Both the position numbers and the translations under genes were made by a program. DNA of 64,000 nt, from positions 310,001-374,000 of the forward strand of contig NZ_JAERQM010000005.1 in NCBI RefSeq assembly GCF_019029495.1, in the 5' to 3' direction. Shown in pieces: positions 1 to 64,000 of this stretch (position 1 is the first letter of the stretch; every line of letters starts with the position of its first letter). The notes under the pieces are model-generated. The model saw only the letters and a list, made by a program, of their open reading frames with translations. It was not told where the DNA came from and searched no databases. The DNA comes from Falsiroseomonas oleicola (GTDB taxonomy: Bacteria; Pseudomonadota; Alphaproteobacteria; Acetobacterales; Acetobacteraceae).

Positions 1-651
1 TTCCCCGGCATCACCCCGGACCAACTGCCGGGCGGGGAGGGTTGGGCGATGGAATGGGTGCGGCTCTCCACCCATAACGGCACCCATCTCGACGCCCCCT
101 GGCATTATGCCAGCACCATGGATGGCGGCGCCCCGGCGTTGACCATCGACCAGGTGCCGCTCGACTGGTGCATCGGCCCGGGCGTGCGGCTGGATTTTTC
201 CGAGTTCGCCGATGGGCATGTGGTGACGGCGGCGGAGATGGAGGCCGCGCTGGCTGCCATCGGCCACAGGCTTCAGCCTGGCGATATCGTGCTGGCGCAT
301 ACCTCCGCCGGCGCCTGCTACGGGCGGCCGGACTATGTCTCCCGCGGCTGCGGCTTCGGGCGGGAGGCGACGCTATGGCTGACGGCGCGCGGCGTGCGGG
401 TGGTCGGCACTGATGGCTGGTCCTGGGACGCGCCCTTCGTTCATACCCAGGCCAGGGTTGCCGCCACCGGCGATGCCAGCCTGATCTGGGAAGGCCACAA
501 GGCGGGGCGGGAGGCCGGCTACTGCCAGATCGAGAAACTGACCAATCTCGACCGGCTGCCGGCGAGCGGCTTCACCGTGAGCTGCCTGCCGGTGAAAATC
601 CACCGGGCCTCTGGCGGCTGGTGCCGGGCAGTGGCGATTTTTGAGGGTTAG
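1..651 (+). CDS. Cyclase family protein (kynurenine formamidase-like), 5' partial
   Basis: The reading frame is open from base 1, so the N-terminus lies outside the window; the first ATG visible (base 49) is internal. The translation carries the family signature HNGTHLDAPWH, the metal-binding HxGTHxDxPxH motif of the cyclase/kynurenine formamidase superfamily. These are metal-dependent hydrolases acting on N-formylkynurenine or on related amides and lactones. A second conserved part, VVGTDGWSWDAPF, lies in the middle. It ends 24 bases before guaA, which converges from the other strand. The substrate cannot be decided from sequence. Confidence 0.85.
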   Translation, partial: FPGITPDQLPGGEGWAMEWVRLSTHNGTHLDAPWHYASTMDGGAPALTIDQVPLDWCIGPGVRLDFSEFADGHVVTAAEMEAALAAIGHRLQPGDIVLAHTSAGACYGRPDYVSRGCGFGREATLWLTARGVRVVGTDGWSWDAPFVHTQARVAATGDASLIWEGHKAGREAGYCQIEKLTNLDRLPASGFTVSCLPVKIHRASGGWCRAVAIFEG

Positions 652-675
652 AGCGGTCGATGGTGGCCCCGGTCC

Positions 676-2271
676 TCACTCCCACTCGATCGTGCCCGGC
701 GGCTTGCTGGTGATATCGTAGGTCACACGGTTGATGCCGCGCACCTCGTTCACGATGCGACCCGCCACGCGGGTGAGAAACTCCATGCTGAAGGGATAGA
801 CATCCGCCGTCATGCCATCTGTGCTGGTCACCGCCCGCAGCGCGCAGGCGCTGTCATAGGTGCGGCCATCGCCCATCACGCCCACGGTCCGCACCGGCAG
901 CAGCACGGCGAAGGCCTGCCAGATGGCGTCGTAGAGGCCGGCGTTGCGGATTTCCTCCAGGTAGATGGTGTCCGCATGGCGCAGGATATCCGCCTTCTCC
1001 CGCGTCACTTCGCCGGGGATGCGGATGGCCAGGCCCGGGCCGGGGAAGGGGTGGCGGCCGACGATGACCTCCGGGATGCCGAGCTCCCGGCCGAGCACGC
1101 GGACCTCGTCCTTGAACAGGTCGCGCAGCGGCTCCACCAGTTTCATGCGCATCCCCTCCGGCAGGCCGCCGACATTGTGGTGCGACTTGATGGTGACGCT
1201 GGGGCCGCCGGTGGCGGAGACGCTCTCGATCACGTCCGGGTACAGCGTGCCCTGGGCCAGGAAGTCGGCGCCGCCGATCTTCTGCTGTTCTTCCTCGAAG
1301 ACCTCGATGAACAGGCGCCCGATGGTCTTGCGCTTCAGCTCCGGGTCGGTGACGCCGGAAAGCTGGCCCAAAAACAGCTCGCTGGCATCGCGATGCACCA
1401 GCTTGATGTTGAAGCGGTCGCGGAAGGTGGCGACCACCTGTTCCGACTCATTGGCTCGCATCAGCCCGTGATCGACATAGATGCAGGTGAGCTGGTCGCC
1501 GATCGCCTCATGCAGCAGCACCGCGGCGACCGAGGAATCGACACCGCCGGACAGGCCGCAGACCACGCGACCGCTGCCGACCTGCGCGCGGATCTTCTCC
1601 ACCATCTCGGCCCGGAAGGCGCCCATGGTCCAGTCGCCCGAGCAGCCGCAGACGATATGCGAAAAATTCTTCAGCAGGGCGGCGCCATGCGGGGTGTGCA
1701 CCACCTCCGGGTGGAACATGGTGCCGTAGTAGCGGCGTTCGTCATTGGCGATGACGGCGAAGGGCGCGCCCTCGCTGGCCGCGACAACCCGAAAACCCTC
1801 GGGCAGGCGGGTGATGCGGTCGCCATGGCTCATCCACACCTGTTCCCGCGCGCCCGGCGCCCAGACGCCCTGGGTGATGGCGCAGTCGCCGGTCACGTCG
1901 ATATGGGCGCGGCCGAATTCGCGCAGATGCCCGCCCTCCACCAGCCCGCCGAGCTGATGCGCCATGACCTGCTGGCCGTAGCAGATGCCCATGATCGGCA
2001 GGCCCATCTCGAACACCGCCTGCGGCGCGCGGGGGCTGCCCTCCTCGGTCACGCTGGCGGGGCCGCCGGAGAGGATGATGCCCTTGGGGGCGAAGGCGCG
2101 GATGCGCGCCTCGGGGGCCGCGTTGAACGGCCAGACCTCGCAATAGACCCCGGATTCGCGAAGCCGGCGCGCGATGAGCTGCGTCACCTGGCTGCCGAAA
2201 TCGAGGATGAGGATGCGGTCGTGGTGCTGGGCGACCGGGGCGGAAGCGGCGTCGGGGGCGGCCTGTGTCAT
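676..2271 (-). CDS. guaA: GMP synthase (glutamine-hydrolysing)
   Basis: Amidates XMP to GMP with ATP and glutamine, the last step of de novo guanine nucleotide synthesis, in the cytosol. The N-terminal class I amidotransferase domain shows [14 protein letters not shown] and the nucleophile motif GICYGQQ (Cys about residue 97), with FHPEV supplying the catalytic His/Glu. The ATP pyrophosphatase domain has the P-loop GLSGGVDSS, and the protein ends in TIEWE as usual for GuaA. I chose the ATG at 2271 (531 residues, normal for the family); the frame stays open 27 codons further upstream, but that extension is low-complexity. guaB lies about 4 kb away on the same strand, with the RsmB-like methyltransferase between them. 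Confidence 0.97.
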
Positions 2272-2362
2272 GGCGCCTATCAGCACAGGGCCGGCAGGCC
2301 GACAAGTCGATTCGGCGCTGCCCAGGGCTGCGCGGGGCGCTGCCGCCCCCACGCGCCTTGCA

Positions 2363-2986
2363 TCAGCCGGCGATGGTGATCTGTTCCATGTCGAAGAACT
2401 TCACCACCTCGCCATTCACCACGAACTGGCCATTGGCCGGGCCATGGAAGACGATGGCGTTGCCGGTGACGGTGTAGCTGCTGCTGTCGAACATCTGCAG
2501 CCCGGCCTGCAACTGCTCCATGGTCACGCCCTGAAGCATGATGTTGTCGGCGCCATTGCCGCCATGCAACTCGTCATTGCCGTCGCCGGCCTGCCACCAG
2601 AAGGTGTCATTGCCCTCGCCGCCGAAGACCTTGTCGCCATGGCCGGCGCCGCCGCGCAGATGGTCGTGGCCGTCGCCGCCATGCAGCTCATCCGCGCCAT
2701 CGCCGCCCAGGATCAGGTCGTTGCCCTCGCCGCCGAACACCTTGTCGTCGCCGGCGCCGGCATCCACGAAGTCGTCGCCCGCGCCCGCATGCACCTCATC
2801 CTGGCCGCCGCCGCTGCTGATCGTGTCATTGCCGCCGCCGCCGAAGATCTTGTCCATGCCGTCGCCGGTGGCGATGTGGTCGCCGCCCTCGGTGCCGAAG
2901 CGGTCGGTGAAGCTGCCGCCGGTCGCCCGTGCCAGGTCCTGCGGGTCCAGTTCCTGCGGGGCGGTGATCTTGGCCTGATCGGTCAT
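2363..2986 (-). CDS. RTX-type calcium-binding repeat protein
   Basis: A 207-residue acidic protein whose central part (about residues 25-130) is a run of glycine/aspartate-rich nonapeptides such as GGEGNDLIL and GGDGADELH, the RTX repeat that folds into a Ca2+-binding beta-roll outside the cell. There is no Sec signal peptide, as expected for type I secreted RTX proteins. The C-terminal 70 residues carry no repeats and could hold the secretion signal. No HlyB/D-type exporter is in the window. The start has a strong ribosome binding site (AGGAGG 6 bases before the ATG). The biological role is unknown; there is no catalytic domain. Confidence 0.85.
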
Positions 2987-3094
2987 CGGAACCTCCTGTC
3001 TGCCTGCGTCTCGATGACCGGAAGCTAACCGCGGGTCGGCTGTGCCGGTAGCAGGGCGATGCCTTTCGTGGTGATAGGAATCCGCGATGGGCGG

Positions 3095-3670
3095 TCAGTC
3101 TCCCTCCCGCACCCGGCCTTCCTGCACGGGGGCGGTCGCGGCGAGCAGGGTGTCGATGGGGTTCCAGACCATGGCGATCTGCTCCACCGGCTGGCCGCCG
3201 ACGCGAATCGTCTCCCGCATCGACAGGTGGCCGCCCAGGTGGTGGTAGAAGAAGCGGCTCGGATTGGCCTCCAGCACCCAGGCCAGGGCGGAATGGCAGC
3301 CGATGGCGCGCAGATGCGCCGCCATGGCGCGCATCATCCGCCGGCCGCAGCCGCGCTCGCGATAATCGTCCAGGACATAGAGGGTCTCCACCTCACCCTC
3401 CGCCAGGCCGGGGCGCCGGGCGCGGCCGCCGGAGGCGAAGCCCACCACGGGGCTGCCGCCCGCCGCATCGGGCGCCGTGGCGACGAAGACCGCATGCCCG
3501 CCCTGCCGGTCGAGGATGGCGCGCTGGTAGAAGGCACCGAGACGGATCTCGGAGAGGTTCGCCAGGTACTGTTCCCGCAGGATGCCGGCATAGGCGCTGC
3601 GCCAGGCGGCCACATGCACCGCGGCGATCGCCGCCGCGTCGCCCGGCCGGGCGCGGCGGATGGCCATCAT
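3095..3670 (-). CDS. GNAT family N-acetyltransferase
   Basis: A 191-residue single-domain GNAT protein. It begins IRRARPGDAAAIAAVHVAAW, the usual beta1-alpha1 segment, and contains VETLYVLDDYRERGCGRRMM, matching motif A with the acetyl-CoA pyrophosphate loop (R/Q-x-x-G-x-G/A). The ATG at 3670 overlaps the stop of the upstream methyltransferase gene (ATGA), so the two are translationally coupled. The longer frame beginning at 3787 lies inside that gene and is not needed. The acceptor substrate is unknown; small-molecule amines or a protein N-terminus are both possible. Confidence 0.85.
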   Translation of the reverse strand: MMAIRRARPGDAAAIAAVHVAAWRSAYAGILREQYLANLSEIRLGAFYQRAILDRQGGHAVFVATAPDAAGGSPVVGFASGGRARRPGLAEGEVETLYVLDDYRERGCGRRMMRAMAAHLRAIGCHSALAWVLEANPSRFFYHHLGGHLSMRETIRVGGQPVEQIAMVWNPIDTLLAATAPVQEGRVREGD

Positions 3671-4980
3671 GAGGGCTGTCTTTGCAGCACCGCGGCGAAG
3701 AAGCCGTCCGTGCCATGGCTGTGCGGGGACAGCGCCATGTAGGGGCCTGGGCAGGGGGCGGCGATGTCGGGGCGCAGCGCCGGCCACAGCGCCGCGAAGG
3801 GCACCGGGGTGAAGTCCGGGTGACGTTCCAGGAAGCCCGCCATCTGCATCTCGTCCTCCTCCGGCAGCAGGGAACAGGTAGCGTAGACCAGCCTTCCGCC
3901 CGGACGCACCAATTCAGATGCGTCATCGAGGATCATCGCCTGCTTGGCCACCAGCTCCGCCAGGTCGCGCGCATTGGTGCGGATTCGCGCATCCGGGTTG
4001 CGCCGCCAGGTGCCGGTGCCGGTGCAGGGGGCGTCCACCAGCACCCGGTCGAACTTGCGCGAGCTGCGCTTGCGCCATTTGTCGCCGGAGGTGAGCAGGT
4101 GGCATTCGGAATTGTGCACGCCGCCCCGCCGCAGCCGCTTCACCGCGCCTTCGAGGCGGGAGGCGGAGGTGTCGCAGGCGACGATATGGCCGCGATTGCC
4201 CATGGTGGCGGCCAGCGCCAGGGTCTTTCCGGCAGCCCCCGCGCAGTAATCCGCCACGCGCATGCCCGGCTGGGCATCGGTCAGCAGCGCGACCAGCTGG
4301 CTGCCCTCATCCTGGATCTCGACCAGCCCTTCCAGGAAGGTCTTGGTGCCGCTGACCGGGCGACGGTCGGCGATGCGCAGGCCCCAGGGGGAGAGCGGCG
4401 TCAGGGTCGCGGGAATACCCTCCGCCACCAGGGCGGCCAGCACCGCCTCACGGCTGCCCTTCAGCAGATTGGCGCGCAGGTCGAGCGGCGCCGGCTGTTC
4501 CATGGCGGCCGCTTCCGCCGCCAGGCCGTCGCCGAAACGGCGGATCAGGCCCGGCATCGCCCATTCCGGCAGGTTCAGCCGCGGCCCGTCCGGCATGCGC
4601 GGCAGCACCAGCGGGCGGCCGACCAGCTTCTCCAGCACGCCGCGCTCCTCCACCGAGAGGGGGGAGGCGGCGAAGCGTTCGCCGGAATAGTTCTGCTCCA
4701 CCCCCTCCAGCGTCCAGCCCTCGGCCAGGATCAGATGGCCGGCCAGCAGCAGCCGGGCGGAGGGGGCGGTGATGCCGAATTCGCCAAAGTGCCAGCTCAG
4801 CCGCAGCCGCTGGCGGATCGCCCCCCAGGCGCGGTCGGAGACGTTACGGCGGTCCGAGCCGCCGATGTAGCGGCGGTTGCGGAAGAAATCATTGGCGATG
4901 GCATCGGCCGGGCGGCGGGGAGAGGCCTCGACGGCGGCGAGCAGGTCGATGGCGGCGGCAAGGCGGGCGGCGGGGGTCAT
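3667..4980 (-). CDS. RsmB/NOP2-family RNA (cytosine-5) methyltransferase
   Basis: SAM-dependent m5C methyltransferase acting on rRNA or tRNA. The protein has the SAM site VADYCAGAAGKTLALAA, the motif VLVDAPCTGTGTWRRNPD (PC motif) and YATCSLLPEED (TCS motif), which supply the two cysteines of the NOL1/NOP2/sun mechanism. The N-terminal 120 residues resemble the NusB-like RNA-binding domain of RsmB, but the target base cannot be read from sequence. The ATG at 4980 gives 437 residues; a proline-rich extension to 5118 in the same frame is unlikely to be translated. It overlaps the downstream acetyltransferase gene by 4 bases. Confidence 0.9.
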   Translation of the reverse strand: MTPAARLAAAIDLLAAVEASPRRPADAIANDFFRNRRYIGGSDRRNVSDRAWGAIRQRLRLSWHFGEFGITAPSARLLLAGHLILAEGWTLEGVEQNYSGERFAASPLSVEERGVLEKLVGRPLVLPRMPDGPRLNLPEWAMPGLIRRFGDGLAAEAAAMEQPAPLDLRANLLKGSREAVLAALVAEGIPATLTPLSPWGLRIADRRPVSGTKTFLEGLVEIQDEGSQLVALLTDAQPGMRVADYCAGAAGKTLALAATMGNRGHIVACDTSASRLEGAVKRLRRGGVHNSECHLLTSGDKWRKRSSRKFDRVLVDAPCTGTGTWRRNPDARIRTNARDLAELVAKQAMILDDASELVRPGGRLVYATCSLLPEEDEMQMAGFLERHPDFTPVPFAALWPALRPDIAAPCPGPYMALSPHSHGTDGFFAAVLQRQPS

Positions 4981-5287
4981 GGGGGAATCCGGACAGGCCG
5001 CGCGCCGGGGCGGGATCGGGCCTGGGCGGGGGGCGGGAAGGGTAGGGGCGCGGGGCGCCAGCGATGTTTGTTGGCGCAGCATAGCCGGTCCATCGCCGCT
5101 TCGCGATGGCAGGCCCAACCTGTCGTGAAGGACGCCCAGTCGCGAAACTCTGTTTCGGATTATGAGCGTGGTTTCGCCATGATTTTTTCGTCAGCTTCCT
5201 CTGCCCGCATGGGCCGAGGGTGGGAATTCGGCCTAGACTCAGCTCTCAAGCCCGCATCCAGCGGGCCAGAAAGGGGACCTGCCACAC
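4981..5287. other. Intergenic region between divergent genes
   Basis: About 300 bases with no convincing gene. It must hold the promoters of the minus-strand methyltransferase and of the plus-strand secreted protein. A 7-bp dyad (CCATCGC / GCGATGG, six-base loop) lies at 5090-5109, and a relatively AT-rich patch at 5150-5200. No recognised operator or riboswitch was seen. Confidence 0.4.
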
Positions 5288-5794
5288 ATGTTCAAGTCCA
5301 TTCTCGCCGCCGGCGCCGTTGCCGTGATGGTCGCCGGTGCCGCGTTCGCGCAGCAGAAGGGGGCGCCGCCCCAGCAGGCGCAGCAGTTCCCCGATTGGCG
5401 CGCCCAGCCGCGCTACGCCACCATCAACCTGCGCGCCGGCTTCGAGCCTGATCCGCGGGAGGTGCCGGTGGAGGCGGGTGGCGATCGTGAAGCGACCGGC
5501 ATCGGCCCGGACTGCTCCGGCTGGATCGACTTCTCCAAGCCGGATGTCGACCTGAACTATACTTCCGGCCAGTACCCGCTGTTCATCTCGGTGGTCGCCA
5601 CGGTGGACACCACGCTGGTGATCAACGATTCGGCCGGCAACTGGCACTGCAATGACGATCTGGACGGGGTGAACCCCGGCATCGTCCTCCGCAGCCCGCA
5701 GAGCGGCAACTACAACATCTGGATCGGCACCTTCGAGCGTGGTGCGCCGCAGCGCGCGACCCTGCGGATTTCCGAAATCCCGCCGCAGCGCTGA
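5288..5794 (+). CDS. Secreted protein with a pre-peptidase C-like beta domain, function unknown
   Basis: A 168-residue protein with a clear Sec signal peptide (MFKSILAAGAVAVMVAGAAFA, cleavage near residue 21). The mature part has a CSGWIDFSKPDVDLNY segment followed by YPLFISVVATVDTTLVIN, DGNWHCNDD-like and YNIWIGTF elements. Small alphaproteobacterial proteins of this type are often labelled peptidase S1-like, but no His-Asp-Ser triad is visible, so a protease function is not supported. The acidic loop around NDDLDG could bind calcium. The pattern is closer to a PPC-type carbohydrate- or peptide-binding beta sandwich. It is probably periplasmic. Confidence 0.7.
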   Translation: MFKSILAAGAVAVMVAGAAFAQQKGAPPQQAQQFPDWRAQPRYATINLRAGFEPDPREVPVEAGGDREATGIGPDCSGWIDFSKPDVDLNYTSGQYPLFISVVATVDTTLVINDSAGNWHCNDDLDGVNPGIVLRSPQSGNYNIWIGTFERGAPQRATLRISEIPPQR

Positions 5795-6087
5795 TCGCCG
5801 GGCCGGAGGGCTGGTGGCCTCGATGTTTCGGGGCCACCGAGGACGACTTCATCTACCCGGCGGATCGGTCGGAGCGCTACGTGGTCATTGAAGTGAGCAT
5901 GTTCGAAGGGCGCTCACCGGAGGCCAGGAAAGCGCTCATTGGTGCCTTCTACCGCTGGATCCCGGAAGCCACCGGCATCCAGCCGCATGATATCGAGATC
6001 ACCCTGTTCGAGACGCCACGCAGCGCCTGGGGCATCCGTGGGTTGCCGGGCGATGAGATCGGCCTGAACTACAAGGTCGACGTCTAG
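5795..6087 (+). pseudogene. 5'-truncated tautomerase-family remnant
   Basis: Reading back from the 3' end, the frame encodes a continuous match to the C-terminal half of the roughly 130-residue tautomerase family: FGATEDDFIYPADRSERY, then VVIEVSMFEGRS, then SAWGIRGLPGDEIGLNYKVDV. The N-terminal half, including the catalytic Pro1, is absent: upstream in this frame is the end of the preceding gene. The only start in the frame is a GTG at 5881 that would cut through a beta strand and has no ribosome binding site. I therefore read it as a remnant. A short GTG-initiated protein (68 residues) remains possible. Confidence 0.6.
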
Positions 6088-6104
6088 CCCGGCCCCAGCG
6101 GCTT

Positions 6105-7712
<1,608 letters not shown>

Positions 7713-8411
7713 TCAGCCGGTTGAAGCTGCTCCGCGAAAGCCGGTCGCGACCACATAGAGCTCCGCGCTGTCCTTGCGGCTGGCCGGCGGCTTGGCGTGG
7801 CGGACGGTGACGAAATCCCGCTTCAGCGTATTGAGAAAGTCCTTTTCCGACCCGCCGGCGAAGACCTTGGTGACGAAGCCGCCGCCGGGGGCCAGGACGC
7901 GGCCGGCGAAATCGAGCGCGATCTCGGCCAGCGCCATGATGCGCAGATGGTCGGTGGCGTTGTGGCCGGTGGTATTGGGCGCCATGTCGGACAGCACCAG
8001 GTCGGCCTGGCCGTCCAGCGCGTCCAGCACCTGGCGTTCCGCCTCCTGCAACTGGAAATCGCCCTGCAACAGGATGGCGCCGGGAATCGGGTCCACCGGC
8101 AGCAGGTCGATCCCCACCACCCGATGGGCGCCGCGGGCCAGCGCCACCTGCGTCCAGCCGCCCGGCGCGGCGCCGAGGTCCACCACCCGGGTGCCTGGCT
8201 TCAGCAATTTGAAGCGGTCATCCATCTGTTCCAGCTTGAAGGCGGCGCGGGACCGCAGGCCGCGCGCCTTTGCCTCCTTCACGTAGGGGTCGTTGAGCTG
8301 ACGTTCCAGCCAGCGCTGGCTGCCGATGGTGCGGCCCTTGGAGGTGCGCAGCCGGTCGGCCAATTGGCGGACTTGGCCCGGCTTTCCGGGTGGGGAGGGG
8401 GGTTTGGCCAT
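7713..8411 (-). CDS. rlmE: 23S rRNA (uridine-2'-O)-methyltransferase RlmE (FtsJ)
   Basis: Methylates the 2'-O of U2552 in the A-loop of 23S rRNA during late 50S assembly. The 232-residue protein shows the FtsJ fold: SRAAFKLEQMD with the first Lys, SAM motif VVDLGAAPGGWTQVAL, LVLSDMAPNTTG, GGGFVTKVFAGG and ELYVVATGF, giving the K-D-K-E catalytic tetrad. It lies 18 bases downstream of ppx on the same strand and is probably co-transcribed with it. Confidence 0.95.
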   Translation of the reverse strand: MAKPPSPPGKPGQVRQLADRLRTSKGRTIGSQRWLERQLNDPYVKEAKARGLRSRAAFKLEQMDDRFKLLKPGTRVVDLGAAPGGWTQVALARGAHRVVGIDLLPVDPIPGAILLQGDFQLQEAERQVLDALDGQADLVLSDMAPNTTGHNATDHLRIMALAEIALDFAGRVLAPGGGFVTKVFAGGSEKDFLNTLKRDFVTVRHAKPPASRKDSAELYVVATGFRGAASTG

Positions 8412-8429
8412 GGGTGGGGCTTTACGCCC

Positions 8430-9542
8430 TCAGCCGCAGCCCGGCCAGAAGCCGCGCCCGGGGCGGCGCTGCGCGGCACGGTCCAGCCGCATCAGGCGCA
8501 GCAGAATCCCCTCCCGCAATCCGCGATCGGCCACCGTCAGCCGGGGCACCGGCCAGACCTGGCGGATGGCGGCATAGACGGCGCAGCCGGGCAGCACGAA
8601 ATCCACCCGTTCCGGCCCGACGCAGGGATGCGCGGCCAGCCCGGCCCGGCCGAGGGCGAAAAGATCGCCCAGCGCCTGGTCGGCGACGCAGCTTTCCAGC
8701 ACCTGGCCATCCACCAGCAGCCGGCGGTAGCGCGGCAGCGCCATGGCGACGCCGGCCAGGGTGGTGACGGTGCCGGAGGTGCCCATCAGCCGCACGCCGC
8801 CGGCGCGGATTTCCTGCCCGATGCAATGCACCGCATCGAAGCCGCGCAGCTTGTCCGCCACCTCATCCACCACGGCGTGGAAGCCGGCCTCGGTGAAGCA
8901 GGAGGGGCCGCAGCGTTCGGAGAGGGTGACGACGCCGACGGGCACGGAGATGGTGCCGATCAGCTCCGGCACCCGGCCGCCGGGCAGGATGCGGATCCAG
9001 GCGATTTCGGTGGAGCCGCCGCCGATGTCGAACAGCAGCGCCCGGCGGTCCCCGGCCTCCAGCAGCGGGGCGCAGCTTTCCATCGCCAGCTCCGCCTCCT
9101 CCCGCGCCGAGATGATGCGCAGCCGCAGGCCGGTCTCGGCCTCGACCCGGGCGAGGAAGGCGGGGCCGTTCTCCGCCCTTCGGCAGGCCTCCGTCGCCAC
9201 CGCCTGCATGGCGCGCACCGGGCGGCGCTCCAGCTTCCGGGCGCAGGACCGCAAGGCCGACAGGGCGCGGTCCATCGCCTGTTCGGACAGCCGGCCGGTG
9301 GCGCCGAGGCCTTCGCCCAGGCGAACGATGCGGCTGAAACTGTCGATCACCCGGAAGCCAGCCGGCCCGCTGCCATAGGTCGGCGTGCCCAGCAGCAGCC
9401 GGCAATTGTTGGTGCCGAGATCGAGCGCGGCATAGGCGCCGGAGGCCGGATTCGGCTGCCATCCCAGCACGCGGCCGGCCGCATCGCCTGGAAGGGCGGT
9501 GGGGCAGGCCAGCGGCAGGGAAAAGGCAGCGTCGTCGGGCAT
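8430..9542 (-). CDS. ppx: Ppx/GppA family phosphatase
   Basis: A 370-residue ASKHA-fold exopolyphosphatase / pppGpp phosphatase. The phosphate-1 motif is YAALDLGTNNCRLLLG and the second nucleotide motif LLFDIGGGSTEIAWI; IMPTSGTVTT-like residues (LMGTSGTVTTLAG) occur further on. Only the two-domain core is present, without the C-terminal HD-like domain of E. coli Ppx. This short form is common in alphaproteobacteria, and polyP versus pppGpp specificity cannot be told apart. It is first in a probable ppx-rlmE unit. The start at 9542 keeps a polar 45-residue N-terminal stretch; a later start is possible. Confidence 0.88.
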   Translation of the reverse strand: MPDDAAFSLPLACPTALPGDAAGRVLGWQPNPASGAYAALDLGTNNCRLLLGTPTYGSGPAGFRVIDSFSRIVRLGEGLGATGRLSEQAMDRALSALRSCARKLERRPVRAMQAVATEACRRAENGPAFLARVEAETGLRLRIISAREEAELAMESCAPLLEAGDRRALLFDIGGGSTEIAWIRILPGGRVPELIGTISVPVGVVTLSERCGPSCFTEAGFHAVVDEVADKLRGFDAVHCIGQEIRAGGVRLMGTSGTVTTLAGVAMALPRYRRLLVDGQVLESCVADQALGDLFALGRAGLAAHPCVGPERVDFVLPGCAVYAAIRQVWPVPRLTVADRGLREGILLRLMRLDRAAQRRPGRGFWPGCG

Positions 9543-9732
9543 GGCTCGGTACAGATGGGGCTTCCGGCGGCCCAGCCCCAGCCCCCGCCTGGGGGACTGG
9601 CCTGCGCCGGGGGCATGATCCGGCGGTCTGGCGGCAGGGGCAAGGCATTTTGCAACGCCGCATGTTGCCTGCCCCGAAAACGCATGCTAGTTCGCCGCTC
9701 CCGACGCAAAGCGCCCCAGGCGCCCCGCTTCG

Positions 9733-9806
9733 TGGGGGATAGTTTAACGGTAGAACTCCCGACTCTGACTCGGGCAGTCTTGGTTCGAATCCAGGTCCCC
9801 CAGCCA
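9733..9806 (+). tRNA. tRNA-Gln (anticodon CTG)
   Basis: Seven-base acceptor stem TGGGGGA pairs with TCCCCCA before the discriminator G and an encoded CCA. The D loop has AGTTTAACGGTAGAA, the anticodon stem CCCGA/TCGGG closes a CTCTGAC loop (anticodon CTG, reads CAG), and the T arm has GGTTCGAATCC. 74 bases in all. Confidence 0.95.
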
Positions 9807-9858
9807 CGCCCTTGAAATCGCAGGAAATATCGGGCCGCGTTGCCGATGCGCGGCGCGA

Positions 9859-10848
9859 TCAGGGTGAAGGGTGCACCAGGGCCAGCAGGTTGGCTTCGGC
9901 AACCCGTTCCCGGACGGCGGGGCTCAACTGGCGCAGGAAAGCCTGGACGCTCGCATGCTTCATCGTATCGCTGTCCAGGCTGCGATGGCTGGCATCCGTC
10001 CCGATGATGAAGCGGTCCGGCTTCGCCTCGATCAGTTGCAGCCATTCGGGCCAGACGGCCGCACCATCCCGCAGCAAGGTGTAGTCCGGCGAGCGCGGAT
10101 GCCTCGGCCAGCTGCGCGCACTCAGCTCGTAGACAAGGTTGGCATGCTGTTCGAGCAGCCGGCGGGCCAGGAACAGCGGCGTGTATCCGCCATGCGCCCA
10201 GATGATCGGAACGTCGGGATAGGCCGCCAGCAGGGCCTGCATCTCCCGCAACCGCGTGATCTCGACATGCAGCATCACCGGCACCCGGTAGCGACGCGCC
10301 AGTTCCACGATTCCGCGCATGATCGGCGACGCCAGGTCGTAATCCGCCTCCGGAAACCCCGGCGAGGGGAAATGCGCCGCCGAGATCTCGCCGATGCCCC
10401 GGAACTGGCCGGAGGCCAGCAGACGATCCAGCATGGCCAGCAGCGCCGGGTCCTGCCGGTCCCAGGCCCCGCGATAGTCCCGGCGCTCCGGCGAGACGCA
10501 GGCGAAGGCGAGGAAGCGGCCGGGATGACGGCGCGCCGCGGCCGCCACCGTGTCGTTGTCACTGGCCCGGCCCCAGAAGACGACGGCCCGCGTCGCGCCA
10601 TGCCGCGCCATCAGGTCAAGCTGCATGGCCTCGTCATTGAGATGCACATGCGCGTCGAAGAAGGGCACCAGCTCCCCCGATGGCGGCGGCTGTCGTGGCT
10701 GTCGCAGGCTGCGTGCCGGTTGCCGTTGGCCCCGGATCGCGTCCTGCCCGGTGGCGCCGGGGTCCTGGGCCAGGGCGCCCCCGGCCCCGGCGGCGGCCAG
10801 GGCGCCGCCGAGGCAGGCACGGCGGGTGAAACGGCTGTCTTGCGTCAT
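9859..10848 (-). CDS. Tat-exported amidohydrolase (TIM-barrel metal-dependent hydrolase)
   Basis: A 329-residue protein starting with a twin-arginine signal (FTRRACLGGALAAAGAGGALA), so it is exported folded to the periplasm. The mature part has the amidohydrolase_2 pattern: FFDAHVHLND (HxH metal ligands), VMLHVEI, IIWAHGGY and FIIGTDASH for the later His and Asp ligands. The family includes decarboxylases and lactone or amide hydrolases; the substrate is unknown. The ATG at 10848 was chosen because it gives a clean Tat signal; the frame extends to 10917 without improving it. Confidence 0.82.
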   Translation of the reverse strand: MTQDSRFTRRACLGGALAAAGAGGALAQDPGATGQDAIRGQRQPARSLRQPRQPPPSGELVPFFDAHVHLNDEAMQLDLMARHGATRAVVFWGRASDNDTVAAAARRHPGRFLAFACVSPERRDYRGAWDRQDPALLAMLDRLLASGQFRGIGEISAAHFPSPGFPEADYDLASPIMRGIVELARRYRVPVMLHVEITRLREMQALLAAYPDVPIIWAHGGYTPLFLARRLLEQHANLVYELSARSWPRHPRSPDYTLLRDGAAVWPEWLQLIEAKPDRFIIGTDASHRSLDSDTMKHASVQAFLRQLSPAVRERVAEANLLALVHPSP

Positions 10849-10901
10849 CGTCGTGCACTCACCTGAGCGGGGATGCCTGGCGCGGGGGTGGAAACGTCTG
10901 T

Positions 10902-11525
10902 TCAGTCGCGGTCCCATTCCTCCCGCGTGATCCGCCCGGCCAGGTCGATATGGATCTCCACCCGCTCATTGCGCGGGTTGAAGGCCTCGATCTCCCAATG
11001 CCGGCGCTTGCGCTCGACATCGCCGCGGATGCGGTAGCCGGCGGCCTCCGCCACGCGGCGCGCCTCGGCCTCGTCGATCCCACCCTGCGTCTGGCGCTCC
11101 TCCCGCCGCTCACGGTCCCGGCGTTCGCGCGCCTCGCGGCCCGGGCGGCCGGCCCAGGGGGGGCTGCCCTCGGCGCGGCGGATGGTGATCTCCCGCCCAT
11201 CCTCGCGGCGGATGGTGAAGGCGTCGAAGCTGCCGCCATCGGGGCGGCCGATCACGCGCAGGCGCTCGCCCTGCCGGATGTCGAGGCGGTGGTACCAATC
11301 CGGCCCGGCCTCCACCAGCACGCGGCCGGTGGCGTCCTGAAGCACGAAGCGGTTGCCGAAGACGTCGGTGACCTGGCCCTCGATGGCGATGCCGCCCGGG
11401 GCGATGGCGCCGATCGGGGTCTGGGTGGTGGCCGGCGCGGCGGGCGCCTGGGCGAAGGCGGGGGCGGCGAGGCCGGCGGCCAGCGCCAGGCCCAGGGCGG
11501 CGCGGCGGAGATGGGTGGTGGTCAT
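10902..11525 (-). CDS. Secreted OB-fold / PepSY-domain protein
   Basis: A 207-residue periplasmic protein: signal peptide (residues 1-25, ending AFA), an OB-like beta segment (about 40-110, IEGQVTDVFGNRFVLQDATG), an Arg/Glu-rich stretch of about 25 residues (RPGREARERRDRERREERQ), and a C-terminal PepSY-type domain (GYRIRGDVERKRRHWEIEAFN...IHIDLAGRI). PepSY proteins are thought to restrain proteases or sense periplasmic cations. It is divergently transcribed from another PepSY-like protein plus two-component genes, with a shared operator between them. A GAGGAGAG ribosome site precedes the ATG. Confidence 0.78.
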   Translation of the reverse strand: MTTTHLRRAALGLALAAGLAAPAFAQAPAAPATTQTPIGAIAPGGIAIEGQVTDVFGNRFVLQDATGRVLVEAGPDWYHRLDIRQGERLRVIGRPDGGSFDAFTIRREDGREITIRRAEGSPPWAGRPGREARERRDRERREERQTQGGIDEAEARRVAEAAGYRIRGDVERKRRHWEIEAFNPRNERVEIHIDLAGRITREEWDRD

Positions 11526-11568
11526 GAAGACTCTCCTCTCGTGGTGGGACCGCCTTCTCCCACACCGC

Positions 11569-11612
11569 GCCTGAACCCAGCCGGAACCGCGCCGTTCAGG
11601 CTGGGTTCAGGC
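11569..11612. promoter_or_regulatory. 44-bp dyad with two divergent 11-bp-phased GTTC repeats (probable response-regulator operator)
   Basis: Arms GCCTGAACCCAGCC (11569-11582) and GGCTGGGTTCAGGC (11599-11612) are perfect inverted repeats, and an inner GAAC/GTTC pair shares the same centre. Read on each strand, the site is a direct repeat with 11-bp phasing: GTTCAG at 11594 and 11605 on plus, and the equivalent GTTC pair on minus. Direct hexamers at 11-bp spacing are the usual binding mode of OmpR/PhoP-class regulators, and such a regulator is encoded at 11913. It lies between the divergent PepSY genes, so autoregulation of both sides is likely (inference). Confidence 0.65.
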
Positions 11613-11634
11613 AGCGCCCTGCAATAGAAAGCGC

Positions 11635-11916
11635 ATGATGCGCCGCGCCGCCCTCGCCCTTCTGGTCCTGCCACTCGCCCTGGCCGCGCAGCCTTTGCTG
11701 CCGCTGCCGCGCGTGGTGGAGATCGTGGCCGAACGCTATCACGGCCGCATGATCGAGGCGCGGGTGGTGCCGGGGCGGGACGATGAGGAGACCTCCGTGG
11801 CCTATGAGCTGCGCTGGCTGACACCCGCCAATGACGTGCTGCGCATCCGCGTCTCCGCCACCGATGGTGGCATGCTTCTGGTCGAGGGCAGCGGCATGAT
11901 CGCGGCGCGCAAATGA
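11635..11916 (+). CDS. Small secreted PepSY-like protein
   Basis: 93 residues: a signal peptide (about 1-18, MMRRAALALLVLPLALA) followed by one PepSY-like unit (VVEIVAERYHGRMIEARVVPG ... AYELRWLTPANDVLRIRVSATDG). It overlaps the response regulator gene by 4 bases (ATGA) and is the first gene of the PepSY-regulator-kinase unit. In comparable systems such proteins modulate the cognate sensor in the periplasm, which is inference here. Two consecutive ATGs (11635, 11638) could serve as start. Confidence 0.72.
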   Translation: MMRRAALALLVLPLALAAQPLLPLPRVVEIVAERYHGRMIEARVVPGRDDEETSVAYELRWLTPANDVLRIRVSATDGGMLLVEGSGMIAARK

Positions 11917-12575
11917 GGCTGCTGCTGGCGGAGGATGACGCGACCCTCGCCGCGCAGATCCTGGCCGCGCTGCGCGAGTCCGGCTTCGCCGTCGATCACG
12001 CGGCGGATGGGGAAACGGCGGCCTTCCTCGGCGGCGAGAATCCCTATGTGGCGGTGGTGCTGGATCTCGGCCTGCCGAAGCGGGATGGCATCGCGGTGCT
12101 GTCCGGCTGGCGGGCCGCCGGCCTGGCCATGCCGGTGCTGGTGCTGACGGCGCGGGACGCCTGGGGCGACAAGGTCGCCGGCTTCCGCGCCGGGGCGGAC
12201 GACTATCTGACGAAACCCTTCCGGATGGAGGAGGTGGTGCTGCGCCTGCGCGCGCTGATCCGCCGCGCCGCCGGCCATGCCTCCCCCATCCTGGCCTGCG
12301 GCCCCCTGGAGCATGATGCCCAGACCGGCGGTTTCACGCTGGAAGGCATGCCGCTGCGCCTGACCGCCTATGAGGCGCGAATTCTCTCCTACCTGCTCCA
12401 CCGGCTGGGCCGCGTGGTCAGCCGCACGGAGCTGTCGGAACAGCTCTATGACGGCGATTCCGACCGCGATTTCAATGCCATGGAGGTGCTGGTCAGCCGC
12501 CTGCGGCGGAAGGTCGCGCCCTGCCGGATCGAGACGCTGCGCGGCCAGGGCTGGGTGCTGGCGGCGCCGCCCTGA
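11913..12575 (+). CDS. OmpR-family response regulator
   Basis: 220 residues. The receiver domain starts MRLLLAEDDATLAAQ with the acidic pocket, phospho-acceptor Asp in VVLDLGLPKRDG (about residue 50), VLTARD and YLTKPF (switch Lys). The C-terminal winged helix contains LTAYEARILSYLLHRLGRVVSR and VLVSRLRRKV. It resembles PhoP/QseB-type regulators. Its stop and the kinase start share a base (TGATG), so it is coupled to the sensor. The dyad at 11569-11612 is the likely target. Confidence 0.92.
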   Translation: MRLLLAEDDATLAAQILAALRESGFAVDHAADGETAAFLGGENPYVAVVLDLGLPKRDGIAVLSGWRAAGLAMPVLVLTARDAWGDKVAGFRAGADDYLTKPFRMEEVVLRLRALIRRAAGHASPILACGPLEHDAQTGGFTLEGMPLRLTAYEARILSYLLHRLGRVVSRTELSEQLYDGDSDRDFNAMEVLVSRLRRKVAPCRIETLRGQGWVLAAPP

Positions 12576-13855
12576 TGCGGCGTTCGCTGCGCGCGCGGCT
12601 GGCGGTGCTGGGGGCGGTGGCGATCCTGGCGGCGCTGCTCGGCGCCGGCTTCGCCATCGACCGGCTGCTGACCCGCGCCGTGGAACGCGGCTTCCGCCAG
12701 CAGATGGACACGGCGCTGCTGGCGCTTATGGCGCGGGTGGAGGTGGAGGATGCCAGCGGCCGCGTGACGCTGGAGGCGCCGCCCGCCGAGCCCCGCTTCG
12801 AACAGCCGCTATCGGGCTGGTACTGGCAGGTAACCTCCGGCGCCGAGATCCTGCTGCGCTCTCGCTCCCTCTTCGACCAGGAAATCTTGGGCGAGCAGGG
12901 GCCGGCGGGGGAGGCGCTGCTGACCCTGCGGCAGGATTTCACCAGCCCCGGATCGCCCGAGCTGCTGACCGCCACCGTCGCGGTGCCGCTTGCCGAAATC
13001 GCCGCCGCGCGGGGGGAGCTGGTGCGGCCGCTGGTGCTGTCGCTCGCCGCGCTGGGCCTGGCGCTGCTGCTGGCCTCGCTGGTGCAGATCGGCGTGGGGC
13101 TGGCGCCGCTCGGCCGGCTGCGGCGGGACCTGGATGCGGTGCGGCGCGGCCAGCGCGCCCGCATGCCGGAGGCACCGCATGCCGAGGTGGCGCCTCTGGT
13201 GGCCAGCATGAATGCCCTGCTGACGCATAAGGAAGCGATGCTGGACCGCGCCCGCCGCCATGCCGGCGACCTGGCCCATGCGCTGCAGACGCCGCTGGCC
13301 GCGCTGCGCAATGCGGCGGAGGGTGATGCCCAGGTCACGGCGCTGGTGGCGCGGATGGAGGCGCAGATCCGCCGCCACCTCAGCCGCGCCCGCACCGCCG
13401 CCACCGCCGGCCTGCCCGGCGCCCGCTGCGCCGTGGCCCCGGTGCTGGAGGACCTGGCTTTGGTGCTGCGCGCCGCCCATCGCGACCGCGCGGTGACGCT
13501 GGAGATCGCCGCGGAGGGCGCGCCCGACTTCGCCGGCGACCGTGGCGACCTGGAGGAGATGGCCGGCAATCTGATGGACAATGCCTGCAAATGGGCGCGC
13601 GGCCGGGTGCAGGTCTCGGCGCGGGCGGAGGCAGGCCGGCTGCTGATCCGCATCGCCGATGACGGGCCGGGCATGGCGCCGGAGGCACGGGCCGCGGCGC
13701 TGGCGCGGGGGCGGCGGCTGGATGAGGCGGTACCGGGCCATGGGCTTGGCCTCGCCATCGTGGCGGAGACGGCGGACCTCTATGGCGGGGCGCTGGAGCT
13801 GGAAGGGGAGGGTCCGGGGCTGGTCGCGCTGCTGCGCCTGCCCCTGGCCCCTTGA
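12575..13855 (+). CDS. Sensor histidine kinase
   Basis: 426 residues: TM1 at about residues 8-28, a periplasmic sensor of about 120 residues (acidic patches such as EVEDASGR and DASG), TM2 at about 150-172, a HAMP-like linker, and a dimerisation helix with the phospho-acceptor His in DLAHALQTPLAAL. The HATPase domain shows NLMDNACKWA (N box), IADDGPGMAPEA (G1) and GHGLGLAIV (G2). PhoQ/QseC-type architecture. Partner of the regulator directly upstream; the signal is unknown, though the PepSY neighbours suggest cations or envelope state. Confidence 0.92.
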   Translation: MRRSLRARLAVLGAVAILAALLGAGFAIDRLLTRAVERGFRQQMDTALLALMARVEVEDASGRVTLEAPPAEPRFEQPLSGWYWQVTSGAEILLRSRSLFDQEILGEQGPAGEALLTLRQDFTSPGSPELLTATVAVPLAEIAAARGELVRPLVLSLAALGLALLLASLVQIGVGLAPLGRLRRDLDAVRRGQRARMPEAPHAEVAPLVASMNALLTHKEAMLDRARRHAGDLAHALQTPLAALRNAAEGDAQVTALVARMEAQIRRHLSRARTAATAGLPGARCAVAPVLEDLALVLRAAHRDRAVTLEIAAEGAPDFAGDRGDLEEMAGNLMDNACKWARGRVQVSARAEAGRLLIRIADDGPGMAPEARAAALARGRRLDEAVPGHGLGLAIVAETADLYGGALELEGEGPGLVALLRLPLAP

Positions 13856-13887
13856 CCATGGTGCGCCGCACATCGGACGCTGCGCCC

Positions 13888-14817
13888 ATGACCAAGCTCG
13901 CCGCCGACACCGACTACCCCCGCGACTTCGCCGGCTACGGCGTCACACCGCCCGACCCGCGCTGGCCCGGCGGTGCGAAACTCGCGCTGTCCTTCGTGCT
14001 GAATTACGAGGAGGGTGGCGAGAACACCGTCCTCAATGGCGATGCGGGCAGCGAGCTGTATCTGCATGAGGTGCCGGGCGGCACGCCCATCCTCGGCGAG
14101 CGCAACCGCACGGTGGAAAGCCAGTTCGACTATGGCGCGCGGGCCGGGGTCTGGCGGGTGCTGCGGCTGTTCCGGGAGCAGGGTTTTCCGCTGACGGTCT
14201 ATGGCGTCGGCCGGGCGCTGGAACTGAACCCGGACGCGGCGCGCGCCTTCGCGGAAGCGGGGCATGAGGTGGCGAGCCATGCCTGGCGCTGGATCGACTA
14301 CCACAACATGGACGAGGCGACGGAAGCCGCCGAGATCGCCCGTTGCGTCGAGACGATTTCCCGGCTGACCGGCACGGCCCCGGTTGGTTGGTACACCGGC
14401 CGCATCAGCCCCCGCACGCGGACCCTCGTCGCCCGCCATGGCGGCTTCCTGTATGACAGCGACGCCTATGACGACGACCTGCCGCATTACGTGACGGCGG
14501 AAGGGAAACCGCATCTCGTCATCCCCTATACCCTCGACAACAACGACATGAAGTTCGCCGTGCCCCCGGGTTTTGCCGGGCCGGACGGTTTTGAACGCCA
14601 CCTGACCGATGCCTTCGACCTGCTGCTGGCGGAGGGCCGCGCGGGGGCGCCCAAGATGATGTCGGTGGGGCTGCATTGCCGCATCGTCGGCCGCCCCGGC
14701 CGCGCCGCCGCGCTGCGCCGCTTCCTGGCGCATGTGGCGAAGCACAAGGATGAGGTATGGATCGCCCGCCGCGCCGATATCGCACGGCATTGGTGGAAGG
14801 AACACGCCCCCGCATGA
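13888..14817 (+). CDS. Polysaccharide deacetylase family protein (PuuE-like)
   Basis: 309 residues of the NodB-fold group that includes cofactor-independent allantoinase PuuE: YPRDFAGYGVTPPDPRWPGGAKLALSF-type opening, NYEEGGENTVLNGD, then GHEVASHAWRWIDYHNM with the HxxxH-like metal region, and SVGLHCRIVGRPGR. PuuE-type proteins hydrolyse allantoin, but other ureide or formamide substrates are possible, and no other purine-degradation gene is nearby. The start at 13888 was preferred over an ATG at 13858 because the family begins only a few residues before the YPRD motif. It overlaps the lipoprotein gene by 4 bases. Confidence 0.85.
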   Translation: MTKLAADTDYPRDFAGYGVTPPDPRWPGGAKLALSFVLNYEEGGENTVLNGDAGSELYLHEVPGGTPILGERNRTVESQFDYGARAGVWRVLRLFREQGFPLTVYGVGRALELNPDAARAFAEAGHEVASHAWRWIDYHNMDEATEAAEIARCVETISRLTGTAPVGWYTGRISPRTRTLVARHGGFLYDSDAYDDDLPHYVTAEGKPHLVIPYTLDNNDMKFAVPPGFAGPDGFERHLTDAFDLLLAEGRAGAPKMMSVGLHCRIVGRPGRAAALRRFLAHVAKHKDEVWIARRADIARHWWKEHAPA

Positions 14818-15143
14818 GGCGCCTTGCCTTGCTTCTGGTTGGATTCGCCGCGGCCTGCGCCACGGAACCGGCCACCGCACCGCTGCCCCGCGGCGACCGC
14901 GCCCTGCCGCCGCCGGCTTTGTCCGAAGGCCCGGCCGGTGGCCGCTGCGCCGACCATGCGGAGGCGCTGCCGGCGCTGGTCGGCCGGCCGGAGGCGGAGG
15001 TGCGCGCGGCGCTTGGCGCCATGCCGGGTATTCGGACCATCCGGCTGCTGGCGCCGAACCAGCCGGCGACCCGGGATTACCGGGTCGACCGGGCGGGTGG
15101 CGTGGTGCAAGGCGGCGTGGTGGAGAGCCTGGCCTGCGGCTAG
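14814..15143 (+). CDS. Small lipoprotein with I78-type protease-inhibitor-like domain
   Basis: 109 residues with a lipoprotein signal (MRRLALLLVGFAAAC, lipobox FAAAC). The mature part GRCADHAEALPALVGRPEAEV ... IRTIRLLAPNQPATRDYRVDRAGGVVQ ... LACG follows the peptidase-inhibitor I78 family pattern (two Cys, ALVG, T-x-DY-x-x-R, final CG). It would sit in the outer or inner membrane facing the periplasm and might inhibit serine proteases; this is family inference. It starts within the stop of the deacetylase gene (ATGA) and its end overlaps the converging dehydrogenase gene by 4 bases. Confidence 0.75.
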   Translation: MRRLALLLVGFAAACATEPATAPLPRGDRALPPPALSEGPAGGRCADHAEALPALVGRPEAEVRAALGAMPGIRTIRLLAPNQPATRDYRVDRAGGVVQGGVVESLACG

Positions 15144-16114
15144 CCGCGCTGCAAAATCTCCGCATTCACCATCATTGAGGGATCGGCCTTCCCATCCAGA
15201 ACATCCAGAATGTTCTGCGCGGAAATCCGGGCCATGCGGTTCATTCCCTCCTCCGTGCTCGCCGCCGAATGCGGGCTGATGACCACATTCGGCAGGGTCA
15301 GCAGCGGATTGCCCGACGTCGCCGGCTCCACCTCCAGCACATCCAGGCCGGCGCCCATCAGCTGGCCGGATCGCAGGGCGGCGACCAAAGCCTCCTGATT
15401 GACCACCGGCCCGCGCGCCGTGTTCACCAGGATGGCGCCGGGCTTCATGGCGGCGAAGGCGGCCTCGTTTATCAGGTGGTGCGTGGCGGGTGAGAGGGGG
15501 CAGTGCAGCGTCACCACATCCGCGTCCGACAGCGCCGCATGCAGGTCGCGCGCGGGCCGGAACCCATCGGCGGCGATGCGGTGCGGCGAGAAGCCGGGGT
15601 CCATCACCGCGACATCCATCCGGAACGCCTTGAGATACTGCGCGACGCGGGTGCCGATGCGGCCATAGCCCACCACCAGGGCCCGCTTGCCGGCCAGATC
15701 CACCATCCGCAGCCCGCCCGGCGGCCACCATCCGCCGCCGGCCACATGGTTGTGGATATCCACCGCCCGCCGCGCCACCGTCAGCAGCAGCATCATCGCA
15801 TGCTCGGCCACCGACAGGTCGTTGGACCCGTTCGCCACCATCACCGCCACGCCGCGCTCCGTGCAGGCCGGCACATCCACGGTGTCGTAGCCAACCCCGA
15901 TGCGGGAGACGACGCGCAGCTGCTTCGCCGCGGCAAGGGCAGGGCGGTCCATCTTCTCCAGCCAGCACAGCGTGCCATGGGCGTCCGCGATGGCCGCGTG
16001 CCATTCCGCCGCCGGGGGATTGTCCAGCACCACCAGATCGAGTTCCGGCCGCGCGGCGAACACCGCCATCCCCGCCTCCGGCAACCTGCGGCCGAGCACC
16101 ACCTTGAACGCCAT
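15140..16114 (-). CDS. D-isomer-specific 2-hydroxyacid dehydrogenase
   Basis: 324 residues, NAD-dependent oxidoreductase of the phosphoglycerate/hydroxypyruvate dehydrogenase group. The Rossmann fold motif is VVGYGRIGTRVAQYL; the catalytic Arg lies in NTARGPVVNQEAL, Glu in DVLEVEPA and His in ISPHSAASTEEGMNRMA. The substrate (glyoxylate, hydroxypyruvate, phosphoglycerate) is undetermined; lack of an ACT domain makes SerA unlikely. I used the ATG at 16114, preceded by GGAGGAA at good spacing. The frame continues upstream by some 170 codons but contains no conserved sequence. Confidence 0.9.
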   Translation of the reverse strand: MAFKVVLGRRLPEAGMAVFAARPELDLVVLDNPPAAEWHAAIADAHGTLCWLEKMDRPALAAAKQLRVVSRIGVGYDTVDVPACTERGVAVMVANGSNDLSVAEHAMMLLLTVARRAVDIHNHVAGGGWWPPGGLRMVDLAGKRALVVGYGRIGTRVAQYLKAFRMDVAVMDPGFSPHRIAADGFRPARDLHAALSDADVVTLHCPLSPATHHLINEAAFAAMKPGAILVNTARGPVVNQEALVAALRSGQLMGAGLDVLEVEPATSGNPLLTLPNVVISPHSAASTEEGMNRMARISAQNILDVLDGKADPSMMVNAEILQRG

Positions 16115-16198
16115 GCGCTGTTCCTCCGAAATGATTTTCGCCATGGTGATCCGGGATCGGTCGGCAGGCCAGTGCCTGGCGCGGAATGGAATCACGGC

Positions 16199-16573
16199 AT
16201 GGCGAAACACCCCGCGAAGGCGCGTCCCGGCAAGGATACCAGGCCGGGCACCCTGCTGACGGTGCAGTTCGAAGTCGATGGCGCGCCGCGCGGCCGCGTC
16301 GCCATCGGCATTCCCTTCGTTGAGGAAGACCGGGAAACCTGGCGCTGCCGCTACGCCGTCACGGGCCTTTCCGAGACCTTCCGGCGCTATTGCTGCGGCG
16401 TTGATGCCCTTCAGGCACTGACCCTGACCCTGGAATTCATGCCGACGCTGCTGGAATCGACCGAGGAGGCGAAGCAGGGGCGGCTGACGTGGATGGGTCT
16501 CGGCGCGCCCTGGGGCTTTTCCCATCGCCTCCACGACCTGGGCCGGGACCCCGATCCCGGCACCGTTCCGTGA
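16199..16573 (+). CDS. DUF6968-like hypothetical protein
   Basis: 124 residues without signal peptide or membrane segment. Pattern: basic N-terminal tail, LTVQFEVDGAPRGRVAIGIPF, then WRCRYAVTGLSETFRRYCCGVDALQALTLTLEFM. The GVDALQAL segment is typical of the small DUF6968 proteins found across proteobacteria. Function unknown, probably cytosolic. It stands alone between hydroxyacid dehydrogenase (divergent) and the leu leader. The ribosome binding site is weak. Confidence 0.65.
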   Translation: MAKHPAKARPGKDTRPGTLLTVQFEVDGAPRGRVAIGIPFVEEDRETWRCRYAVTGLSETFRRYCCGVDALQALTLTLEFMPTLLESTEEAKQGRLTWMGLGAPWGFSHRLHDLGRDPDPGTVP

Positions 16574-16620
16574 CGAGGCGCTTGCGCGAACGGTTTCGCG
16601 CCGGTAGCCTGAACGTAGCC

Positions 16621-16722
16621 ATGACACCCCGCGCCGCCCGTATCGAGCTGACCGCCGCCCTCCGGGCCGGCCGGCTGCCGCGCGCGCTCCTTCTCCTTCG
16701 ACTTAGCCACCCCTGGGCGTAA
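16621..16722 (+). CDS. leuL: Putative leu leader peptide (33 residues)
   Basis: A short frame starting ATG at 16621 and ending TAA at 16722, about 100 bases upstream of leuA. Near its C-terminus it reads ALLLLRLSHPWA: five Leu codons in six, written CTC CTT CTC CTT (CGA) CTT. CTT is rare in this CTG-dominated genome, as expected of a leader tuned to charged tRNA-Leu. Ribosome stalling at these codons would switch the downstream hairpins. The ribosome binding site is weak and no homologue comparison was possible, so the gene is an inference from composition and position. Confidence 0.6.
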   Translation: MTPRAARIELTAALRAGRLPRALLLLRLSHPWA

Positions 16723-16788
16723 GCTCCGGTCGGTAACGGCTGGTATCGCTCAGGGGACCCTGGGGGCGGCTTTGCCCTCACGCATGGC
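16710..16788 (+). promoter_or_regulatory. Candidate leu attenuator structures upstream of leuA
   Basis: The end of the leader frame contains CCCCTG (16710-16715), which can pair with CAGGGG (16751-16756). The latter can instead fold on itself as CAGGG-GA-CCCTG (16751-16762), and a GGGC/GCCC stem follows at 16764-16777. These are mutually exclusive pairings of the kind used by attenuators. There is no clear T-run after the last hairpin, so premature termination versus another read-out is unresolved. Confidence 0.4.
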
Positions 16789-16818
16789 ATGACGAATCAG
16801 AAGCAAGGAACGCCCCCA

Positions 16819-18423
16819 ATGGCCATCAATCACCCGTCTTTCGGGGTCATGGACCCCGACCGCGTCATCGTCTTCGACACCACGCTGCGTGACGGCGAAC
16901 AATCCCCCGGCTTCTCCATGAACCTGGAGGAGAAGCTGCGTATGGCCGAGGCGCTGGCCGAGCTGGGCGCGGATGTGCTGGAAGCCGGCTTCCCCATCGC
17001 CAGCCCGGGTGACTTCGAAAGCGTGCAGTCCATCGCCCGCCGCTTCGCCAAGGATGGCCCCGTGGTCTGCGGCCTGGCCCGAACCTCCCCGGGTGATATC
17101 CAGAAGGCGGCCGACGCCATCAAGGGCGCCGCCCGCGGCCGTATCCACACCTTCGTCTCCACCAGCCCCCTGCATATGCGGGTGAAGCTGCGGATGGAGC
17201 CGGAGGCGGTGCTGGAGATGGTGACGGCCTCCGTCACCATGGCGCGCAATGCCACCGCCGACGTCGAATGGTCCGCCGAGGACGGCACGCGGACGGAGAT
17301 GGACTTCCTCTGCCGCTGCGTCGAGGCCGCGATCAAGGCCGGCGCCACCACCATCAACATCCCGGACACCGTCGGCTACGCGGTGCCGGAAGACATGTTC
17401 CGCATTTTTTCGACCGTGCGCGAAAGGGTGCCCGGGGCGGATCGCGTGGTGCTGTCCACCCATAACCATAATGACCTCGGCCTGGCAGTGGCCAATACCA
17501 TCGCCGCCATCCGCGCCGGCGCCCGCCAGGTGGAATGCACCATCAATGGCATCGGCGAGCGTGCCGGCAATGCGAGCCTGGAGGAGATCGCCATGGCGCT
17601 GCGCACGCGCCACGACGCGATCCCGGTGAGCAACGGCGTGCAGACCAAGAACATCCTGCGCACCTCCCGCCTGCTGGCCACCATCACCGGCTTCGACGTG
17701 CAGCCCAACAAGGCGATCGTCGGCCGCAACGCCTTCGCCCATGAATCCGGCATCCACCAGGACGGCATGCTGAAGGATTCTTCCACGTATGAGATCATGA
17801 CCCCGGAAAGCGTGGGGTGGACGAAATCGTCGCTGGTACTCGGAAAACACTCCGGCCGGGCGGCCTTCAAGGACAAGCTGAAGGCGCTGGGCTACGAGGT
17901 CGGCGACAACGCCATGAACGACGCCTTCAAGCGCTTCAAGGATTTGGCCGACCGCAAGAAGGTCGTCTACGACGAGGACATCGTGGCGCTGGTGGATGAC
18001 GAGGTCGTCCGCGCCAATGACCGCATCAAGCTGACCGGCCTGTCCGTCTCCACCGGCATGCACACTCGCCCCATCGCCTCCATCGCGCTGGAAGTGGATG
18101 GCGAGGTGCGGGAAGGCGTGGCAGGCGGTGATGGCGGCGTGGACGCCACCTTCGCGGCGCTGCGGGTCGCATTCCCGCATGAGGTGAACCTGAAGCTCTA
18201 TGCCGTGCAGTCCGTCACCGGCGGCACCGATGCCCAGGCGCGGGTGACGGTGCGGCTGGAGGAGGACGGCAAGATGGTCGATGGCCAGGGCGCCGATACG
18301 GATACCATCGTCGCCAGCGCGCGGGCCTATGTCCACGCGCTGAACAAGCTGCTGGTCAAGCGGGCGCGGACGGCCCCTGCTGAGATGGGGCCGGCGGAGC
18401 TGAATCAGGCGCTTTCGGCCTGA
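16819..18423 (+). CDS. leuA: 2-isopropylmalate synthase
   Basis: Condenses acetyl-CoA with 2-oxoisovalerate, the first committed step of leucine biosynthesis. TIM barrel: VIVFDTTLRDGEQSPGFSM (metal Asp and catalytic Arg), then HNHNDLGLAVANT (two metal His) and NGIGERAGNASLEE; HESGIHQDGMLK marks the linker. The C-terminal LeuA regulatory domain (about residues 390-530), which gives leucine feedback inhibition, is present. AAGGAA precedes the ATG at 16819; an in-frame ATG at 16789 is the alternative. Control by leucine attenuation is suggested by the leader upstream. Its last 68 bases overlap the converging stress kinase gene. Confidence 0.96.
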   Translation: MAINHPSFGVMDPDRVIVFDTTLRDGEQSPGFSMNLEEKLRMAEALAELGADVLEAGFPIASPGDFESVQSIARRFAKDGPVVCGLARTSPGDIQKAADAIKGAARGRIHTFVSTSPLHMRVKLRMEPEAVLEMVTASVTMARNATADVEWSAEDGTRTEMDFLCRCVEAAIKAGATTINIPDTVGYAVPEDMFRIFSTVRERVPGADRVVLSTHNHNDLGLAVANTIAAIRAGARQVECTINGIGERAGNASLEEIAMALRTRHDAIPVSNGVQTKNILRTSRLLATITGFDVQPNKAIVGRNAFAHESGIHQDGMLKDSSTYEIMTPESVGWTKSSLVLGKHSGRAAFKDKLKALGYEVGDNAMNDAFKRFKDLADRKKVVYDEDIVALVDDEVVRANDRIKLTGLSVSTGMHTRPIASIALEVDGEVREGVAGGDGGVDATFAALRVAFPHEVNLKLYAVQSVTGGTDAQARVTVRLEEDGKMVDGQGADTDTIVASARAYVHALNKLLVKRARTAPAEMGPAELNQALSA

Positions 18424-19996
18424 GGGCCGGCGGCGGGCGCGGGGTGGGCGGGCGCAGCGGGAATTCCAGCGCCAGCCCGGCCTCCGCACGCGTCAGCTCC
18501 GCGCCCAACTGCCGGGTTAGCCCGCGCAGCAGCAGGGCGCGAAGCTGGTCATCCGGGCGCGGCACCACCCCATCATCCTCGATGGACAGGCTGGCGCGCT
18601 TGTCATCCGCCGCCACGGTGATGGCGATGCGGCCCTGCCGCCCAGCCGGAAAGCCCTGCTTCAGCGCGGCGGAGACCGCCTCCGTGATGATCAGCGCCAG
18701 CGGCACCGCCTGGTCGGAGGAAATCCGCAGCGCCGGCGCCGCGACATCCAGCGCGATACGGCGCCCCGGCTTGTCGCCGATGGCGGCGAAAAGCTGCGCG
18801 CCGAGTTCCGCGATGAAGGCGCCGAGGTCGATCGCCTCCGGATCATGATGCGCATACATGTGGCGATGCAGCGTGGCGAGCGCGCCGATGCGGTCGCGCG
18901 CCGCCTCGAATTCCGTGCGCGCCTGACCATCGGTCACGCGCTGGGCCTGGAGCGCCAGCAGGCTGCTGACGATCTGGAGGTTGTTCTTGACGCGGTGATG
19001 CACCTCCGCCGCCAGGATCTCGGCACGGTCGATCGCCGCCTGAAGGTCACGCTCCCGCTCCGCCAGCGTGCTGGCACCGGCCTGGAAGCTCTCCGCCAGG
19101 TCGCGGATCTCGTCGGGCATTTCGGCAGCGCCGGGAATCAGCAGCGGCGCCGCGCCACTGCGCCACTGCGCCACCGATCGCCGCAGGCGGGAGAGCGGGC
19201 GGGTCACCGCGTAATGCGCACCCAGCAGCACGGCCAGCAGGCTCAGGGCGAGCAGCGCGCCCACCTCCGCCAGCCGGCTGATGGCGGAAATCCGAGCGGC
19301 GGCGAGGATGGGGGCGGCCCTGCGGGCGACGACCAGCCGGGACGGGGCGACCAGCATGCCGCGCGCGGCGACCAACTCCACCCCAGCCAGCCGGCTCATC
19401 GCCGGGCTGCCATCGGCGGCGGCGGCGGGCGCGACAGGTCCCAGTTCCGCGGCCGCATCGCTCATCGCCCAACTGCTGCGGTCACCATCCACCAGCCAGA
19501 CCAGCAAGCCCGCCGGCAGGGCTGGTGTGGCGATACGCGCCACCAGCAGCCTGCCGGAGGTGGGCAGCATCCGCAGCAGGGAGATCATCCCGCCCTGGCC
19601 GACCAGCGTCAGGGTTTCACTGGCGGCTGCGAGCCGGCTCCGAGCCTCTGCCGGGATCGCGGGCATTGCGTCGCGATTCGCCGCGCATTCTACTTCCAGC
19701 ACCACCCCGTCCGGGGCGATGCCGGCCAGCCATTCGCCACAGTCATCACGACCCCCAGGGCGACCCTCCGGCCAGATGGCGGAGAGGCTGCGCAGCGCGG
19801 CATCCGCCGTGGCGAAGCGACTGGTGAAGCGCCCCACGACCATGTCGCGTTCCAGGGCGAGATCGTCATGCGCCTGGCGGATGGCGGCCTGATAGCCGGC
19901 ATGGGTGCCCGCCAGCACCATGACGACGACGGGAAAGGCGACAATCAGAAGCAGGCAGGCCAGCCGGCCCCGCAGGCTGGCCTGAGGGCGCGGCAT
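18356..19996 (-). CDS. HisKA_2/HWE-type sensor histidine kinase of the general stress response locus
   Basis: About 546 residues: TM1 near the N-terminus (LACLLLIVAFPVVVMVLAG), a periplasmic sensor of about 220 residues, TM2 (ALLALSLLAVLLGAHYAV), HAMP-like linker, a coiled coil, and a dimerisation domain with the His in AEVHHRVKNNLQIVSSLLALQ. This is the HisKA_2 signature shared by PhyR-activating kinases. The HATPase part has ITEAVSAALKQGF and SIEDDGV. It lies just downstream of nepR, so it most likely phosphorylates PhyR. The ATG at 19996 has AAGG six bases ahead; the frame reaches 20092 through a PGLPG-repeat stretch that may or may not be translated. Its 3' end overlaps leuA by 68 bases. 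Confidence 0.88.
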   Translation of the reverse strand: MPRPQASLRGRLACLLLIVAFPVVVMVLAGTHAGYQAAIRQAHDDLALERDMVVGRFTSRFATADAALRSLSAIWPEGRPGGRDDCGEWLAGIAPDGVVLEVECAANRDAMPAIPAEARSRLAAASETLTLVGQGGMISLLRMLPTSGRLLVARIATPALPAGLLVWLVDGDRSSWAMSDAAAELGPVAPAAAADGSPAMSRLAGVELVAARGMLVAPSRLVVARRAAPILAAARISAISRLAEVGALLALSLLAVLLGAHYAVTRPLSRLRRSVAQWRSGAAPLLIPGAAEMPDEIRDLAESFQAGASTLAERERDLQAAIDRAEILAAEVHHRVKNNLQIVSSLLALQAQRVTDGQARTEFEAARDRIGALATLHRHMYAHHDPEAIDLGAFIAELGAQLFAAIGDKPGRRIALDVAAPALRISSDQAVPLALIITEAVSAALKQGFPAGRQGRIAITVAADDKRASLSIEDDGVVPRPDDQLRALLLRGLTRQLGAELTRAEAGLALEFPLRPPTPRPPPALRPKAPDSAPPAPSQQGPSAPA

Positions 19997-20123
19997 GCGC
20001 CACCTTCGCGGCCGGATGCGCGGTTCCGCCGGGCCGGGGCCAGGTAGTCCTGGGCCAGGTAGTCCTGGGTCTGTGACGCCGGGATCTGTCATGCGGTCTG
20101 GCGTCAGGCGGAAGCGGCCATGG

Positions 20124-20327
20124 CTATTTGCCGCGCCGCGTCCGATCCTCCTCGATCAGGCGCAACAACTCGGGCGGAATCGGCTCCGCCGCGACGTCGT
20201 CGTAAAGTTGGTGCAGCCCACGCTGAAGCCACAGGTCGAAGGCATCCCCATCCTTCCGTTCCGCCTTGCGGCGTGCGGGCCTGGGGGAGGGCGCGGGCTT
20301 GCTGCTGTCGCTGCTGTCCATGTCCAT
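20124..20327 (-). CDS. nepR: Anti-sigma factor NepR
   Basis: 67 residues matching the NepR family: a basic, proline-rich tail, then FDLWLQRGLHQLYDDVAAEPIPPELLRLI, the two short helices that bind EcfG. In unstressed cells NepR sequesters EcfG; phosphorylated PhyR mimics sigma and draws NepR away (partner switch). It lies between ecfG and the sensor kinase on the same strand. The order ecfG-nepR is the reverse of the common nepR-ecfG order, and a strong hairpin separates the two genes. Confidence 0.93.
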   Translation of the reverse strand: MDMDSSDSSKPAPSPRPARRKAERKDGDAFDLWLQRGLHQLYDDVAAEPIPPELLRLIEEDRTRRGK

Positions 20328-20337
20328 CGCCGATGAC

Positions 20338-20364
20338 GGCGCCGCCAGGTAGCGAGGCGGCGCC
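20338..20364 (-). terminator. Intercistronic hairpin between ecfG and nepR
   Basis: GGCGCCGCC (20338-20346) and GGCGGCGCC (20356-20364) form a perfect 9-bp stem with a nine-base loop. There is no T-run on either strand. It lies in the 49-base gap between ecfG and nepR, where a partial terminator or processing structure would set the sigma:anti-sigma ratio (inference). Confidence 0.5.
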
Positions 20365-20376
20365 CATCATTCCGAC

Positions 20377-20982
20377 TTAAGCCAGCAGATGGTGTTCGCC
20401 AACCCCTGACTTGCCGCTCATCCGGCGCATGCCGGATGCTGCGGGGCGGCCGGTGTAGCGATTCTCCCCGGTACGGTTCTCCGGGGTGGTGGCCTCCGCC
20501 GATTCCTCGCCAGTCAGCCAGGTCTGCAACTGGCGGCGGGCGCGGAAGACGCGGCTCTTCGCCGTGCCCACGGCGCAGCCGGTGGCTTCCGCCACATCCT
20601 CATAGGACATGCCCTGCAGCACCACCATGAACAGCGCCTCGCGCTGGTCGGCCGGCAGGCGGTTCACCGCATTGCCCAGCTCCTTCAGGATCAGGCGGTC
20701 CTCATGGGTCGCACTGACGGCAAAGGCGCTCGCCGGCACATCCTCGATATCCGTCGTCTCGCGCTGCTTGCGCAGGGTGCTGATGAAACGGTTGCGCAGG
20801 ATGCGATGCATCCAGGCAGGAAAATTGGTGCCCGGCGTGAAGCTGTTCTGGGCGGCGAGCGCATTGGCCACGGCATCCTGCACCAGATCATCGGCGGCGG
20901 CGCGGTTGCGGGTCAGCGCCAGGGCCTGGACGCGCAGGCGGGGAAGCAGGGCGATGACCTGTCCGTGGAACTCGTTCGGCAT
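20377..20982 (-). CDS. ecfG: EcfG-type ECF sigma factor (general stress response)
   Basis: 201 residues, ECF15-like. Region 2: LPRLRVQALALTRNRAAADDLVQDAVANALAAQ and FPAWMHRILRNRFISTLRKQR; region 4: LPADQREALFMVVLQGMSYEDVAEATGCAVGTAKSRVFRARRQL. EcfG directs RNA polymerase to GGAAC-N16/17-CGTT promoters; a perfect example lies nearby at 22440-22464. A C-terminal tail of about 40 residues (after TWLTGEE) is low in conservation. It heads an ecfG-nepR-kinase array on the minus strand. Confidence 0.93.
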   Translation of the reverse strand: MPNEFHGQVIALLPRLRVQALALTRNRAAADDLVQDAVANALAAQNSFTPGTNFPAWMHRILRNRFISTLRKQRETTDIEDVPASAFAVSATHEDRLILKELGNAVNRLPADQREALFMVVLQGMSYEDVAEATGCAVGTAKSRVFRARRQLQTWLTGEESAEATTPENRTGENRYTGRPAASGMRRMSGKSGVGEHHLLA

Positions 20983-21048
20983 GCTTTTGCTCCATCCTCT
21001 ATGCCCACTGAATGAATGGGCCGGCGGGATGGTTGCATCGCGGACGCG

Positions 21049-21591
21049 TTACCCGTTCACAGGCGCGAGAGCATCCGAAAGCGCGCGCCGGGCGCGGGAG
21101 ACACGGGCCTTCATGGTGCCCACCGGCACGCCGCAGATCTCGGCCGCCGCCTCCAGGGTCAGGCCACGGGCAGCCACCAGCATCAGCGCCTCCCGCATCG
21201 CGGGGGGCAGGCCGGCCATGGCGCGAGCCAGGTCACGCACCTGATGGGCGCTTTCCTGTTCGGTCGGGCGCCCGGGTTCCAGCTCCGGCGGATGGGCGTC
21301 CTGGTGGTCCCGCTCGCGCTTGGCGCGGCGCCAGCCCTCCCGGAACGTATTGCGCAGCACGGTCAGGCCCCATGGGCGCAGCGCCGCCTTCAGGTCATGC
21401 GCCAGTTCGGGCGGTGTGCTAAAGCCGGGAAGGCCGCGCAGCATGCGCAGCACGGATTCCTGCACCAGGTCATCAGCCTCACTGCGGGAGCGGGTGAGCA
21501 TCCGGGCGGCGGCGCGCAATTCCGGCAACAATTGCGCGATCACGGCGCGCTGGGCGCCGGAGTTGTCTTGTTCATCCACAACACCCTGCAT
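21049..21591 (-). CDS. Second ECF sigma factor, EcfG paralogue-like
   Basis: 180 residues with sigma region 2 (LRAAARMLTRSRSEADDLVQESVLRMLRGL) and region 4 (LPPAMREALMLVAARGLTLEAAAEICGVPVGTMKARVSRARRAL). It resembles EcfG in length and in the segment ADDLVQES, but differs in the usually conserved FRAWL region, replaced here by a longer LAHDLKAALRPWGLTVLRNTFREGW. It lies 66 bases upstream of ecfG on the same strand and is divergent from phyR. It could be a duplicated stress sigma factor with its own promoter specificity or one under the same NepR. The ATG at 21591 was chosen; longer upstream extensions run into phyR. Confidence 0.8.
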   Translation of the reverse strand: MQGVVDEQDNSGAQRAVIAQLLPELRAAARMLTRSRSEADDLVQESVLRMLRGLPGFSTPPELAHDLKAALRPWGLTVLRNTFREGWRRAKRERDHQDAHPPELEPGRPTEQESAHQVRDLARAMAGLPPAMREALMLVAARGLTLEAAAEICGVPVGTMKARVSRARRALSDALAPVNG

Positions 21592-21648
21592 ATCAACCCT
21601 TGAGACGTTGCGGCAGCGCCCGCCGCCAAAATTGGAGATGACAAGGCG

Positions 21649-22410
21649 ATGAGCGAGATGGATCGCACGGCGCTGATCGCGGCGCTGCCTTACGCCCGCC
21701 GCTTCGCCCGCGCGCTGACCGGTGCGCAATCCGCCGGGGACGCCCTTGTGGCCGAGGCGTTGCGCCAGGGGCTGTTGCCGGTGGAGGGGGTCCGCGACGG
21801 GGCCATGCTGGCGCGCCTGTCCCTATATGGTGCGATCTGCCGCATCGCCGGGGCGGCGCCCGAGACGGAGGATCTGGCCGCCGGCGGGCTGAGCCGGCCG
21901 CAGCGCATGCTGCTGTTGCTGACCTCGCTGGAGGAGTTGGAGGCGGAGCAGGCGGCACGCGCCCTCGATCTGCCGTTGGATCAGGCCGCCCAACACCTGG
22001 AGGCCGCGCGTGGTCATCTGCGGGCCGGCGCCGTGGCCCGGGTGCTGATTATCGAGGATGAGCCGATCATCGCGCTCGACCTGCAGCAGTTGGTCGAGGC
22101 CGCGGGCCATGAGGTGGTGGGCATCGCCTCCACCGAGGATGAGGCCGTGGCGATCGCCGCGGCGGAACGGCCCTCCCTGGTCCTGGCCGATGTCAATCTG
22201 GGCGCGGGCGGCGATGGCACCTCCGCCGTCGCGCGCATCCTGCGCACCCATCAGGCCCCGGTGATCTTCGTCACCGCCTATCCGGAACGACTGCTGACAG
22301 GCCAGGACCTGGAGCCCGCCTTCATCATCACCAAGCCCTTCGAGCCCACCACGCTCGCCGTCGCGACCTATCAGGCAGTGACCCGCGGCGTGCATCTCGA
22401 CCCGGTCTGA
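21649..22410 (+). CDS. phyR: PhyR general stress response regulator (sigma-like + receiver)
   Basis: 253 residues. The N-terminal half (1-120) is a degenerate ECF-sigma-like domain (LPYARRFARALTGAQSAGDALVAEAL ... LEELEAEQAARALDLPL); the C-terminal half is a receiver with VLIIEDEP, phospho-Asp in LADVNLGAGGDG (about residue 181), VTAYPE and TKPF. When phosphorylated, the sigma-like domain binds NepR and frees EcfG. It is divergent from the second sigma gene with only 57 bases between, so their promoters overlap. Confidence 0.95.
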   Translation: MSEMDRTALIAALPYARRFARALTGAQSAGDALVAEALRQGLLPVEGVRDGAMLARLSLYGAICRIAGAAPETEDLAAGGLSRPQRMLLLLTSLEELEAEQAARALDLPLDQAAQHLEAARGHLRAGAVARVLIIEDEPIIALDLQQLVEAAGHEVVGIASTEDEAVAIAAAERPSLVLADVNLGAGGDGTSAVARILRTHQAPVIFVTAYPERLLTGQDLEPAFIITKPFEPTTLAVATYQAVTRGVHLDPV

Positions 22411-22439
22411 GGGGGCGGCATGCCGCGATGAGTTGAGCC

Positions 22440-22464
22440 GGAACCGTACCGGCAGCGCGGCGTT
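22440..22464 (+). promoter_or_regulatory. Consensus EcfG (general stress) promoter
   Basis: GGAAC at 22440-22444 and CGTT at 22461-22464 with exactly 16 bases between, matching the EcfG consensus GGAAC-N16/17-CGTT without mismatch. It ends 30 bases before the ATG of the DUF1328 gene and follows phyR directly. Confidence 0.8.
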
Positions 22465-22494
22465 GATCCGGCACCTCAATCGCCGGAGACAACC

Positions 22495-22659
22495 ATGCTC
22501 TACTGGACCCTCATCTTCCTGGTCGTGGCGATCGTCGCCGGCCTGTTCGGCTTCGGCGGCATCGCCTCCGCCTCCGCCGGGATCGCCAAGATCCTGTTCG
22601 CCATCTTCATCGTCCTGTTCCTGCTGAGCCTGCTGTTCGGGGTGTTCCGCACCCCGTGA
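22495..22659 (+). CDS. DUF1328 / YtjA-like small membrane protein
   Basis: 54 residues, almost entirely hydrophobic: [22 protein letters not shown], then [27 protein letters not shown]. Two TM helices joined by a short small-residue turn is the DUF1328 pattern of inner-membrane stress proteins. GGAGA precedes the ATG. The perfect EcfG promoter immediately upstream indicates expression in the general stress response and links it to the phyR locus. The biochemical function of the family is unknown. Confidence 0.88.
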
Positions 22660-22852
22660 CGGCGTGGCGGCGCGCTGGGGCTGTTCATGTCGGGCCCGCG
22701 CGATGACCTCGGGCTCGGCGAAGGGCCATGCCCTGGTCGCCGAGCGATGGGGGTGAAGGCGCCGCTGCGCCGCGCCCTGTGACCGTATCGGAACAGCCCT
22801 GCAACGCCGCGCCCGTGCGCCCGAAGCGCCGTGCCGCCAACCTCGAGGCGCC

Positions 22853-24688
22853 ATGCCCGACCCGACCCCTGCGGCCATAGAATTGCCGCCGCAGGAGGGC
22901 CTGATGCGCCGCTTCTGGCGCCTGGCCCGAGGCTACTTCACCGACCCGGCCGAACGCCGCCAGGCCTGGATCCTGGCCTTTGCAGTGGTCGGCCTGACCC
23001 TGTTCCAGATCGGCGTGACGGTGCGCTTCAATCTGTGGAACCGCGACTTCTTCGACACGCTGGAAAGCCGCGACAGCGCGGCCTTCTACAGCCAGATGTG
23101 GATGTTCGGCCTGCTGCTGCTGCTGGCCATGGCGGCGGCCGTCAGCCAGCTCTGGGCCCGGCAGACCCTGATGCTGGAATGGCGGCGCTGGCTGGTGCAT
23201 CGGCTGCAACGGCGCTGGCTGGCCGGGGGCCGGCACTACCAGATCAACTTCCTGCCCGAGGCCGCCGACAACCCCGACCAGCGCATCAGCGAGAATGCGC
23301 GCTGGGCGACGCAGATCGCGGTCGACCTGGTGGTCGGGCTGCTGAGCTCCTTCCTCACGCTGGTCTCCTTCCTCGGCATCCTGTGGTCGCTCTCCGGCCC
23401 ATTGCAGCTCGCCATTGGTGGGCGTGACATCGAGATCCAGGGCTACATGGTCTGGGCTGCGGTGATCTATGCGGTGGTGGGTTCCGTCCTCACCATGTTC
23501 ATCGGCGGCCCGATGGTGGCCATCAACAGCCGCCGCAACGAGGCCGAGAGCGACCACCGCTTCGCCCTGATCCGCATGCGGGAGAACAGCGAGGGCATCG
23601 CCCTGATCCGGGGCGAGGCGGATGAGGAGCGCGGGCTTCAGGCTGCCTTCGGCCGCGTCGTCGTGGTGATGCGCCAGCTCTACGGGCGGGAACGCGCCCT
23701 GATGTGGCTGACCTCGGCCTATGGCATGGCGGCCTCGATCATCCCGATCCTGGTCGCGGCGCCGCGCTTCTTCGCCGGCGCCATCACCCTCGGCGTGCTG
23801 ATGCAGATCAGCTCCGCCTTCATCGAGGTGACGCGCAGCCTCGCCTGGTTCGTCGACAACTTCCCCCGCCTGGCCGAATGGCGCAGCCATGTGGAGCGGG
23901 TGGTGGAGCTCGACGAGAATTTCGACCTGGCCGAGGCCCATGCCGGGGAAACACGCATCGAGGTGATCGAGGCGAAGCAGGGCGAGGCGGAGGCGGTGCT
24001 GGCCTTCGAGAACCTCCAGGTGGCGCATTCCGATGGCAATGTCGTCATCCAGGGCGCCAATGCGGAAATCCGCGCCGGAGAGAGTGTGCTGATCGTCGGC
24101 GAGAGCGGCAGCGGCAAGTCCACCCTGTTCCGCGCCATCGCCGGCCTCTGGCCCTGGGGCGCCGGGCAGATCCGCATCCCGCCACGGGCGTCCATGATGT
24201 TCATGCCACAGCGGCCCTATATTCCGCTCGGCACGCTGCGCGCCGGCCTGACCTATCCGGATGCGCTGGACAGCTTCGACGATGCGGCGCAGGTGGCGGC
24301 CCTTGAACGCTGCGGCCTGCCGCATCTGGTGCCGCGCCTGGGGGAGGAGGATCGCTGGGACCGGGTGCTGTCACTAGGCGAGCAGCAACGCCTCGCCTTC
24401 GCCCGTCTGCTGCTGCACCGCCCGCGCTGGGTCTTCCTGGACGAGGCGACGGCGGCGTTGGATGAGGCGAACCAGGACGAAATGATGCGCCTGTTCAAGG
24501 ACGAGCTGGACGGTACGGCGCTGATCTCCATCGGTCACCGCCCGGGCCTCGACGTCTATCACGACCGGACGCTGCAGTTGCTGCCCTCGCCGGACGGGGC
24601 GCGGCTGGAGGTGCGGCGACGAGAGAAGCCGGCACGGCCCCCTGGGCGCGGGCACAAGGTGCTGGGGCGGATGCTGCGGCGAAAATGA
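22853..24688 (+). CDS. SbmA/BacA-like ABC transporter (fused permease-ATPase, YddA type)
   Basis: 611 residues. The membrane half (about 1-330) has the SbmA/BacA_like features FNLWNRDFFDTLESRDS and NPDQRISENARWAT with about six TM helices. The ATPase half has Walker A IVGESGSGKSTLFRAIAGLWPWGAG, signature LSLGEQQRLAFARLLLH and Walker B WVFLDEATAALDE. The half-transporter would dimerise. Relatives move fatty acyl-CoA (ABCD) or antimicrobial peptides (BacA); direction and cargo are open. The 190-base upstream region has no obvious promoter motif. Confidence 0.9.
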   Translation: MPDPTPAAIELPPQEGLMRRFWRLARGYFTDPAERRQAWILAFAVVGLTLFQIGVTVRFNLWNRDFFDTLESRDSAAFYSQMWMFGLLLLLAMAAAVSQLWARQTLMLEWRRWLVHRLQRRWLAGGRHYQINFLPEAADNPDQRISENARWATQIAVDLVVGLLSSFLTLVSFLGILWSLSGPLQLAIGGRDIEIQGYMVWAAVIYAVVGSVLTMFIGGPMVAINSRRNEAESDHRFALIRMRENSEGIALIRGEADEERGLQAAFGRVVVVMRQLYGRERALMWLTSAYGMAASIIPILVAAPRFFAGAITLGVLMQISSAFIEVTRSLAWFVDNFPRLAEWRSHVERVVELDENFDLAEAHAGETRIEVIEAKQGEAEAVLAFENLQVAHSDGNVVIQGANAEIRAGESVLIVGESGSGKSTLFRAIAGLWPWGAGQIRIPPRASMMFMPQRPYIPLGTLRAGLTYPDALDSFDDAAQVAALERCGLPHLVPRLGEEDRWDRVLSLGEQQRLAFARLLLHRPRWVFLDEATAALDEANQDEMMRLFKDELDGTALISIGHRPGLDVYHDRTLQLLPSPDGARLEVRRREKPARPPGRGHKVLGRMLRRK

Positions 24689-24742
24689 CGGGATGGCCGG
24701 TCGGGGCATCGCCCCGGCGTATGGCCATGGTCCGCGGACACG

Positions 24743-24775
24743 AAAAAAGCCGGCACCCCCTTGGGGATGCCGGCT
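24743..24775 (-). terminator. Rho-independent terminator of the glycine-zipper lipoprotein gene
   Basis: Read on the minus strand: an AGCCGGCATCCCC arm, AAG loop and GGGGTGCCGGCT arm (one-base bulge), followed directly by TTTTTT. This is the strongest intrinsic terminator seen in the window and lies about 40 bases after the lipoprotein stop. Confidence 0.85.
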
Positions 24776-24817
24776 GATTCGGATGGCCTGCGACCGGTCA
24801 GGGACCGGTGGGGCGGC

Positions 24818-25051
24818 TCAGCGCCAGGCGGGGCGGCCGAGGTTCACGGTGCCCGGGCTGGTCAGCGCGCCACCGGCCGCGCCGGCGGCGCCACCGATCA
24901 GGGCACCCGTGCCGGCGCTGCCGGAGAGGGAGCCGACGGCAGCACCGGCGCCGGCGCCCAGCAGGCCGCCGGAGACGGCGCGGTCACCAGTGGTCTGGCC
25001 GCAGGCGGCGAGGGTGGTGGCGGCCAGAAGCAGCATCGGAAGGTAACGCAT
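24818..25051 (-). CDS. Small glycine-zipper lipoprotein
   Basis: 77 residues: lipoprotein signal MRYLPMLLLAATTLAAC (lipobox TLAAC), then [35 protein letters not shown], a repeated G/A-xxx-G glycine zipper that packs membrane-inserted helices. Such proteins are common in alphaproteobacterial envelopes (Rick_17kDa-like) and are often stress-induced; function unknown. GGAGA precedes the ATG at 25051. A near-consensus EcfG promoter lies upstream. Confidence 0.8.
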   Translation of the reverse strand: MRYLPMLLLAATTLAACGQTTGDRAVSGGLLGAGAGAAVGSLSGSAGTGALIGGAAGAAGGALTSPGTVNLGRPAWR

Positions 25052-25088
25052 GGCAGGATCTCCTGGAGTGTAAACGCTCTGCCTCTCC

Positions 25089-25113
25089 AACGCCGCGGCC
25101 CGCCGAAGGTTCG
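25089..25113 (-). promoter_or_regulatory. Near-consensus EcfG promoter for the lipoprotein
   Basis: On the minus strand CGAAC (25113-25109), 16 bases, then CGTT (25092-25089), 37 bases before the ATG. One mismatch in the -35 (C for the first G). Position and spacing fit, but one mismatch makes chance occurrence plausible. Confidence 0.35.
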
Positions 25114-25193
25114 CGGCACCATTCCGGTTTGGGGCTTTTTTTCGAGGCGTCTCCCCGGCGGCGGCTTTTGACGCAGTGCGGAACGGGGCTTGA

Positions 25194-26393
<1,200 letters not shown>

Positions 26394-26416
26394 TGGTGGT
26401 TTGAGGGGGAGGGCGC

Positions 26417-27280
26417 TTGATCCGTCTGAGCATTCCGCTCCGCCAGGCGCTGGCGCGGCTGTCGCTGCCGGTGCTCATTGCTGTTGCCTTCGGCACCATG
26501 CTGCTGGGCAAGGCCGATGCGCTGCTGGCCGAACGCGCCCGCATCGCCCTGGCCGATGCGCTGGCGCCCTTCTACGCCGCCTTCGCGGAACCCGCCCATG
26601 CGGTGCGGGAGGCGGTGGCCGACCTCCAGCAACTGCTGGTGCTGCGGGAGGAGAATGCCCGGCTGCGGGAGGAGAATGAGCGGCTGCGCCGCTGGCAGGC
26701 GGCCGCCCTGGCGCTGGAGACGGAAAACGCCCTGTTGCGCCGCCAGCTCGATTTCGTGCCGGAACGCGCGCCGGCCTTCCACACGGCCCGCGTGGTGGCC
26801 GATGGCGGCGGCGTCTATGCCCGCGCCGTGCTGCTTTCCATCCCGGCCGACATGCAGGTGCGACGCGGCCAGATTGCGCTGGATGAGCGCGGCTTCGCCG
26901 GGCGGGTGACGGAGGTGGGCACGCGTTCTGCCCGCGTGCTGCTGGCCACCGACATGAACAGCCGCATCCCCGTGACCCTGGAAGGCAGCCGCGTGCGCGC
27001 CATGTTGGTGGGCACGAATGGCGCCCGCCCGCGCCTGCAGCACTGGTCGGAGGGTGGGCGCCCGGCGGAAGGGGCACGCGTGGTGACGAGTGCGGAAGGC
27101 GTGGCTTTCCCGGCCGGCCTGCCGGTCGGCGTGGTGCGCTGGACCGAGGGCGGGGTGGCGGAGGTGGAATTGTTCGCCCGGACCGACCGGCTGGATGTGG
27201 TGCGCCTGTTCGATTTCGGCCTGGGTGGCATCCTGCCGCCCGAGGCCATCGCGCGGCCCGAGCCGCGCGGTCGGCGCTGA
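26417..27280 (+). CDS. mreC: Rod shape-determining protein MreC
   Basis: 287 residues: short cytosolic N-terminus, TM helix (about 16-33), a coiled coil (LQQLLVLREENARLREENERLRRW), then the two beta domains with VLLSIPADMQVRRGQIAL and GFAGRVTEVG. MreC links MreB/MreD to PBP2 in the periplasm and activates PBP2. The start is a TTG at 26417 with GGGGGAGGG just upstream, the best available ribosome site. A C-terminal tail rich in Pro/Arg follows the last beta domain. Confidence 0.93.
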   Translation: MIRLSIPLRQALARLSLPVLIAVAFGTMLLGKADALLAERARIALADALAPFYAAFAEPAHAVREAVADLQQLLVLREENARLREENERLRRWQAAALALETENALLRRQLDFVPERAPAFHTARVVADGGGVYARAVLLSIPADMQVRRGQIALDERGFAGRVTEVGTRSARVLLATDMNSRIPVTLEGSRVRAMLVGTNGARPRLQHWSEGGRPAEGARVVTSAEGVAFPAGLPVGVVRWTEGGVAEVELFARTDRLDVVRLFDFGLGGILPPEAIARPEPRGRR

Positions 27281-27294
27281 GGATCCCTCCAGGC

Positions 27295-27828
27295 ATGGTC
27301 GGGCGCCCCGAACCCTCGCCCGGTCTGCTGCGGCGGCTGGACGACATCGCCCGCGCCGCCTTCCCCGCGACCGGGACGGTGCTGCTGATGGTGCTGGCGG
27401 CCGGGCCTTCCGGCGTGCCGGCGCTGGTGCCGGCGGTGACGCTGCCCTGCATCATCTTCTGGTCGATCTTCCGCCCCGGGGCGATGCCGCCGCCGGCGGT
27501 GTTCCTGCTCGGCCTGTTGCAGGACCTGCTGACCATGGCGCCGCTCGGCATCGGGGTGGTGACGCTGCTGGTGGCACATGGCCTGGCGGTGGCCTGGCGG
27601 CGCTTTCTGGTGCGGCAGAGCTTCATGTTCGTATGGCTGGCCTTCTGCGCCTTCTCGGCCGGCACGGCGGCGCTGGGCTGGCTGCTGACCGCCCTGCTGG
27701 CCTGGAACCTGCCCGCCCCGGCCCCGGCGCTGCACCAGGCGGCCCTCTCCGCCGGCCTCTATCCGGCCTTCGCCTTCGTGCTCAGCCGGATTCACGGGGT
27801 GATGCGGCGGGCGGAGGAGACGCCGTGA
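27295..27828 (+). CDS. mreD: Rod shape-determining protein MreD
   Basis: 177 residues with about five TM helices, including VFLLGLLQDLLTMAPLGIGVVTLLV, which carries the conserved D-x-LTxxPLG pattern of MreD. Inner-membrane part of the elongasome, between MreC and PBP2. Fifteen bases after mreC. Confidence 0.88.
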   Translation: MVGRPEPSPGLLRRLDDIARAAFPATGTVLLMVLAAGPSGVPALVPAVTLPCIIFWSIFRPGAMPPPAVFLLGLLQDLLTMAPLGIGVVTLLVAHGLAVAWRRFLVRQSFMFVWLAFCAFSAGTAALGWLLTALLAWNLPAPAPALHQAALSAGLYPAFAFVLSRIHGVMRRAEETP

Positions 27829-27884
27829 TGCCGGTCGTGAGCGCAGCCCACGGCCGCCCGGCGACCGGGGGCGTGAAAATCCCG

Positions 27885-27963
27885 CGGCCCGCCTACTTTG
27901 GCGGGCCGAGCGCCCGAATGGGCGCCGCCGCAAGTGCGGCGAGCCAAGGCCGCGGATGCGGCC
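27885..27963. repeat. Array of four back-to-back hairpins, copy 1 of a dispersed element
   Basis: Between mreD and mrdA four perfect stems follow each other: CGGCCCGCC/GGCGGGCCG (27885-27908), GCGCCC/GGGCGC with GAAT loop (27910-27925), GCCGCA/TGCGGC (27927-27940), GGCCGC/GCGGCC with GGAT loop (27948-27963). 23 bases at 27906-27928 are identical to 37766-37788 in copy 2, and both copies continue to GCCAAGG. It may act as a transcript-stability or partial termination element in the operon. Confidence 0.75.
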
Positions 27964-27988
27964 GCCCGGCGCTTGAGGGCAGTGAATC

Positions 27989-29881
27989 ATGAGCCGCCGG
28001 CAGCGTGAGGAAGAACGGGTCCGGGGCATTTTCGGGCGCCGCGCCCTGCTGCTGGGCGCCGGGCAGATGGGGCTGCTGGGCTTCCTCGCCCATCGGCTGC
28101 ACCGCCTCCAGATCACCGAGGGCGAGCGCTACGCCACGCTGGCCGAGGAAAACCGTCTGTCGGCCCGGCTGCTGGCCCCACCGCGCGGGCGGGTGCTGGA
28201 CCGCAATGGCCATATCATCGCCGGCAACCAGCTCAACTGGCGTGCCTTGCTGACGGCCGAGCAGACCACCGATGTCGGCGCGACGCTGGAGACCTTCGGC
28301 CGCATCGTGCCGCTGACCGAGGCCGAGCGCGCGCGCATCGAGCGCGATGTCCGCCGCCGCCGCCGCTTCGTGCCGGTGACGGTGCGGGACTTCCTGACCT
28401 GGGAGGAGATGGCGCGGATCGAGCTGAACGCGCCCGACCTGCCGGGCATCAGCGTCGATGTCGGCACCACCCGCATCTACCCCGAGGCCGATCACCTCGC
28501 CCATATCGTGGGCTATGTCGCCCCGCCGGCCGAGCGCGACATGGATGGCGACCCGCTGCTGGAACTGCCCGGCATCCGCGTCGGCCGGTCCGGCATCGAG
28601 CGGCACCACGACCTGGCGCTGCGCGGCCGTGCCGGGGCGGTGCAGATGGAGGTGAATGCCGTCGGCCGCATCATCCGCGAACTGGACCGGCGGGAGGGTG
28701 TGCAGGGCCAGGATGTGCAGCTCTCGGTCGATTCCGGCCTGACCAAGACCCTGCGCGGCAAGATCGAGGAAGGCACCTCCGTGGTGCTGATGGATGCGCG
28801 GAACGGGGAGGTGCTGGCCATGGCCACCCAGCCCTCCTTCGACCCGAACCTGTTCAATTCCGGCGTCTCCAACGCCCAGTGGCGGGAATGGACGCGCAAC
28901 CGGGCGACGCCGCTGATCAACAAGGCGACCAACGGTCTCTACGCGCCGGGCTCCACCTTCAAGATGGTGGTGGCGCTGGCGGGGCTGGAGGCGCGGGTGG
29001 TGACGCCGGGGGAGCGGATCTTCTGCCCCGGCCATATGGATCTGGGTGAATCCCGCTTCCATTGCTGGAATCGCGGGGGGCACGGCGCCATGGATATGCG
29101 CGCGGCGCTGAAATACTCCTGCGACGTCTATTTCTACGAACTGGCCAAGCGCCTTGGCATCGACCGCATCGCCGCCATGGGGCGCCGCTTCGGCCTGGGC
29201 GTGCCGCTGGACATCGAGCTGCCGGGCATCCGCAACGGGCTGATGCCGACGCGGGAATGGCGCCAGGCGCAGGGGCGGTCCTGGGCGCTGGGCGACACGG
29301 TGGTGCATGGCATCGGCCAGGGCTTCTACCAACTGACGCCGCTTCAGCTGGCCACCATGACCGCCCGGCTGGCCACCGGCCGCGCCGTGCAGCCGCATCT
29401 GACGCGCAGCATCGGCGGCCGCCCCGTGCGCGGTACAAGGGCGGAGGACTGGCCCAGCCTCGGCATCCCCGAACGCGACCTGCGCCTGGTGCGGGAGGCG
29501 ATGTGGGCCGTGGTGAATGAGCAGGGCGGCACCGCCCGCATCGCGCGCCTGCCCAACGAGCTGGGGGCCATGGCCGGCAAGACCGGCACCACCCAGGTGC
29601 GCCGGGTGACGCGGGAGCAGCGGGAGCGCGGCTACCGGGTGGACCAGGTGCCGCGCGAATGGCGGCCGCATGCGCTGTTCGTCGCCTTCGCGCCGCATGA
29701 CAATCCGGTCTTCGCCGTCTCCGTCATCGTCGAGCATGGCTCCAGCGGCTCCGCCGCCGCGGCGCCCCTGGCGCGGGATGTGCTGATCGAGGCCTTCCAG
29801 CAGCTTCGCCCCGGCCCGGGCGGCGCCTTCGGGGCGCGGGTGGCGGCGGCGACGCGGCCGGCGGGCGGCGGCCGGCCATGA
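27989..29881 (+). CDS. mrdA: Penicillin-binding protein 2 (elongation transpeptidase)
   Basis: 630 residues, class B PBP. Cytosolic basic tail and a TM helix near 18-36, dimerisation domain with PRGRVLDRNGHIIAGN and GRSGIERHHD, then the transpeptidase: APGSTFKMV (SxxK, Ser about 322), KYSCD (SxN position) and AGKTGTTQ (KTG). Crosslinks peptidoglycan in lateral wall synthesis together with RodA, encoded 10 bases downstream. The C-terminal tail of about 35 residues is Gly/Ala/Arg-rich. Confidence 0.96.
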   Translation: MSRRQREEERVRGIFGRRALLLGAGQMGLLGFLAHRLHRLQITEGERYATLAEENRLSARLLAPPRGRVLDRNGHIIAGNQLNWRALLTAEQTTDVGATLETFGRIVPLTEAERARIERDVRRRRRFVPVTVRDFLTWEEMARIELNAPDLPGISVDVGTTRIYPEADHLAHIVGYVAPPAERDMDGDPLLELPGIRVGRSGIERHHDLALRGRAGAVQMEVNAVGRIIRELDRREGVQGQDVQLSVDSGLTKTLRGKIEEGTSVVLMDARNGEVLAMATQPSFDPNLFNSGVSNAQWREWTRNRATPLINKATNGLYAPGSTFKMVVALAGLEARVVTPGERIFCPGHMDLGESRFHCWNRGGHGAMDMRAALKYSCDVYFYELAKRLGIDRIAAMGRRFGLGVPLDIELPGIRNGLMPTREWRQAQGRSWALGDTVVHGIGQGFYQLTPLQLATMTARLATGRAVQPHLTRSIGGRPVRGTRAEDWPSLGIPERDLRLVREAMWAVVNEQGGTARIARLPNELGAMAGKTGTTQVRRVTREQRERGYRVDQVPREWRPHALFVAFAPHDNPVFAVSVIVEHGSSGSAAAAPLARDVLIEAFQQLRPGPGGAFGARVAAATRPAGGGRP

Positions 29882-29891
29882 GGTTCCTCGC

Positions 29892-31043
29892 ATGAGGTTC
29901 GAACGCCGGCTGCTGCTGCGGGAACGCGGCACGGGGGTGCTGGAGAAGCTGTGGCAGATCCCCTGGATCTTCGTGCTGCTGCTCTGCGCCGTCGGTGGCG
30001 TCGGCTATGTGGCGCTGTATTCGGCCGGGGGCGGCGGGCCGGAGCCCTATGCCCAGCGCCATGCCATCCGCTTCGGCTTCGGGCTGGTGCTGATGCTGTC
30101 CATCGCCCTGGTCGATATCCGGCTGATCGCCCGCTATGCCTGGGTGGGCTATGCGGGGGGCATCGGGCTGCTGGTGATGGTGGCGCTGCATGGCCAGGTG
30201 GGCGGTGGTGCTCAGCGCTGGCTGGACCTCGGCGGGTTCCAGCTTCAGCCCTCGGAGCTGATGAAGATCCTGCTGGTGGTGGCGCTCGCAGCGTGGTTCC
30301 AGAAGGCGTCCTGGGAGAGGATGGGCAATCCCATCTTCCTCATCCCGCCGATCCTGGCGGTGCTGCTGCCGGCGGCGCTGATCCTGAAGCAGCCCAATCT
30401 CGGCACGGCGCTGATCACCCTGATGGTCGGTGGCGCGGTGTTCTTCGCCGCCGGGGTGCGGCTGTGGAAATTCGCCCTGGTGCTCGGGGCCGCCGCGGTC
30501 GCGGCGCCGATCGCCTATGAGAATCTGCGCGACTACCAGCGCGCCCGCATCACCACCTTCCTGGATCCCGAGAGCGATCCGCTGGGCGCCGGCTACAACA
30601 TCATCCAGTCGAAGATCGCCCTGGGCTCGGGCGGGTTCTGGGGGAAGGGGTTCCTGCAGGGCACGCAGGGCCACCTGAACTTCCTGCCGGAAAAGCAGAC
30701 CGACTTCATCTTCACCATGCTGGCCGAGGAATTCGGGCTGGTGGGCGCGCTGAGCGTTCTCGGCCTGCTGGCCTGCGTGATCGCCTTCGGCTTCCTGGTG
30801 GCGCTGCGCAGCCGGCACCAGTTCGGCCGGCTGCTGGCGGTGGGGCTGGCGACGAATTTCTTCATGTATGTCTTCGTCAATATCGCCATGGTCACCGGCG
30901 CCATCCCGGTTGGCGGCGTGCCGCTGCCTCTTATCAGCCATGGTGGCTCGGCGATGCTGACGGCGATGGTGGGATTCGGCTTGTTGATGTCGGCGCATGT
31001 CCACAGGGATGCGGAGATGGGGCCGACCCGGGACGAGCAGTGA
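29892..31043 (+). CDS. rodA: Rod shape-determining glycosyltransferase RodA
   Basis: 383 residues of the SEDS family with about ten TM helices. RodA polymerises lipid II into glycan strands in complex with PBP2. Visible signatures: LGGFQLQPSELMKI, KQPNLGTALI, KGFLQGTQGHLNFLPEKQTDFIFTMLAEEFG and GVPLPLISHGGS. Last gene of the mre operon; the next gene converges. Confidence 0.96.
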   Translation: MRFERRLLLRERGTGVLEKLWQIPWIFVLLLCAVGGVGYVALYSAGGGGPEPYAQRHAIRFGFGLVLMLSIALVDIRLIARYAWVGYAGGIGLLVMVALHGQVGGGAQRWLDLGGFQLQPSELMKILLVVALAAWFQKASWERMGNPIFLIPPILAVLLPAALILKQPNLGTALITLMVGGAVFFAAGVRLWKFALVLGAAAVAAPIAYENLRDYQRARITTFLDPESDPLGAGYNIIQSKIALGSGGFWGKGFLQGTQGHLNFLPEKQTDFIFTMLAEEFGLVGALSVLGLLACVIAFGFLVALRSRHQFGRLLAVGLATNFFMYVFVNIAMVTGAIPVGGVPLPLISHGGSAMLTAMVGFGLLMSAHVHRDAEMGPTRDEQ

Positions 31044-31047
31044 CGCC

Positions 31048-31788
31048 TCAGGCGGCCGTGCCGCTGGCGGGGCGGCGCAGCGCCCGCGCCAGGCCCAGGG
31101 CGAGCACCAGCACGAAAAGCAGCCCGCCCGGCACCCACATCAGCAGCCCGCCGAGCTGCTGGTCCGCCAGCGGGGTGAAGCCCCAGGGCAGCGTCACATC
31201 GGGCGCGTGCACGGCATAGAGCGGCCGGGGCGCGAAGGTCAGCAGCGCGCCCAGCGCGCCCATCTGGATCGCCGTCGCCAGCGCACCGATCACCGCCGCC
31301 AGGGGTCGTGCCGGCCCATGTCGCAGCAACGCGGCCCAGAACCAGGTGGCGCTGAAGGCCAGGGAGGCGTGCATCAGCCAATAGGCCACGCCATCCGCCG
31401 CGAAGGTCGCCGCATAGGGACCCGGCACGTGCCACAGCCAGAGCAGCACGGCGAAACCCGCCGCCGGCACCCCGATGCCGGCCATGCCGACGCTGCGCAA
31501 CCGCATCGCCGCCAGTGCCAGCAGCGGCGCCGCGCCCAGCACCACCAGCAGATGCTGCGTCACCCGCACGCTGAACAGCGCGACGGACAGGCTGCACAGG
31601 GGAGAAACCAGCGCCAGCGCCAGCACGCCCCAGCCGGCCATCGGCCAAGCCGCCTCCCGGCCCTGCCGCCGCTCCGCCCAGGCGAGCGCGGCGGCGCCCA
31701 GCAGCAGGGTCGCGATCAGCAGCGGGTGGGTGTTCCAGCCGGCCTCGCCGGGCAGGGGCGGCGGGCCGCAGAAGGGTATGGCGATCAT
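31048..31788 (-). CDS. CtaG-type cytochrome c oxidase assembly / membrane protein
   Basis: 246 residues with about seven TM helices, PF09678-like (caa3_CtaG). Conserved elements: TQHLLVVLGAAPLLALA, LWLWHVPGPYAATFA (W-H-x-P), LMHASLAFSATWFWAAL and QQLGGLLMWVPGGL. His residues in TM helices suggest copper or heme handling during oxidase assembly. No oxidase genes are adjacent. It converges on rodA with only 4 bases between the stops. Confidence 0.82.
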   Translation of the reverse strand: MIAIPFCGPPPLPGEAGWNTHPLLIATLLLGAAALAWAERRQGREAAWPMAGWGVLALALVSPLCSLSVALFSVRVTQHLLVVLGAAPLLALAAMRLRSVGMAGIGVPAAGFAVLLWLWHVPGPYAATFAADGVAYWLMHASLAFSATWFWAALLRHGPARPLAAVIGALATAIQMGALGALLTFAPRPLYAVHAPDVTLPWGFTPLADQQLGGLLMWVPGGLLFVLVLALGLARALRRPASGTAA

Positions 31789-31836
31789 TCTGCGGGTCGC
31801 AACGTCGCGGGTTCCGATGGGTTGCGGTGAGGGTGG

Positions 31837-32697
31837 TCAGAAATCGTAGAGCCGCGCCGGATTGTCCACCAGGATGCGCCGCAGCGTCGCCGCATCCCCG
31901 GCCCATTCCGCCAGCCGCGCCAGCGCCCGCGCATCGTCCACCGCATGGAAGGGATGCACCGCATCCGCCGCCAGCCCAGGTCGCACGCCCGAATGCGGGA
32001 AGTCGGAGGCCCAGACCACACGCTCGGGGTTCGCCGCGATCAGCGCGCGGGTGATCGGCGCCATGTCGGCATGGTCGGGCGCGGCGGACAGCCGGTGCGC
32101 GGCGGAGAGCTTCACATGCGCCACGCCCTGCCGCAGCAGTTCGACCAGCGCCGCGAAGCCCGGCTGGCCGGTGCCGCCCGCCCCCTGCGCCCGGCCGAAA
32201 TGGTCCACCACCACGCCGCAGGGCAGGGCGGCGATATCGGCCGCCAGGGCCTCGATCAGCGCCAGTTCGGTATAGATCTGCACATGCCAGCCGAGCGGCG
32301 CGACACGGGCGGCGGCCTCCACCAGCATGGCCCGCGCCTGCCCCGCATCGGCGCGCCCGGCCGTGTGCAGGTTGAGGCGCACGCCGCGCACCCCGGCGGC
32401 GTGCAGGCGGCGCAGGGCATCCTCCTCCGTCGCCCCGTCGATCACGGCGATGCCGCGCGCGGTGGCCGGGCCGAGTTCGGCCAAGGCGCGCTCCATCCCG
32501 GAATTGTCGGTGCCATAGGTGCTGGGCTGCACCAGCACGATGCGCTGCAATCCCAGCCGGTCCAGATGCGCCCGCAGCCCGGCGGTGGTCATCAGCCCCG
32601 GCGTGTAGCTGCGGGCGGGATCGAGGAAATGGCCTTCCTCGAAGACATGGGTGTGGCAGTCGCAGGCGCCTGCGGGCAGGGGAGGGATGGTGCTCAT
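31837..32697 (-). CDS. Amidohydrolase family protein (PDC hydrolase-like TIM barrel)
   Basis: 286 residues: AGACDCHTHVFEEGHF (HxH metal ligands), IVLVQPSTYGTDN, GVRLNLHT, GVVVDHFGRAQGAGG and VWASDFPHSGVR, with an ILVDNPARLYDF ending. This is the amidohydrolase_2 group that contains 2-pyrone-4,6-dicarboxylate hydrolase and sugar-lactonases. It lies divergent from the LysR gene that opens the neighbouring catabolic cluster and may act in the same pathway on a lactone intermediate (inference). Confidence 0.85.
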   Translation of the reverse strand: MSTIPPLPAGACDCHTHVFEEGHFLDPARSYTPGLMTTAGLRAHLDRLGLQRIVLVQPSTYGTDNSGMERALAELGPATARGIAVIDGATEEDALRRLHAAGVRGVRLNLHTAGRADAGQARAMLVEAAARVAPLGWHVQIYTELALIEALAADIAALPCGVVVDHFGRAQGAGGTGQPGFAALVELLRQGVAHVKLSAAHRLSAAPDHADMAPITRALIAANPERVVWASDFPHSGVRPGLAADAVHPFHAVDDARALARLAEWAGDAATLRRILVDNPARLYDF

Positions 32698-32786
32698 GGA
32701 CGCAGGCTCGCCGCAGCAGGCCGCGCCGTCCAGACAGGGATCGCACGGGTTTCCATCAATCGGCTTTATGCCCTAGCCTTCAGACC

Positions 32787-33692
32787 ATGAATCTGCGGCA
32801 GTTCGAGGTGTTCCACGCCATCATGCGCACCGGCTCCGTCACCGGCGCGGCGCGGCTGCTGAATGTCACCCAGCCCTCCGTCAGCACGGTGCTGAAGCAT
32901 CTGGAGGCGCAGCTCCGCTTCCGCCTGTTCAACCGCATCGGCGGCCGGCTGCAACCGACGCCGGAGGCGCAGGCGCTGCTGCCGGATATCGATGCGGTGT
33001 TCAGCCGGCTGGCCGCGGTGCAGCGGCTGACGCAGGACCTGGCGGGTGGCCGGCTCGGCACGCTGTCCGTCGCCGCGGCCTTTCCGATCGCCAATGGCTA
33101 CCTGGCCCGGGCGGTGGCGAGCTTCCTGACCGGCCGGCCGGGCATGCGCGTGGCGCTGCAATCCCTGACCTCGCCCCAGGTGGTGGACCGGGTGGCGAGC
33201 CGGGAGGTGGAGCTGGGCGTGGTGCACGAGCCGGTGGGCAGCACGGAGGTGGACATCGAATTGCTGCTGCGCAGCTCGCTCGCCGCCGTGCTGCCCGCGA
33301 ACCACCCGCTGGCGCAGCGGACCAGCATTCCCGTGACCGCGCTGGCCGACCAGCCGATCATCACCTACCTGCCGCAGAACCTGTTCCGCCTGCATGTGGA
33401 CCAGGCGCTGGCACAGGCCGGAATCTCGCCGCGCATCGTGGCCCAGGTCACCGTCTCCCTCACCGGCATCCTGCTGGCCCAGCATGGCGCGGGGATCGCG
33501 CTGGTCGAGCCGCTGATGCTGCGCAGCCTGGATTTTCCGGGGCTGGTGGCCCGGCCGCTGGACCCGCCGGTGGCCTTCGAGACGGTGCTGATCCGGCCGC
33601 GCGGCACGCCCGATTCCACCGTGCTGGCGCGCTTCGTCGGCCATCTGCGCGATGTGCTGCGGAATGAGGGCCTGCTGCCGGTGGGGCATTGA
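32787..33692 (+). CDS. LysR-family transcriptional regulator
   Basis: 301 residues: N-terminal winged HTH (MNLRQFEVFHAIMRTGSVTGAARLLNVTQPSVSTVLKHLE-type, residues 1-60), linker helix, and a periplasmic-binding-protein-like effector domain. It stands between the divergent amidohydrolase and the aldolase-transporter genes and probably regulates both, with the carboxylate substrate or intermediate as inducer. A T-N11-A-like LysR box in the 89-base upstream gap was not obvious. Confidence 0.92.
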   Translation: MNLRQFEVFHAIMRTGSVTGAARLLNVTQPSVSTVLKHLEAQLRFRLFNRIGGRLQPTPEAQALLPDIDAVFSRLAAVQRLTQDLAGGRLGTLSVAAAFPIANGYLARAVASFLTGRPGMRVALQSLTSPQVVDRVASREVELGVVHEPVGSTEVDIELLLRSSLAAVLPANHPLAQRTSIPVTALADQPIITYLPQNLFRLHVDQALAQAGISPRIVAQVTVSLTGILLAQHGAGIALVEPLMLRSLDFPGLVARPLDPPVAFETVLIRPRGTPDSTVLARFVGHLRDVLRNEGLLPVGH

Positions 33693-33785
33693 TGGGATGA
33701 ATACCCCGCCCAAAGCTTCCTATTGGACGCCGGCGCCGCGCTGGGGGACCATCCGTGCCAACAAACCGGATGAGGAAACCCGCGC

Positions 33786-34589
33786 ATGGACATCGCCGCC
33801 CCGCGCTACGACACCAACTGGCCCTCGGTCCGGGACGAGGTGAGCGCCACCGAATGGCAGGCGCGCTGCGACCTGGCCGCCTGCTACAGGCTGATCGACG
33901 CCTATGGCATGACCGACCTGATCTACAACCACATCACGCTCCGCATCCCAGGCACCGAGCATCTTCTGATCAACCTGTACGGGCTGCTGTACAAGGAGAT
34001 CACCGCGACCTCACTGGTGAAGATCGATGTCGAGGGCAACATCATCTGGAAGCCGGACACCGACTACGGCATCAACAAGTCCGGCTACGTCATCCATGGC
34101 GCAATCCACAAGGCGCGGCCGGATGTGGCGGCGGTGATCCACACCCATACCCGCGCCGGCATGGCCGTGGCGGCGATGAAATGCGGGCTGCTGCCGCTCA
34201 GCCAGACCTCCATCCGTTTCGTCGGCCATCTCGGCTACCATGACTATGAAGGCCCCGCGGTCGATCTGTCGGAGCGGGAGCGGATCGTCGCCGATCTCGG
34301 GCCGCATGATGCGCTGATCTTCCGCAATCACGGGCTGCTGACCTGCGGCGCCACGCTCCAGCAGGCCTTCAACACCATGTACCAGTTGGAGATGTCCTGC
34401 CGCGCCCAGGTGGATGCGATGAATTCCCGCACCGAGCTGCTGGTGCCGGATGAGGCGACGCTCGCCAAGACCGCGCATCTGTACCAGCCCGGCGCCCGCC
34501 GCCCCTATGGCGTGCTGGAATGGCACGCGATGCTGCGCCGCCTGGAAGCCGAGCAGAAGGGCTCCGCCTACCCGCCTTACTGGGTCTGA
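33786..34589 (+). CDS. Class II aldolase/adducin family protein
   Basis: 267 residues. Typical L-fuculose-phosphate-aldolase/adducin fold: YGMTDLIYNHITLRIPGTEHLLIN, VIHTHTRAGMAVAAMKCG (metal His pair) and LIFRNHGLLTCGATL (third His). No kinase or phosphosugar genes accompany it, so it more likely acts as a decarboxylase or aldolase on an unphosphorylated hydroxy-acid. The first gene after lysR in a plus-strand run with a transporter receptor and a dehydrogenase. Confidence 0.88.
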   Translation: MDIAAPRYDTNWPSVRDEVSATEWQARCDLAACYRLIDAYGMTDLIYNHITLRIPGTEHLLINLYGLLYKEITATSLVKIDVEGNIIWKPDTDYGINKSGYVIHGAIHKARPDVAAVIHTHTRAGMAVAAMKCGLLPLSQTSIRFVGHLGYHDYEGPAVDLSERERIVADLGPHDALIFRNHGLLTCGATLQQAFNTMYQLEMSCRAQVDAMNSRTELLVPDEATLAKTAHLYQPGARRPYGVLEWHAMLRRLEAEQKGSAYPPYWV

Positions 34590-34635
34590 GATTTCGCAAT
34601 CCGCCGAAGAAGCGGATTCAAGGGAGGATACGCCT

Positions 34636-35640
34636 ATGACCCCGACCATCGGGCGGCGCCTGCTGCTGGGCGCCGCAGGCGCGATGCTGGCCGCCCCGCA
34701 TGCCCAAGCCCAGGGCAACGCGGCCCAGGGCAACTGGCCGGACCGGCCGATCCGCTTCGTCGTGCCCTTCGCCGCTGGCGGCAATACCGATGTGCTGGCA
34801 CGTCTCTACGCCGCGCATATCGGGCCGAAGCTCGGCCAGCCCATCGTGGTGGAAAACCGCAGCGGCGCGGCCGGCGCCATCGGGACGGAGGCGGTGATCC
34901 GGTCCCGCGCCGATGGCTACAGCTTCCTGATCGGCAGCCCGGGTTCCATCGTCAACAGCCCGCTGCTGATGGCCAACAAGCGCTTCGACCCGATCACCGA
35001 CCTCAGCTTCGTCGCCATGTTCGGCCAGGTGCCGATGGTCATCATCGTGCAGCCCTCCATGCCCGTGCGCACGCTGCCCGAGCTGGTCGCCTATTCGAAG
35101 GCGCAGCGGAACGGAGTCACCATCGGCACCTCCGGCATCGGTGGCGCCAACCACCTGCCGCTGGAACTGTTCAAGGCGGAGACCGGCGCCAACCTGGTGC
35201 ATGTGCCCTATCGCGGCGGCGGCGCCACGCTGCCGGATTTCGCCGCCGGCAATGTCGATGGCATCCTGATCGAATTGTCGAGCGTGCTCGACCTGCATCG
35301 AGACGGGCGCGGCCGCATCCTCGGCATCGCCGCGCCGGGCCGTTCGTCCCAGGTGCCGGAGGTGCCGACCTTCATCGAGGCCGGCTACACGAACTTCCTC
35401 GCCGCCTCCTTCGTCGGGCTCTTCGCGCCCGTGGGCACGCCGGCACCGATCCTCGGCCGCATCCAGGCACTGGTCGGCGAGGCGGCGCGGGACCCCGACA
35501 TCCGCGCGCGGCTGCTCTCCTTCAGCGTCAACCCGCCGACGCCGGAGGAGCTCACCACCGACCACCTCGCCCGCTTCCTGCAAGGCGAATTGGCGAAGGC
35601 GCGCCGCGCCATCGAGATCGCCGGACTCAAGCCCGAATGA
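34636..35640 (+). CDS. Bug-type tripartite tricarboxylate transporter substrate-binding protein
   Basis: 334 residues with a signal peptide (GRRLLLGAAGAMLAAPHAQA) that contains an RR pair, then the TctC/Bug core: WPDRPIRFVVPFAAGGNTDVLARL, VVENRSGAAGAIG, HVPYRGGGATLPDFAAGNVDG and AAPGRSSQVPEVPTFIEAGY. A periplasmic receptor for carboxylates. No TctA/TctB membrane genes are nearby, so it must use a distant permease. The stop overlaps the dehydrogenase start (ATGA). AGGGAGG precedes the ATG at 34636. Confidence 0.92.
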   Translation: MTPTIGRRLLLGAAGAMLAAPHAQAQGNAAQGNWPDRPIRFVVPFAAGGNTDVLARLYAAHIGPKLGQPIVVENRSGAAGAIGTEAVIRSRADGYSFLIGSPGSIVNSPLLMANKRFDPITDLSFVAMFGQVPMVIIVQPSMPVRTLPELVAYSKAQRNGVTIGTSGIGGANHLPLELFKAETGANLVHVPYRGGGATLPDFAAGNVDGILIELSSVLDLHRDGRGRILGIAAPGRSSQVPEVPTFIEAGYTNFLAASFVGLFAPVGTPAPILGRIQALVGEAARDPDIRARLLSFSVNPPTPEELTTDHLARFLQGELAKARRAIEIAGLKPE

Positions 35641-36731
35641 GCGACATGCACCTGGTTCCCGTGGAGACCTGCCGCGCGCAGATCACCGCCGTCCTCACCG
35701 CCTGGGGCATGGCGCCGGAGACTGTGCGCGTGACGGCGGAGGTGATGATCGAGACCGACCTCGCCGGCGTCGACAGCCACGGCATCTCCATGCTGATGGA
35801 TTACGACGAAAGCCGCCGCAAGGGCCGGCTGAACCTGCAGGCGCAACCACGAATCCTGCGGCAGAACCCGGTGACGGCGCTGGTCGATGCCGATGCCGGG
35901 CTCGGCCATCCGGCGGCGGTCTTCGGCATGAAGCTGGCGATGGAAAAGGCGAAGGTCGCGGGCGTCGGCGTGGTGGCGGTGCGCAACTCCCACCATTTCG
36001 GCGCCGCCGGCTATTACGCGGCGCTGGCCCCGGCGGAGGGGCTGGTCGGCATGGTGACCAGCGCGACGCGCAGCATTTCCGTGGTGCCGACGCGGGGCTC
36101 CATCCCTTTGCTCGGCACCAACCCCATCGCCTTCGCCGCCCCGGCCGGGCGCAACACGCTCTTCCGGCTGGACATGGCGACCAGCAGCTGCGCCAGCAAC
36201 AAGGTCAAGGTGCACGACCTGCAGGGCAAGCCGCTGCCCGCCGGTTGGGTGCTGGACGAGGCCGGCCAGCCGGTGACCGATGCGGCGGAGGCCTGGCACC
36301 GGTTGCGGGTGACGCATCAGGGCGGGCTGACGCCGCTCGGCGGCACGGCGGATATGGCCAGCCACAAGGGCTACGGCCTGGCCATGATGGTGCATATCCT
36401 GGGCGGCGTGCTCTCCGGCGCCTCCTTCTCGCCGATCCGCAACCGCACGCAGCGGCCGGAGGATCCGGACAATCTCGGCCATTTCTTCATGGCCATCGAC
36501 CCGGATTGCTTCCGCGACGAAGGCGAATTCGAGGCCGATTTGGACGAGGCCATCGACGTGCTGCGCGCGACACCGCCCGCCGATCCGCAAAAACCCGTGC
36601 TGGTGGCAGGCGATCCGGAAGTGGCCAGCCGTGCCCGCCGGCTGGCGGAGGGCATCCCCATTCCCGACAGCCTCGCGCGGCAATTGCGCGGGGTCTGCGA
36701 AAGGGCCGGGGTGACGTGCCTGATGCCCTGA
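35637..36731 (+). CDS. Malate/L-lactate dehydrogenase family oxidoreductase
   Basis: 364 residues of the Ldh_2 (YlbC/AllD/ComC) family: IETDLAGVDSHGISMLMDY with the catalytic His, VGVVAVRNSHHFGAAGYY, PIAFAAPA, MATSSCASNKV, ASHKGYGLAMMVHILGGVLSG. NAD(P)H-dependent oxidation of a 2-hydroxyacid (malate, ureidoglycolate, sulfolactate are precedents). Coupled to the preceding Bug receptor, so it likely acts on the imported compound or its product. Confidence 0.88.
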   Translation: MSDMHLVPVETCRAQITAVLTAWGMAPETVRVTAEVMIETDLAGVDSHGISMLMDYDESRRKGRLNLQAQPRILRQNPVTALVDADAGLGHPAAVFGMKLAMEKAKVAGVGVVAVRNSHHFGAAGYYAALAPAEGLVGMVTSATRSISVVPTRGSIPLLGTNPIAFAAPAGRNTLFRLDMATSSCASNKVKVHDLQGKPLPAGWVLDEAGQPVTDAAEAWHRLRVTHQGGLTPLGGTADMASHKGYGLAMMVHILGGVLSGASFSPIRNRTQRPEDPDNLGHFFMAIDPDCFRDEGEFEADLDEAIDVLRATPPADPQKPVLVAGDPEVASRARRLAEGIPIPDSLARQLRGVCERAGVTCLMP

Positions 36732-36763
36732 ATGGGCCAATGACAATAAGGGAGGCAACGACA

Positions 36764-37738
36764 ATGAACATCACGCGACGCACTCTGGGCGGCCTGGCTG
36801 CCGCGGGGCTGGCCGCGCCGGCCCTGGCGCAGACCGCATTCCCGAGCCAGACCGTGCGCATCATCGTGCCCTTCGCCCCGGGTGGCGCCACCGATATCGT
36901 CGGGCGCATTCTCGCCCCCGGCATGCAGGAGGTCTTCGGCGGCCGCACCGTTCTGGTCGAGAATCGCGGCGGCGCCGCCGGCATCATCGGCGCGGAGGCG
37001 TTGCTGGCTGCGCCCAGGGACGGCCATGCGGTGGCGCTGTTCACCATCACCAATGCCGTGCTGAATGCCGGGCTGATCCGCGACCCGCGGCTGGATCCGC
37101 GCACCGCCTTCACCCCCGTCTCCCTGGTGGCGACGCTGCCCATGGTGCTGACGGTGGGCAAGCATGTGCGGGCCAATACGCTGCAGGAATTCGTCGGCGT
37201 GATGAAGGAGGCGCCGGGCCGCCTGACCTATGGCTCGGCCGGCGCCGGCAGCATCAACCACCTCGGCGCGCATCTGTTCAACCTGCGCAGCGAGACCCAG
37301 GCGGTGCATGTGCCCTATCGCGGCGCCGGCCTGGTCTATGCCGACCTCATCGGCGGCAATGTGGACTGGCTGGTGGAGGGCATCGCCTCCCAGGCGCCGC
37401 ATGTGCGCTCGGGCAATGTGCGCGCTTTGGCGGTGCTGGCGCGGGAACGCAACCCGGCGCTGCCGGATGTGCCGACCGCCATCGAGCAGGGTTTTTCCGA
37501 CTTCGAGATCATGAACATCATGGGCGTCTTCGCCGCCTCCGGCACGCCGGCGCCGGCCATTGCGCGGCTGGAGGGTGCGATCCGCACCGCCGTCGCCAAG
37601 CCGGACCTGGCGCGCAGACTGCGGGAGGCCGGGGCCGAGCCGGCCGGCAGCACCACGGCGGAATTCCAGCGCTTCTGGGAACAGCAACTGGCGCTGTGGC
37701 TGCCGGTGGTCGAGGCTTCGGGCGTCAGGCTGGATTGA
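36764..37738 (+). CDS. Second Bug-type (TctC) substrate-binding protein
   Basis: 324 residues, signal peptide MNITRRTLGGLAAAGLAAPALA (Tat-like RRTLGG), then SQTVRIIVPFAPGGATDIVGRIL, ENRGGAAGIIGAEAL, HVPYRGAGLVYADLIGGNVDWLVEG, LAVLARERNPALPDVPTAIEQGFSDFE. A paralogue of the receptor at 34636 with clearly different ligand-loop residues. GGGAGG precedes the ATG. The 167 bases behind it are occupied by a hairpin array. Confidence 0.92.
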   Translation: MNITRRTLGGLAAAGLAAPALAQTAFPSQTVRIIVPFAPGGATDIVGRILAPGMQEVFGGRTVLVENRGGAAGIIGAEALLAAPRDGHAVALFTITNAVLNAGLIRDPRLDPRTAFTPVSLVATLPMVLTVGKHVRANTLQEFVGVMKEAPGRLTYGSAGAGSINHLGAHLFNLRSETQAVHVPYRGAGLVYADLIGGNVDWLVEGIASQAPHVRSGNVRALAVLARERNPALPDVPTAIEQGFSDFEIMNIMGVFAASGTPAPAIARLEGAIRTAVAKPDLARRLREAGAEPAGSTTAEFQRFWEQQLALWLPVVEASGVRLD

Positions 37739-37744
37739 TCTTGG

Positions 37745-37879
37745 CGGACCGGTCTCTTGACCGGTCCGAGCGCCCGAATGGGCGCCGCGGCATGTGCCGT
37801 CGCACGAACCGCGCGCCTATGGCGCGACGCCAAGGAAGCCGGAGGTTTCCGCATCACGCCGCAGGCGTGCCTTCGGCAC
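37745..37879. repeat. Array of hairpins, copy 2 of a dispersed element
   Basis: Stems in order: CGGACCGGTC/GACCGGTCCG (37745-37768), GCGCCC/GGGCGC with GAAT loop (37770-37785), CGGCA/TGCCG (37788-37799), CGCGCC/GGCGCG (37812-37826), CACGCC/GGCGTG (37855-37869) and GTGCC/GGCAC (37867-37879), the last two sharing three bases. It shares the GAAT-loop hairpin and flanks exactly with copy 1 (27885-27963), while the outer stems differ in sequence but keep pairing, a sign of conserved structure. Confidence 0.75.
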
Positions 37880-37905
37880 TGCCGTATGAGGGTAGGAAAG
37901 GACAG

Positions 37906-38676
37906 ATGATGCAGTGGCAGGGCGGTGGCTGGGTTCTGGACATCCTGGTGCCGGGCTTTCCCGGCAAGGCGACGCAGCATGGCGGGCTGGGCTGGAGCAC
38001 CATCGCCCTGCTGCGCGGCCATGGCCGGATCGTGGTGCTGGATGGCGGCGGCTTCGGCCAGCGCCGCACGCTGGTGGAGGCGCTGGCCAGGCATGGCGTC
38101 GCGCCCGGCGATGTCACCGACCTGCTGTTGAGCCATGCGCATCACGACCATGCGGTGAACTGGCCGCTGTTCCGCCACGCCCGCATCGCCATCGGCCGCA
38201 AGGAATTGGCCTGGGCGCTCGGCGTGGAATGGGGCACCACGCCGGTGCCGGAACACGCCATCCTGGCCCTGTCCACCTGGCCGACGCTGCATCTGGTCGA
38301 TGAGGGCGACAGCGTGCTGCCCGGCATCACAGCGCATCTGGCGCCCGGCCATACGCCCGGGCATCTGATTTTCATCATCGCGGGCGACGGACAGGACTGC
38401 GTGCTGTTGCAGGACGCCGTGAAGAACCGCGTGGAACTTACCACGCGGCGCACCGACATGACCTATGACGCCGCCATCAGCCGCGCCACGGTGGAGATGG
38501 TCTGGGAAATCTGCCGCACGCGGCCCGGCTGCCTGCTGATCCCGGGCCACGACCTGCCGATGGTGGTGGAAAACGGCGTGCCCCGCCCGATCGGCCGCCA
38601 GACCTCCGGCATCAAGGCCTGGTTCGGCGACAGCCTGGATGAGATGACGCGCTTCGAACTGGCGCCGCCGGAGTGA
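37906..38676 (+). CDS. MBL-fold metallo-hydrolase
   Basis: 256 residues with the metallo-beta-lactamase motif LLLSHAHHDHAVNW (HxHxDH), then LAPGHTPGHLIF and LLQDAVKN for the further ligands and LIPGHDLP for the last His. Cytosolic. The HxHxDH/late-His layout resembles lactonase and thioesterase-like members. It closes the catabolic cluster; the second ATG (37909) is an alternative start. A remnant of tRNA-Lys begins 22 bases after its stop, so it is the last core gene before the island. Confidence 0.85.
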   Translation: MMQWQGGGWVLDILVPGFPGKATQHGGLGWSTIALLRGHGRIVVLDGGGFGQRRTLVEALARHGVAPGDVTDLLLSHAHHDHAVNWPLFRHARIAIGRKELAWALGVEWGTTPVPEHAILALSTWPTLHLVDEGDSVLPGITAHLAPGHTPGHLIFIIAGDGQDCVLLQDAVKNRVELTTRRTDMTYDAAISRATVEMVWEICRTRPGCLLIPGHDLPMVVENGVPRPIGRQTSGIKAWFGDSLDEMTRFELAPPE

Positions 38677-38697
38677 CTTCGGTGTTCGCGGGGGGAA

Positions 38698-38725
38698 TGG
38701 TGGGCGCTGTGGGCTCGAACCTACG
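38698..38725 (-). repeat. tRNA-Lys 3'-end remnant (distal attachment-site repeat)
   Basis: 28 bases matching the T arm, acceptor strand and CCA of the tRNA-Lys at 48408-48436 with a single missing base; beyond this the sequences diverge completely. It cannot be a functional tRNA. Confidence 0.85.
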
Positions 38726-38744
38726 TGGCCTGCTGCCGGTTCGA

Positions 38745-39326
38745 TGGACACCGCGTTTAGCCTGAGCTGGCCAAGCGCTCGAACGCCACAGGGCTGAGAT
38801 AGCCGATGGGCGAGTGGCGTCGTCCCGGATTGTAGAACCGCTCGATGTCGTCGAACACCTCTGCCCGAGCGGCGTCGCGGGTGCGGTGGATCTTGCGGGC
38901 AAGGCGCTCGGTCTTCAGCGATGAGAAGAAGCTCTCCATCGCGGCGTTGTCCCACACATTACCCGACCTGCTCATCGAGCGGGTGACGCCGTGGTCGGCG
39001 ATCAGCCTCGCGAAGTAGGCCGCGGCCTTTTTCAGGATGTCACGCTCCGCCTTGAGCTTGGCGACCTCCTGCCGGAGACGGTCGATCTCCTGTTGCTCGG
39101 GCTTTACCTGGCCATGCCCGGGAAAGGCGTGTCGCGGCTCCGCCTCGGTCTCCCGCATCCAGCGGCGCAGCACGCTCTCCGCGATCTCGAGGTCGCGGCA
39201 GGCCTGAGCCACCGCCACGCCGCGATCCCTGACCAACTTTACCGCCTCAAGCTTGAACTCGCGGCTGAATGTCCTTCGTCCCATGCAAGGGCTTCCGATC
39301 GGGTGAAAACCTTATCCAGGTGTCCA
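38745..39326 (-). mobile_element. Internally deleted IS3-family insertion sequence
   Basis: 582 bases bounded by inverted TGGACACC (38745-38752) and GGTGTCCA (39319-39326), with TG...CA ends as in IS3 elements. A full element is about 1.2-1.3 kb. The internal deletion removes most of orfB. No 3-4 bp target duplication is visible (CGA on one side, CCA on the other). It sits just inside the left boundary of the island. Confidence 0.75.
38757..39284 (-). pseudogene. IS3 transposase OrfA fused in frame to OrfB C-terminus (deletion product)
   Basis: 175 residues. The first 92 residues are a normal IS3 OrfA: MGRRTFSREFKLEAVKLV (HTH), leucine-zipper EIDRLRQEVAKLKAERDILKKAAAYFA. Directly after comes the last 80 residues of OrfB: RLIADHGVTRSMSRSGNVWDN, AAMESFFSSLK (third catalytic residue Glu) and the RRHSPIGYLSP ending. 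About 190 residues of OrfB, including both catalytic Asp, are gone, so the product cannot transpose. The frame is intact through the junction, so a DNA-binding fusion protein could still be made. It could act on related elements as a repressor (speculative). Confidence 0.85.
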
Positions 39327-39415
39327 CCAAACCGGCCGCAGGCCAGTACGATCCCAAGACCCGCCGGGCGCACCCGGTCCGGGCAGCGCGGGAGGGCCTC
39401 GCGCTCCGACAAGGC

Positions 39416-39440
39416 CCGCGCCGCAACACTTGCGGCGCGG
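39416..39440 (-). terminator. Strong hairpin downstream of the island lipoprotein
   Basis: CCGCGCCGCAA (39416-39426), loop CAC, TTGCGGCGCGG (39430-39440): 11 perfect pairs, 17 bases after the lipoprotein stop on the minus strand. No T-run follows, so it may be a terminator of the GC-rich type or an RNA 3'-end stabiliser. Confidence 0.55.
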
Positions 39441-39457
39441 CCGGCCGGCTCAAATCC

Positions 39458-40471
39458 TCAGCGAACCTGGCCTGCGGGTCGCTGTTGCTGCTGCGCCGTC
39501 ACGATCACATCCTGGATCGCTTTCGTCAGCGCATCGCCAACGCCTGTCGCGTTGCCCTTCCACGCCTCGTTCAGCAGGTTCAGGATCCGATCCTCGTCCG
39601 CCGTCTCCGCCGTGAACGCCAGCATGTTCGCCCGCGCGGGCATGCGCGGCACGGTGATGGACATCGCGAGATCGGCGAAGGGGTCGCCGGTCGTGCCGTC
39701 GCGTGCGATGATCTGGGTGCCCGGCGCCACGCGGCCGAAGTTCAGCGCGAACACCGCGTCCGCACCCTCGGCCGCCGTGCCCGAGGTGGCATTCTCGCGG
39801 GCCGGCGTGCCGCGGAGCACCAGCACCATCCCAATCGCCTTCGGGTCATCCGTGCCGCGGGTTGCCGCCGTGCGCGCGAAATGCAGGTAGCGCGGGCGCA
39901 GCATGAGCGTGGCGCCCTGGCTGCCGCCGACACCCGGCGCCGCTGCCGTCACGTCCAGTTGCGCCTCCATGTAGAAGGCGGGCGGTGCCGTCAGGCCGAC
40001 CGTCCGCATGTTCTCGGCCGTCACGAGACCCTGTGCCTGGGGCACGTCCGCCGGATAGCTGCCCACCGAGCCCCGCGCCACGATCAGGCAACGGCTGCCT
40101 GTCCCCAGCGCCGTCTCCCCGCTGCCGCGCCAATTCGCGTCGCGCTCCTCTTCGGCGCGCTTGAGGTAGTCGGTGATCGCGGAGATCACGAAATCCACCG
40201 CCACCGGCGCGAGCGCGCCAAGTACCACACCGCCCGCCATCATCCGCTGAGGACCGCCCGACGGAGCGGACTGGGTCTGCAAATCCGCAAAGCCTCCCGT
40301 CACCGGGCACGTGTCGCGCAGCGCGACCACCGCTGTCGACCGCTCATGCCGCGTCGTCATCTCGACGGCCGTCACCGGCCCGCCATTTCCGCTGCCGGTG
40401 TGCCAGTTGCAGCCTGCCAGCAGCACCGGCACGCCCAAGGCACATCCGGCCTTCAACATCGTCCGCATCAT
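39458..40471 (-). CDS. Island lipoprotein, function unknown
   Basis: 337 residues with a lipoprotein signal (MMRTMLKAGCALGVPVLLAGC; lipobox LLAGC). No recognised domain. Visible features: a hydrophobic segment MMAGGVVLGALAPVAVDFVISAITDYLKRA around residues 80-110, which may be a membrane helix or buried hairpin, then a long beta-rich part and a C-terminal helix ending in QQQQRPAGQVR. Probably envelope-anchored. It follows the 137-residue protein on the same strand (88-base gap) and is divergent from ycaO. An AGGAAG ribosome site sits directly before the tandem ATGs at 40471/40468. Confidence 0.7.
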   Translation of the reverse strand: MMRTMLKAGCALGVPVLLAGCNWHTGSGNGGPVTAVEMTTRHERSTAVVALRDTCPVTGGFADLQTQSAPSGGPQRMMAGGVVLGALAPVAVDFVISAITDYLKRAEEERDANWRGSGETALGTGSRCLIVARGSVGSYPADVPQAQGLVTAENMRTVGLTAPPAFYMEAQLDVTAAAPGVGGSQGATLMLRPRYLHFARTAATRGTDDPKAIGMVLVLRGTPARENATSGTAAEGADAVFALNFGRVAPGTQIIARDGTTGDPFADLAMSITVPRMPARANMLAFTAETADEDRILNLLNEAWKGNATGVGDALTKAIQDVIVTAQQQQRPAGQVR

Positions 40472-40559
40472 CTTCCTGTCTCCCTCGCTGCGCACCGATC
40501 CGGCGCGGGAAGGAGGGTGCGCGCGCCGCCGTGATACGCGCGTCAGCCCAGCGTGACCC

Positions 40560-40973
40560 TCACAACACTTCCCCGAACCACCGCTGTCGCTCCGCCTCTA
40601 TCCGGCAGTCCAGCCGCCCCTGAAGTTGCGCGACGAGCCGCAGGAAGAGCCGGTCCACGTCGCCCGTGAGCGTGACCGCGCCGCGCGCCGGCACCAACCG
40701 CCCCGCCACGGCAATGCCCGGCGGCAAGGTGTCCAGGAGCATGAATGGGGTGCCATGCGCGCTTCGCCCCAGCGGCCGCGCCGCCAGCGTCAGCCTGGGC
40801 GGCGGCATCGGACCCACGCCGCGCCCGACCCACCCAATCAGCAGCAGCGCGCCATCGGCGCCCGATCGCGACACGACGAACCAGGCCGGCCGCACCGTCC
40901 GGTTCGCACGACCATCGCGCCACGAAAGCTGCATCGCGCCACGAACGGCGGTGACGAAGCCATCCTTCGCCAT
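40560..40973 (-). CDS. Island orphan protein (137 residues)
   Basis: No signal peptide or clear TM helix, no family recognised. It opens MAKDGFVTAVRGAMQLSWRDG and contains WFVVSRSGADGALLLIGWVGRG and RLFLRLVAQLQGRLDCRIEAERQRWFGE. The alternation suggests a beta-sandwich with a final amphipathic helix. One Cys. It is divergent from ycaO with an 87-base shared promoter region and upstream of the lipoprotein gene on the same strand, so the two may form a unit belonging to the island system. Confidence 0.6.
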   Translation of the reverse strand: MAKDGFVTAVRGAMQLSWRDGRANRTVRPAWFVVSRSGADGALLLIGWVGRGVGPMPPPRLTLAARPLGRSAHGTPFMLLDTLPPGIAVAGRLVPARGAVTLTGDVDRLFLRLVAQLQGRLDCRIEAERQRWFGEVL

Positions 40974-41060
40974 GCATCCTCCTTCCCAACATCAACCGGC
41001 GGCAGTCTCGCCGTCGCCGCGTGAAGCACGCGTGAGTGCCGGGGAGGCAGGAGGCGGCGC

Positions 41061-42287
41061 ATGGCGATACCGGTCACGACCCTCCTGGCCGCCGCAGCCG
41101 CACAGGCGGGTGCCGCCGCCGATCCCGACGCAGCGGCCCTGCTCGATCTGCTTGAATGGCCAGCCCATGCGCCCGCCGCGATTCGCGCGGATCGTGCCGG
41201 CCTGCTGCGCATCGGCGCCGCCTGCCGACGCGTCTTTCGCCTGCGCGCGCCTGATGCGCCCGGCCTGCATTGCTTTGGTGCCGAACTCGACCTCGCCGCC
41301 ATCGCCGGCGAGCCAGGCCTGGCTGTGCTCGGCACCTCCGGCGTCGGCGCCACCCCTGGCGCCGCCTTCGCCGCCTGCCTTGGCGAGGCGGCAGAGTTTG
41401 CGGCCCAGGTCGAGACGCCCGCCCTGCGCGCGCAGCGCCTCGGCCAGGAGGTAGCGCTCCGCCGCTGGCCGGACGGAGCGCCCCGCGGGCTGCCCTTCGA
41501 CCGCTGCTTCCGCCGCGCGCCCGATCGCGTCATCTCGACGCCGTCCGCGCCGCTGTCGATCGGCTGCGCCGCTGCTCCCACCGCGGCCGAGGCCCAGCTC
41601 CGCGCCGTTCTCGAGCTGGTGGAGCGCGACGCCGTCGCGCTCTGGTGGGTCGGTGGCCATCCCGGTCGTCCGCTCGCCCTCGAACACGCCACGCCCGCCG
41701 CCGCCTGCCTCGCCGCCTTGCGCGAAGGGGCAACCGGCCGCCTCGCCTGGCTGCTCGACATCACCGCTGATCTCGGTGCACCGGTTGTGGCCGCCATCTC
41801 CTTCGCCGGCGATGGCACCGGTTTCTGCTGCGGCACCGCCGCACGCCCAACCCTTGCCGCCGCGGCCGAGGCGGCGGTGCTCGAACTCTGCCAGAACGAG
41901 CTCGCCCAGCGCGTCGTGGAACGCAAGGCGGCCGAGCGTGGCGAGGAGGGCCTGAACGCGCGCGATGTCGCGATACGTGCCCGCCACCTCCGCGTCACGC
42001 CGGATGACGACTGGCTGCTGCATGCGCGCGGCTTGCCACGGCAGGCCCTCGTGCCGGGCGAGACGGCGGAAGCACGCCTCGCGGAGGTCGGCCGCCGTAT
42101 CGCTGAGGCCGGGTTGGAGCTCATCTTCCTCGAACACGCCGCCCCACCCGAAATCCCGGTATGGCGTGCCGTCTGCGACGGCCTTGCCTGCACGCCGTCC
42201 ACGGAGGCCGCGCCCCGGCTGCTGTCGGCGATCGCGAGAACCGGCGGCGGGCCGGGCCATCGCCATGGATTGGCATTGCACGCGTGA
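41061..42287 (+). CDS. Stand-alone YcaO-domain protein
   Basis: 408 residues. YcaO enzymes use ATP to activate a peptide-backbone amide, forming azolines, amidines or thioamides. The ATP/Mg signatures are present: ACLGEAAEFAA (two Glu about 109/112), EAQLRAVLELVERDAVALWW (Glu about 177-188) and GTAARPTLAAAAEAAVLELCQNEL. The typical proline-rich azoline-type C-terminus is absent; it ends HRHGLALHA. No E1-like/ThiF, dehydrogenase or TfuA partner gene is in the island, so backbone chemistry other than azole formation is likely, or the partner is elsewhere. AGGAGG precedes the ATG. 15 bases separate it from the BTAD regulator gene, suggesting co-transcription. Confidence 0.85.
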   Translation: MAIPVTTLLAAAAAQAGAAADPDAAALLDLLEWPAHAPAAIRADRAGLLRIGAACRRVFRLRAPDAPGLHCFGAELDLAAIAGEPGLAVLGTSGVGATPGAAFAACLGEAAEFAAQVETPALRAQRLGQEVALRRWPDGAPRGLPFDRCFRRAPDRVISTPSAPLSIGCAAAPTAAEAQLRAVLELVERDAVALWWVGGHPGRPLALEHATPAAACLAALREGATGRLAWLLDITADLGAPVVAAISFAGDGTGFCCGTAARPTLAAAAEAAVLELCQNELAQRVVERKAAERGEEGLNARDVAIRARHLRVTPDDDWLLHARGLPRQALVPGETAEARLAEVGRRIAEAGLELIFLEHAAPPEIPVWRAVCDGLACTPSTEAAPRLLSAIARTGGGPGHRHGLALHA

Positions 42288-42302
42288 CACCGCGACGCCA
42301 CA

Positions 42303-44357
42303 ATGCCGAAACGATCCAAACGAGCTGTGCCGATGGCTGAGACGCACGCTGCTCCCCTCCCGGCGCAGCTCACCACCGCGCCGCTGGCCATCAACCTCCT
42401 TGGGGGCTTCCGGCTTCTGGCGGACGGCCAGGAGATTCGGCTGCGCAACCGCAAGGCACGCGCGGTGCTCGCCTGTCTCGGCCTCGCCCCCTCCGGCGAG
42501 GAAACGCGCGAACGTCTGGTCGGGCTGCTGTGGAGCGAATCGTCGGAAGCCAAGGGCCGGGCCTCGCTCCGCCAGGTCGTGCACGAGCTGCGCGATGCCC
42601 TGCCGCCGGGCGCCCTGGCCGCCGAGCGGCTGAGCCTGATCCTGGTCCGCCACGCCTTCGTGCTTGACGTGGACGCAGCGGGGGCCTCGCTTGCCGCCGG
42701 GCACATACCGCCGCTGCTGCTCGAACGGTCACGCATCGCCGAGACCCTGCTCGACGGACACCGTGACCTCGATCCCGCCTTCGACGTCTGGCTGCTGGCG
42801 AAGCGCCAATCGCTGCACGAGGGCTTCGCGCGGCGGCTGGAAGCGATGCTCCGCGGGGCCGACCCCGCAACACGGCGCCTTTCCGCCCGCGCGCTGCTGA
42901 ACCTCGATCCGACCCATGAGGAAGCCTGCCGCCACGCCATGGCCGCCGCCGTCGCTGAGGGCGACATCACCGGTGCGCTCCGCCTCTACGAAGCGTTGTG
43001 GAACCTGCTTGGCGAGGAGTTCGACATGGAACCCTCGCCGGCGACCCAGGAACTCGTCGCCGCCATCAAGTCCGGTCGCCTCGGCCCCAACGCGGAACCC
43101 GCGCCGCCCCCGCCTCCGCCCACGCCCGCGCCGAGCCCGCAGACGCGCATGCTGCTGCGCATCGAGCCCTTCGCCGCGCATGGCGTGCCGGAGGACCGCA
43201 CACACCTCGTCCAGGGCTTCCGGCACGATCTCATCGCGTGTCTTGTCCGCTTCCGCGAATGGTTCGTGCTCGATGGCGGCACGCCGCCGGCCGAGGCTGC
43301 TCTCGCCTTGCGCGTCTCCAGCCGCTACGCGATCGGCGGCACAGCCTACCAGGCCGGCAGCCGGATCAGCCTGGTGCTGACGCTGCGGGATATCGAGAAC
43401 GGGATCGTGGCGTGGAGCGAGCGCATGGACCTCGACCTCGCCACCTGGTTCGAGGCGCAGAGCCGCCTGGTGCGCGGCATCTCCATGTCGCTCAACGGCC
43501 AGATCTCCGCCGCACGCCTGGCCGGGATCGCCGGCCGGCCGGATGTCTCGCTGGCCGCGCATGACCGCTGGCTGCTCGGGCAGTCCGTCATCCGCGGCTT
43601 CAGCCCGGACCATTGGGAACGCGCGCGCGCGCTGTTCCGCGAGGCGGTCGCCGAAGACCCGAACTTCTCCCCCGCCTACAGCAGCCTCGCGCAGTTGGAG
43701 AATGCCTGCCATATCGTGCTGCCCGGCACGCTGCGCGACCGCGCGCGCGAGGAACGCTCGCTCGACCTCGCCCGCCGTGCGGTCCATCTCGATCCGATGG
43801 ACAGCCGGGCGCAGCTTTGCCTCGGTTGGTCGCTGGCGATGGCGCGCCAGCATGATCGCGCCGCGACGCCGATGTCGCTCGCCTGCGGGCTGAACCCGAA
43901 CGACAGTTGGACGCTGATCTCGGCTTCGCTGTTCCACGCCTTCTGCGGCAACCACGCGGAGGCGGCGCGCCTGGCCGCCGAATCGCTGGAGATGACCGTC
44001 TCGCCCGGGCGCACGCATTGGGGCTACCAGGTGACGGTCGCCTATCTGCGTGGCGACGACCGCGCGGCGATCGAGGCCTGCGACCGCGCTGAGGATGTCA
44101 TCCGCACGCTGCCCGCCTGGCGCGCCGCGGCGCTGTTCAACCTCGGCGACACCAGCGGCGCCCGGCGTGATGCGGCGCGCTTTTTCGAGCTGGTCAGCGC
44201 GGCATGGACCGGCGCACGGCCGGCGAGCGAGGTGGCGATGGGCCGGTGGCTGCTGCATCTGTATCCCATCGCCACGACGGAAAACTGGGAGCGCCTTCGC
44301 CGTGGCGTGACCGGCGCCGGCATCCCCGACACCGGCCTCGCCTTCGGCGCCTGGTAG
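42303..44357 (+). CDS. BTAD/SARP-type transcriptional regulator with TPR region
   Basis: 684 residues. N-terminal winged helix (LAINLLGGFRLLADGQEIRLRNRKARAVLACLGL ... LRQVVHELRDAL), bacterial transcriptional activation domain (about residues 140-255, LARRLEAM... LYEALWNLLGEEFDMEPSPATQEL), a proline linker (APPPPPPTPAPSP), then a TolB/adenylate-cyclase-like middle part (VSSRYAIGGTAYQAGSRISLVLTLRD) and TPR-like helices from about 410 (ARALFREAVAEDPNFSPAYSSLAQL). SARP regulators normally activate biosynthetic clusters in actinobacteria and are rarer in alphaproteobacteria. It is the obvious candidate activator of the island. A second ATG at 42333 is possible. Confidence 0.87.
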   Translation: MPKRSKRAVPMAETHAAPLPAQLTTAPLAINLLGGFRLLADGQEIRLRNRKARAVLACLGLAPSGEETRERLVGLLWSESSEAKGRASLRQVVHELRDALPPGALAAERLSLILVRHAFVLDVDAAGASLAAGHIPPLLLERSRIAETLLDGHRDLDPAFDVWLLAKRQSLHEGFARRLEAMLRGADPATRRLSARALLNLDPTHEEACRHAMAAAVAEGDITGALRLYEALWNLLGEEFDMEPSPATQELVAAIKSGRLGPNAEPAPPPPPPTPAPSPQTRMLLRIEPFAAHGVPEDRTHLVQGFRHDLIACLVRFREWFVLDGGTPPAEAALALRVSSRYAIGGTAYQAGSRISLVLTLRDIENGIVAWSERMDLDLATWFEAQSRLVRGISMSLNGQISAARLAGIAGRPDVSLAAHDRWLLGQSVIRGFSPDHWERARALFREAVAEDPNFSPAYSSLAQLENACHIVLPGTLRDRAREERSLDLARRAVHLDPMDSRAQLCLGWSLAMARQHDRAATPMSLACGLNPNDSWTLISASLFHAFCGNHAEAARLAAESLEMTVSPGRTHWGYQVTVAYLRGDDRAAIEACDRAEDVIRTLPAWRAAALFNLGDTSGARRDAARFFELVSAAWTGARPASEVAMGRWLLHLYPIATTENWERLRRGVTGAGIPDTGLAFGAW

Positions 44358-44367
44358 GCGCGCGGCC

Positions 44368-44772
44368 TCAGGCGCAATTGCCCATCGTGTAGTCGGCGAT
44401 GCGCATGGCATGGAACTCCATCTTCGCCGAATGATCGGCGCCTTCCTGCGCCCCGGCTGCCTCGATGCCAGCGTAGAAGGGGGCGAGTGGATAGCCCCCA
44501 TGTTCCGTGATGGCCTTCTCCGAATTCGTGATCATCTCGGCCGGCGACAGTTTGATGACAAGCTCGTCCATGCCGTGCGTCACCAGCGTCAGCTTGGTGA
44601 CGTGGCTGCCCACCTTGGCGATCGCGTCGCGTGGTGGTGATGCGCCGGGCTTCGCTTCGACCGCCTCCTTGAAGGCTTGAAGGTCCCGCGGGAAGGTCTC
44701 CGGCTTGGCCGCCCACGCCTTCATCATCTCGCCGAATTCCTTGAACTTGATGACCTGCAGTTGCCGTTCCAT
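44368..44772 (-). CDS. 134-residue island protein; candidate substrate of the modification genes
   Basis: I do not recognise the family. The protein is soluble and acidic-basic balanced: MERQLQVIKFKEFGEMMKAW, then KVGSHVTKLTLVTHGMDELVI, and a C-terminus AMRIADYTMGNCA whose penultimate residue is the only Cys. It lies 19 bases downstream of the heme peroxidase gene on the same strand with its own AGGAG ribosome site, so the two are very likely co-transcribed. Position beside a modifying oxidase and a YcaO gene makes it a candidate precursor or carrier protein, but a subunit or chaperone role is equally open. Confidence 0.7.
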   Translation of the reverse strand: MERQLQVIKFKEFGEMMKAWAAKPETFPRDLQAFKEAVEAKPGASPPRDAIAKVGSHVTKLTLVTHGMDELVIKLSPAEMITNSEKAITEHGGYPLAPFYAGIEAAGAQEGADHSAKMEFHAMRIADYTMGNCA

Positions 44773-44791
44773 CGGAGGTCTCCTTCCAGGG

Positions 44792-46573
44792 TTACAGAAA
44801 ATTGGGGCACGCTTCTCGCAGACCGTTCCGGTCGGCGATGAACTCGATCATGGCCGCCATGTCACCGATCTCCGGCACGCCATCGAACCGCCCGGGCAGC
44901 TGCATCTCAGTGGCGAGCCTGGCCAGGCCGTCGCGCAGCGTGCCGTCGCGGCGCTCGCCTGGCAGGCGGTCATCGAGCATGGCGCCATACAGGACTTCTG
45001 CCATCAGGATTGAACCGAGCACGCCGAGCCGTTCTCCCCCAAGGTCATGCATCGCCTCGAACTGGACGTAGAAGGGCAAGGGCGGATCACGGGCGATCTG
45101 CGCCAGATCCTCGGCCGGCACGGCGGCCCCGCCGCATTCCCTCAGCCACAGGATGATTGCCGCTTCGCGGGCCGCTTCCGCCGTCAGCGGCGAGGTGTCG
45201 AACGGATCGACCTTCCAGCCGCGGCGCTTGATTCTCTCCCTGACCGCGACGATCAAAGGTGCAACAGACCAGATTCCCGAAACCACCGCGCTGATCAGAT
45301 CCTGGAACGCGAGGCCGGCCGGCGCGCCGGGCACCGCCGGCTGAAACAGTGTCTCCATGCGAAGTTCGCCGGAGTAGAGCGGCATGATCCGCCTGCTGAA
45401 GTTGAGGGCCGGTGCCGGCAAGGCTGGCGTCCCGATGGGAAAAAAATTCGCCCATCTCAGGATCCATCCCGCGCTCAGCGGCATCATCGCGGGTTGCCGC
45501 GCGCTGGTTTTCAGCAACGCCTCACGGAATGGCTGTCGCGGGAACCCGTCACCCGTCGCGTAGTGGGGGCGCACCATGGCGTGCGCGAAGCGCGCCGCCC
45601 CATGCGAGAATTCCAGCGGGATGGATACGCGGCCGCGCTCGTAGGTGGCGACATCCGGCCGCCACGCGCCGCTGCCGGCCTCGTCGCGGTCAAGAAGGGC
45701 GGCCGCACCGCCTTCCCGATACACCTTCTCGACCTCTGGGTGCAGCAGTCGCGGCAGCAGGTCCTGCCGGAGGATATGCCGGTAGATCATCGTCGTCGCG
45801 GCCCTCGCACAGGCGAACCGCCGCTCGGTATCGGCAGGCGCCTCCGTGCTGACGCCGCCGGTCACCTTGGGCATCCCGATCGTCTCGGCGATCGTGTTGT
45901 GCAGCAGGTGGAACAGCGCCGTCATCTGCGCAAGCAGCGCGTTATCCTCGTTCCGCGGATCAGCGATCAACGGGTCGCCGAAGGGAGGCTCGGCCTTCAG
46001 CTCCGAGGATGCTTTGACGGGCTTTGGCGTCGAGCCTGCCGGGAACGGCACGGCCGCCCGCGCGATGTCGCGCTGCGCCCCATCGGCGCGGCCGACACCC
46101 GCCTTGCCGCGCATCGGCCCGAGGCGCAGCCGTGTACGCGCGGTGTCGCGCGGGTCGTCTGGCGCATAGGCGAAAGGGCAGGCTGCCGGGCCGCCGCCGT
46201 AGAGCGTGTCCAGCCTCAGCCGGGCGATGCGCCCGTTTCGTGCCTGGGCCTGTGCGCCGGGCAGCGCCCAGAACGGGGTTGGCGACTGCACGCAGTCATG
46301 CGCGACGAGTTGGAGGAGATAGGTGTAGCCGGCAGGCAGCCCCCGGTTCAGCCGATCTGGCGCGACCTCGTCGCCGCTGTCCGACATCAGGACGGCCAGG
46401 ATCGCCATGAGGCGCTGCGTCTCCTCAAAGCTCCGCGTCGCGGCGAACCGGTCCTGAAGCGGGGGATCATAGAGGATGTTGCGGTAGCCGCGCAGGTCGG
46501 GCCGGCCCGCGGCCACTGGCCGTGGCGGGGCAGCAGATGCATACGCACGACCTCCCCCATGAATGCCTGCCAT
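44792..46573 (-). CDS. Animal-type heme peroxidase
   Basis: 593 residues of the peroxidase-cyclooxygenase superfamily. The distal site is QLVAHDCVQSP (His about 92 with following Asp), the catalytic Arg lies in DPRNEDN (about 207), ALFHLLHN matches the xxxHN element and the proximal His is in LEFSHGAARFAHAMVRPHY (about 331). It oxidises halides or phenolic/tyrosyl side chains with H2O2. There is no signal peptide, so it is probably cytosolic, unusual for a secreted-enzyme family. GGAGG precedes the ATG at 46573; a much longer frame upstream overlaps the subtilase gene and is not real. Confidence 0.88.
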   Translation of the reverse strand: MAGIHGGGRAYASAAPPRPVAAGRPDLRGYRNILYDPPLQDRFAATRSFEETQRLMAILAVLMSDSGDEVAPDRLNRGLPAGYTYLLQLVAHDCVQSPTPFWALPGAQAQARNGRIARLRLDTLYGGGPAACPFAYAPDDPRDTARTRLRLGPMRGKAGVGRADGAQRDIARAAVPFPAGSTPKPVKASSELKAEPPFGDPLIADPRNEDNALLAQMTALFHLLHNTIAETIGMPKVTGGVSTEAPADTERRFACARAATTMIYRHILRQDLLPRLLHPEVEKVYREGGAAALLDRDEAGSGAWRPDVATYERGRVSIPLEFSHGAARFAHAMVRPHYATGDGFPRQPFREALLKTSARQPAMMPLSAGWILRWANFFPIGTPALPAPALNFSRRIMPLYSGELRMETLFQPAVPGAPAGLAFQDLISAVVSGIWSVAPLIVAVRERIKRRGWKVDPFDTSPLTAEAAREAAIILWLRECGGAAVPAEDLAQIARDPPLPFYVQFEAMHDLGGERLGVLGSILMAEVLYGAMLDDRLPGERRDGTLRDGLARLATEMQLPGRFDGVPEIGDMAAMIEFIADRNGLREACPNFL

Positions 46574-46723
46574 CGCCGCCTCCAGCCTGTCCTGGAAGGT
46601 TGATCGGCCCGCGTGATCCCACCGTGAATCTCGCCGCGCGGCCCGCCTCACGGCCTGCTCACACGCATCGCGCCAAGGTCCCGGCCGGCGACATCGCCAG
46701 GCCACCAACGAGGGAGTGATCCG
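46574..46723. promoter_or_regulatory. Divergent promoter region peroxidase / subtilase
   Basis: 150 bases between two divergent island operons. No sigma-70 or EcfG match is convincing. It is a natural place for BTAD-regulator binding sites, but no repeated heptamer was found by eye. Confidence 0.35.
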
Positions 46724-48223
46724 ATGCAATACACCTACATGGCGGGCGACCGGCAGGTCACGCTGGAGCCCGATCCCACCGTCGTCGCCGTCCGCTTCGA
46801 CGACCGCGCGCCGAAGAGCGGCCGTGCCCGCGCCACCGAGGCTGTGCGCGGCCTCAGCCCCTTCACCAGCCGGTTCGAGGTGCCGGGCGAGCGCCTCACC
46901 ATCGTTCCCGTCCCGCCCCCTGCGATCGGCGGCATCGGTCCCGCCGCCGCGATCAGCGGGCTCGACAACCAGCCGGAGGTCGCCAAGGCGCTGCCGGTGT
47001 TCCGCGTTGGCCCGAACCAGGTCGTGCCGACCGAGCGCGTCATCCTCGCCGTCAAGGCGGGCGAGGACGCCGAGGTGGTCGCGCGGCGGCACGACCTGAC
47101 GCCCACGGCTCCGGCCGAGGAGGGACGCATCGTCGCCACGGTGGCCGACAGTGCCGATATCTTCGCCGCCTGCCGTGCCCTCGCCGCCGATCCCGCGGTG
47201 GACTACGCCGAGCCGGATTTCGTCACCATCGGCCGCCATATGCCGGCCTTCGTGCCGACCTCGCCCGGCCCGCTCGATCCGCTGCTCAGCGAACAATACG
47301 CGCTGAGGCTCATCGGCGCGCTGGCCGCGCAGCGCCTCGCCCCGGCACGGCGCGAAGTCACCATCGCCATCCTCGACGAGGGCGTGGACACCCGCCACCC
47401 CGATCTCGCCGCCGCCGTCATCAACGGGTACGACGCCGTGGACAAGGACAGCTACCAGGAGCCGAACCCCTGGGACGGCCACGGCACTGCCTGTGCCGGC
47501 CTTGCCGCCGCCATCGGCGGCAACGGCATCGGCATCCGCGGCGTCGCCGCGGGCTGCGGCCTGCTGCCGGTGCGCATCGCCTACTCGAACCAACCGGGTG
47601 GCCCCTGGGTCACCCGCGCCAGTTGGATCCGTGACGCCATCCGCTGGAGCTGGATGAAGGCGGGCGCCTCGGTGATCAGCAACAGCTGGAGCGGGGGCGC
47701 CGACTCCATGGACATCAGGCGGGAGATCGAAAGCGCGCGGACCCTCGGACGCAGTGGTCGAGGCTGCGTCGTGCTGTTCGCCGCCGGCAATGACGGCGGG
47801 CCAGTGCTGTTCCCGTCCAACCTCCCGAACCTGCTCACCGTCGGCGCCAGCAACCAGTTCGACGAGGTGAAGACGCGCACCAGCGCCGATGGCGAGAACT
47901 GGGCCAGCAACCACGGCCCCGTCGCCGTCACCGCGCCCGGCGTGCGCAACCTGACCACCGACATTCGCGACGGCTCCGGCTATCACCAGGGCGACTACGT
48001 GCCCTGGTTCAACGGAACCTCCTCCGCGACGCCGCTCGTCGCCGGCGTCTGCGGGCTGATCCTCTCGATCCGGCCGGAACTGACCGAGGCGCAGGTACGC
48101 CAGCTCATCTGCGACACGGCGGTGAAGATCGGTCCATTCCCCTACACCAGCGGCCGCAACGACCACGCGGGCTTCGGCCGGGTGGACGCCCTGGCCGCCG
48201 TACAAGCGGCGCTCGCCGTCTAG
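46724..48223 (+). CDS. Subtilisin-family (S8) serine protease without signal peptide
   Basis: 499 residues. An N-terminal part (1-200) with a propeptide-like region (ILAVKAGEDAEVVARRHDLTPTAP...VDYAEPDF) precedes the S8 domain: Asp in TIAILDEGVDTRHPDL (about 218), His in DGHGTACAG (about 253), oxyanion Asn in LFAAGNDGG and Ser in FNGTSSATPLVAG (about 433). No Sec or Tat signal is visible, so it would stay in the cytosol, like the S8 proteases that mature RiPP peptides. GAGGGAG lies just ahead of the ATG. It is the last island gene before tRNA-Lys. Confidence 0.9.
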   Translation: MQYTYMAGDRQVTLEPDPTVVAVRFDDRAPKSGRARATEAVRGLSPFTSRFEVPGERLTIVPVPPPAIGGIGPAAAISGLDNQPEVAKALPVFRVGPNQVVPTERVILAVKAGEDAEVVARRHDLTPTAPAEEGRIVATVADSADIFAACRALAADPAVDYAEPDFVTIGRHMPAFVPTSPGPLDPLLSEQYALRLIGALAAQRLAPARREVTIAILDEGVDTRHPDLAAAVINGYDAVDKDSYQEPNPWDGHGTACAGLAAAIGGNGIGIRGVAAGCGLLPVRIAYSNQPGGPWVTRASWIRDAIRWSWMKAGASVISNSWSGGADSMDIRREIESARTLGRSGRGCVVLFAAGNDGGPVLFPSNLPNLLTVGASNQFDEVKTRTSADGENWASNHGPVAVTAPGVRNLTTDIRDGSGYHQGDYVPWFNGTSSATPLVAGVCGLILSIRPELTEAQVRQLICDTAVKIGPFPYTSGRNDHAGFGRVDALAAVQAALAV

Positions 48224-48261
48224 CGCCGCTTCACCGGGAGCGAAGACGGCGAAACGGCTCC

Positions 48262-48292
48262 AGAGTCTGTCAGCGCGGCGCTGACAGACTCT
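48262..48292. terminator. Perfect 15-bp dyad after the subtilase gene
   Basis: AGAGTCTGTCAGCGC (48262-48276), one base, GCGCTGACAGACTCT (48278-48292). It is 38 bases after the S8 stop and lacks a T-run. It may be a terminator or a leftover palindromic site of the integrated element. At 31 bases it is the longest perfect dyad without a real loop in the window. Confidence 0.5.
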
Positions 48293-48329
48293 AAGAACAA
48301 GTCCGCCGTGAACAGGCGACAAGCCGGAG

Positions 48330-48362
48330 TTGCACGTCCGACTTGCACGTCAGTTGAACGTG
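48330..48362. repeat. Short direct repeats beside tRNA-Lys
   Basis: TTGCACGTC at 48330-48338 and again at 48343-48351, then a related TTGAACGTG at 48354-48362. They lie in an AT-richer stretch between the dyad and the tRNA. Placement inside the island end recalls integrase arm-type sites, but this is only suggestive. Confidence 0.4.
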
Positions 48363-48407
48363 TTCCCGTTGGGTTCACGTTTTCTGGCTGTAAGGTCTTG
48401 GAATGAT

Positions 48408-48483
<76 letters not shown>

Positions 48484-48580
48484 GCACCACGCTGCGGTGT
48501 GGCGGCCGTTTACGGGCTGGGGGCGGATTTGTCCAGCCCGTGCGGCGGGAAAGCTGTCGCAAATCCGCCATGCCCAGGCG

Positions 48581-49870
48581 TCATGCCGCCGTCGCGGCCT
48601 CCACAGCCTCCCCGTGCCGCGCCAGGATCGCCTGCCGGGCGGAGGCGTCCTGGGTGGCGGCCAGGGCGGCGTCCCGGGCCAGGTCCGCATGGCGGTGCAG
48701 CGCGGCGCGGCGCGCCGGGGCCGTTTCCACCTTGGCAGTGGTGGCCAGCACCTCCAGCAGGCGGATCATCACCGCTGGCTGGCCGGCGCCGGCCTGGCGC
48801 AGCATGTGGAACATGGCATCCCCCAGCCCGGCATAGTCCGAGGCCGGGCGCAGCAGCCGCAGGCGGCCGTCGCGGAAGCTCCGCCCGGTCGGCAGGCCGC
48901 GCCCGGCCAGGCCGCACAGCGCGGCGCCCAGCCGGTCCAGCACGCCGATCGCGGTGAAGGGGTCGTTGATGCCGGGGGAGAGGGCGCGCAGCGCGATCTC
49001 CACCAATTGCCGCACCGCGTATTCCAGGTCCTGTTCCACGCTGCGGCCATCGCCCAGCACCATGGCCTCGGCCAGCGCCGCCTGTGCGTCCTGCTGCCGT
49101 CCAGCGGGGCTGACCTGGCCGACGACACTGCCGGGGAAGACGAATTCGCCGGGGCGGACATCCAGATGCAGCACGGCATCCTGCCCGGCCGCCCAATCGG
49201 CCAGGGCCGCATCGTCCAACACCCGCAGATAACCGCAGCCGGGCGCCCGCAAGGGCGCGGCATTCGCCAGGCGCGGCACCTCCGCCTGCGCGACCGCCGG
49301 CGTGTCCGTGGTCGCGGCCGCCAGCGCCGCCGTCAGCTCCTGCTGCACCTGGGCCACCACCCGGTCCACGCTGATCGAGGTGGCGACATGATGCAGGAAC
49401 CAGATCAGCACGCCGACGCAGCCGAAGGCGAAGATCAATCCGACGGAGACGGCGAGCTGCGGCACGAAACCGCCATCATCCCCCTCATGCACCGAGCGCA
49501 GCGCCACCAGGGAGTACGCGAAGGTCGCGACCAGCGCGCCCAGGGCATATTGATTGCCGGCATCGCGGGTGAAATTGCCCAGCAAGCGCGGCCCCATCTG
49601 GCTGGAGGCGAGCGTCAACGCCGCGACGGTGATGGAGAAGGTGGTGCCGGCGACGCCGATGGTGGCGCCGGCGATGGCGCCCAGCACATCCCGCGCGCCC
49701 CCGGCGCCGCCGGCATAGATCCAGCCCTCCAACCCATCCGGCAGGCGGGCGCCTTCCAGCCGTACCAGGGCCTCCGCCAGCAGGATCGCTGCCAGCGTCA
49801 TGGCCGCCGGCCGCAGCCAGAAGGAGGACCGCAGATCCGCCACGAATTGGCGCAGCCGCGCGGCCCTCAT
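48581..49870 (-). CDS. DUF2254 membrane protein
   Basis: 429 residues. TM helices near the N-terminus (SFWLRPAAMTLAAILLAEAL), around 55-85 (ISGVAGTTFSITVAALTLASSQMGPRLL), 105-120 and 140-160 (VSVGLIFAFGCVGVLIWFLHHVATSI), then a soluble C-terminal region with DLEYAVRQLVEIALRALSPGINDPFTAI. The ASSQMGPRLL and ALSPGINDP elements identify DUF2254. Function unknown. The ATG at 49870 begins the conserved N-terminus. Confidence 0.85.
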   Translation of the reverse strand: MRAARLRQFVADLRSSFWLRPAAMTLAAILLAEALVRLEGARLPDGLEGWIYAGGAGGARDVLGAIAGATIGVAGTTFSITVAALTLASSQMGPRLLGNFTRDAGNQYALGALVATFAYSLVALRSVHEGDDGGFVPQLAVSVGLIFAFGCVGVLIWFLHHVATSISVDRVVAQVQQELTAALAAATTDTPAVAQAEVPRLANAAPLRAPGCGYLRVLDDAALADWAAGQDAVLHLDVRPGEFVFPGSVVGQVSPAGRQQDAQAALAEAMVLGDGRSVEQDLEYAVRQLVEIALRALSPGINDPFTAIGVLDRLGAALCGLAGRGLPTGRSFRDGRLRLLRPASDYAGLGDAMFHMLRQAGAGQPAVMIRLLEVLATTAKVETAPARRAALHRHADLARDAALAATQDASARQAILARHGEAVEAATAA

Positions 49871-49940
49871 CGGCGGGATGTTCCTGGCATGGTGGGCGCT
49901 CCTCGATCCGAAGACCGTAACGAGGCGGCGGCGTTCCGGT

Positions 49941-51371
49941 TCAGGTCCCGCAGAAGGTCTGCTGCACGCGTTCCTCCGGCCGCGCCGGCGTGGCGAAGCG
50001 GCCCTTGCCGGGCTGGTCCTCGAAGGGCCGGGCGAGCACCTCCAGCAGCGCCTCGAAGGGCGTGAAATCGTCCTGGGCGACGGCGGCGGCAATTGCCGCC
50101 TCCACCAGGTGGTTGCGCGGGATGAAGGCAGGATTCACCGCCCGCATCGCCTCCGCCCCCAGCGCGCCACGCGCGCGCCGCGCCGCCCAGGATTCGGCCC
50201 AGGCGTCGAAGCCGGCCGGGTCGGGGAACAGCGCGCGCGCCGCCGCCGGGCCTTCGGACAGGGCGCGGAAGGTGAGGGTGAAATCCGCCTCGGCCTCCGC
50301 CATGCAGGTCATCAAGGCCTGGATCAGCGCCGCATCGCCGTCCTCCGCCCCGGCGAGGCCGGTCTTGGCGCGGAAGATGTCGAGCCAGGCGACCTGGAAC
50401 AGCGCGCCATATTCGGTAAGGACTGCGGTCGCGGCTTCCACCGCCGCATCCTCATCCGCCGCCAGCATTGGCAGCAGGGCCTCCGCCAGCCGGGCCAGGT
50501 TCCATTGCGCGATGCGCGGCTGGTTGGCGTAGGCATAGCGGCCGGCATGGTCGATGGAGCTGAACACCATCGCCGGGTCATAGGCGTCCATGAAGGCGCA
50601 GGGGCCGTAGTCGATGGTCTCGCCGGAGACCGTCATGTTGTCGGTGTTCATCACGCCATGGATGAAGCCGAGCCCCAGCCATTGCGCCACCAGCCGCGCC
50701 TGCCGCGCCGCGACTCCGCGCAGGAAGGAGAGCGCCGGGCGCGGGCTGTCCGCCGCCGCCGGATCATGGCGCGCGATGGCATGGTCCAGCAGCAGCCGCA
50801 CCGCCTCCGCATCGCCCCGCGCGGCAAAGAACTGGAAGGTGCCGACGCGGATATGGCTGGCGGCGATGCGGGTCAGCACGGCGCCGGGCAGGGGCACCTC
50901 CCGCATCACATCCTCGCCCGTGGTCACGGCGGCCAAAGCGCGGGTGGTGGGCACGCCGAAGGCGGCCATCGCCTCACTGATGATGTATTCGCGCAGTACC
51001 GGCCCGAGCGCCGCGCGGCCATCGCCGCCGCGGGAGAAGGCGGTGCGGCCGGAACCCTTGAACTGGATGTCGCGCCGCTGCCCGTCGCGGTCCAGCACCT
51101 CGCCGAGTAGGATGGCGCGGCCATCGCCGAGTTGCGGGCTGAAATGGCCGAACTGATGCCCCGCATAGGCCTGGGCGAGGGGCGCCGCCCCCACCGGCAC
51201 GACATTGCCGGACAGAACCTCCGCCGTCAGCGCGGCAGGATCGAGGCCGAGCTGTGCCGCCAGCGGCAGGTTCAGCCGGATCAGCCGGGGCGCCGCCACC
51301 GGCACCGGCGCCTGCCGGGCGAAGAACCGCTCCGGCAGCCGTGCATAGGAATTGTCGAAGGGGATCGCCAT
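49941..51371 (-). CDS. selO: Protein adenylyltransferase SelO (YdiU)
   Basis: 476 residues, pseudokinase fold that transfers AMP from ATP to protein Ser/Thr/Tyr in redox stress. [21 protein letters not shown] opening, [80 protein letters not shown] (metal Asn/Asp) and the C-terminal QTFCGT, whose Cys takes the place of selenocysteine in eukaryotic SelO. It lies 50 bases downstream of the sigma factor gene on the same strand. The start at 51371 agrees with the family N-terminus. Confidence 0.95.
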
Positions 51372-51421
51372 GCAGGGGGTTGCTCCCGCCAAAAATGGGC
51401 GGGGCAAAGGCCCCGCCGGCG

Positions 51422-53254
51422 TCAGACCTCCAGGAAGCTGCGCAGCGCGCGGCCCTGGGAGGATTGGCGCAGCTTGCCGAGCGCCTTCGCCTCGATCTGG
51501 CGGATACGCTCGCGGGTCACGCCGAAGGTGCGGCCGACCTCCTCCAGCGTGTGCTCGGTGTTCATGCCGATGCCGAAGCGCATGCGCAGGATGCGTTCCT
51601 CACGCGGCGTCAGGTCGCCCAGCACCTTGCCGGCGGCGTCGCGCAGGCCGGCGCGGGCGGCGGCATCGAAGGGCAGCACGGCGTCGCGATCCTCGATCAG
51701 GTCGCCGAGCTTCGCATCGCCTTCCTCGCCGATCGGCGATTCCAGGCTCACCGGCTCCTTCGCCAGGCCCTGCACCGTGCGCACCTTCTCCAGCGGCATG
51801 CCGAGGCGGGTGGCAAGTTCCTCCGGCGTCGGCTCGCGGCCGGTCTGCTGCGCCAGGCGGCGCCCGGTGCGGACCACCTTGCCCACCGTCTCCGTCATAT
51901 GCACCGGCACGCGGATGGTGCGGGACTGGTCGGCGATGGCGCGGGTGACGGACTGGCGGATCCACCAGGTCGCATAGGTGGCGAATTTGAAGCCACGGCG
52001 CCAGTCGAACTTCTCCACCGCGCGCATCAGGCCCAGGCTGCCTTCCTGGATCAGGTCGCCCAGCATCAGGCCGCGATTGCGGTATTTGCGGGCGATATAG
52101 ACCACCAGGCGCAGATTGGCGCGTGTCAGCTCCTCCCGCGCCCGGCGCATGTCGCGCTCGGCGCTGGCGGCCTCGACATGCAGGCGGCGGAGCTGCGGCG
52201 CGGACAGGCCGGATTCGGCTTCCATGCGGGCGAGATCGGCGCGCACCTGCACCATCCCAGCCTTCAGGTCGCGCTGGCCGGCGCCCTTGGCGGCGGCTTC
52301 CAGGCGTTCCGTGGCGCCGGCGGCACCGCCATTCCACAGCTTCAGGAAGTCGCCACGGCTGATGCGCGCGGCTTCCGCCAGGCGCAGCGCCCGGCCATCC
52401 AGCATCATCAGCGCGCGATTGGCATCGCGCAGCCGCTCGATCAGCTCCTCGATCCGGGCGGGGCGCAGGCGCAGGCCGGTGACAAGCTCCACGGCCTGCT
52501 GCCGGGCCTCATCGACCTTCGGGCCGGCGGCGCGCAGGGCGGCCAGGCCTTCCAGCGCCGCTTCGATGGCGGCAATGGCCTCCGGCTTCAGCCGGGCATC
52601 GATCGTCGCATGCGGCAGCTCCGCGCCGGCTTCCTCGCCTTCCGGCGCGGGCTCCAGCAGCGTTTCCTCGGGCAGGTTGGCGGCGGCGGTCGCCTCCAGC
52701 TCGATCACGTCGCGCAGCGGCATGCGGCCGGCGGCGATGGCGTCGCGCCACTGGGCCAGGGCGGCGGAGGTGGTCGGGCTTTCGCACAGCGCGGCCAGCA
52801 TGGCGTCGCGCCCGGCCTCGATGCGCTGGGCGATGGCGATTTCCGCCTCCCGCGTCAGCGGCTCGGCGACGCCCATCTCGCGCAGGAACAGCGCGACCGG
52901 GTCGTCGGAGCGGCTGGCAGCGGCGGCGGCGGCGACGGAAATGTTGCGCCCGGCCGGCTGGCCATCGGCGGTCTCGGCCTGGTCGTCGGCGGCGAGGGAG
53001 GGGCTGGGTGCCTCCTCGTCATCCGGGCTGTCGCGGCGCGAATCCTCGCCGGAGGCGCTGCCGAAGCCGAATTCCTCCAGCAGCGAACCGGCCGCGTCCT
53101 CGATCTCGTCCATCGGCAGCGGGTCGGCCACCAGCTCGGTGTCGAAGGCGTCATGGTCTTCCGCGCCCGCGCCGGCGGCATGGTCGAAGGGCAGGGGTTC
53201 GGCCCCGCTCATCTCGTCCCGATCGGTCCCCTTGCGTGCGAACATGCCGTCCAT
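51422..53254 (-). CDS. RpoD-like sigma-70 factor apparently lacking region 1.1
   Basis: About 610 residues. The C-terminal 350 contain full regions 2-4: [55 protein letters not shown] (-10 recognition), [37 protein letters not shown] and [41 protein letters not shown] (-35 recognition). A large non-conserved region precedes them. The first 90 residues are acidic and low-complexity and show no region 1.1. dnaG is not adjacent, and [18 protein letters not shown] differs from the usual alphaproteobacterial RpoD text, so I read this as a second RpoD-like factor. Starts at 53254, 53245 and 53212 are possible. Confidence 0.85.
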
Positions 53255-53737
53255 CTGTCGATCCGCTCCTCTTCGCCCCGCCAAGGCGGTCGAAGGTTCT
53301 TTGTCACCAAACCAAACCCAGTTGCCGCCCACCCCACCGATGACTCCCCTTCCTGCCGCGCGGCGCTGCCGGCGGGCGGGTGAGGGCATCGGAAAGGGGA
53401 CGCGCCGCCTTGACGGCGAGTGGGCCATATGGGTGTTCGGGCCCGCGCGGACACCCCTTATCGGAGGAAACCGGGATTTTGTCCCGGCTTTTCTGCATGG
53501 CACGATCCCACCGGGGCACTTCCTGCCGCCCTGTCGAGGCCCAACGCCCCGGCATGGGATCGGATCCATGGCCCGGGAGAAGATGCCAGGATTGGTATCT
53601 CACCCGAAATGGGTTAACAAAATCTTTCGTTTTGCGCCTTGATGTCGCCCCCGATATTGCAGGTTCACGACGGCACCTGATCCGGCAGGGCTTGACCCGG
53701 CGGCGCGCGGACGCCATACGGCGGCCATCCCAAGCCT
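53255..53737. other. Long intergenic region with hairpins between the sigma gene and tRNA-Glu
   Basis: About 480 bases without a supported gene. On the plus strand CCGGGA-TTTTG-TCCCGG followed by CTTTT (53471-53492) looks like an intrinsic terminator, preceded by another stem around GGGTGT...ACACCC (53430-53458). An AT-rich patch (GGGTTAACAAAATCTTTCGTTTT) at 53610-53635 is the best promoter-like stretch and would face either tRNA-Glu or the sigma gene. A short non-coding RNA ending at the terminator is possible but unproven. Confidence 0.4.
53471..53493 (+). terminator. Intrinsic terminator-like hairpin
   Basis: Six-base stem CCGGGA/TCCCGG with a TTTTG loop followed by CTTTTC on the plus strand. 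There is no annotated plus-strand gene upstream, so it would end either an unseen short RNA or read-through from the left. Confidence 0.5.
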
Positions 53738-53813
53738 GTCCCGTTCGTCTAGAGGCCTAGGACACGGCCCTTTCAAGGCTGTAACACGGGTTCGAATCCC
53801 GTACGGGGCACCA
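53738..53813 (+). tRNA. tRNA-Glu (anticodon TTC)
   Basis: 76 bases with encoded CCA. Acceptor GTCCCGT pairs with ACGGGGC (one G-T wobble); D arm TCGTCTAGAGGCCTAGGA; anticodon stem CGGCC/GGCTG around CTTTCAA (anticodon TTC); T arm CGGGTTCGAATCCCG. Confidence 0.95.
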
Positions 53814-54018
53814 CCTTGGTTTTGCACCACTTCTTCGCTTTCAGGCGGCCCGCCTTGTTGGCTGTTGGCAACCTGCTGTCAGATGGCCAAGCCCGCCGCG
53901 ACATGGCTTTTGCGCGCTTCACCGGCGCCGCCGACCGGGGCTGAATAGCGGTCGATTCCGCGCTACATCGCAGCGAAGGGGCAGGTCTGCCTGCCCGGCG
54001 ACCGACCCGCGAAGTCCT

Positions 54019-55245
54019 TCATGCCACCGCCGTTCCAGCGACAGCCGGCACCTCGATTCGCGCCTCGCTGCCGCCGCCTTCCGCGGGGCGCAGCACCAGG
54101 GTGCCATCATGCGCCGCCGCGACCCTCTGGCACAGCGCGAGGCCGAGGCCGGCGCCGGGCCAGGTGCGGGTCAGTGACATATCCGCCTGGAGAAAGGGCG
54201 TGCCGATCTGCCTGAGGACGCCTTCCGGCAGGCCGGGACCCCGGTCTCGTACCCAGAGCGCCATGCCGCCCTGCGGCAACGGCTCCCAGCCCAGCGTCAC
54301 CTCGGTGTCGGGCGGGGCCGCCTTGATGGCATTGTCGAGAAGATGGCCCAGCGCCGCTTCCAGCAGGCGCTTGTCTCCGCCCAACACCCCGCCATCGGCC
54401 GCCGGTGCGAGGATGAGCCTGACGCCCCGCGCATCGGCACGGGGCTGGTGTCGCGCCAGCACGCGGCCGAGCAGCCGTTCCGGTGGCTCCGGCAGGCCGG
54501 GCGCAAGGCCTCCGCCATGCTGAAGCGCAACGATGTCGAGCGCGCTGCCGATCAGCGCCAGCAGGGTCTCCGCCCCCTCATGGATCAGGCGGCCATAGTC
54601 CCGCACCGAACTGGCCGGCAGGGCCGCCCCACTCGCCAGTATCTCGGAAAAGCCCAGAATCGGAATAAGCGGCGTCCGCATCTCATGCGAGATCACCGCC
54701 AGCAGGTCGTTGCGCATGCTCTGGCGGGCCGCGAGCGCACTCTCCGCATTGTCCAGCCGGGCGGCGGAGGCCGCGAGCACCTGCGCCAGGCGGGCGCGTT
54801 CCTCCTCCGCCGCACGGATCAGCCCCTCGACCTCGGCATCGCGCTGGGCGCGGGCGCGGCGAAGCCGGCAACTGGCCAGGGCGCGCTCCGCGACCGCCGC
54901 CACCTCCACCAGGCGCAGCGGCTTCTGCACCAGGTCGAAGGTCCGGGCACGCAGCGCACCGAGCGCCACATCGGCGGTGGCGCCGCCGGTCAGCAGCACC
55001 ACTTCCAGCGCCGCGCTCTCGGGCCGGTCACGCAGCAATTCCTCGGCCAGTGCCAGGCCGGTCTGGCCCGGCATGCGGACATCGGACAGCACCACGCCGA
55101 TGCCGGGATCGGTCAGGACGCGGGCCTTCGCGGCTGCCGCGTCATGCACCCCGAAAACCTGGTGGCCGCGCTGGGTCAGGGCGCGCAGCAGGATATCGAC
55201 GATGCCGCGCTCGTCATCGACCACCAGGATGGAAAGATCGGTCAT
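54019..55245 (-). CDS. Receiver-histidine kinase hybrid (REC-HK)
   Basis: About 408 residues, no TM helix. An N-terminal receiver (ILVVDDERGIVDI, phospho-Asp in VVLSDVRMPGQTG, LLTGGA, QKPL) is followed by a coiled coil (EEERARLAQVLAASAARLDNAESALAARQ), then HisKA with ISHEMRTPLIPILGFSEIL and HATPase with HLLDNAIKAAPP, RDRGPGLPEGV and GAGLGLALCQ. A cytosolic relay kinase controlled by an input receiver. The ATG at 55245 is two codons inside a GTG at 55251 that overlaps the stop of the preceding regulator gene; either start couples the two genes. Confidence 0.9.
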   Translation of the reverse strand: MTDLSILVVDDERGIVDILLRALTQRGHQVFGVHDAAAAKARVLTDPGIGVVLSDVRMPGQTGLALAEELLRDRPESAALEVVLLTGGATADVALGALRARTFDLVQKPLRLVEVAAVAERALASCRLRRARAQRDAEVEGLIRAAEEERARLAQVLAASAARLDNAESALAARQSMRNDLLAVISHEMRTPLIPILGFSEILASGAALPASSVRDYGRLIHEGAETLLALIGSALDIVALQHGGGLAPGLPEPPERLLGRVLARHQPRADARGVRLILAPAADGGVLGGDKRLLEAALGHLLDNAIKAAPPDTEVTLGWEPLPQGGMALWVRDRGPGLPEGVLRQIGTPFLQADMSLTRTWPGAGLGLALCQRVAAAHDGTLVLRPAEGGGSEARIEVPAVAGTAVA

Positions 55246-55247
55246 CG

Positions 55248-56120
55248 TCACCAGACCAGCCGATAGCCCCGCCCGCGTTGCGCGGCGATGGTCACCTTGC
55301 CCGCGGAGATGGCCAGCAGTTTCTGCCGCAGATTGGAGGCGAGTTGGTCGACGCCACGCTGTTCCGGCAGCAGCTTGCGGCCCAGCACCCGCTCCGAAAT
55401 CGCCTCCCGCGCCGCCAGATGGTCGGATTCGGTCAGCAGCAGCCGCAGCAGCCCGGCCTCCGCGCCGGTCAGGCGCGTCTCCGCCCCATCGGGCGCCAGG
55501 ATTCGCTGGCGCGCCGGCTGCAGCGCCAGCCCGGCAATGGCCCAGGAGGCGGGCTCCGCCATCGGCATCGCCGCGCCATCCTCCTGGGGCGCAAAGGTGG
55601 GGGGCGCAAAGGTGGGGGGCGCAAAGGTGGGCGGCGCCAAGGCGGGCGGTGGCACCGGCGCTGCGGCCTGCGCCTCGGCCAGACCGGGGCGGCCGCCCTG
55701 GGTCAGCGTGTCCAGCCGCCGGCTGAGCGCCCGCACCCGGGCCACCATCTCCCGCAATGAGAAGGGCTTGGTGAGGTAGTCGTCGGCGCCCACCTCCAGC
55801 CCCACCACGCGGTCCACCTCCTCCGACCTGCCGCTGACGACGATGATGCCGAGGTCGGGCATGCGGGCGGCTTCCCGGACGAAGGCGATGCCATTGCCGT
55901 CCGGCAGGCCCAGATCTGCGATGACGATGCGTGGATTGTCGCTTTGCAGGCGTAGCCGCCCCCCCGCCAGGGTGGCGGCGGCGACGGTGGTCCAGCCATC
56001 GCGGGCCAGCGCGGTGCAGATTGTTGCCGAGACCGCCGCGTCATCCTCCAGCACCAGGACCGGACGCTGACTGGCCGGCGCCTGATCCCGAAAGGGGGCA
56101 GCAATCGGGTGATCGGCCAT
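55248..56120 (-). CDS. OmpR-family response regulator with repeat-expanded linker
   Basis: 290 residues. Receiver with VLVLEDDAAVSAT, phospho-Asp in IVIADLGLPDGNG, VVSGRSEEVDRVVGLEVGADDYLTKPF. The C-terminal winged helix is RLTGAEAGLLRLLLTESDHLAAREAISERVLGR...VDQLASNLRQKL...IAAQRGRGYRLVW. The linker between them holds a repeated PPTFA motif encoded by 15-bp tandem DNA repeats. It is the first gene of a two-gene unit with the REC-HK. Start at 56120 with GGGAG upstream. Confidence 0.9.
   Translation of the reverse strand: MADHPIAAPFRDQAPASQRPVLVLEDDAAVSATICTALARDGWTTVAAATLAGGRLRLQSDNPRIVIADLGLPDGNGIAFVREAARMPDLGIIVVSGRSEEVDRVVGLEVGADDYLTKPFSLREMVARVRALSRRLDTLTQGGRPGLAEAQAAAPVPPPALAPPTFAPPTFAPPTFAPQEDGAAMPMAEPASWAIAGLALQPARQRILAPDGAETRLTGAEAGLLRLLLTESDHLAAREAISERVLGRKLLPEQRGVDQLASNLRQKLLAISAGKVTIAAQRGRGYRLVW
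55586..55645. repeat. 15-bp tandem repeat in the response regulator linker
   Basis: GCAAAGGTGG + GGGGC repeated three times nearly exactly, with a fourth degenerate unit (GCCAAGGCGG). It encodes APPTF-type repeats in the interdomain linker. The unit is in frame (five codons), so copy-number change would only lengthen the linker. Confidence 0.85.
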
Positions 56121-56423
56121 AGAGGCTCCCCGTTCGTGCGGCCAGAAGGCGGCCGAGCCTGAGTCTATGGGGCGCATGTCGGCGTGTCGACAAGCTTGAG
56201 GCGGTGACGCATCCTGGACTTTCGACGAGGCGGGCATTTTTCAAGGGAATCGCGACAGCGGTCTGCCCAGCGTGTATGCACCGCGCGGTGTGATGCAGGG
56301 CTTAAGGCCGGTCGCGCCGAAGCCCAATGTGCGGTCGCACCGGGTTTGAACGCGCCCGTGTTGAGTTGGGCGGCGTGCGTTGGCGGTTGTGAATGAGCGT
56401 TCGAGATCACGTTCCGGCGGGCC
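56121..56423. promoter_or_regulatory. Divergent intergenic region between two signalling operons
   Basis: 303 bases that must hold the promoters of the regulator/REC-HK unit (minus) and the hybrid kinase (plus). It contains the perfect palindrome CACCGCGCGGTG (56279-56290). No consensus sigma-70 or EcfG promoter could be assigned. Confidence 0.4.
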
Positions 56424-58601
56424 ATGATACAATTGCCACCTTCCCAGCCGCCAGCATCATTCCGCCGCTGGCCCAGCCGCAGCATGCGGCTGCTGCTGGC
56501 GCTGACGGTGGTGCTGCCGCTGCTGGCCCTGGTGGCCTTCGCGATCGACCAGCGTGCCCAGCTCTGGCAGGACGCGCGCCGCGATACGGAGGGCACGCTG
56601 AGCATCCTCTATCGCAACATGCAGACGCTGCTGGAGACGCATGAGCTGGTGCTGGACCTGGTGGAGGACCAGATCCGCGACATGACCGATGCGGAGATCG
56701 CCGAAGGCGCGGTCAGCCAGCGCCTGGCGACGCTGGTTCAGCGGCTTCAGCACACCGTGTCGCTGCTGGTACAGGATGCGGAGGGCAAAGTGCTGGCGGC
56801 CAGCCGGCCTTTTGTGCCCGGCCACAGCAATGCCGACATGGATCATTTCATCGCCCAGGTTGACGCTCCGCAGGTGCATTTCATCAGCGATGTCTATACC
56901 GGCCGCGTCAGCGGCGCACGGTCCTTCGCGATAAGCCGCCGCAGAAGCCTGGCCGACGGCAGCTTTGCCGGCACCATCCACGTCGCCATCAGCCCGATCG
57001 CGGTCGCGCAGGGCTTCCGCGCCGCCATGGGCAACCTCGGCGGGGTGGCGCTTCTGGTCCGGGACGACGGGCGGGTGCTGGTGCGCGAGTCCGCGAATGC
57101 CGATGCTGCACTGGCCAGCATGGAGACCGCGGCCGAGTATGGCTGGATGCGCCTGGATGCCTGGCGCCAGGTGGCGCCGTTTCCGCTGCGGGTGGGCTAT
57201 TTCGTGGACCTTCCCGCGCGGAAGGCCGCGTGCTGGCGGCAGTTGCTGTGGACCGCGGCGCTGACCCTGCTGGTCATCCTGCTGCTGTCCGGCGCCGCCT
57301 GGATGACCTGGCGCAGCGCCACCGACCGCGCCGAGGCACTGGCGGAACTGCGGCAGGAGGCCGAGCGCCGGCACCGGGCGGAGGCCGGCCTTCAGGAGGC
57401 GCGGGCGATGGAGGCGCTGGGCCGCATGGCCCGTGGTGTCGCGCATGATTTCAACAACCTGCTCACCGTGGTCCTCGGCAATCTGGAGACGCTGGAGGAG
57501 TCGCTGACCGACCCGGTGCTGCGCGGCATGGCGCAGCGCACGATCGGCGCCGCCGAGGCCAGCGCCCGGCTCGCGGCCAGCCTGATGGCCTATGCCAGGA
57601 CCCAGGTTCTGCGCGTGGAAGCGGTGGACGCCGCCGCGCTGATGCACGACCTGCTGCCCGTGCTGCGGGACCTGGCGAGCCCGTCCATCACCTTGCGGCT
57701 GGAGGCGGAGCCGGGTCTGCCGCCCTGCCTCGCCGACCCGGCGCAGCTTCAGGCGGCGGTTGGCAACCTGGTCAGCAATGCCCGCGATGCCATTCTCCAG
57801 ACCGCCGGCCTGCAGACAGCCGGCGAGCGTCGGATGCCGGGCCATATCCTGATCTCCATCCGCCGTGCGACGCCACCGCCCGGTGCCGCGAAACTGGCGG
57901 CAGGCTGCATCGGGCTGTCGGTCAGCGACAATGGCGGCGGCATGGCCCCGAACGTGCTGAAACATGCCTTCGAGCCGTTCTTCACCACCAAGCCCGCAGG
58001 CTCCGGCTCCGGCCTCGGCCTGTCGCAGGTCTTCGGCGTGATCACCCAGTTGGGCGGGACGGTGGCGCTGCACAGCGAGGCGGGGGAGGGCAGCGCGGTG
58101 ACGCTCTATCTGCCCATGGCGGGCACGGCCGAGGCACCGCTGCCGGCGGAGGCGCAAGCGGCCGAAATCCAGGCCCCCGAGCCGGCGCCCGAACCGGCCC
58201 CATCCGCACGCATCCTGGTCGTGGACGACCAGGCGGAGATCCGCACCATGATCAGCCGCATGCTCACCATGGCCGGCTACCAGGTCGTCACGGCCGCCGG
58301 GGGGCGTGAGGCGCTGGCGCGGATGGAGGCGGAGCCCCGATTTGCGCTGGTGCTGTCGGATGTGCTGATGCCGGAGGATATCGGCGGCGTGGAACTGGCC
58401 GGTCGGATCAGGGCCGGCTGGCCCGGAACCCCGGTGCTGCTGATGTCCGGCTATACGCCCGATGTCGTAGGGACGGAGGCGGCGGCCGATGGGTTCCTGC
58501 ACAAGCCCTTCACCCGCCAGGCGCTGCAGGCCGAGGTTCGCCAGTTGCTCGCCCGGGCGGCCGGCGGTGGCCGTCCGGACGATCCGCTCAACCCAGGCTG
58601 A
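56424..58601 (+). CDS. Membrane hybrid histidine kinase (sensor-HK-REC)
   Basis: 725 residues. TM1 (about 20-40), a periplasmic Cache-like sensor of about 225 residues (contains VSLLVQDAEGKVLAASRPFVPG and GALLVRDDGRVLVRES-type strands), TM2 (about 270-290), coiled coil, HisKA with GRMARGVAHDFNNLLTVVLGNLETLEE, HATPase (NLVSNARDAI, VSDNGGGMAPNV, GSGSGLGLSQV), then a receiver ILVVDDQAEIRTM with phospho-Asp in LVLSDVLMPED. The cytosolic C-terminus may feed a phosphorelay. Its end overlaps the converging giant kinase by 14 bases. Confidence 0.9.
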   Translation: MIQLPPSQPPASFRRWPSRSMRLLLALTVVLPLLALVAFAIDQRAQLWQDARRDTEGTLSILYRNMQTLLETHELVLDLVEDQIRDMTDAEIAEGAVSQRLATLVQRLQHTVSLLVQDAEGKVLAASRPFVPGHSNADMDHFIAQVDAPQVHFISDVYTGRVSGARSFAISRRRSLADGSFAGTIHVAISPIAVAQGFRAAMGNLGGVALLVRDDGRVLVRESANADAALASMETAAEYGWMRLDAWRQVAPFPLRVGYFVDLPARKAACWRQLLWTAALTLLVILLLSGAAWMTWRSATDRAEALAELRQEAERRHRAEAGLQEARAMEALGRMARGVAHDFNNLLTVVLGNLETLEESLTDPVLRGMAQRTIGAAEASARLAASLMAYARTQVLRVEAVDAAALMHDLLPVLRDLASPSITLRLEAEPGLPPCLADPAQLQAAVGNLVSNARDAILQTAGLQTAGERRMPGHILISIRRATPPPGAAKLAAGCIGLSVSDNGGGMAPNVLKHAFEPFFTTKPAGSGSGLGLSQVFGVITQLGGTVALHSEAGEGSAVTLYLPMAGTAEAPLPAEAQAAEIQAPEPAPEPAPSARILVVDDQAEIRTMISRMLTMAGYQVVTAAGGREALARMEAEPRFALVLSDVLMPEDIGGVELAGRIRAGWPGTPVLLMSGYTPDVVGTEAAADGFLHKPFTRQALQAEVRQLLARAAGGGRPDDPLNPG

Positions 58602-61600
58602 CCAGCGGCGGTGTGTCGAGCGCCTCCCGCACCTTCTCGGCCAGGTCGCGCCGGCGGTAGGGCTTGTTGAGCAGGAGGACGCCCGGATCCAGCCGGCCCT
58701 GATGGACGATGCCATTTTCCGTATAGCCGGAGGTGAACAGCACGCGCAGGCCGGGCCGGCGACGCTGGGCTTCCTTCGCCAGGGCCGGGCCGTTCATCCC
58801 ACCGGGCATCACCACATCCGTGAACAGCAGGTCGAAGGGCAGGTCGCGGTCGAGCACCGCCAGTGCCAAGGCGCCATTCTCCGCGACCATCACCTGGTAG
58901 CCCAGGTCGCGGAGCTGGCTTGCCACGTGGTCGCGTACCAGCGGGTCATCCTCGACCAGCAGAATCTTCTCCCGCCCGCCGCGCAGCGTCTCGCCCTCGC
59001 TGCCCGGGGCGCCCCGCGTCAGGGCGTCACCGGCGCGCGGGATATACATTTTCACCGCGGTCCCATGGCCGGGTTCCGAATAGATTTTCACATGGCCGCC
59101 CGACTGCTTCATGAAGCCGAACACCATGCTGAGGCCAAGACCGCTTCCCTGGCCGACCTCCTTGGTCGTGAAGAAGGGTTCGAAGGCACGGGCCACGACA
59201 TCCGGCGTCATGCCGCTGCCGGTATCGGAGACGGCGATCCGCACATATTCGCCGGGCGAGACCTCTCCCTCATGCTTCGCATAGGCGGCGTCGAGATGGA
59301 CATTCGCCGTCTCGATCACCAGACGACCGCCTGAGGGCATGGCATCCCGCGCATTGATGCAAAGGTTCAGCACCGCGCTTTCGAGCTGCGGCGGGTCGAT
59401 CAGTGCCTGCCAGAGGCCGGGGGCGGGGGCGATGCTGGTCTCGATATGCTCCCCCAGCGTGCGCTGGAGCATCTGCTGCAGGCCCGCGAGCAGTTCGTTG
59501 ACGTCGATCACCTTGGGGTCGAGGGCCTGGCGGCGGGAGAAGGCGAGCAGGCGGCTGGTCAGCGCCGCGCCGCGTTCCGCCGCCGCCATGTTCATCTCGG
59601 CCATCTGGCGCAGGTCGGCATCGCCCTCCAGGCATTCGGACAGCATTTCCGAATTGCCGAGGATGACGGTCAGCAGGTTGTTGAAGTCATGCGCCACGCC
59701 GCCGGTGAGCTGGCCGATCGCCTCCAGCCGCTGCGACTGGCGCAGCTTCTGTTCCAGTTCCAGCCGCTCGGTGATGTCGGTGTTCACGGCCAGGATCGCG
59801 CGGGGCCCGCCATCGGCATCGCGCAGCAGCGACCAGGCACCGTCCACCATCAGCCGTGTGCCGTCCCTGCGACGCTGCGCGATCTGGCCACGCCATTCGC
59901 CCTGCGCCAGGACCGTGGCGGTGGCGCGGCGGAATTCGGTCACATCGTCATAGAGCAGATCGGTGACGGTCCTTCCCAGGGCCTCCGCCGCCGTCCAGCC
60001 ATAGAGGCGCTCCGCGCTGCGGTTCCAGTAGTGGATGCGGTGGTCGATGCCGCGCACCAGGATGGCGTCCCGCGCCTGGTCGAGCAGCGCGGCCTGCTGC
60101 TGCATGCGCTGTTCCGTCCGCTTGCGGTGGGTGATGTCGCGGCTGACGGAGACCCAGTGGGTGACCCGGCCGCTGGCATCGGGAACCGGCACGATGTCCA
60201 GTTCCAGCCAGATCTCCTCGCCATCCTTGCGGTAGTTCAGCAGTTCGGTGCGGGTCGGCCGTCTTGCGGCAAGCGCCGCATGAATATGATCGAGCGTCGC
60301 GCGGTCGGTCCTCGGGCCTTGCAGCGCGGGCGGTGTGAGGCCTCGGACCGTCTCCGAGCGGAAGCCGGTCAGTCGCTCGAAGGCATTGTTGATGAACAGG
60401 GGCGGCGGCCCTGGCGGATCCAGCGGCGCGGCTTCCGTGATCGTGATGATGTCGTTGAGCTGGGCGGCCGCCACCTCCAGCAGCCGGAGCCTTTCGTCCC
60501 GCTGGTGCTGCGTGGTGACGTCGCGGAAATAGACGGTCAGGCCCGCCGGCGCCGGATAGACCGTGACATCGAACCAGGCATCGAGGGGCGGGTACAAGAA
60601 GACGAAGCGACGAATCTGGCGATCGGCCGCGGCGCCACGGTATTCTCGTTCCAATTCCGTGCCGGTGGCTTCGGGGAAACGGTCCCAGATGCTGTGGCCG
60701 AGCAGCGAAGCCGAATCGCGCCGCAACAGCCGCTCGGCATGCCGGTTGACCCGGGTGAATCGCCAATCGTGGTCGAGGGTATAGAGGCCGTCGCCGATGC
60801 TCTCCAGCGTCGCGTCCAGTTCCGCCGCCAGCTCACGCACGGCATTCTCGGCCCGCAGGCGCTCCGTTATGTCCCAGACCACGGCCAGCCCCGCGGTGTG
60901 GCTGCGGAAGTCGATGACGCGCGACAGGATCTGCACCTGTCGCGCCTCGCCCGCCTTGGTCTGGTGGCGCCAGGGGCCGGTGATCCGCAGGCCGGGCAGG
61001 GACTGCCGCGCCGCATCGGTCTCGCCCCAATCCTCCGGCCGCCGCAGGTCGCGAAGTGTCATGCGCAGGAACTCTTCCCGCGTCCAGCCATAGGCGGCGA
61101 CCGCCGCATCATTGACTTCCAGGAAGGCCAGCGATTCCTTGTCATAGACCCACATCGGCGCCGGGTGGCGCAGGAACAGGTCGCGGAAGGCGGCCTCGCT
61201 GGCGCTCAGCGCCTCGGTCCGTGCACGCTGTTCGGTGATGTCGTGATGGACCGTCACCCAATGGGTGCACCAGCCGGTTTCGTCCAGCACCGGCGAGATG
61301 TTGAGCTCCGCCCAGTAGCTGCTGCCGTCGCGCCGGCGGTTCAGCACCTCCTGCCGGATCGGCTGGCGGGCTTGCACGGCCTCGCGGATCGCGAGCCGCG
61401 CCGCCGGCTGCGCCTCGGGGTGGAACAGGAAGTGGGGCGAACGGCCGACCACTTCCGCCGCCAGATAGCCGGCCATGCGTTCGAAGGCGGCATTGACGTA
61501 GAGTATGGTCGGACCCTGCCCCCGATCGGATTCGGCATCGGTGATGACCACCGGCGCTTCGCTGGCATCGACGACGCGGCGGAACAGCTCCGCCTGCTCG

Positions 61601-62634
61601 GTATCCTGGCGACGGCGCAGAAGGGGCAGCAAGGAGGCGGTTGCCTCCCGAAGCCGTTCCGCGACGGATGCCAGGTCCTGCCGTCCCGTCCGGAATCCGA
61701 GGGAGATGCTGTAGCGCTCCGCGCCGATCGTGGCAGGTGTGGCGATCAGCGCTGTCATGCCATGCGGCACCGAGAAGGCCGCGCCCGGGTAGCGGGCCTG
61801 CATCTTCGTATCGAGCTGCTCGATGATGACCTGCCGGTCCTCGATGATCGATGTGCCTGCGGCGGTGCTGTCCACCGTCAGATCCATCGCACGCAGCGCG
61901 GCCAGATGCTCCGGCCGCCCCATCGGCCCCTCGCCATGGCCGCCCATGATCTGGAGCCGCCTGCCATCCCGCGCCAGGCGGAACATCAGGCAGAAGGGGC
62001 TGTCCAAGGCCTCGCACAGCGCGGCCATCGCCGCGCTGATGGCGCCTTCGAAGGTCGGTATCTCCGCCATGCTGCGCAGCAGGCGTTCGCGCAGAGCGGC
62101 GCGGGACGCTTCGGCGTCCCGCGCCGCGAGTTGGCGGCGAAGCTCGAGCTGCGCCATCACCGCCTCGCCCAGGTCGGTCAGGGACTGTAGTTCCGCCTCG
62201 TTGAGCGGCCGGCGCGGCTGGTAGTCCATGACACAGAGCGTGCCGATGGCGTGACCCTCCGGCGTTCGCAGGGGCGCGCCGGCGTAGAATCGCAGGCAGG
62301 CCTCCCCGGTGACCAGCGGACTTTCGGCGAAACGCGGGTCCAGCCGCGCATCGGGGACCATGCAGATGCCGTCGCCCCTGATGGCCTCGTTGCAGAAGCT
62401 CATGGCGCGCGGCGTCGTCTCCAGCGTCGTCCCGATCCGCGCCTTGAACCACTGGCGATCGGCGTCGACGAAGGAGATCAAGGCGATCGGCGCCTGCAAA
62501 ACCTGACTTGCGAGGCGGGCGAGGCGGTCGAAGGCGGCCTCCGGCTGGGTGTCGAGCACCGCATAGCGATACAGCGCGGCGAGGCGCTCGCTTTCCTGAG
62601 GCGGCAGTTCTGTGCTGTCCCGCGCTGGCGTCAC
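58588..62634 (-). CDS. Multi-GAF/PAS hybrid histidine kinase (about 1350 residues)
   Basis: No TM helix, cytosolic. Order: GAF (ERLAALYRYAVLDTQPEAAFDRLA ... SFVDADRQWFKARIG), second GAF-like domain, then five PAS units (openings such as VNAAFERMAGY, HPAPMWVYDKESLAFLEVND, ESIGDGLYTLDHDWRFTRVNR, INNAFERLTGFRSE, DHRIHYWNRSAERLYGW), HisKA with TGGVAHDFNNLLTVILGNSEML, HATPase and a C-terminal receiver (ILLVEDDPLVRDHV, Asp in LLFTDVVMPGG). PAS/GAF stacks sense light, redox or small ligands. The start is a GTG at 62634 with AAGGA eight bases ahead; the frame is open further upstream but unconserved. Confidence 0.88.
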   Translation of the reverse strand: MTPARDSTELPPQESERLAALYRYAVLDTQPEAAFDRLARLASQVLQAPIALISFVDADRQWFKARIGTTLETTPRAMSFCNEAIRGDGICMVPDARLDPRFAESPLVTGEACLRFYAGAPLRTPEGHAIGTLCVMDYQPRRPLNEAELQSLTDLGEAVMAQLELRRQLAARDAEASRAALRERLLRSMAEIPTFEGAISAAMAALCEALDSPFCLMFRLARDGRRLQIMGGHGEGPMGRPEHLAALRAMDLTVDSTAAGTSIIEDRQVIIEQLDTKMQARYPGAAFSVPHGMTALIATPATIGAERYSISLGFRTGRQDLASVAERLREATASLLPLLRRRQDTEQAELFRRVVDASEAPVVITDAESDRGQGPTILYVNAAFERMAGYLAAEVVGRSPHFLFHPEAQPAARLAIREAVQARQPIRQEVLNRRRDGSSYWAELNISPVLDETGWCTHWVTVHHDITEQRARTEALSASEAAFRDLFLRHPAPMWVYDKESLAFLEVNDAAVAAYGWTREEFLRMTLRDLRRPEDWGETDAARQSLPGLRITGPWRHQTKAGEARQVQILSRVIDFRSHTAGLAVVWDITERLRAENAVRELAAELDATLESIGDGLYTLDHDWRFTRVNRHAERLLRRDSASLLGHSIWDRFPEATGTELEREYRGAAADRQIRRFVFLYPPLDAWFDVTVYPAPAGLTVYFRDVTTQHQRDERLRLLEVAAAQLNDIITITEAAPLDPPGPPPLFINNAFERLTGFRSETVRGLTPPALQGPRTDRATLDHIHAALAARRPTRTELLNYRKDGEEIWLELDIVPVPDASGRVTHWVSVSRDITHRKRTEQRMQQQAALLDQARDAILVRGIDHRIHYWNRSAERLYGWTAAEALGRTVTDLLYDDVTEFRRATATVLAQGEWRGQIAQRRRDGTRLMVDGAWSLLRDADGGPRAILAVNTDITERLELEQKLRQSQRLEAIGQLTGGVAHDFNNLLTVILGNSEMLSECLEGDADLRQMAEMNMAAAERGAALTSRLLAFSRRQALDPKVIDVNELLAGLQQMLQRTLGEHIETSIAPAPGLWQALIDPPQLESAVLNLCINARDAMPSGGRLVIETANVHLDAAYAKHEGEVSPGEYVRIAVSDTGSGMTPDVVARAFEPFFTTKEVGQGSGLGLSMVFGFMKQSGGHVKIYSEPGHGTAVKMYIPRAGDALTRGAPGSEGETLRGGREKILLVEDDPLVRDHVASQLRDLGYQVMVAENGALALAVLDRDLPFDLLFTDVVMPGGMNGPALAKEAQRRRPGLRVLFTSGYTENGIVHQGRLDPGVLLLNKPYRRRDLAEKVREALDTPPLVSLG

Positions 62635-62735
62635 GTCGAAGGTCCTTGGCGGCACGGACCCAGGCGGCGATGAAGCCGTTATAGGAGAATTTCCAGCCCG
62701 GTTAACCGCGAAGCATATCGTTATATGGGTTATCG

Positions 62736-64000
62736 TCAACGCTTCGCTACGAATGGCGCATTTTGGCGCGCGGCATCCGGCGACACATCTTCCAGCCGGT
62801 CGATCGCCAACAAGGCGGGGAACCAGCGCATCCACAGACATGCCACCACGACGGTGCCAACGCCACCCAGCACCACTGCCGGCACCGGGCCCAGCAGCGC
62901 GGCGGCGACGCCCGATTCGAACTCGCCGAGCTGGTTGGATGTGCCGATGAACAGCGCATTCACCGCCGCCACCCGGCCGCGCATTTCATCCGGCGTCGAA
63001 AGCTGCACGAGGGACTGCCGCACCACCACGCTGACCACATCCGCAGCCCCCAGCAGGATCAGCGCCGCGCTGGACAGGACCAGGGAGCGTGACAGGCCGA
63101 AGACCACCGTCGCCACCCCGAACAGGATCACCGCCAGGAACATCCGCCGGCCCGCGCCATGCCCGATCGGCCGCCAGGCCAGCAGCAGCGACATGGCCAG
63201 GGCGCCGATGGCGGGCGATGCGCGCAGCATGCCGAGGCCCCAGGGGCCGGTCTCCAATATGTCCTTCGCATAGATCGGAAACAGCGCCACCGCGCCGCCC
63301 AGCAGCACCGCCATCATGTCGAGCGAGACGGCGCCGAGCAGCGCCGGGCGCGACCAGATGAAGGTGATGCCGGAAAACAGGCTTTCCATCGTGACCTTGC
63401 CGCGCATCAGCGTGCGCGCCGGGATGCGGATGGCCAGCACCATCAGCCCAGCCAGCAGGAAGGCCAGGGCGGCGAGCCCGTAGGCGGCACCAGCCCCGCC
63501 CAGCGCATAAAGGAAGCCGCCCAGCGCCGGCCCGCAGATGGTCGCGACCTGGTTGGCGGAAGTCGCCATCGCAGTGCCGCGCGGCAGGTCCCGCGCCGCC
63601 ACCACCCCAGCCAGCAGCGCCTGCTGCGCCGGCATCTCGAAGGCGCGGGCGGTGCCGAACAGCACGACGAAGGCGAAGATCGCGTCGCGGTCCAGCCAGC
63701 CGGCCAGGCTGCCCCAGGCAAGGCCGGCCCCGCCCAGCGCCGTCACCATCCGACACAGCCCGACCAGACGGCGGCGGTCCACCCGGTCCGCCACCTGGCC
63801 CACCAGCAGGGTCAGCAGCAGCATGGGCAGAAACTGCGCCAGGCCGACCAGGCCGAGCGCCAGCGCGCTGTCCGTCAGGTCGTAGACCTGCCAGCCCACG
63901 GCGACCACCTGGATCTGCAGGGCCGCGGCCGACAGGATGCGGGAGCCGAGGAACAGGGCGAAGGGGCGTTGCCGCAGCAGGGAAGGGGCGTCGGGTGCGG
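62736..64000 (-). CDS. MFS transporter (MFS_3/EntS-like), 5' partial
   Basis: At least 421 residues; the frame runs past the window end, so the N-terminus is missing. About ten visible TM helices. Family features: VGLAQFLPMLLLTLLVGQVADRVDRRRLV (motif A-like loop), ATSANQVATICGPALGGFLYALGG, STPDEMRGRVAAVNALFIGTSNQLGEFESGVAAALLG. MFS_3 members export siderophores or drugs. A GTG at 63908 is an internal codon rather than a start. Confidence 0.85.
   Translation of the reverse strand, partial: APDAPSLLRQRPFALFLGSRILSAAALQIQVVAVGWQVYDLTDSALALGLVGLAQFLPMLLLTLLVGQVADRVDRRRLVGLCRMVTALGGAGLAWGSLAGWLDRDAIFAFVVLFGTARAFEMPAQQALLAGVVAARDLPRGTAMATSANQVATICGPALGGFLYALGGAGAAYGLAALAFLLAGLMVLAIRIPARTLMRGKVTMESLFSGITFIWSRPALLGAVSLDMMAVLLGGAVALFPIYAKDILETGPWGLGMLRASPAIGALAMSLLLAWRPIGHGAGRRMFLAVILFGVATVVFGLSRSLVLSSAALILLGAADVVSVVVRQSLVQLSTPDEMRGRVAAVNALFIGTSNQLGEFESGVAAALLGPVPAVVLGGVGTVVVACLWMRWFPALLAIDRLEDVSPDAARQNAPFVAKR

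Follow-up and report, generated by a model that had tools for sequence, protein, structure and literature searches.

Introduction

The closest described relatives of the locus analysed here are systems built around YcaO enzymes and the heme peroxidases of the peroxidase-cyclooxygenase superfamily. According to the accessible part of one account (PMC5589413), most YcaO cyclodehydratases require a partner protein, and in the case of McrA the target of the YcaO-TfuA pair is a large protein rather than a released peptide. The available portion of a second (PMC11002830) describes ItfB, a YcaO protein that carries a fused Fe-S recognition domain and whose gene lies beside those for a radical SAM enzyme and exporters. 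For the peroxidases, the accessible sections of a third (PMC4420034) give two heme-ester acid motifs, G-Q-x-x-D-H-D and R-x-x-E, the first of which excepts families 4 (the cyclooxygenases) and 7.

In the window, by which we mean the whole 64,000-nucleotide stretch that was analysed, genes for a YcaO enzyme, a BTAD regulator, a 134-residue protein (p134) and a heme peroxidase lie together (Table 1), and comparative genomics shows these four to be one conserved cassette. An earlier note on this DNA had listed them, with a subtilase, as an undescribed gene set; all five are intact open reading frames (ORF check of 39458-48223), and our full-text literature search likewise gave no description of the cassette. 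On balance we favour the reading that the four core genes encode a dedicated post-translational modification system acting on the C-terminal tail of p134.

Table 1. Features of the island and its borders (coordinates of the window)
Feature	Position	Strand	Remarks
Duplicate of tRNA-Lys 3' end, candidate left attachment site	38698..38725	.	28 bases match 48408-48436, one one-base gap
Transposase remnant, 175 aa	38757..39284	-	PF01527 and rve_3/rve_2 end in one short ORF
Putative lipoprotein, local	39458..40471	-	lipobox-like LLAGC by eye; no family
p137, accessory protein	40560..40973	-	family in 23/37 loci
YcaO-domain enzyme, putatively ATP-dependent and backbone-activating, 408 aa, without fused partner domain	41061..42287	+	PF02624
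BTAD/SARP-like regulator with TPR region, 684 aa	42303..44357	+	PF03704
p134, likely substrate protein, 134 aa	44368..44772	-	in 37/37 loci
p134 C-terminal tail RIADYTMGNCA, presumed modification site	44371..44403	-	R, D, Y, C invariant 37/37
Heme peroxidase, peroxidase-cyclooxygenase superfamily, 593 aa	44792..46573	-	PF03098
S8 subtilase, local accessory	46724..48223	+	Peptidase_S8 PF00082, 1.8e-44
tRNA-Lys (CTT), candidate right attachment site	48408..48483	-	ARAGORN

Results

A conserved four-gene cassette

We compared 37 distinct p134 loci, in all of which p134 is present by construction of the locus set. The peroxidase gene is adjacent in every one, BTAD in 34 and YcaO in 33, the last count including a locus (L111) with YcaO as fragments only beside intact-looking p134, BTAD and peroxidase genes. 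Wherever all four are adjacent their order is YcaO> BTAD> <p134 <peroxidase, and they stand together, with differing flanks, in more than 30 loci besides the window, so that four of the five families named earlier do co-occur rather than lie scattered among unrelated neighbours. Two genomes have the cassette split across contigs, YcaO staying with BTAD and the peroxidase with p134; in another (L083) YcaO is found elsewhere in the genome, away from the cassette, and no YcaO was found in the p134 genome of L066/L039, where the contig stops at that place. These counts come from profile searches, in place of the simple codon-score gene caller behind the locus maps, which had missed the YcaO genes of L075 and L087 and the peroxidase of the window. 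The pattern FHAxRI[GA]DY was used to draw 24 of the loci, 7 of which were taken, by equal length, as contigs already in the set.

A scan of 150 genomes from the family placed the p134 and the peroxidase matches below 1e-20 in one shared group of 8, to which the window's genome belongs; seven of the 8 also have a YcaO match below 1e-40, and in the eighth the contig stops just beyond p134. Such co-location is far beyond chance. In 289 genomes of the class, with the best 4 and best 6 candidates per genome scored in the peroxidase and YcaO searches, the four with a peroxidase match below 1e-90 were also the sole four with a YcaO match below 1e-60; p134 adjoins the peroxidase in each, one p134 being too diverged for the first search. 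The distance matrices of the four core proteins correlate at 0.82-0.96 (26 loci with all four genes), a correlation that may come from shared ancestry alone. Plasmids gave no p134 match (two queries) and no YcaO match, and their peroxidase matches were all below 60% identity; among viral contigs a pattern hit 11 stretches, none of them a relative. No anti-phage model in PADLOC matched YcaO, BTAD, p134 or the peroxidase.

An almost invariant tail on p134

All 37 p134 proteins close with R-[ILV]-[GA]-D-Y-[ST]-[ILMV]-x-x-C-x, most of them in the form R-[IV]-G-D-Y-[ST]-[IV]-x-x-C-x, and in each the Cys is the second residue from the end. The R, D and Y were preselected in the 24 pattern-drawn loci, the Cys and the stop position were not, and loci that came from whole-protein or profile searches, or through other genes, carry the same tail. 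In L143, where the cassette was reached through its peroxidase and YcaO alone, p134 is strongly diverged and ends in RRFADYTLSHCGP. Identity among 22 non-redundant sequences is 62% in the tail against 31% in the body, in which the alignments also show invariant residues (G14, P28, Y94 and Y100). Because all 37 proteins end in this conserved tail, p134, which had earlier been noted as an unknown small protein, becomes on comparison of the loci the probable substrate of modification. The 11-residue signature also offers a handle for finding cassette members in other genomes.

The AlphaFold model of p134 has a pLDDT of 81 and a pTM of 0.67, with low confidence at residues 131-134 (mean pLDDT 49), and matches no PDB fold at E ≤ 0.001; we read p134 as a small and probably cytosolic protein whose folded helical body carries a flexible C-terminal tail. 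It scores above cut-off against no family of Pfam, NCBIfam, PADLOC or PHROGs and, as the earlier note had it for the small proteins in general, the 134-residue, 137-residue and lipoprotein-like proteins all fall below every curated cut-off. Searches of NCBIfam, a library that we take to hold the NHLP and Nif11 precursor models, returned no family for any of eight p134 members at E ≤ 10. In the window the p134 gene lies 19 bases downstream of the peroxidase gene. A separate, hidden precursor peptide was considered and rejected, as no small-ORF family near the core was shared by more than 2 of the 18 loci compared (337 ORFs of 15-120 aa, up to 700 bases away).

The two enzymes and the regulator

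The YcaO protein matches PF02624 at 5.1e-31 (108.6 bits, cut-off 25.7), and the profile of its family matches TruD (6e-32), LynD (1.6e-31) and MJ1094 (2.5e-22). Residues E109, E112, E185, E188, R189, D190, E275, Q278 and E280 are invariant in 20/20 aligned rows; the conserved acidic residues, which we take to be ATP/Mg-binding, align with those of TruD. Its best NCBIfam match, the SagD-family model TIGR03604, scores 80.7 bits, below the cut-off of 219.25.

The putative catalytic residues of the peroxidase are conserved as well. The protein matches An_peroxidase (PF03098) at 4.5e-8, with 32.6 bits against a cut-off of 25; its reading frame is nested within a longer TTG ORF (44792-48322), the start being likely the ATG at 46573, behind GGAGG. 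Thirty-four cassette peroxidases (the truncated L038 was dropped, L111 and L114 left out) form one clade with support of 100/100 in a tree with 13 compared peroxidases, namely 12 loci from 16 non-cassette genomes, 4 of which gave no locus, and the second copy of L115. The distal His is present in 33 of the 34 rows, one row being cut there, and the Arg and proximal His in all 34. The heme-ester Asp is replaced in 33/33 readable rows and the Glu in 34/34, and both are kept in 13/13 of the compared non-cassette proteins. The loss of the two acids does not extend to the whole of the wider group: the L143 and L144 peroxidases retain the Glu (alignment, by eye). None of these features proves peptide oxidation. 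Such a clade could serve as a test case for the tuning of this superfamily toward protein oxidation.

The BTAD protein, which matches PF03704 at 1e-9 (39.4 bits, cut-off 22.1), starts 15 bases beyond the YcaO stop; its DNA-binding region scores weakly (Trans_reg_C, 0.12). The conserved set of YcaO, peroxidase, BTAD protein and p134 is consistent with the earlier proposal of backbone modification and oxidation under a dedicated regulator.

Island borders and accessory genes

That the region is a mobile segment, as first suggested, is plausible from its sequence: the tRNA-Lys 3' end recurs 9.7 kb away with 28 of 29 bases kept, but a Pfam scan found no integrase among eight island proteins. Beside the repeat lies a transposase remnant that is presumably IS3-like. 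The gene to the right of the tRNA is present in 11/15 genomes of the genus, one of them the window's; in the others of these 11, the stretches of about 1.5 kb on each side of it hold neither the tRNA-Lys nor the left-flank gene.

The fifth gene of the set first named, the subtilase, did not hold as a core component and was rejected as such: while YcaO, BTAD, the peroxidase and the 134-residue protein are conserved together, relatives of the subtilase occur in 4/37 loci (the window, L060, L061 and L101), from two genera of one family, so that the leader cleavage once ascribed to it cannot be general. The S8 gene also matches the PADLOC subtilase and IetS models. The N-termini of the peroxidase and the subtilase show, by eye, no hydrophobic signal segment, as had been said. 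The lipobox-like motif makes the putative lipoprotein probably not cytosolic; for its 345-residue ORF at 39458, a start at 40471, giving 337 aa, is more plausible. In L060 and L101 the subtilase has lipoprotein-like neighbours that share homology, and the window's protein, which has no detectable relative near the subtilase in L060, L101 or L061, was set aside as a conserved part. The p137 relative in L085 has an all-beta model (pLDDT 81, pTM 0.79) with weak Foldseek matches alone (best E 4e-3, TM-score 0.35); judged by that model, p137 was rejected as a winged-helix recognition element.

Discussion

In the mechanism that we propose, YcaO would use ATP to activate a backbone amide in the p134 tail, the simplest site being the amide before the invariant Cys, which would become a thiazoline; the heme peroxidase would then oxidize the tail, either by turning thiazoline into thiazole, a step usually left to a flavin dehydrogenase, or by coupling a Tyr radical to the adjacent Cys or ring. 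The two convergent operons would presumably be under the control of the BTAD/TPR protein. That both enzymes act on the tail seems to us an even proposition, and the azoline/azole chemistry is a tentative suggestion. Among the observations that speak against the modification reading are a tail that is conserved where most RiPP cores vary, an island with neither an E1/ocin-ThiF protein nor TfuA for substrate recognition among its eight scanned proteins, and a YcaO that is in fragments in L111, beside intact-looking other core genes, and distant in L083.

Other explanations of the same genes have to be weighed. As with PQQ or mycofactocin, the modified tail might be excised to serve as a metal-binding peptide, a signal or a small redox cofactor, and p134 would be a long precursor whose leader is folded. 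Cofactor precursors typically have a nearly invariant core, and the short invariant tail behind a folded body fits this view, in which the subtilase of four loci could serve as a local protease; but the loci share no protease, the core lacks a transporter and the body of p134 also has its invariant residues, and we consider excision rather unlikely. It seems improbable, too, that p134 is a recognition or partner protein for YcaO, the peroxidase or both, with the true target elsewhere, for example in the peroxidase itself. Its gene directly adjoins that of the peroxidase in 37/37 loci, and the island otherwise lacks a known form of the partner that most YcaO cyclodehydratases need, as the accessible part of PMC5589413 has it, yet an invariant flexible tail with a C-terminal Cys would be unusual in a binding partner, and p134 matches no known fold.

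A conventional secreted RiPP, that is a bacteriocin-like azole peptide with p134 as its long precursor, could draw on the island location in the window and on a YcaO nearest, among solved structures, to the azoline-forming cyclodehydratases. We regard it as doubtful and give it a very low probability, because the tail is nearly invariant across genera and none of the eight island proteins scanned is a transporter, an E1/ThiF partner, a TfuA or an FMN dehydrogenase; the core, too, is without a transporter, and NCBIfam gave no match at E ≤ 10 for 8/8 p134 members. The tRNA duplication at the flanks and the transposase remnant might, finally, have suggested unrelated genes that share one island in this genome; the recurrence of the four genes in over 30 other loci with differing flanks, and with it the cassette of 37 loci and the 289-genome co-occurrence, rules this out for practical purposes.

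To return to modification of the tail, a bolder and speculative extension is that the cassette makes a modified protein or protein-derived cofactor of a new class, intracellular and present in many alphaproteobacteria, by forming a heterocycle at the p134 Cys followed by a radical step, in which a peroxidase with non-esterified heme, through a Tyr or azoline radical, would turn R-[IV]-G-D-Y-[ST]-x-x-x-C-x into a cross-linked or aromatic group. The cassette spans dozens of alphaproteobacteria in several orders; its putative modification pathway, undescribed in the literature searched, would join YcaO chemistry to heme peroxidase action on one conserved tail, and the proposed chemistry is open to direct mass spectrometry with three small genes.

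The cassette can be set against known systems on several sides. With ItfB it shares a YcaO and a precursor with a conserved C-terminus; it lacks the Fe-S recognition domain, radical SAM enzyme and exporters that the available portion of PMC11002830 describes. Like AfsR/SARP regulators, its regulator has a BTAD domain (1e-9) followed by TPR repeats, but it is tied to a YcaO and its Trans_reg_C score is weak (0.12). ATP-dependent backbone activation would be common to the cassette and to YcaO-TfuA thioamidation (McrA thioglycine, thioamitides), as would a large-protein target in the McrA case (accessible part of PMC5589413), yet the island has no TfuA, a peroxidase is present, an invariant Cys stands beside the probable site and the YcaO matches MJ1094 more weakly than TruD. 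The Gln-x-x-x-His-Asp distal motif, catalytic Arg and proximal His place the peroxidase with the peroxidase-cyclooxygenase superfamily, from which its clade differs in having both heme-ester acids replaced, as judged by the motifs in the accessible sections of PMC4420034. The TOMM or linear azol(in)e systems of the TruD, LynD and SagD type are matched along the catalytic region of the YcaO, which aligns with TruD and LynD, in its sub-cut-off best NCBIfam match (SagD, TIGR03604) and in the invariant Cys of a C-terminal segment. E1-like/ocin-ThiF partner, FMN-dependent dehydrogenase, TfuA and transporter were absent from the eight island proteins scanned with Pfam (in other loci, selected flanking genes were scanned for partner proteins), the first, second and last of these setting the island apart from such systems; unlike them, the cassette has instead a heme peroxidase, a nearly invariant core and a probable substrate the size of a protein.

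Organization of the locus

In the 38.7-48.5 kb region, a shortened transposase gene is followed, from left to right, by genes for a putative lipoprotein, p137 (137 residues), YcaO, the BTAD/TPR regulator, p134 (134 residues), a heme peroxidase and a subtilase, and then by tRNA-Lys. YcaO and BTAD read rightward with 15 bases between them, the peroxidase and p134 read leftward with 19 bases between them, and the two pairs converge across a 10-base gap. The gene names that the earlier note had given from the sequence are the same as the Pfam assignments, and all five ORFs it named are intact. For p134, no family above cut-off was found in Pfam, NCBIfam, PADLOC or PHROGs.

Coordinates of features in the window and in loci of other genomes (L, locus; G:C, genome and contig)
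Position	Strand	Feature
Window 38698-38725		Duplicate of the tRNA-Lys 3' end at 48408-48436, one gap
Window 38757-39284		Transposase remnant; 175-residue ORF, N-terminal helix-turn-helix region fused to very end of integrase domain
Window 40560-40973	-	p137
Window 41061-42287	+	YcaO
Window 42303-44357	+	BTAD/TPR regulator
Window 44368-44772	-	p134
Window 44792-46573	-	Heme peroxidase
Window 46724-48223	+	Subtilase
Window 48408-48483	-	tRNA-Lys (CTT)
L033:3503-5842		~780-residue protein
L036:6378-7292		Dehydrogenase-like gene
L102:1-687		Dehydrogenase-like gene
L104:506-1444		Dehydrogenase-like gene
L105:9423-10640 (G568:C1)		Remote YcaO
L111:11734-12132		YcaO fragments
L115:13355-14857		Second heme peroxidase
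L143:6616-11967 (G374:C21)		Diverged cassette
L144:4658-10077 (G550:C41)		YcaO and peroxidase side by side

The repeat of the tRNA-Lys 3' end is a pattern such as would be expected of an element inserted at a tRNA; no integrase was found among the scanned island proteins of the window. The window YcaO is nearest to proteins of another genus (63% identity to L062, 59% to L061), with 48% identity to that of the congener L060, values that fit horizontal transfer. The picture is not uniform, however, because the peroxidase is closest to those of congeners (L060, 51%; L101, 49%).

Distribution of the cassette

The earlier note had proposed that five genes belong together. A profile search of 37 p134 loci, the set left after 7 duplicate contigs were discarded, found the peroxidase in all 37, BTAD in 34, YcaO in 33 (in one as fragments), p137 in 23 and the subtilase in 4; co-occurrence thus holds for YcaO, BTAD, p134 and the peroxidase, but not for the subtilase. 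In the locus with the fragments (L111), these lie between BTAD and p137, and the peroxidase, p134 and BTAD appear intact. Four of the 37 loci lack an adjoining YcaO: L039 meets a contig end, L067 and L068 have YcaO near BTAD on a separate contig (in L067 with one more gene between the two), and L083 has BTAD in place and YcaO elsewhere in the genome. From these loci, YcaO-BTAD and peroxidase-p134 appear as two pairs that share genomes even when separated. A cassette-family YcaO (L105), remote from BTAD, p134 and the peroxidase, is present in the L083 genome, which is a Hyphomicrobiaceae MAG.

Within the family, p134 occurs in 8 of 150 genomes, and peroxidase matches at E < 1e-20 fall in the same eight; YcaO matches at E < 1e-40 fall in seven of them, and in the eighth the contig stops just beyond p134. 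Counting the window's genome, p134 was found in 3/15 genomes of the genus, 7/200 of the order, 3/289 of the class and 6/398 of the phylum, every match in the phylum lying within the window's class. When the genome collection was scanned with one sequence pattern, 24 loci emerged, from Acetobacteraceae (Belnapia, Rhodovarius, Paeniroseomonas, Craurococcus and others), Nisaea, Hyphomicrobium and other Hyphomicrobiales.

The reverse search, through the enzymes, gave peroxidase matches below 1e-90 in 4 of 289 class genomes (best four candidates per genome scored); the identical four were those with a YcaO match below 1e-60 (best six scored). The first p134 profile found p134 in three of these; the fourth holds L143, a strongly diverged cassette of unchanged gene order in which a short protein occupies the p134 position. 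In a two-locus search this protein gave a weak match (1e-6) to a fuller p134 profile; its sequence ends in RRFADYTLSHCGP, two residues after the tail Cys. Intermediate matches, from these stricter limits to 1e-20, occurred in nine further class genomes per enzyme, and the sole genome common to both sets, among the best four or six candidates per genome, is that of L144. Here YcaO is directly followed by the peroxidase, and the vicinity also encodes an adenylate/guanylate-cyclase-TPR protein and a protein of 123 residues whose sequence ends in RSCASC. The arrangement may represent a sister system in which the cyclase replaces the BTAD regulator.

Other loci carry accessory genes. A dehydrogenase-like gene, recognized by eye, lies between BTAD and p134 in L036 and L073 (Rhodovarius), and a similar one, also by eye, follows BTAD in the split genomes of L102 and L104. 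The ~780-residue protein of L033, for which no Pfam family was found, follows p137 and has relatives in five other distinct loci, all of one clade; a methyltransferase-like protein adjoins p137 in Belnapia and its close relatives.

The p134 tail and the two enzymes

All 37 p134 sequences end in R-[ILV]-[GA]-D-Y-[ST]-[ILMV]-x-x-C-x (RIADYTMGNCA in the window), with exactly one residue past the Cys; the pattern of the 24-locus scan contained part of this tail, and what is free of that selection is the Cys, the end position and the loci found by other routes. Among 22 sequences less than 70% alike, mean identity is 62% in the last 12 columns versus 31% elsewhere. The AlphaFold model of p134 (pLDDT 81, pTM 0.67) is mostly helical, its final four residues are modelled at low confidence, and it gave no PDB fold match at E <= 0.001.

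In the PDB, the YcaO family profile matched TruD (6e-32), LynD (1.6e-31), MusD (1.1e-22), MJ1094 (2.5e-22) and, at 6e-13, a chain carrying the name YcaO. The YcaO acidic residues at positions aligned to TruD, which we take to belong to the nucleotide site, show no variation across the 20 rows compared.

In the peroxidase tree, 34 cassette rows lie on one side of a branch (support 100/100) versus 13 comparison enzymes (a second copy in L115 plus 12 taken from family genomes), with a program warning of long branches, some connecting the two groups. The cassette enzymes keep the distal His (33/34, one row cut), the catalytic Arg (34/34) and the proximal His (34/34). The Asp of G-Q-x-x-D-H-D and the Glu of R-x-x-E, given as the heme-ester acids in PMC4420034, are both present in all 13 comparison enzymes; in the cassette enzymes the former position holds Ala in 29, Thr in 3 and Gly in 1 (one row cut), and the latter Asp in 17, Ser in 8, Gln in 8 and Ala in 1. 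The L143 and L144 peroxidases, read by eye from the alignment, have lost the ester Asp and retained the ester Glu. The second peroxidase of L115 adjoins the cassette and is canonical, with both acids retained.

Proposed role and relation to known systems

Full-text search of the open-licence literature found no paper joining YcaO with a heme peroxidase, also with a precursor peptide; where YcaO and BTAD co-occurred, the excerpts showed the BTAD term solely within reference identifiers. Excerpts of open-licence literature on YcaO, peroxidase, RiPP, genome mining and the genus names gave no description of the four-gene set. The cassette seems to have been overlooked in a survey of Acetobacteraceae type strains, since the sole YcaO cluster reported in the part consulted is that of Roseomonas mucosa (PMC8776678).

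p134 is the only small protein common to all loci, and its tail carries an invariant Tyr and Cys. We infer a scheme in which YcaO would activate a backbone amide, the peroxidase would form a radical or abstract an electron, and p137, all-beta in the model of a relative, would be a candidate helper. An antimicrobial product appears less likely than an intracellular role for p134, as a modified protein or the source of an excised cofactor, because the tail hardly varies. Thioamides (PMC5589413) and amidines (PMC11002830) are further outcomes of YcaO chemistry. The simplest route would be cyclodehydration at the tail Cys followed by oxidation by the peroxidase, which would thereby stand in for the flavin dehydrogenase of azole pathways.
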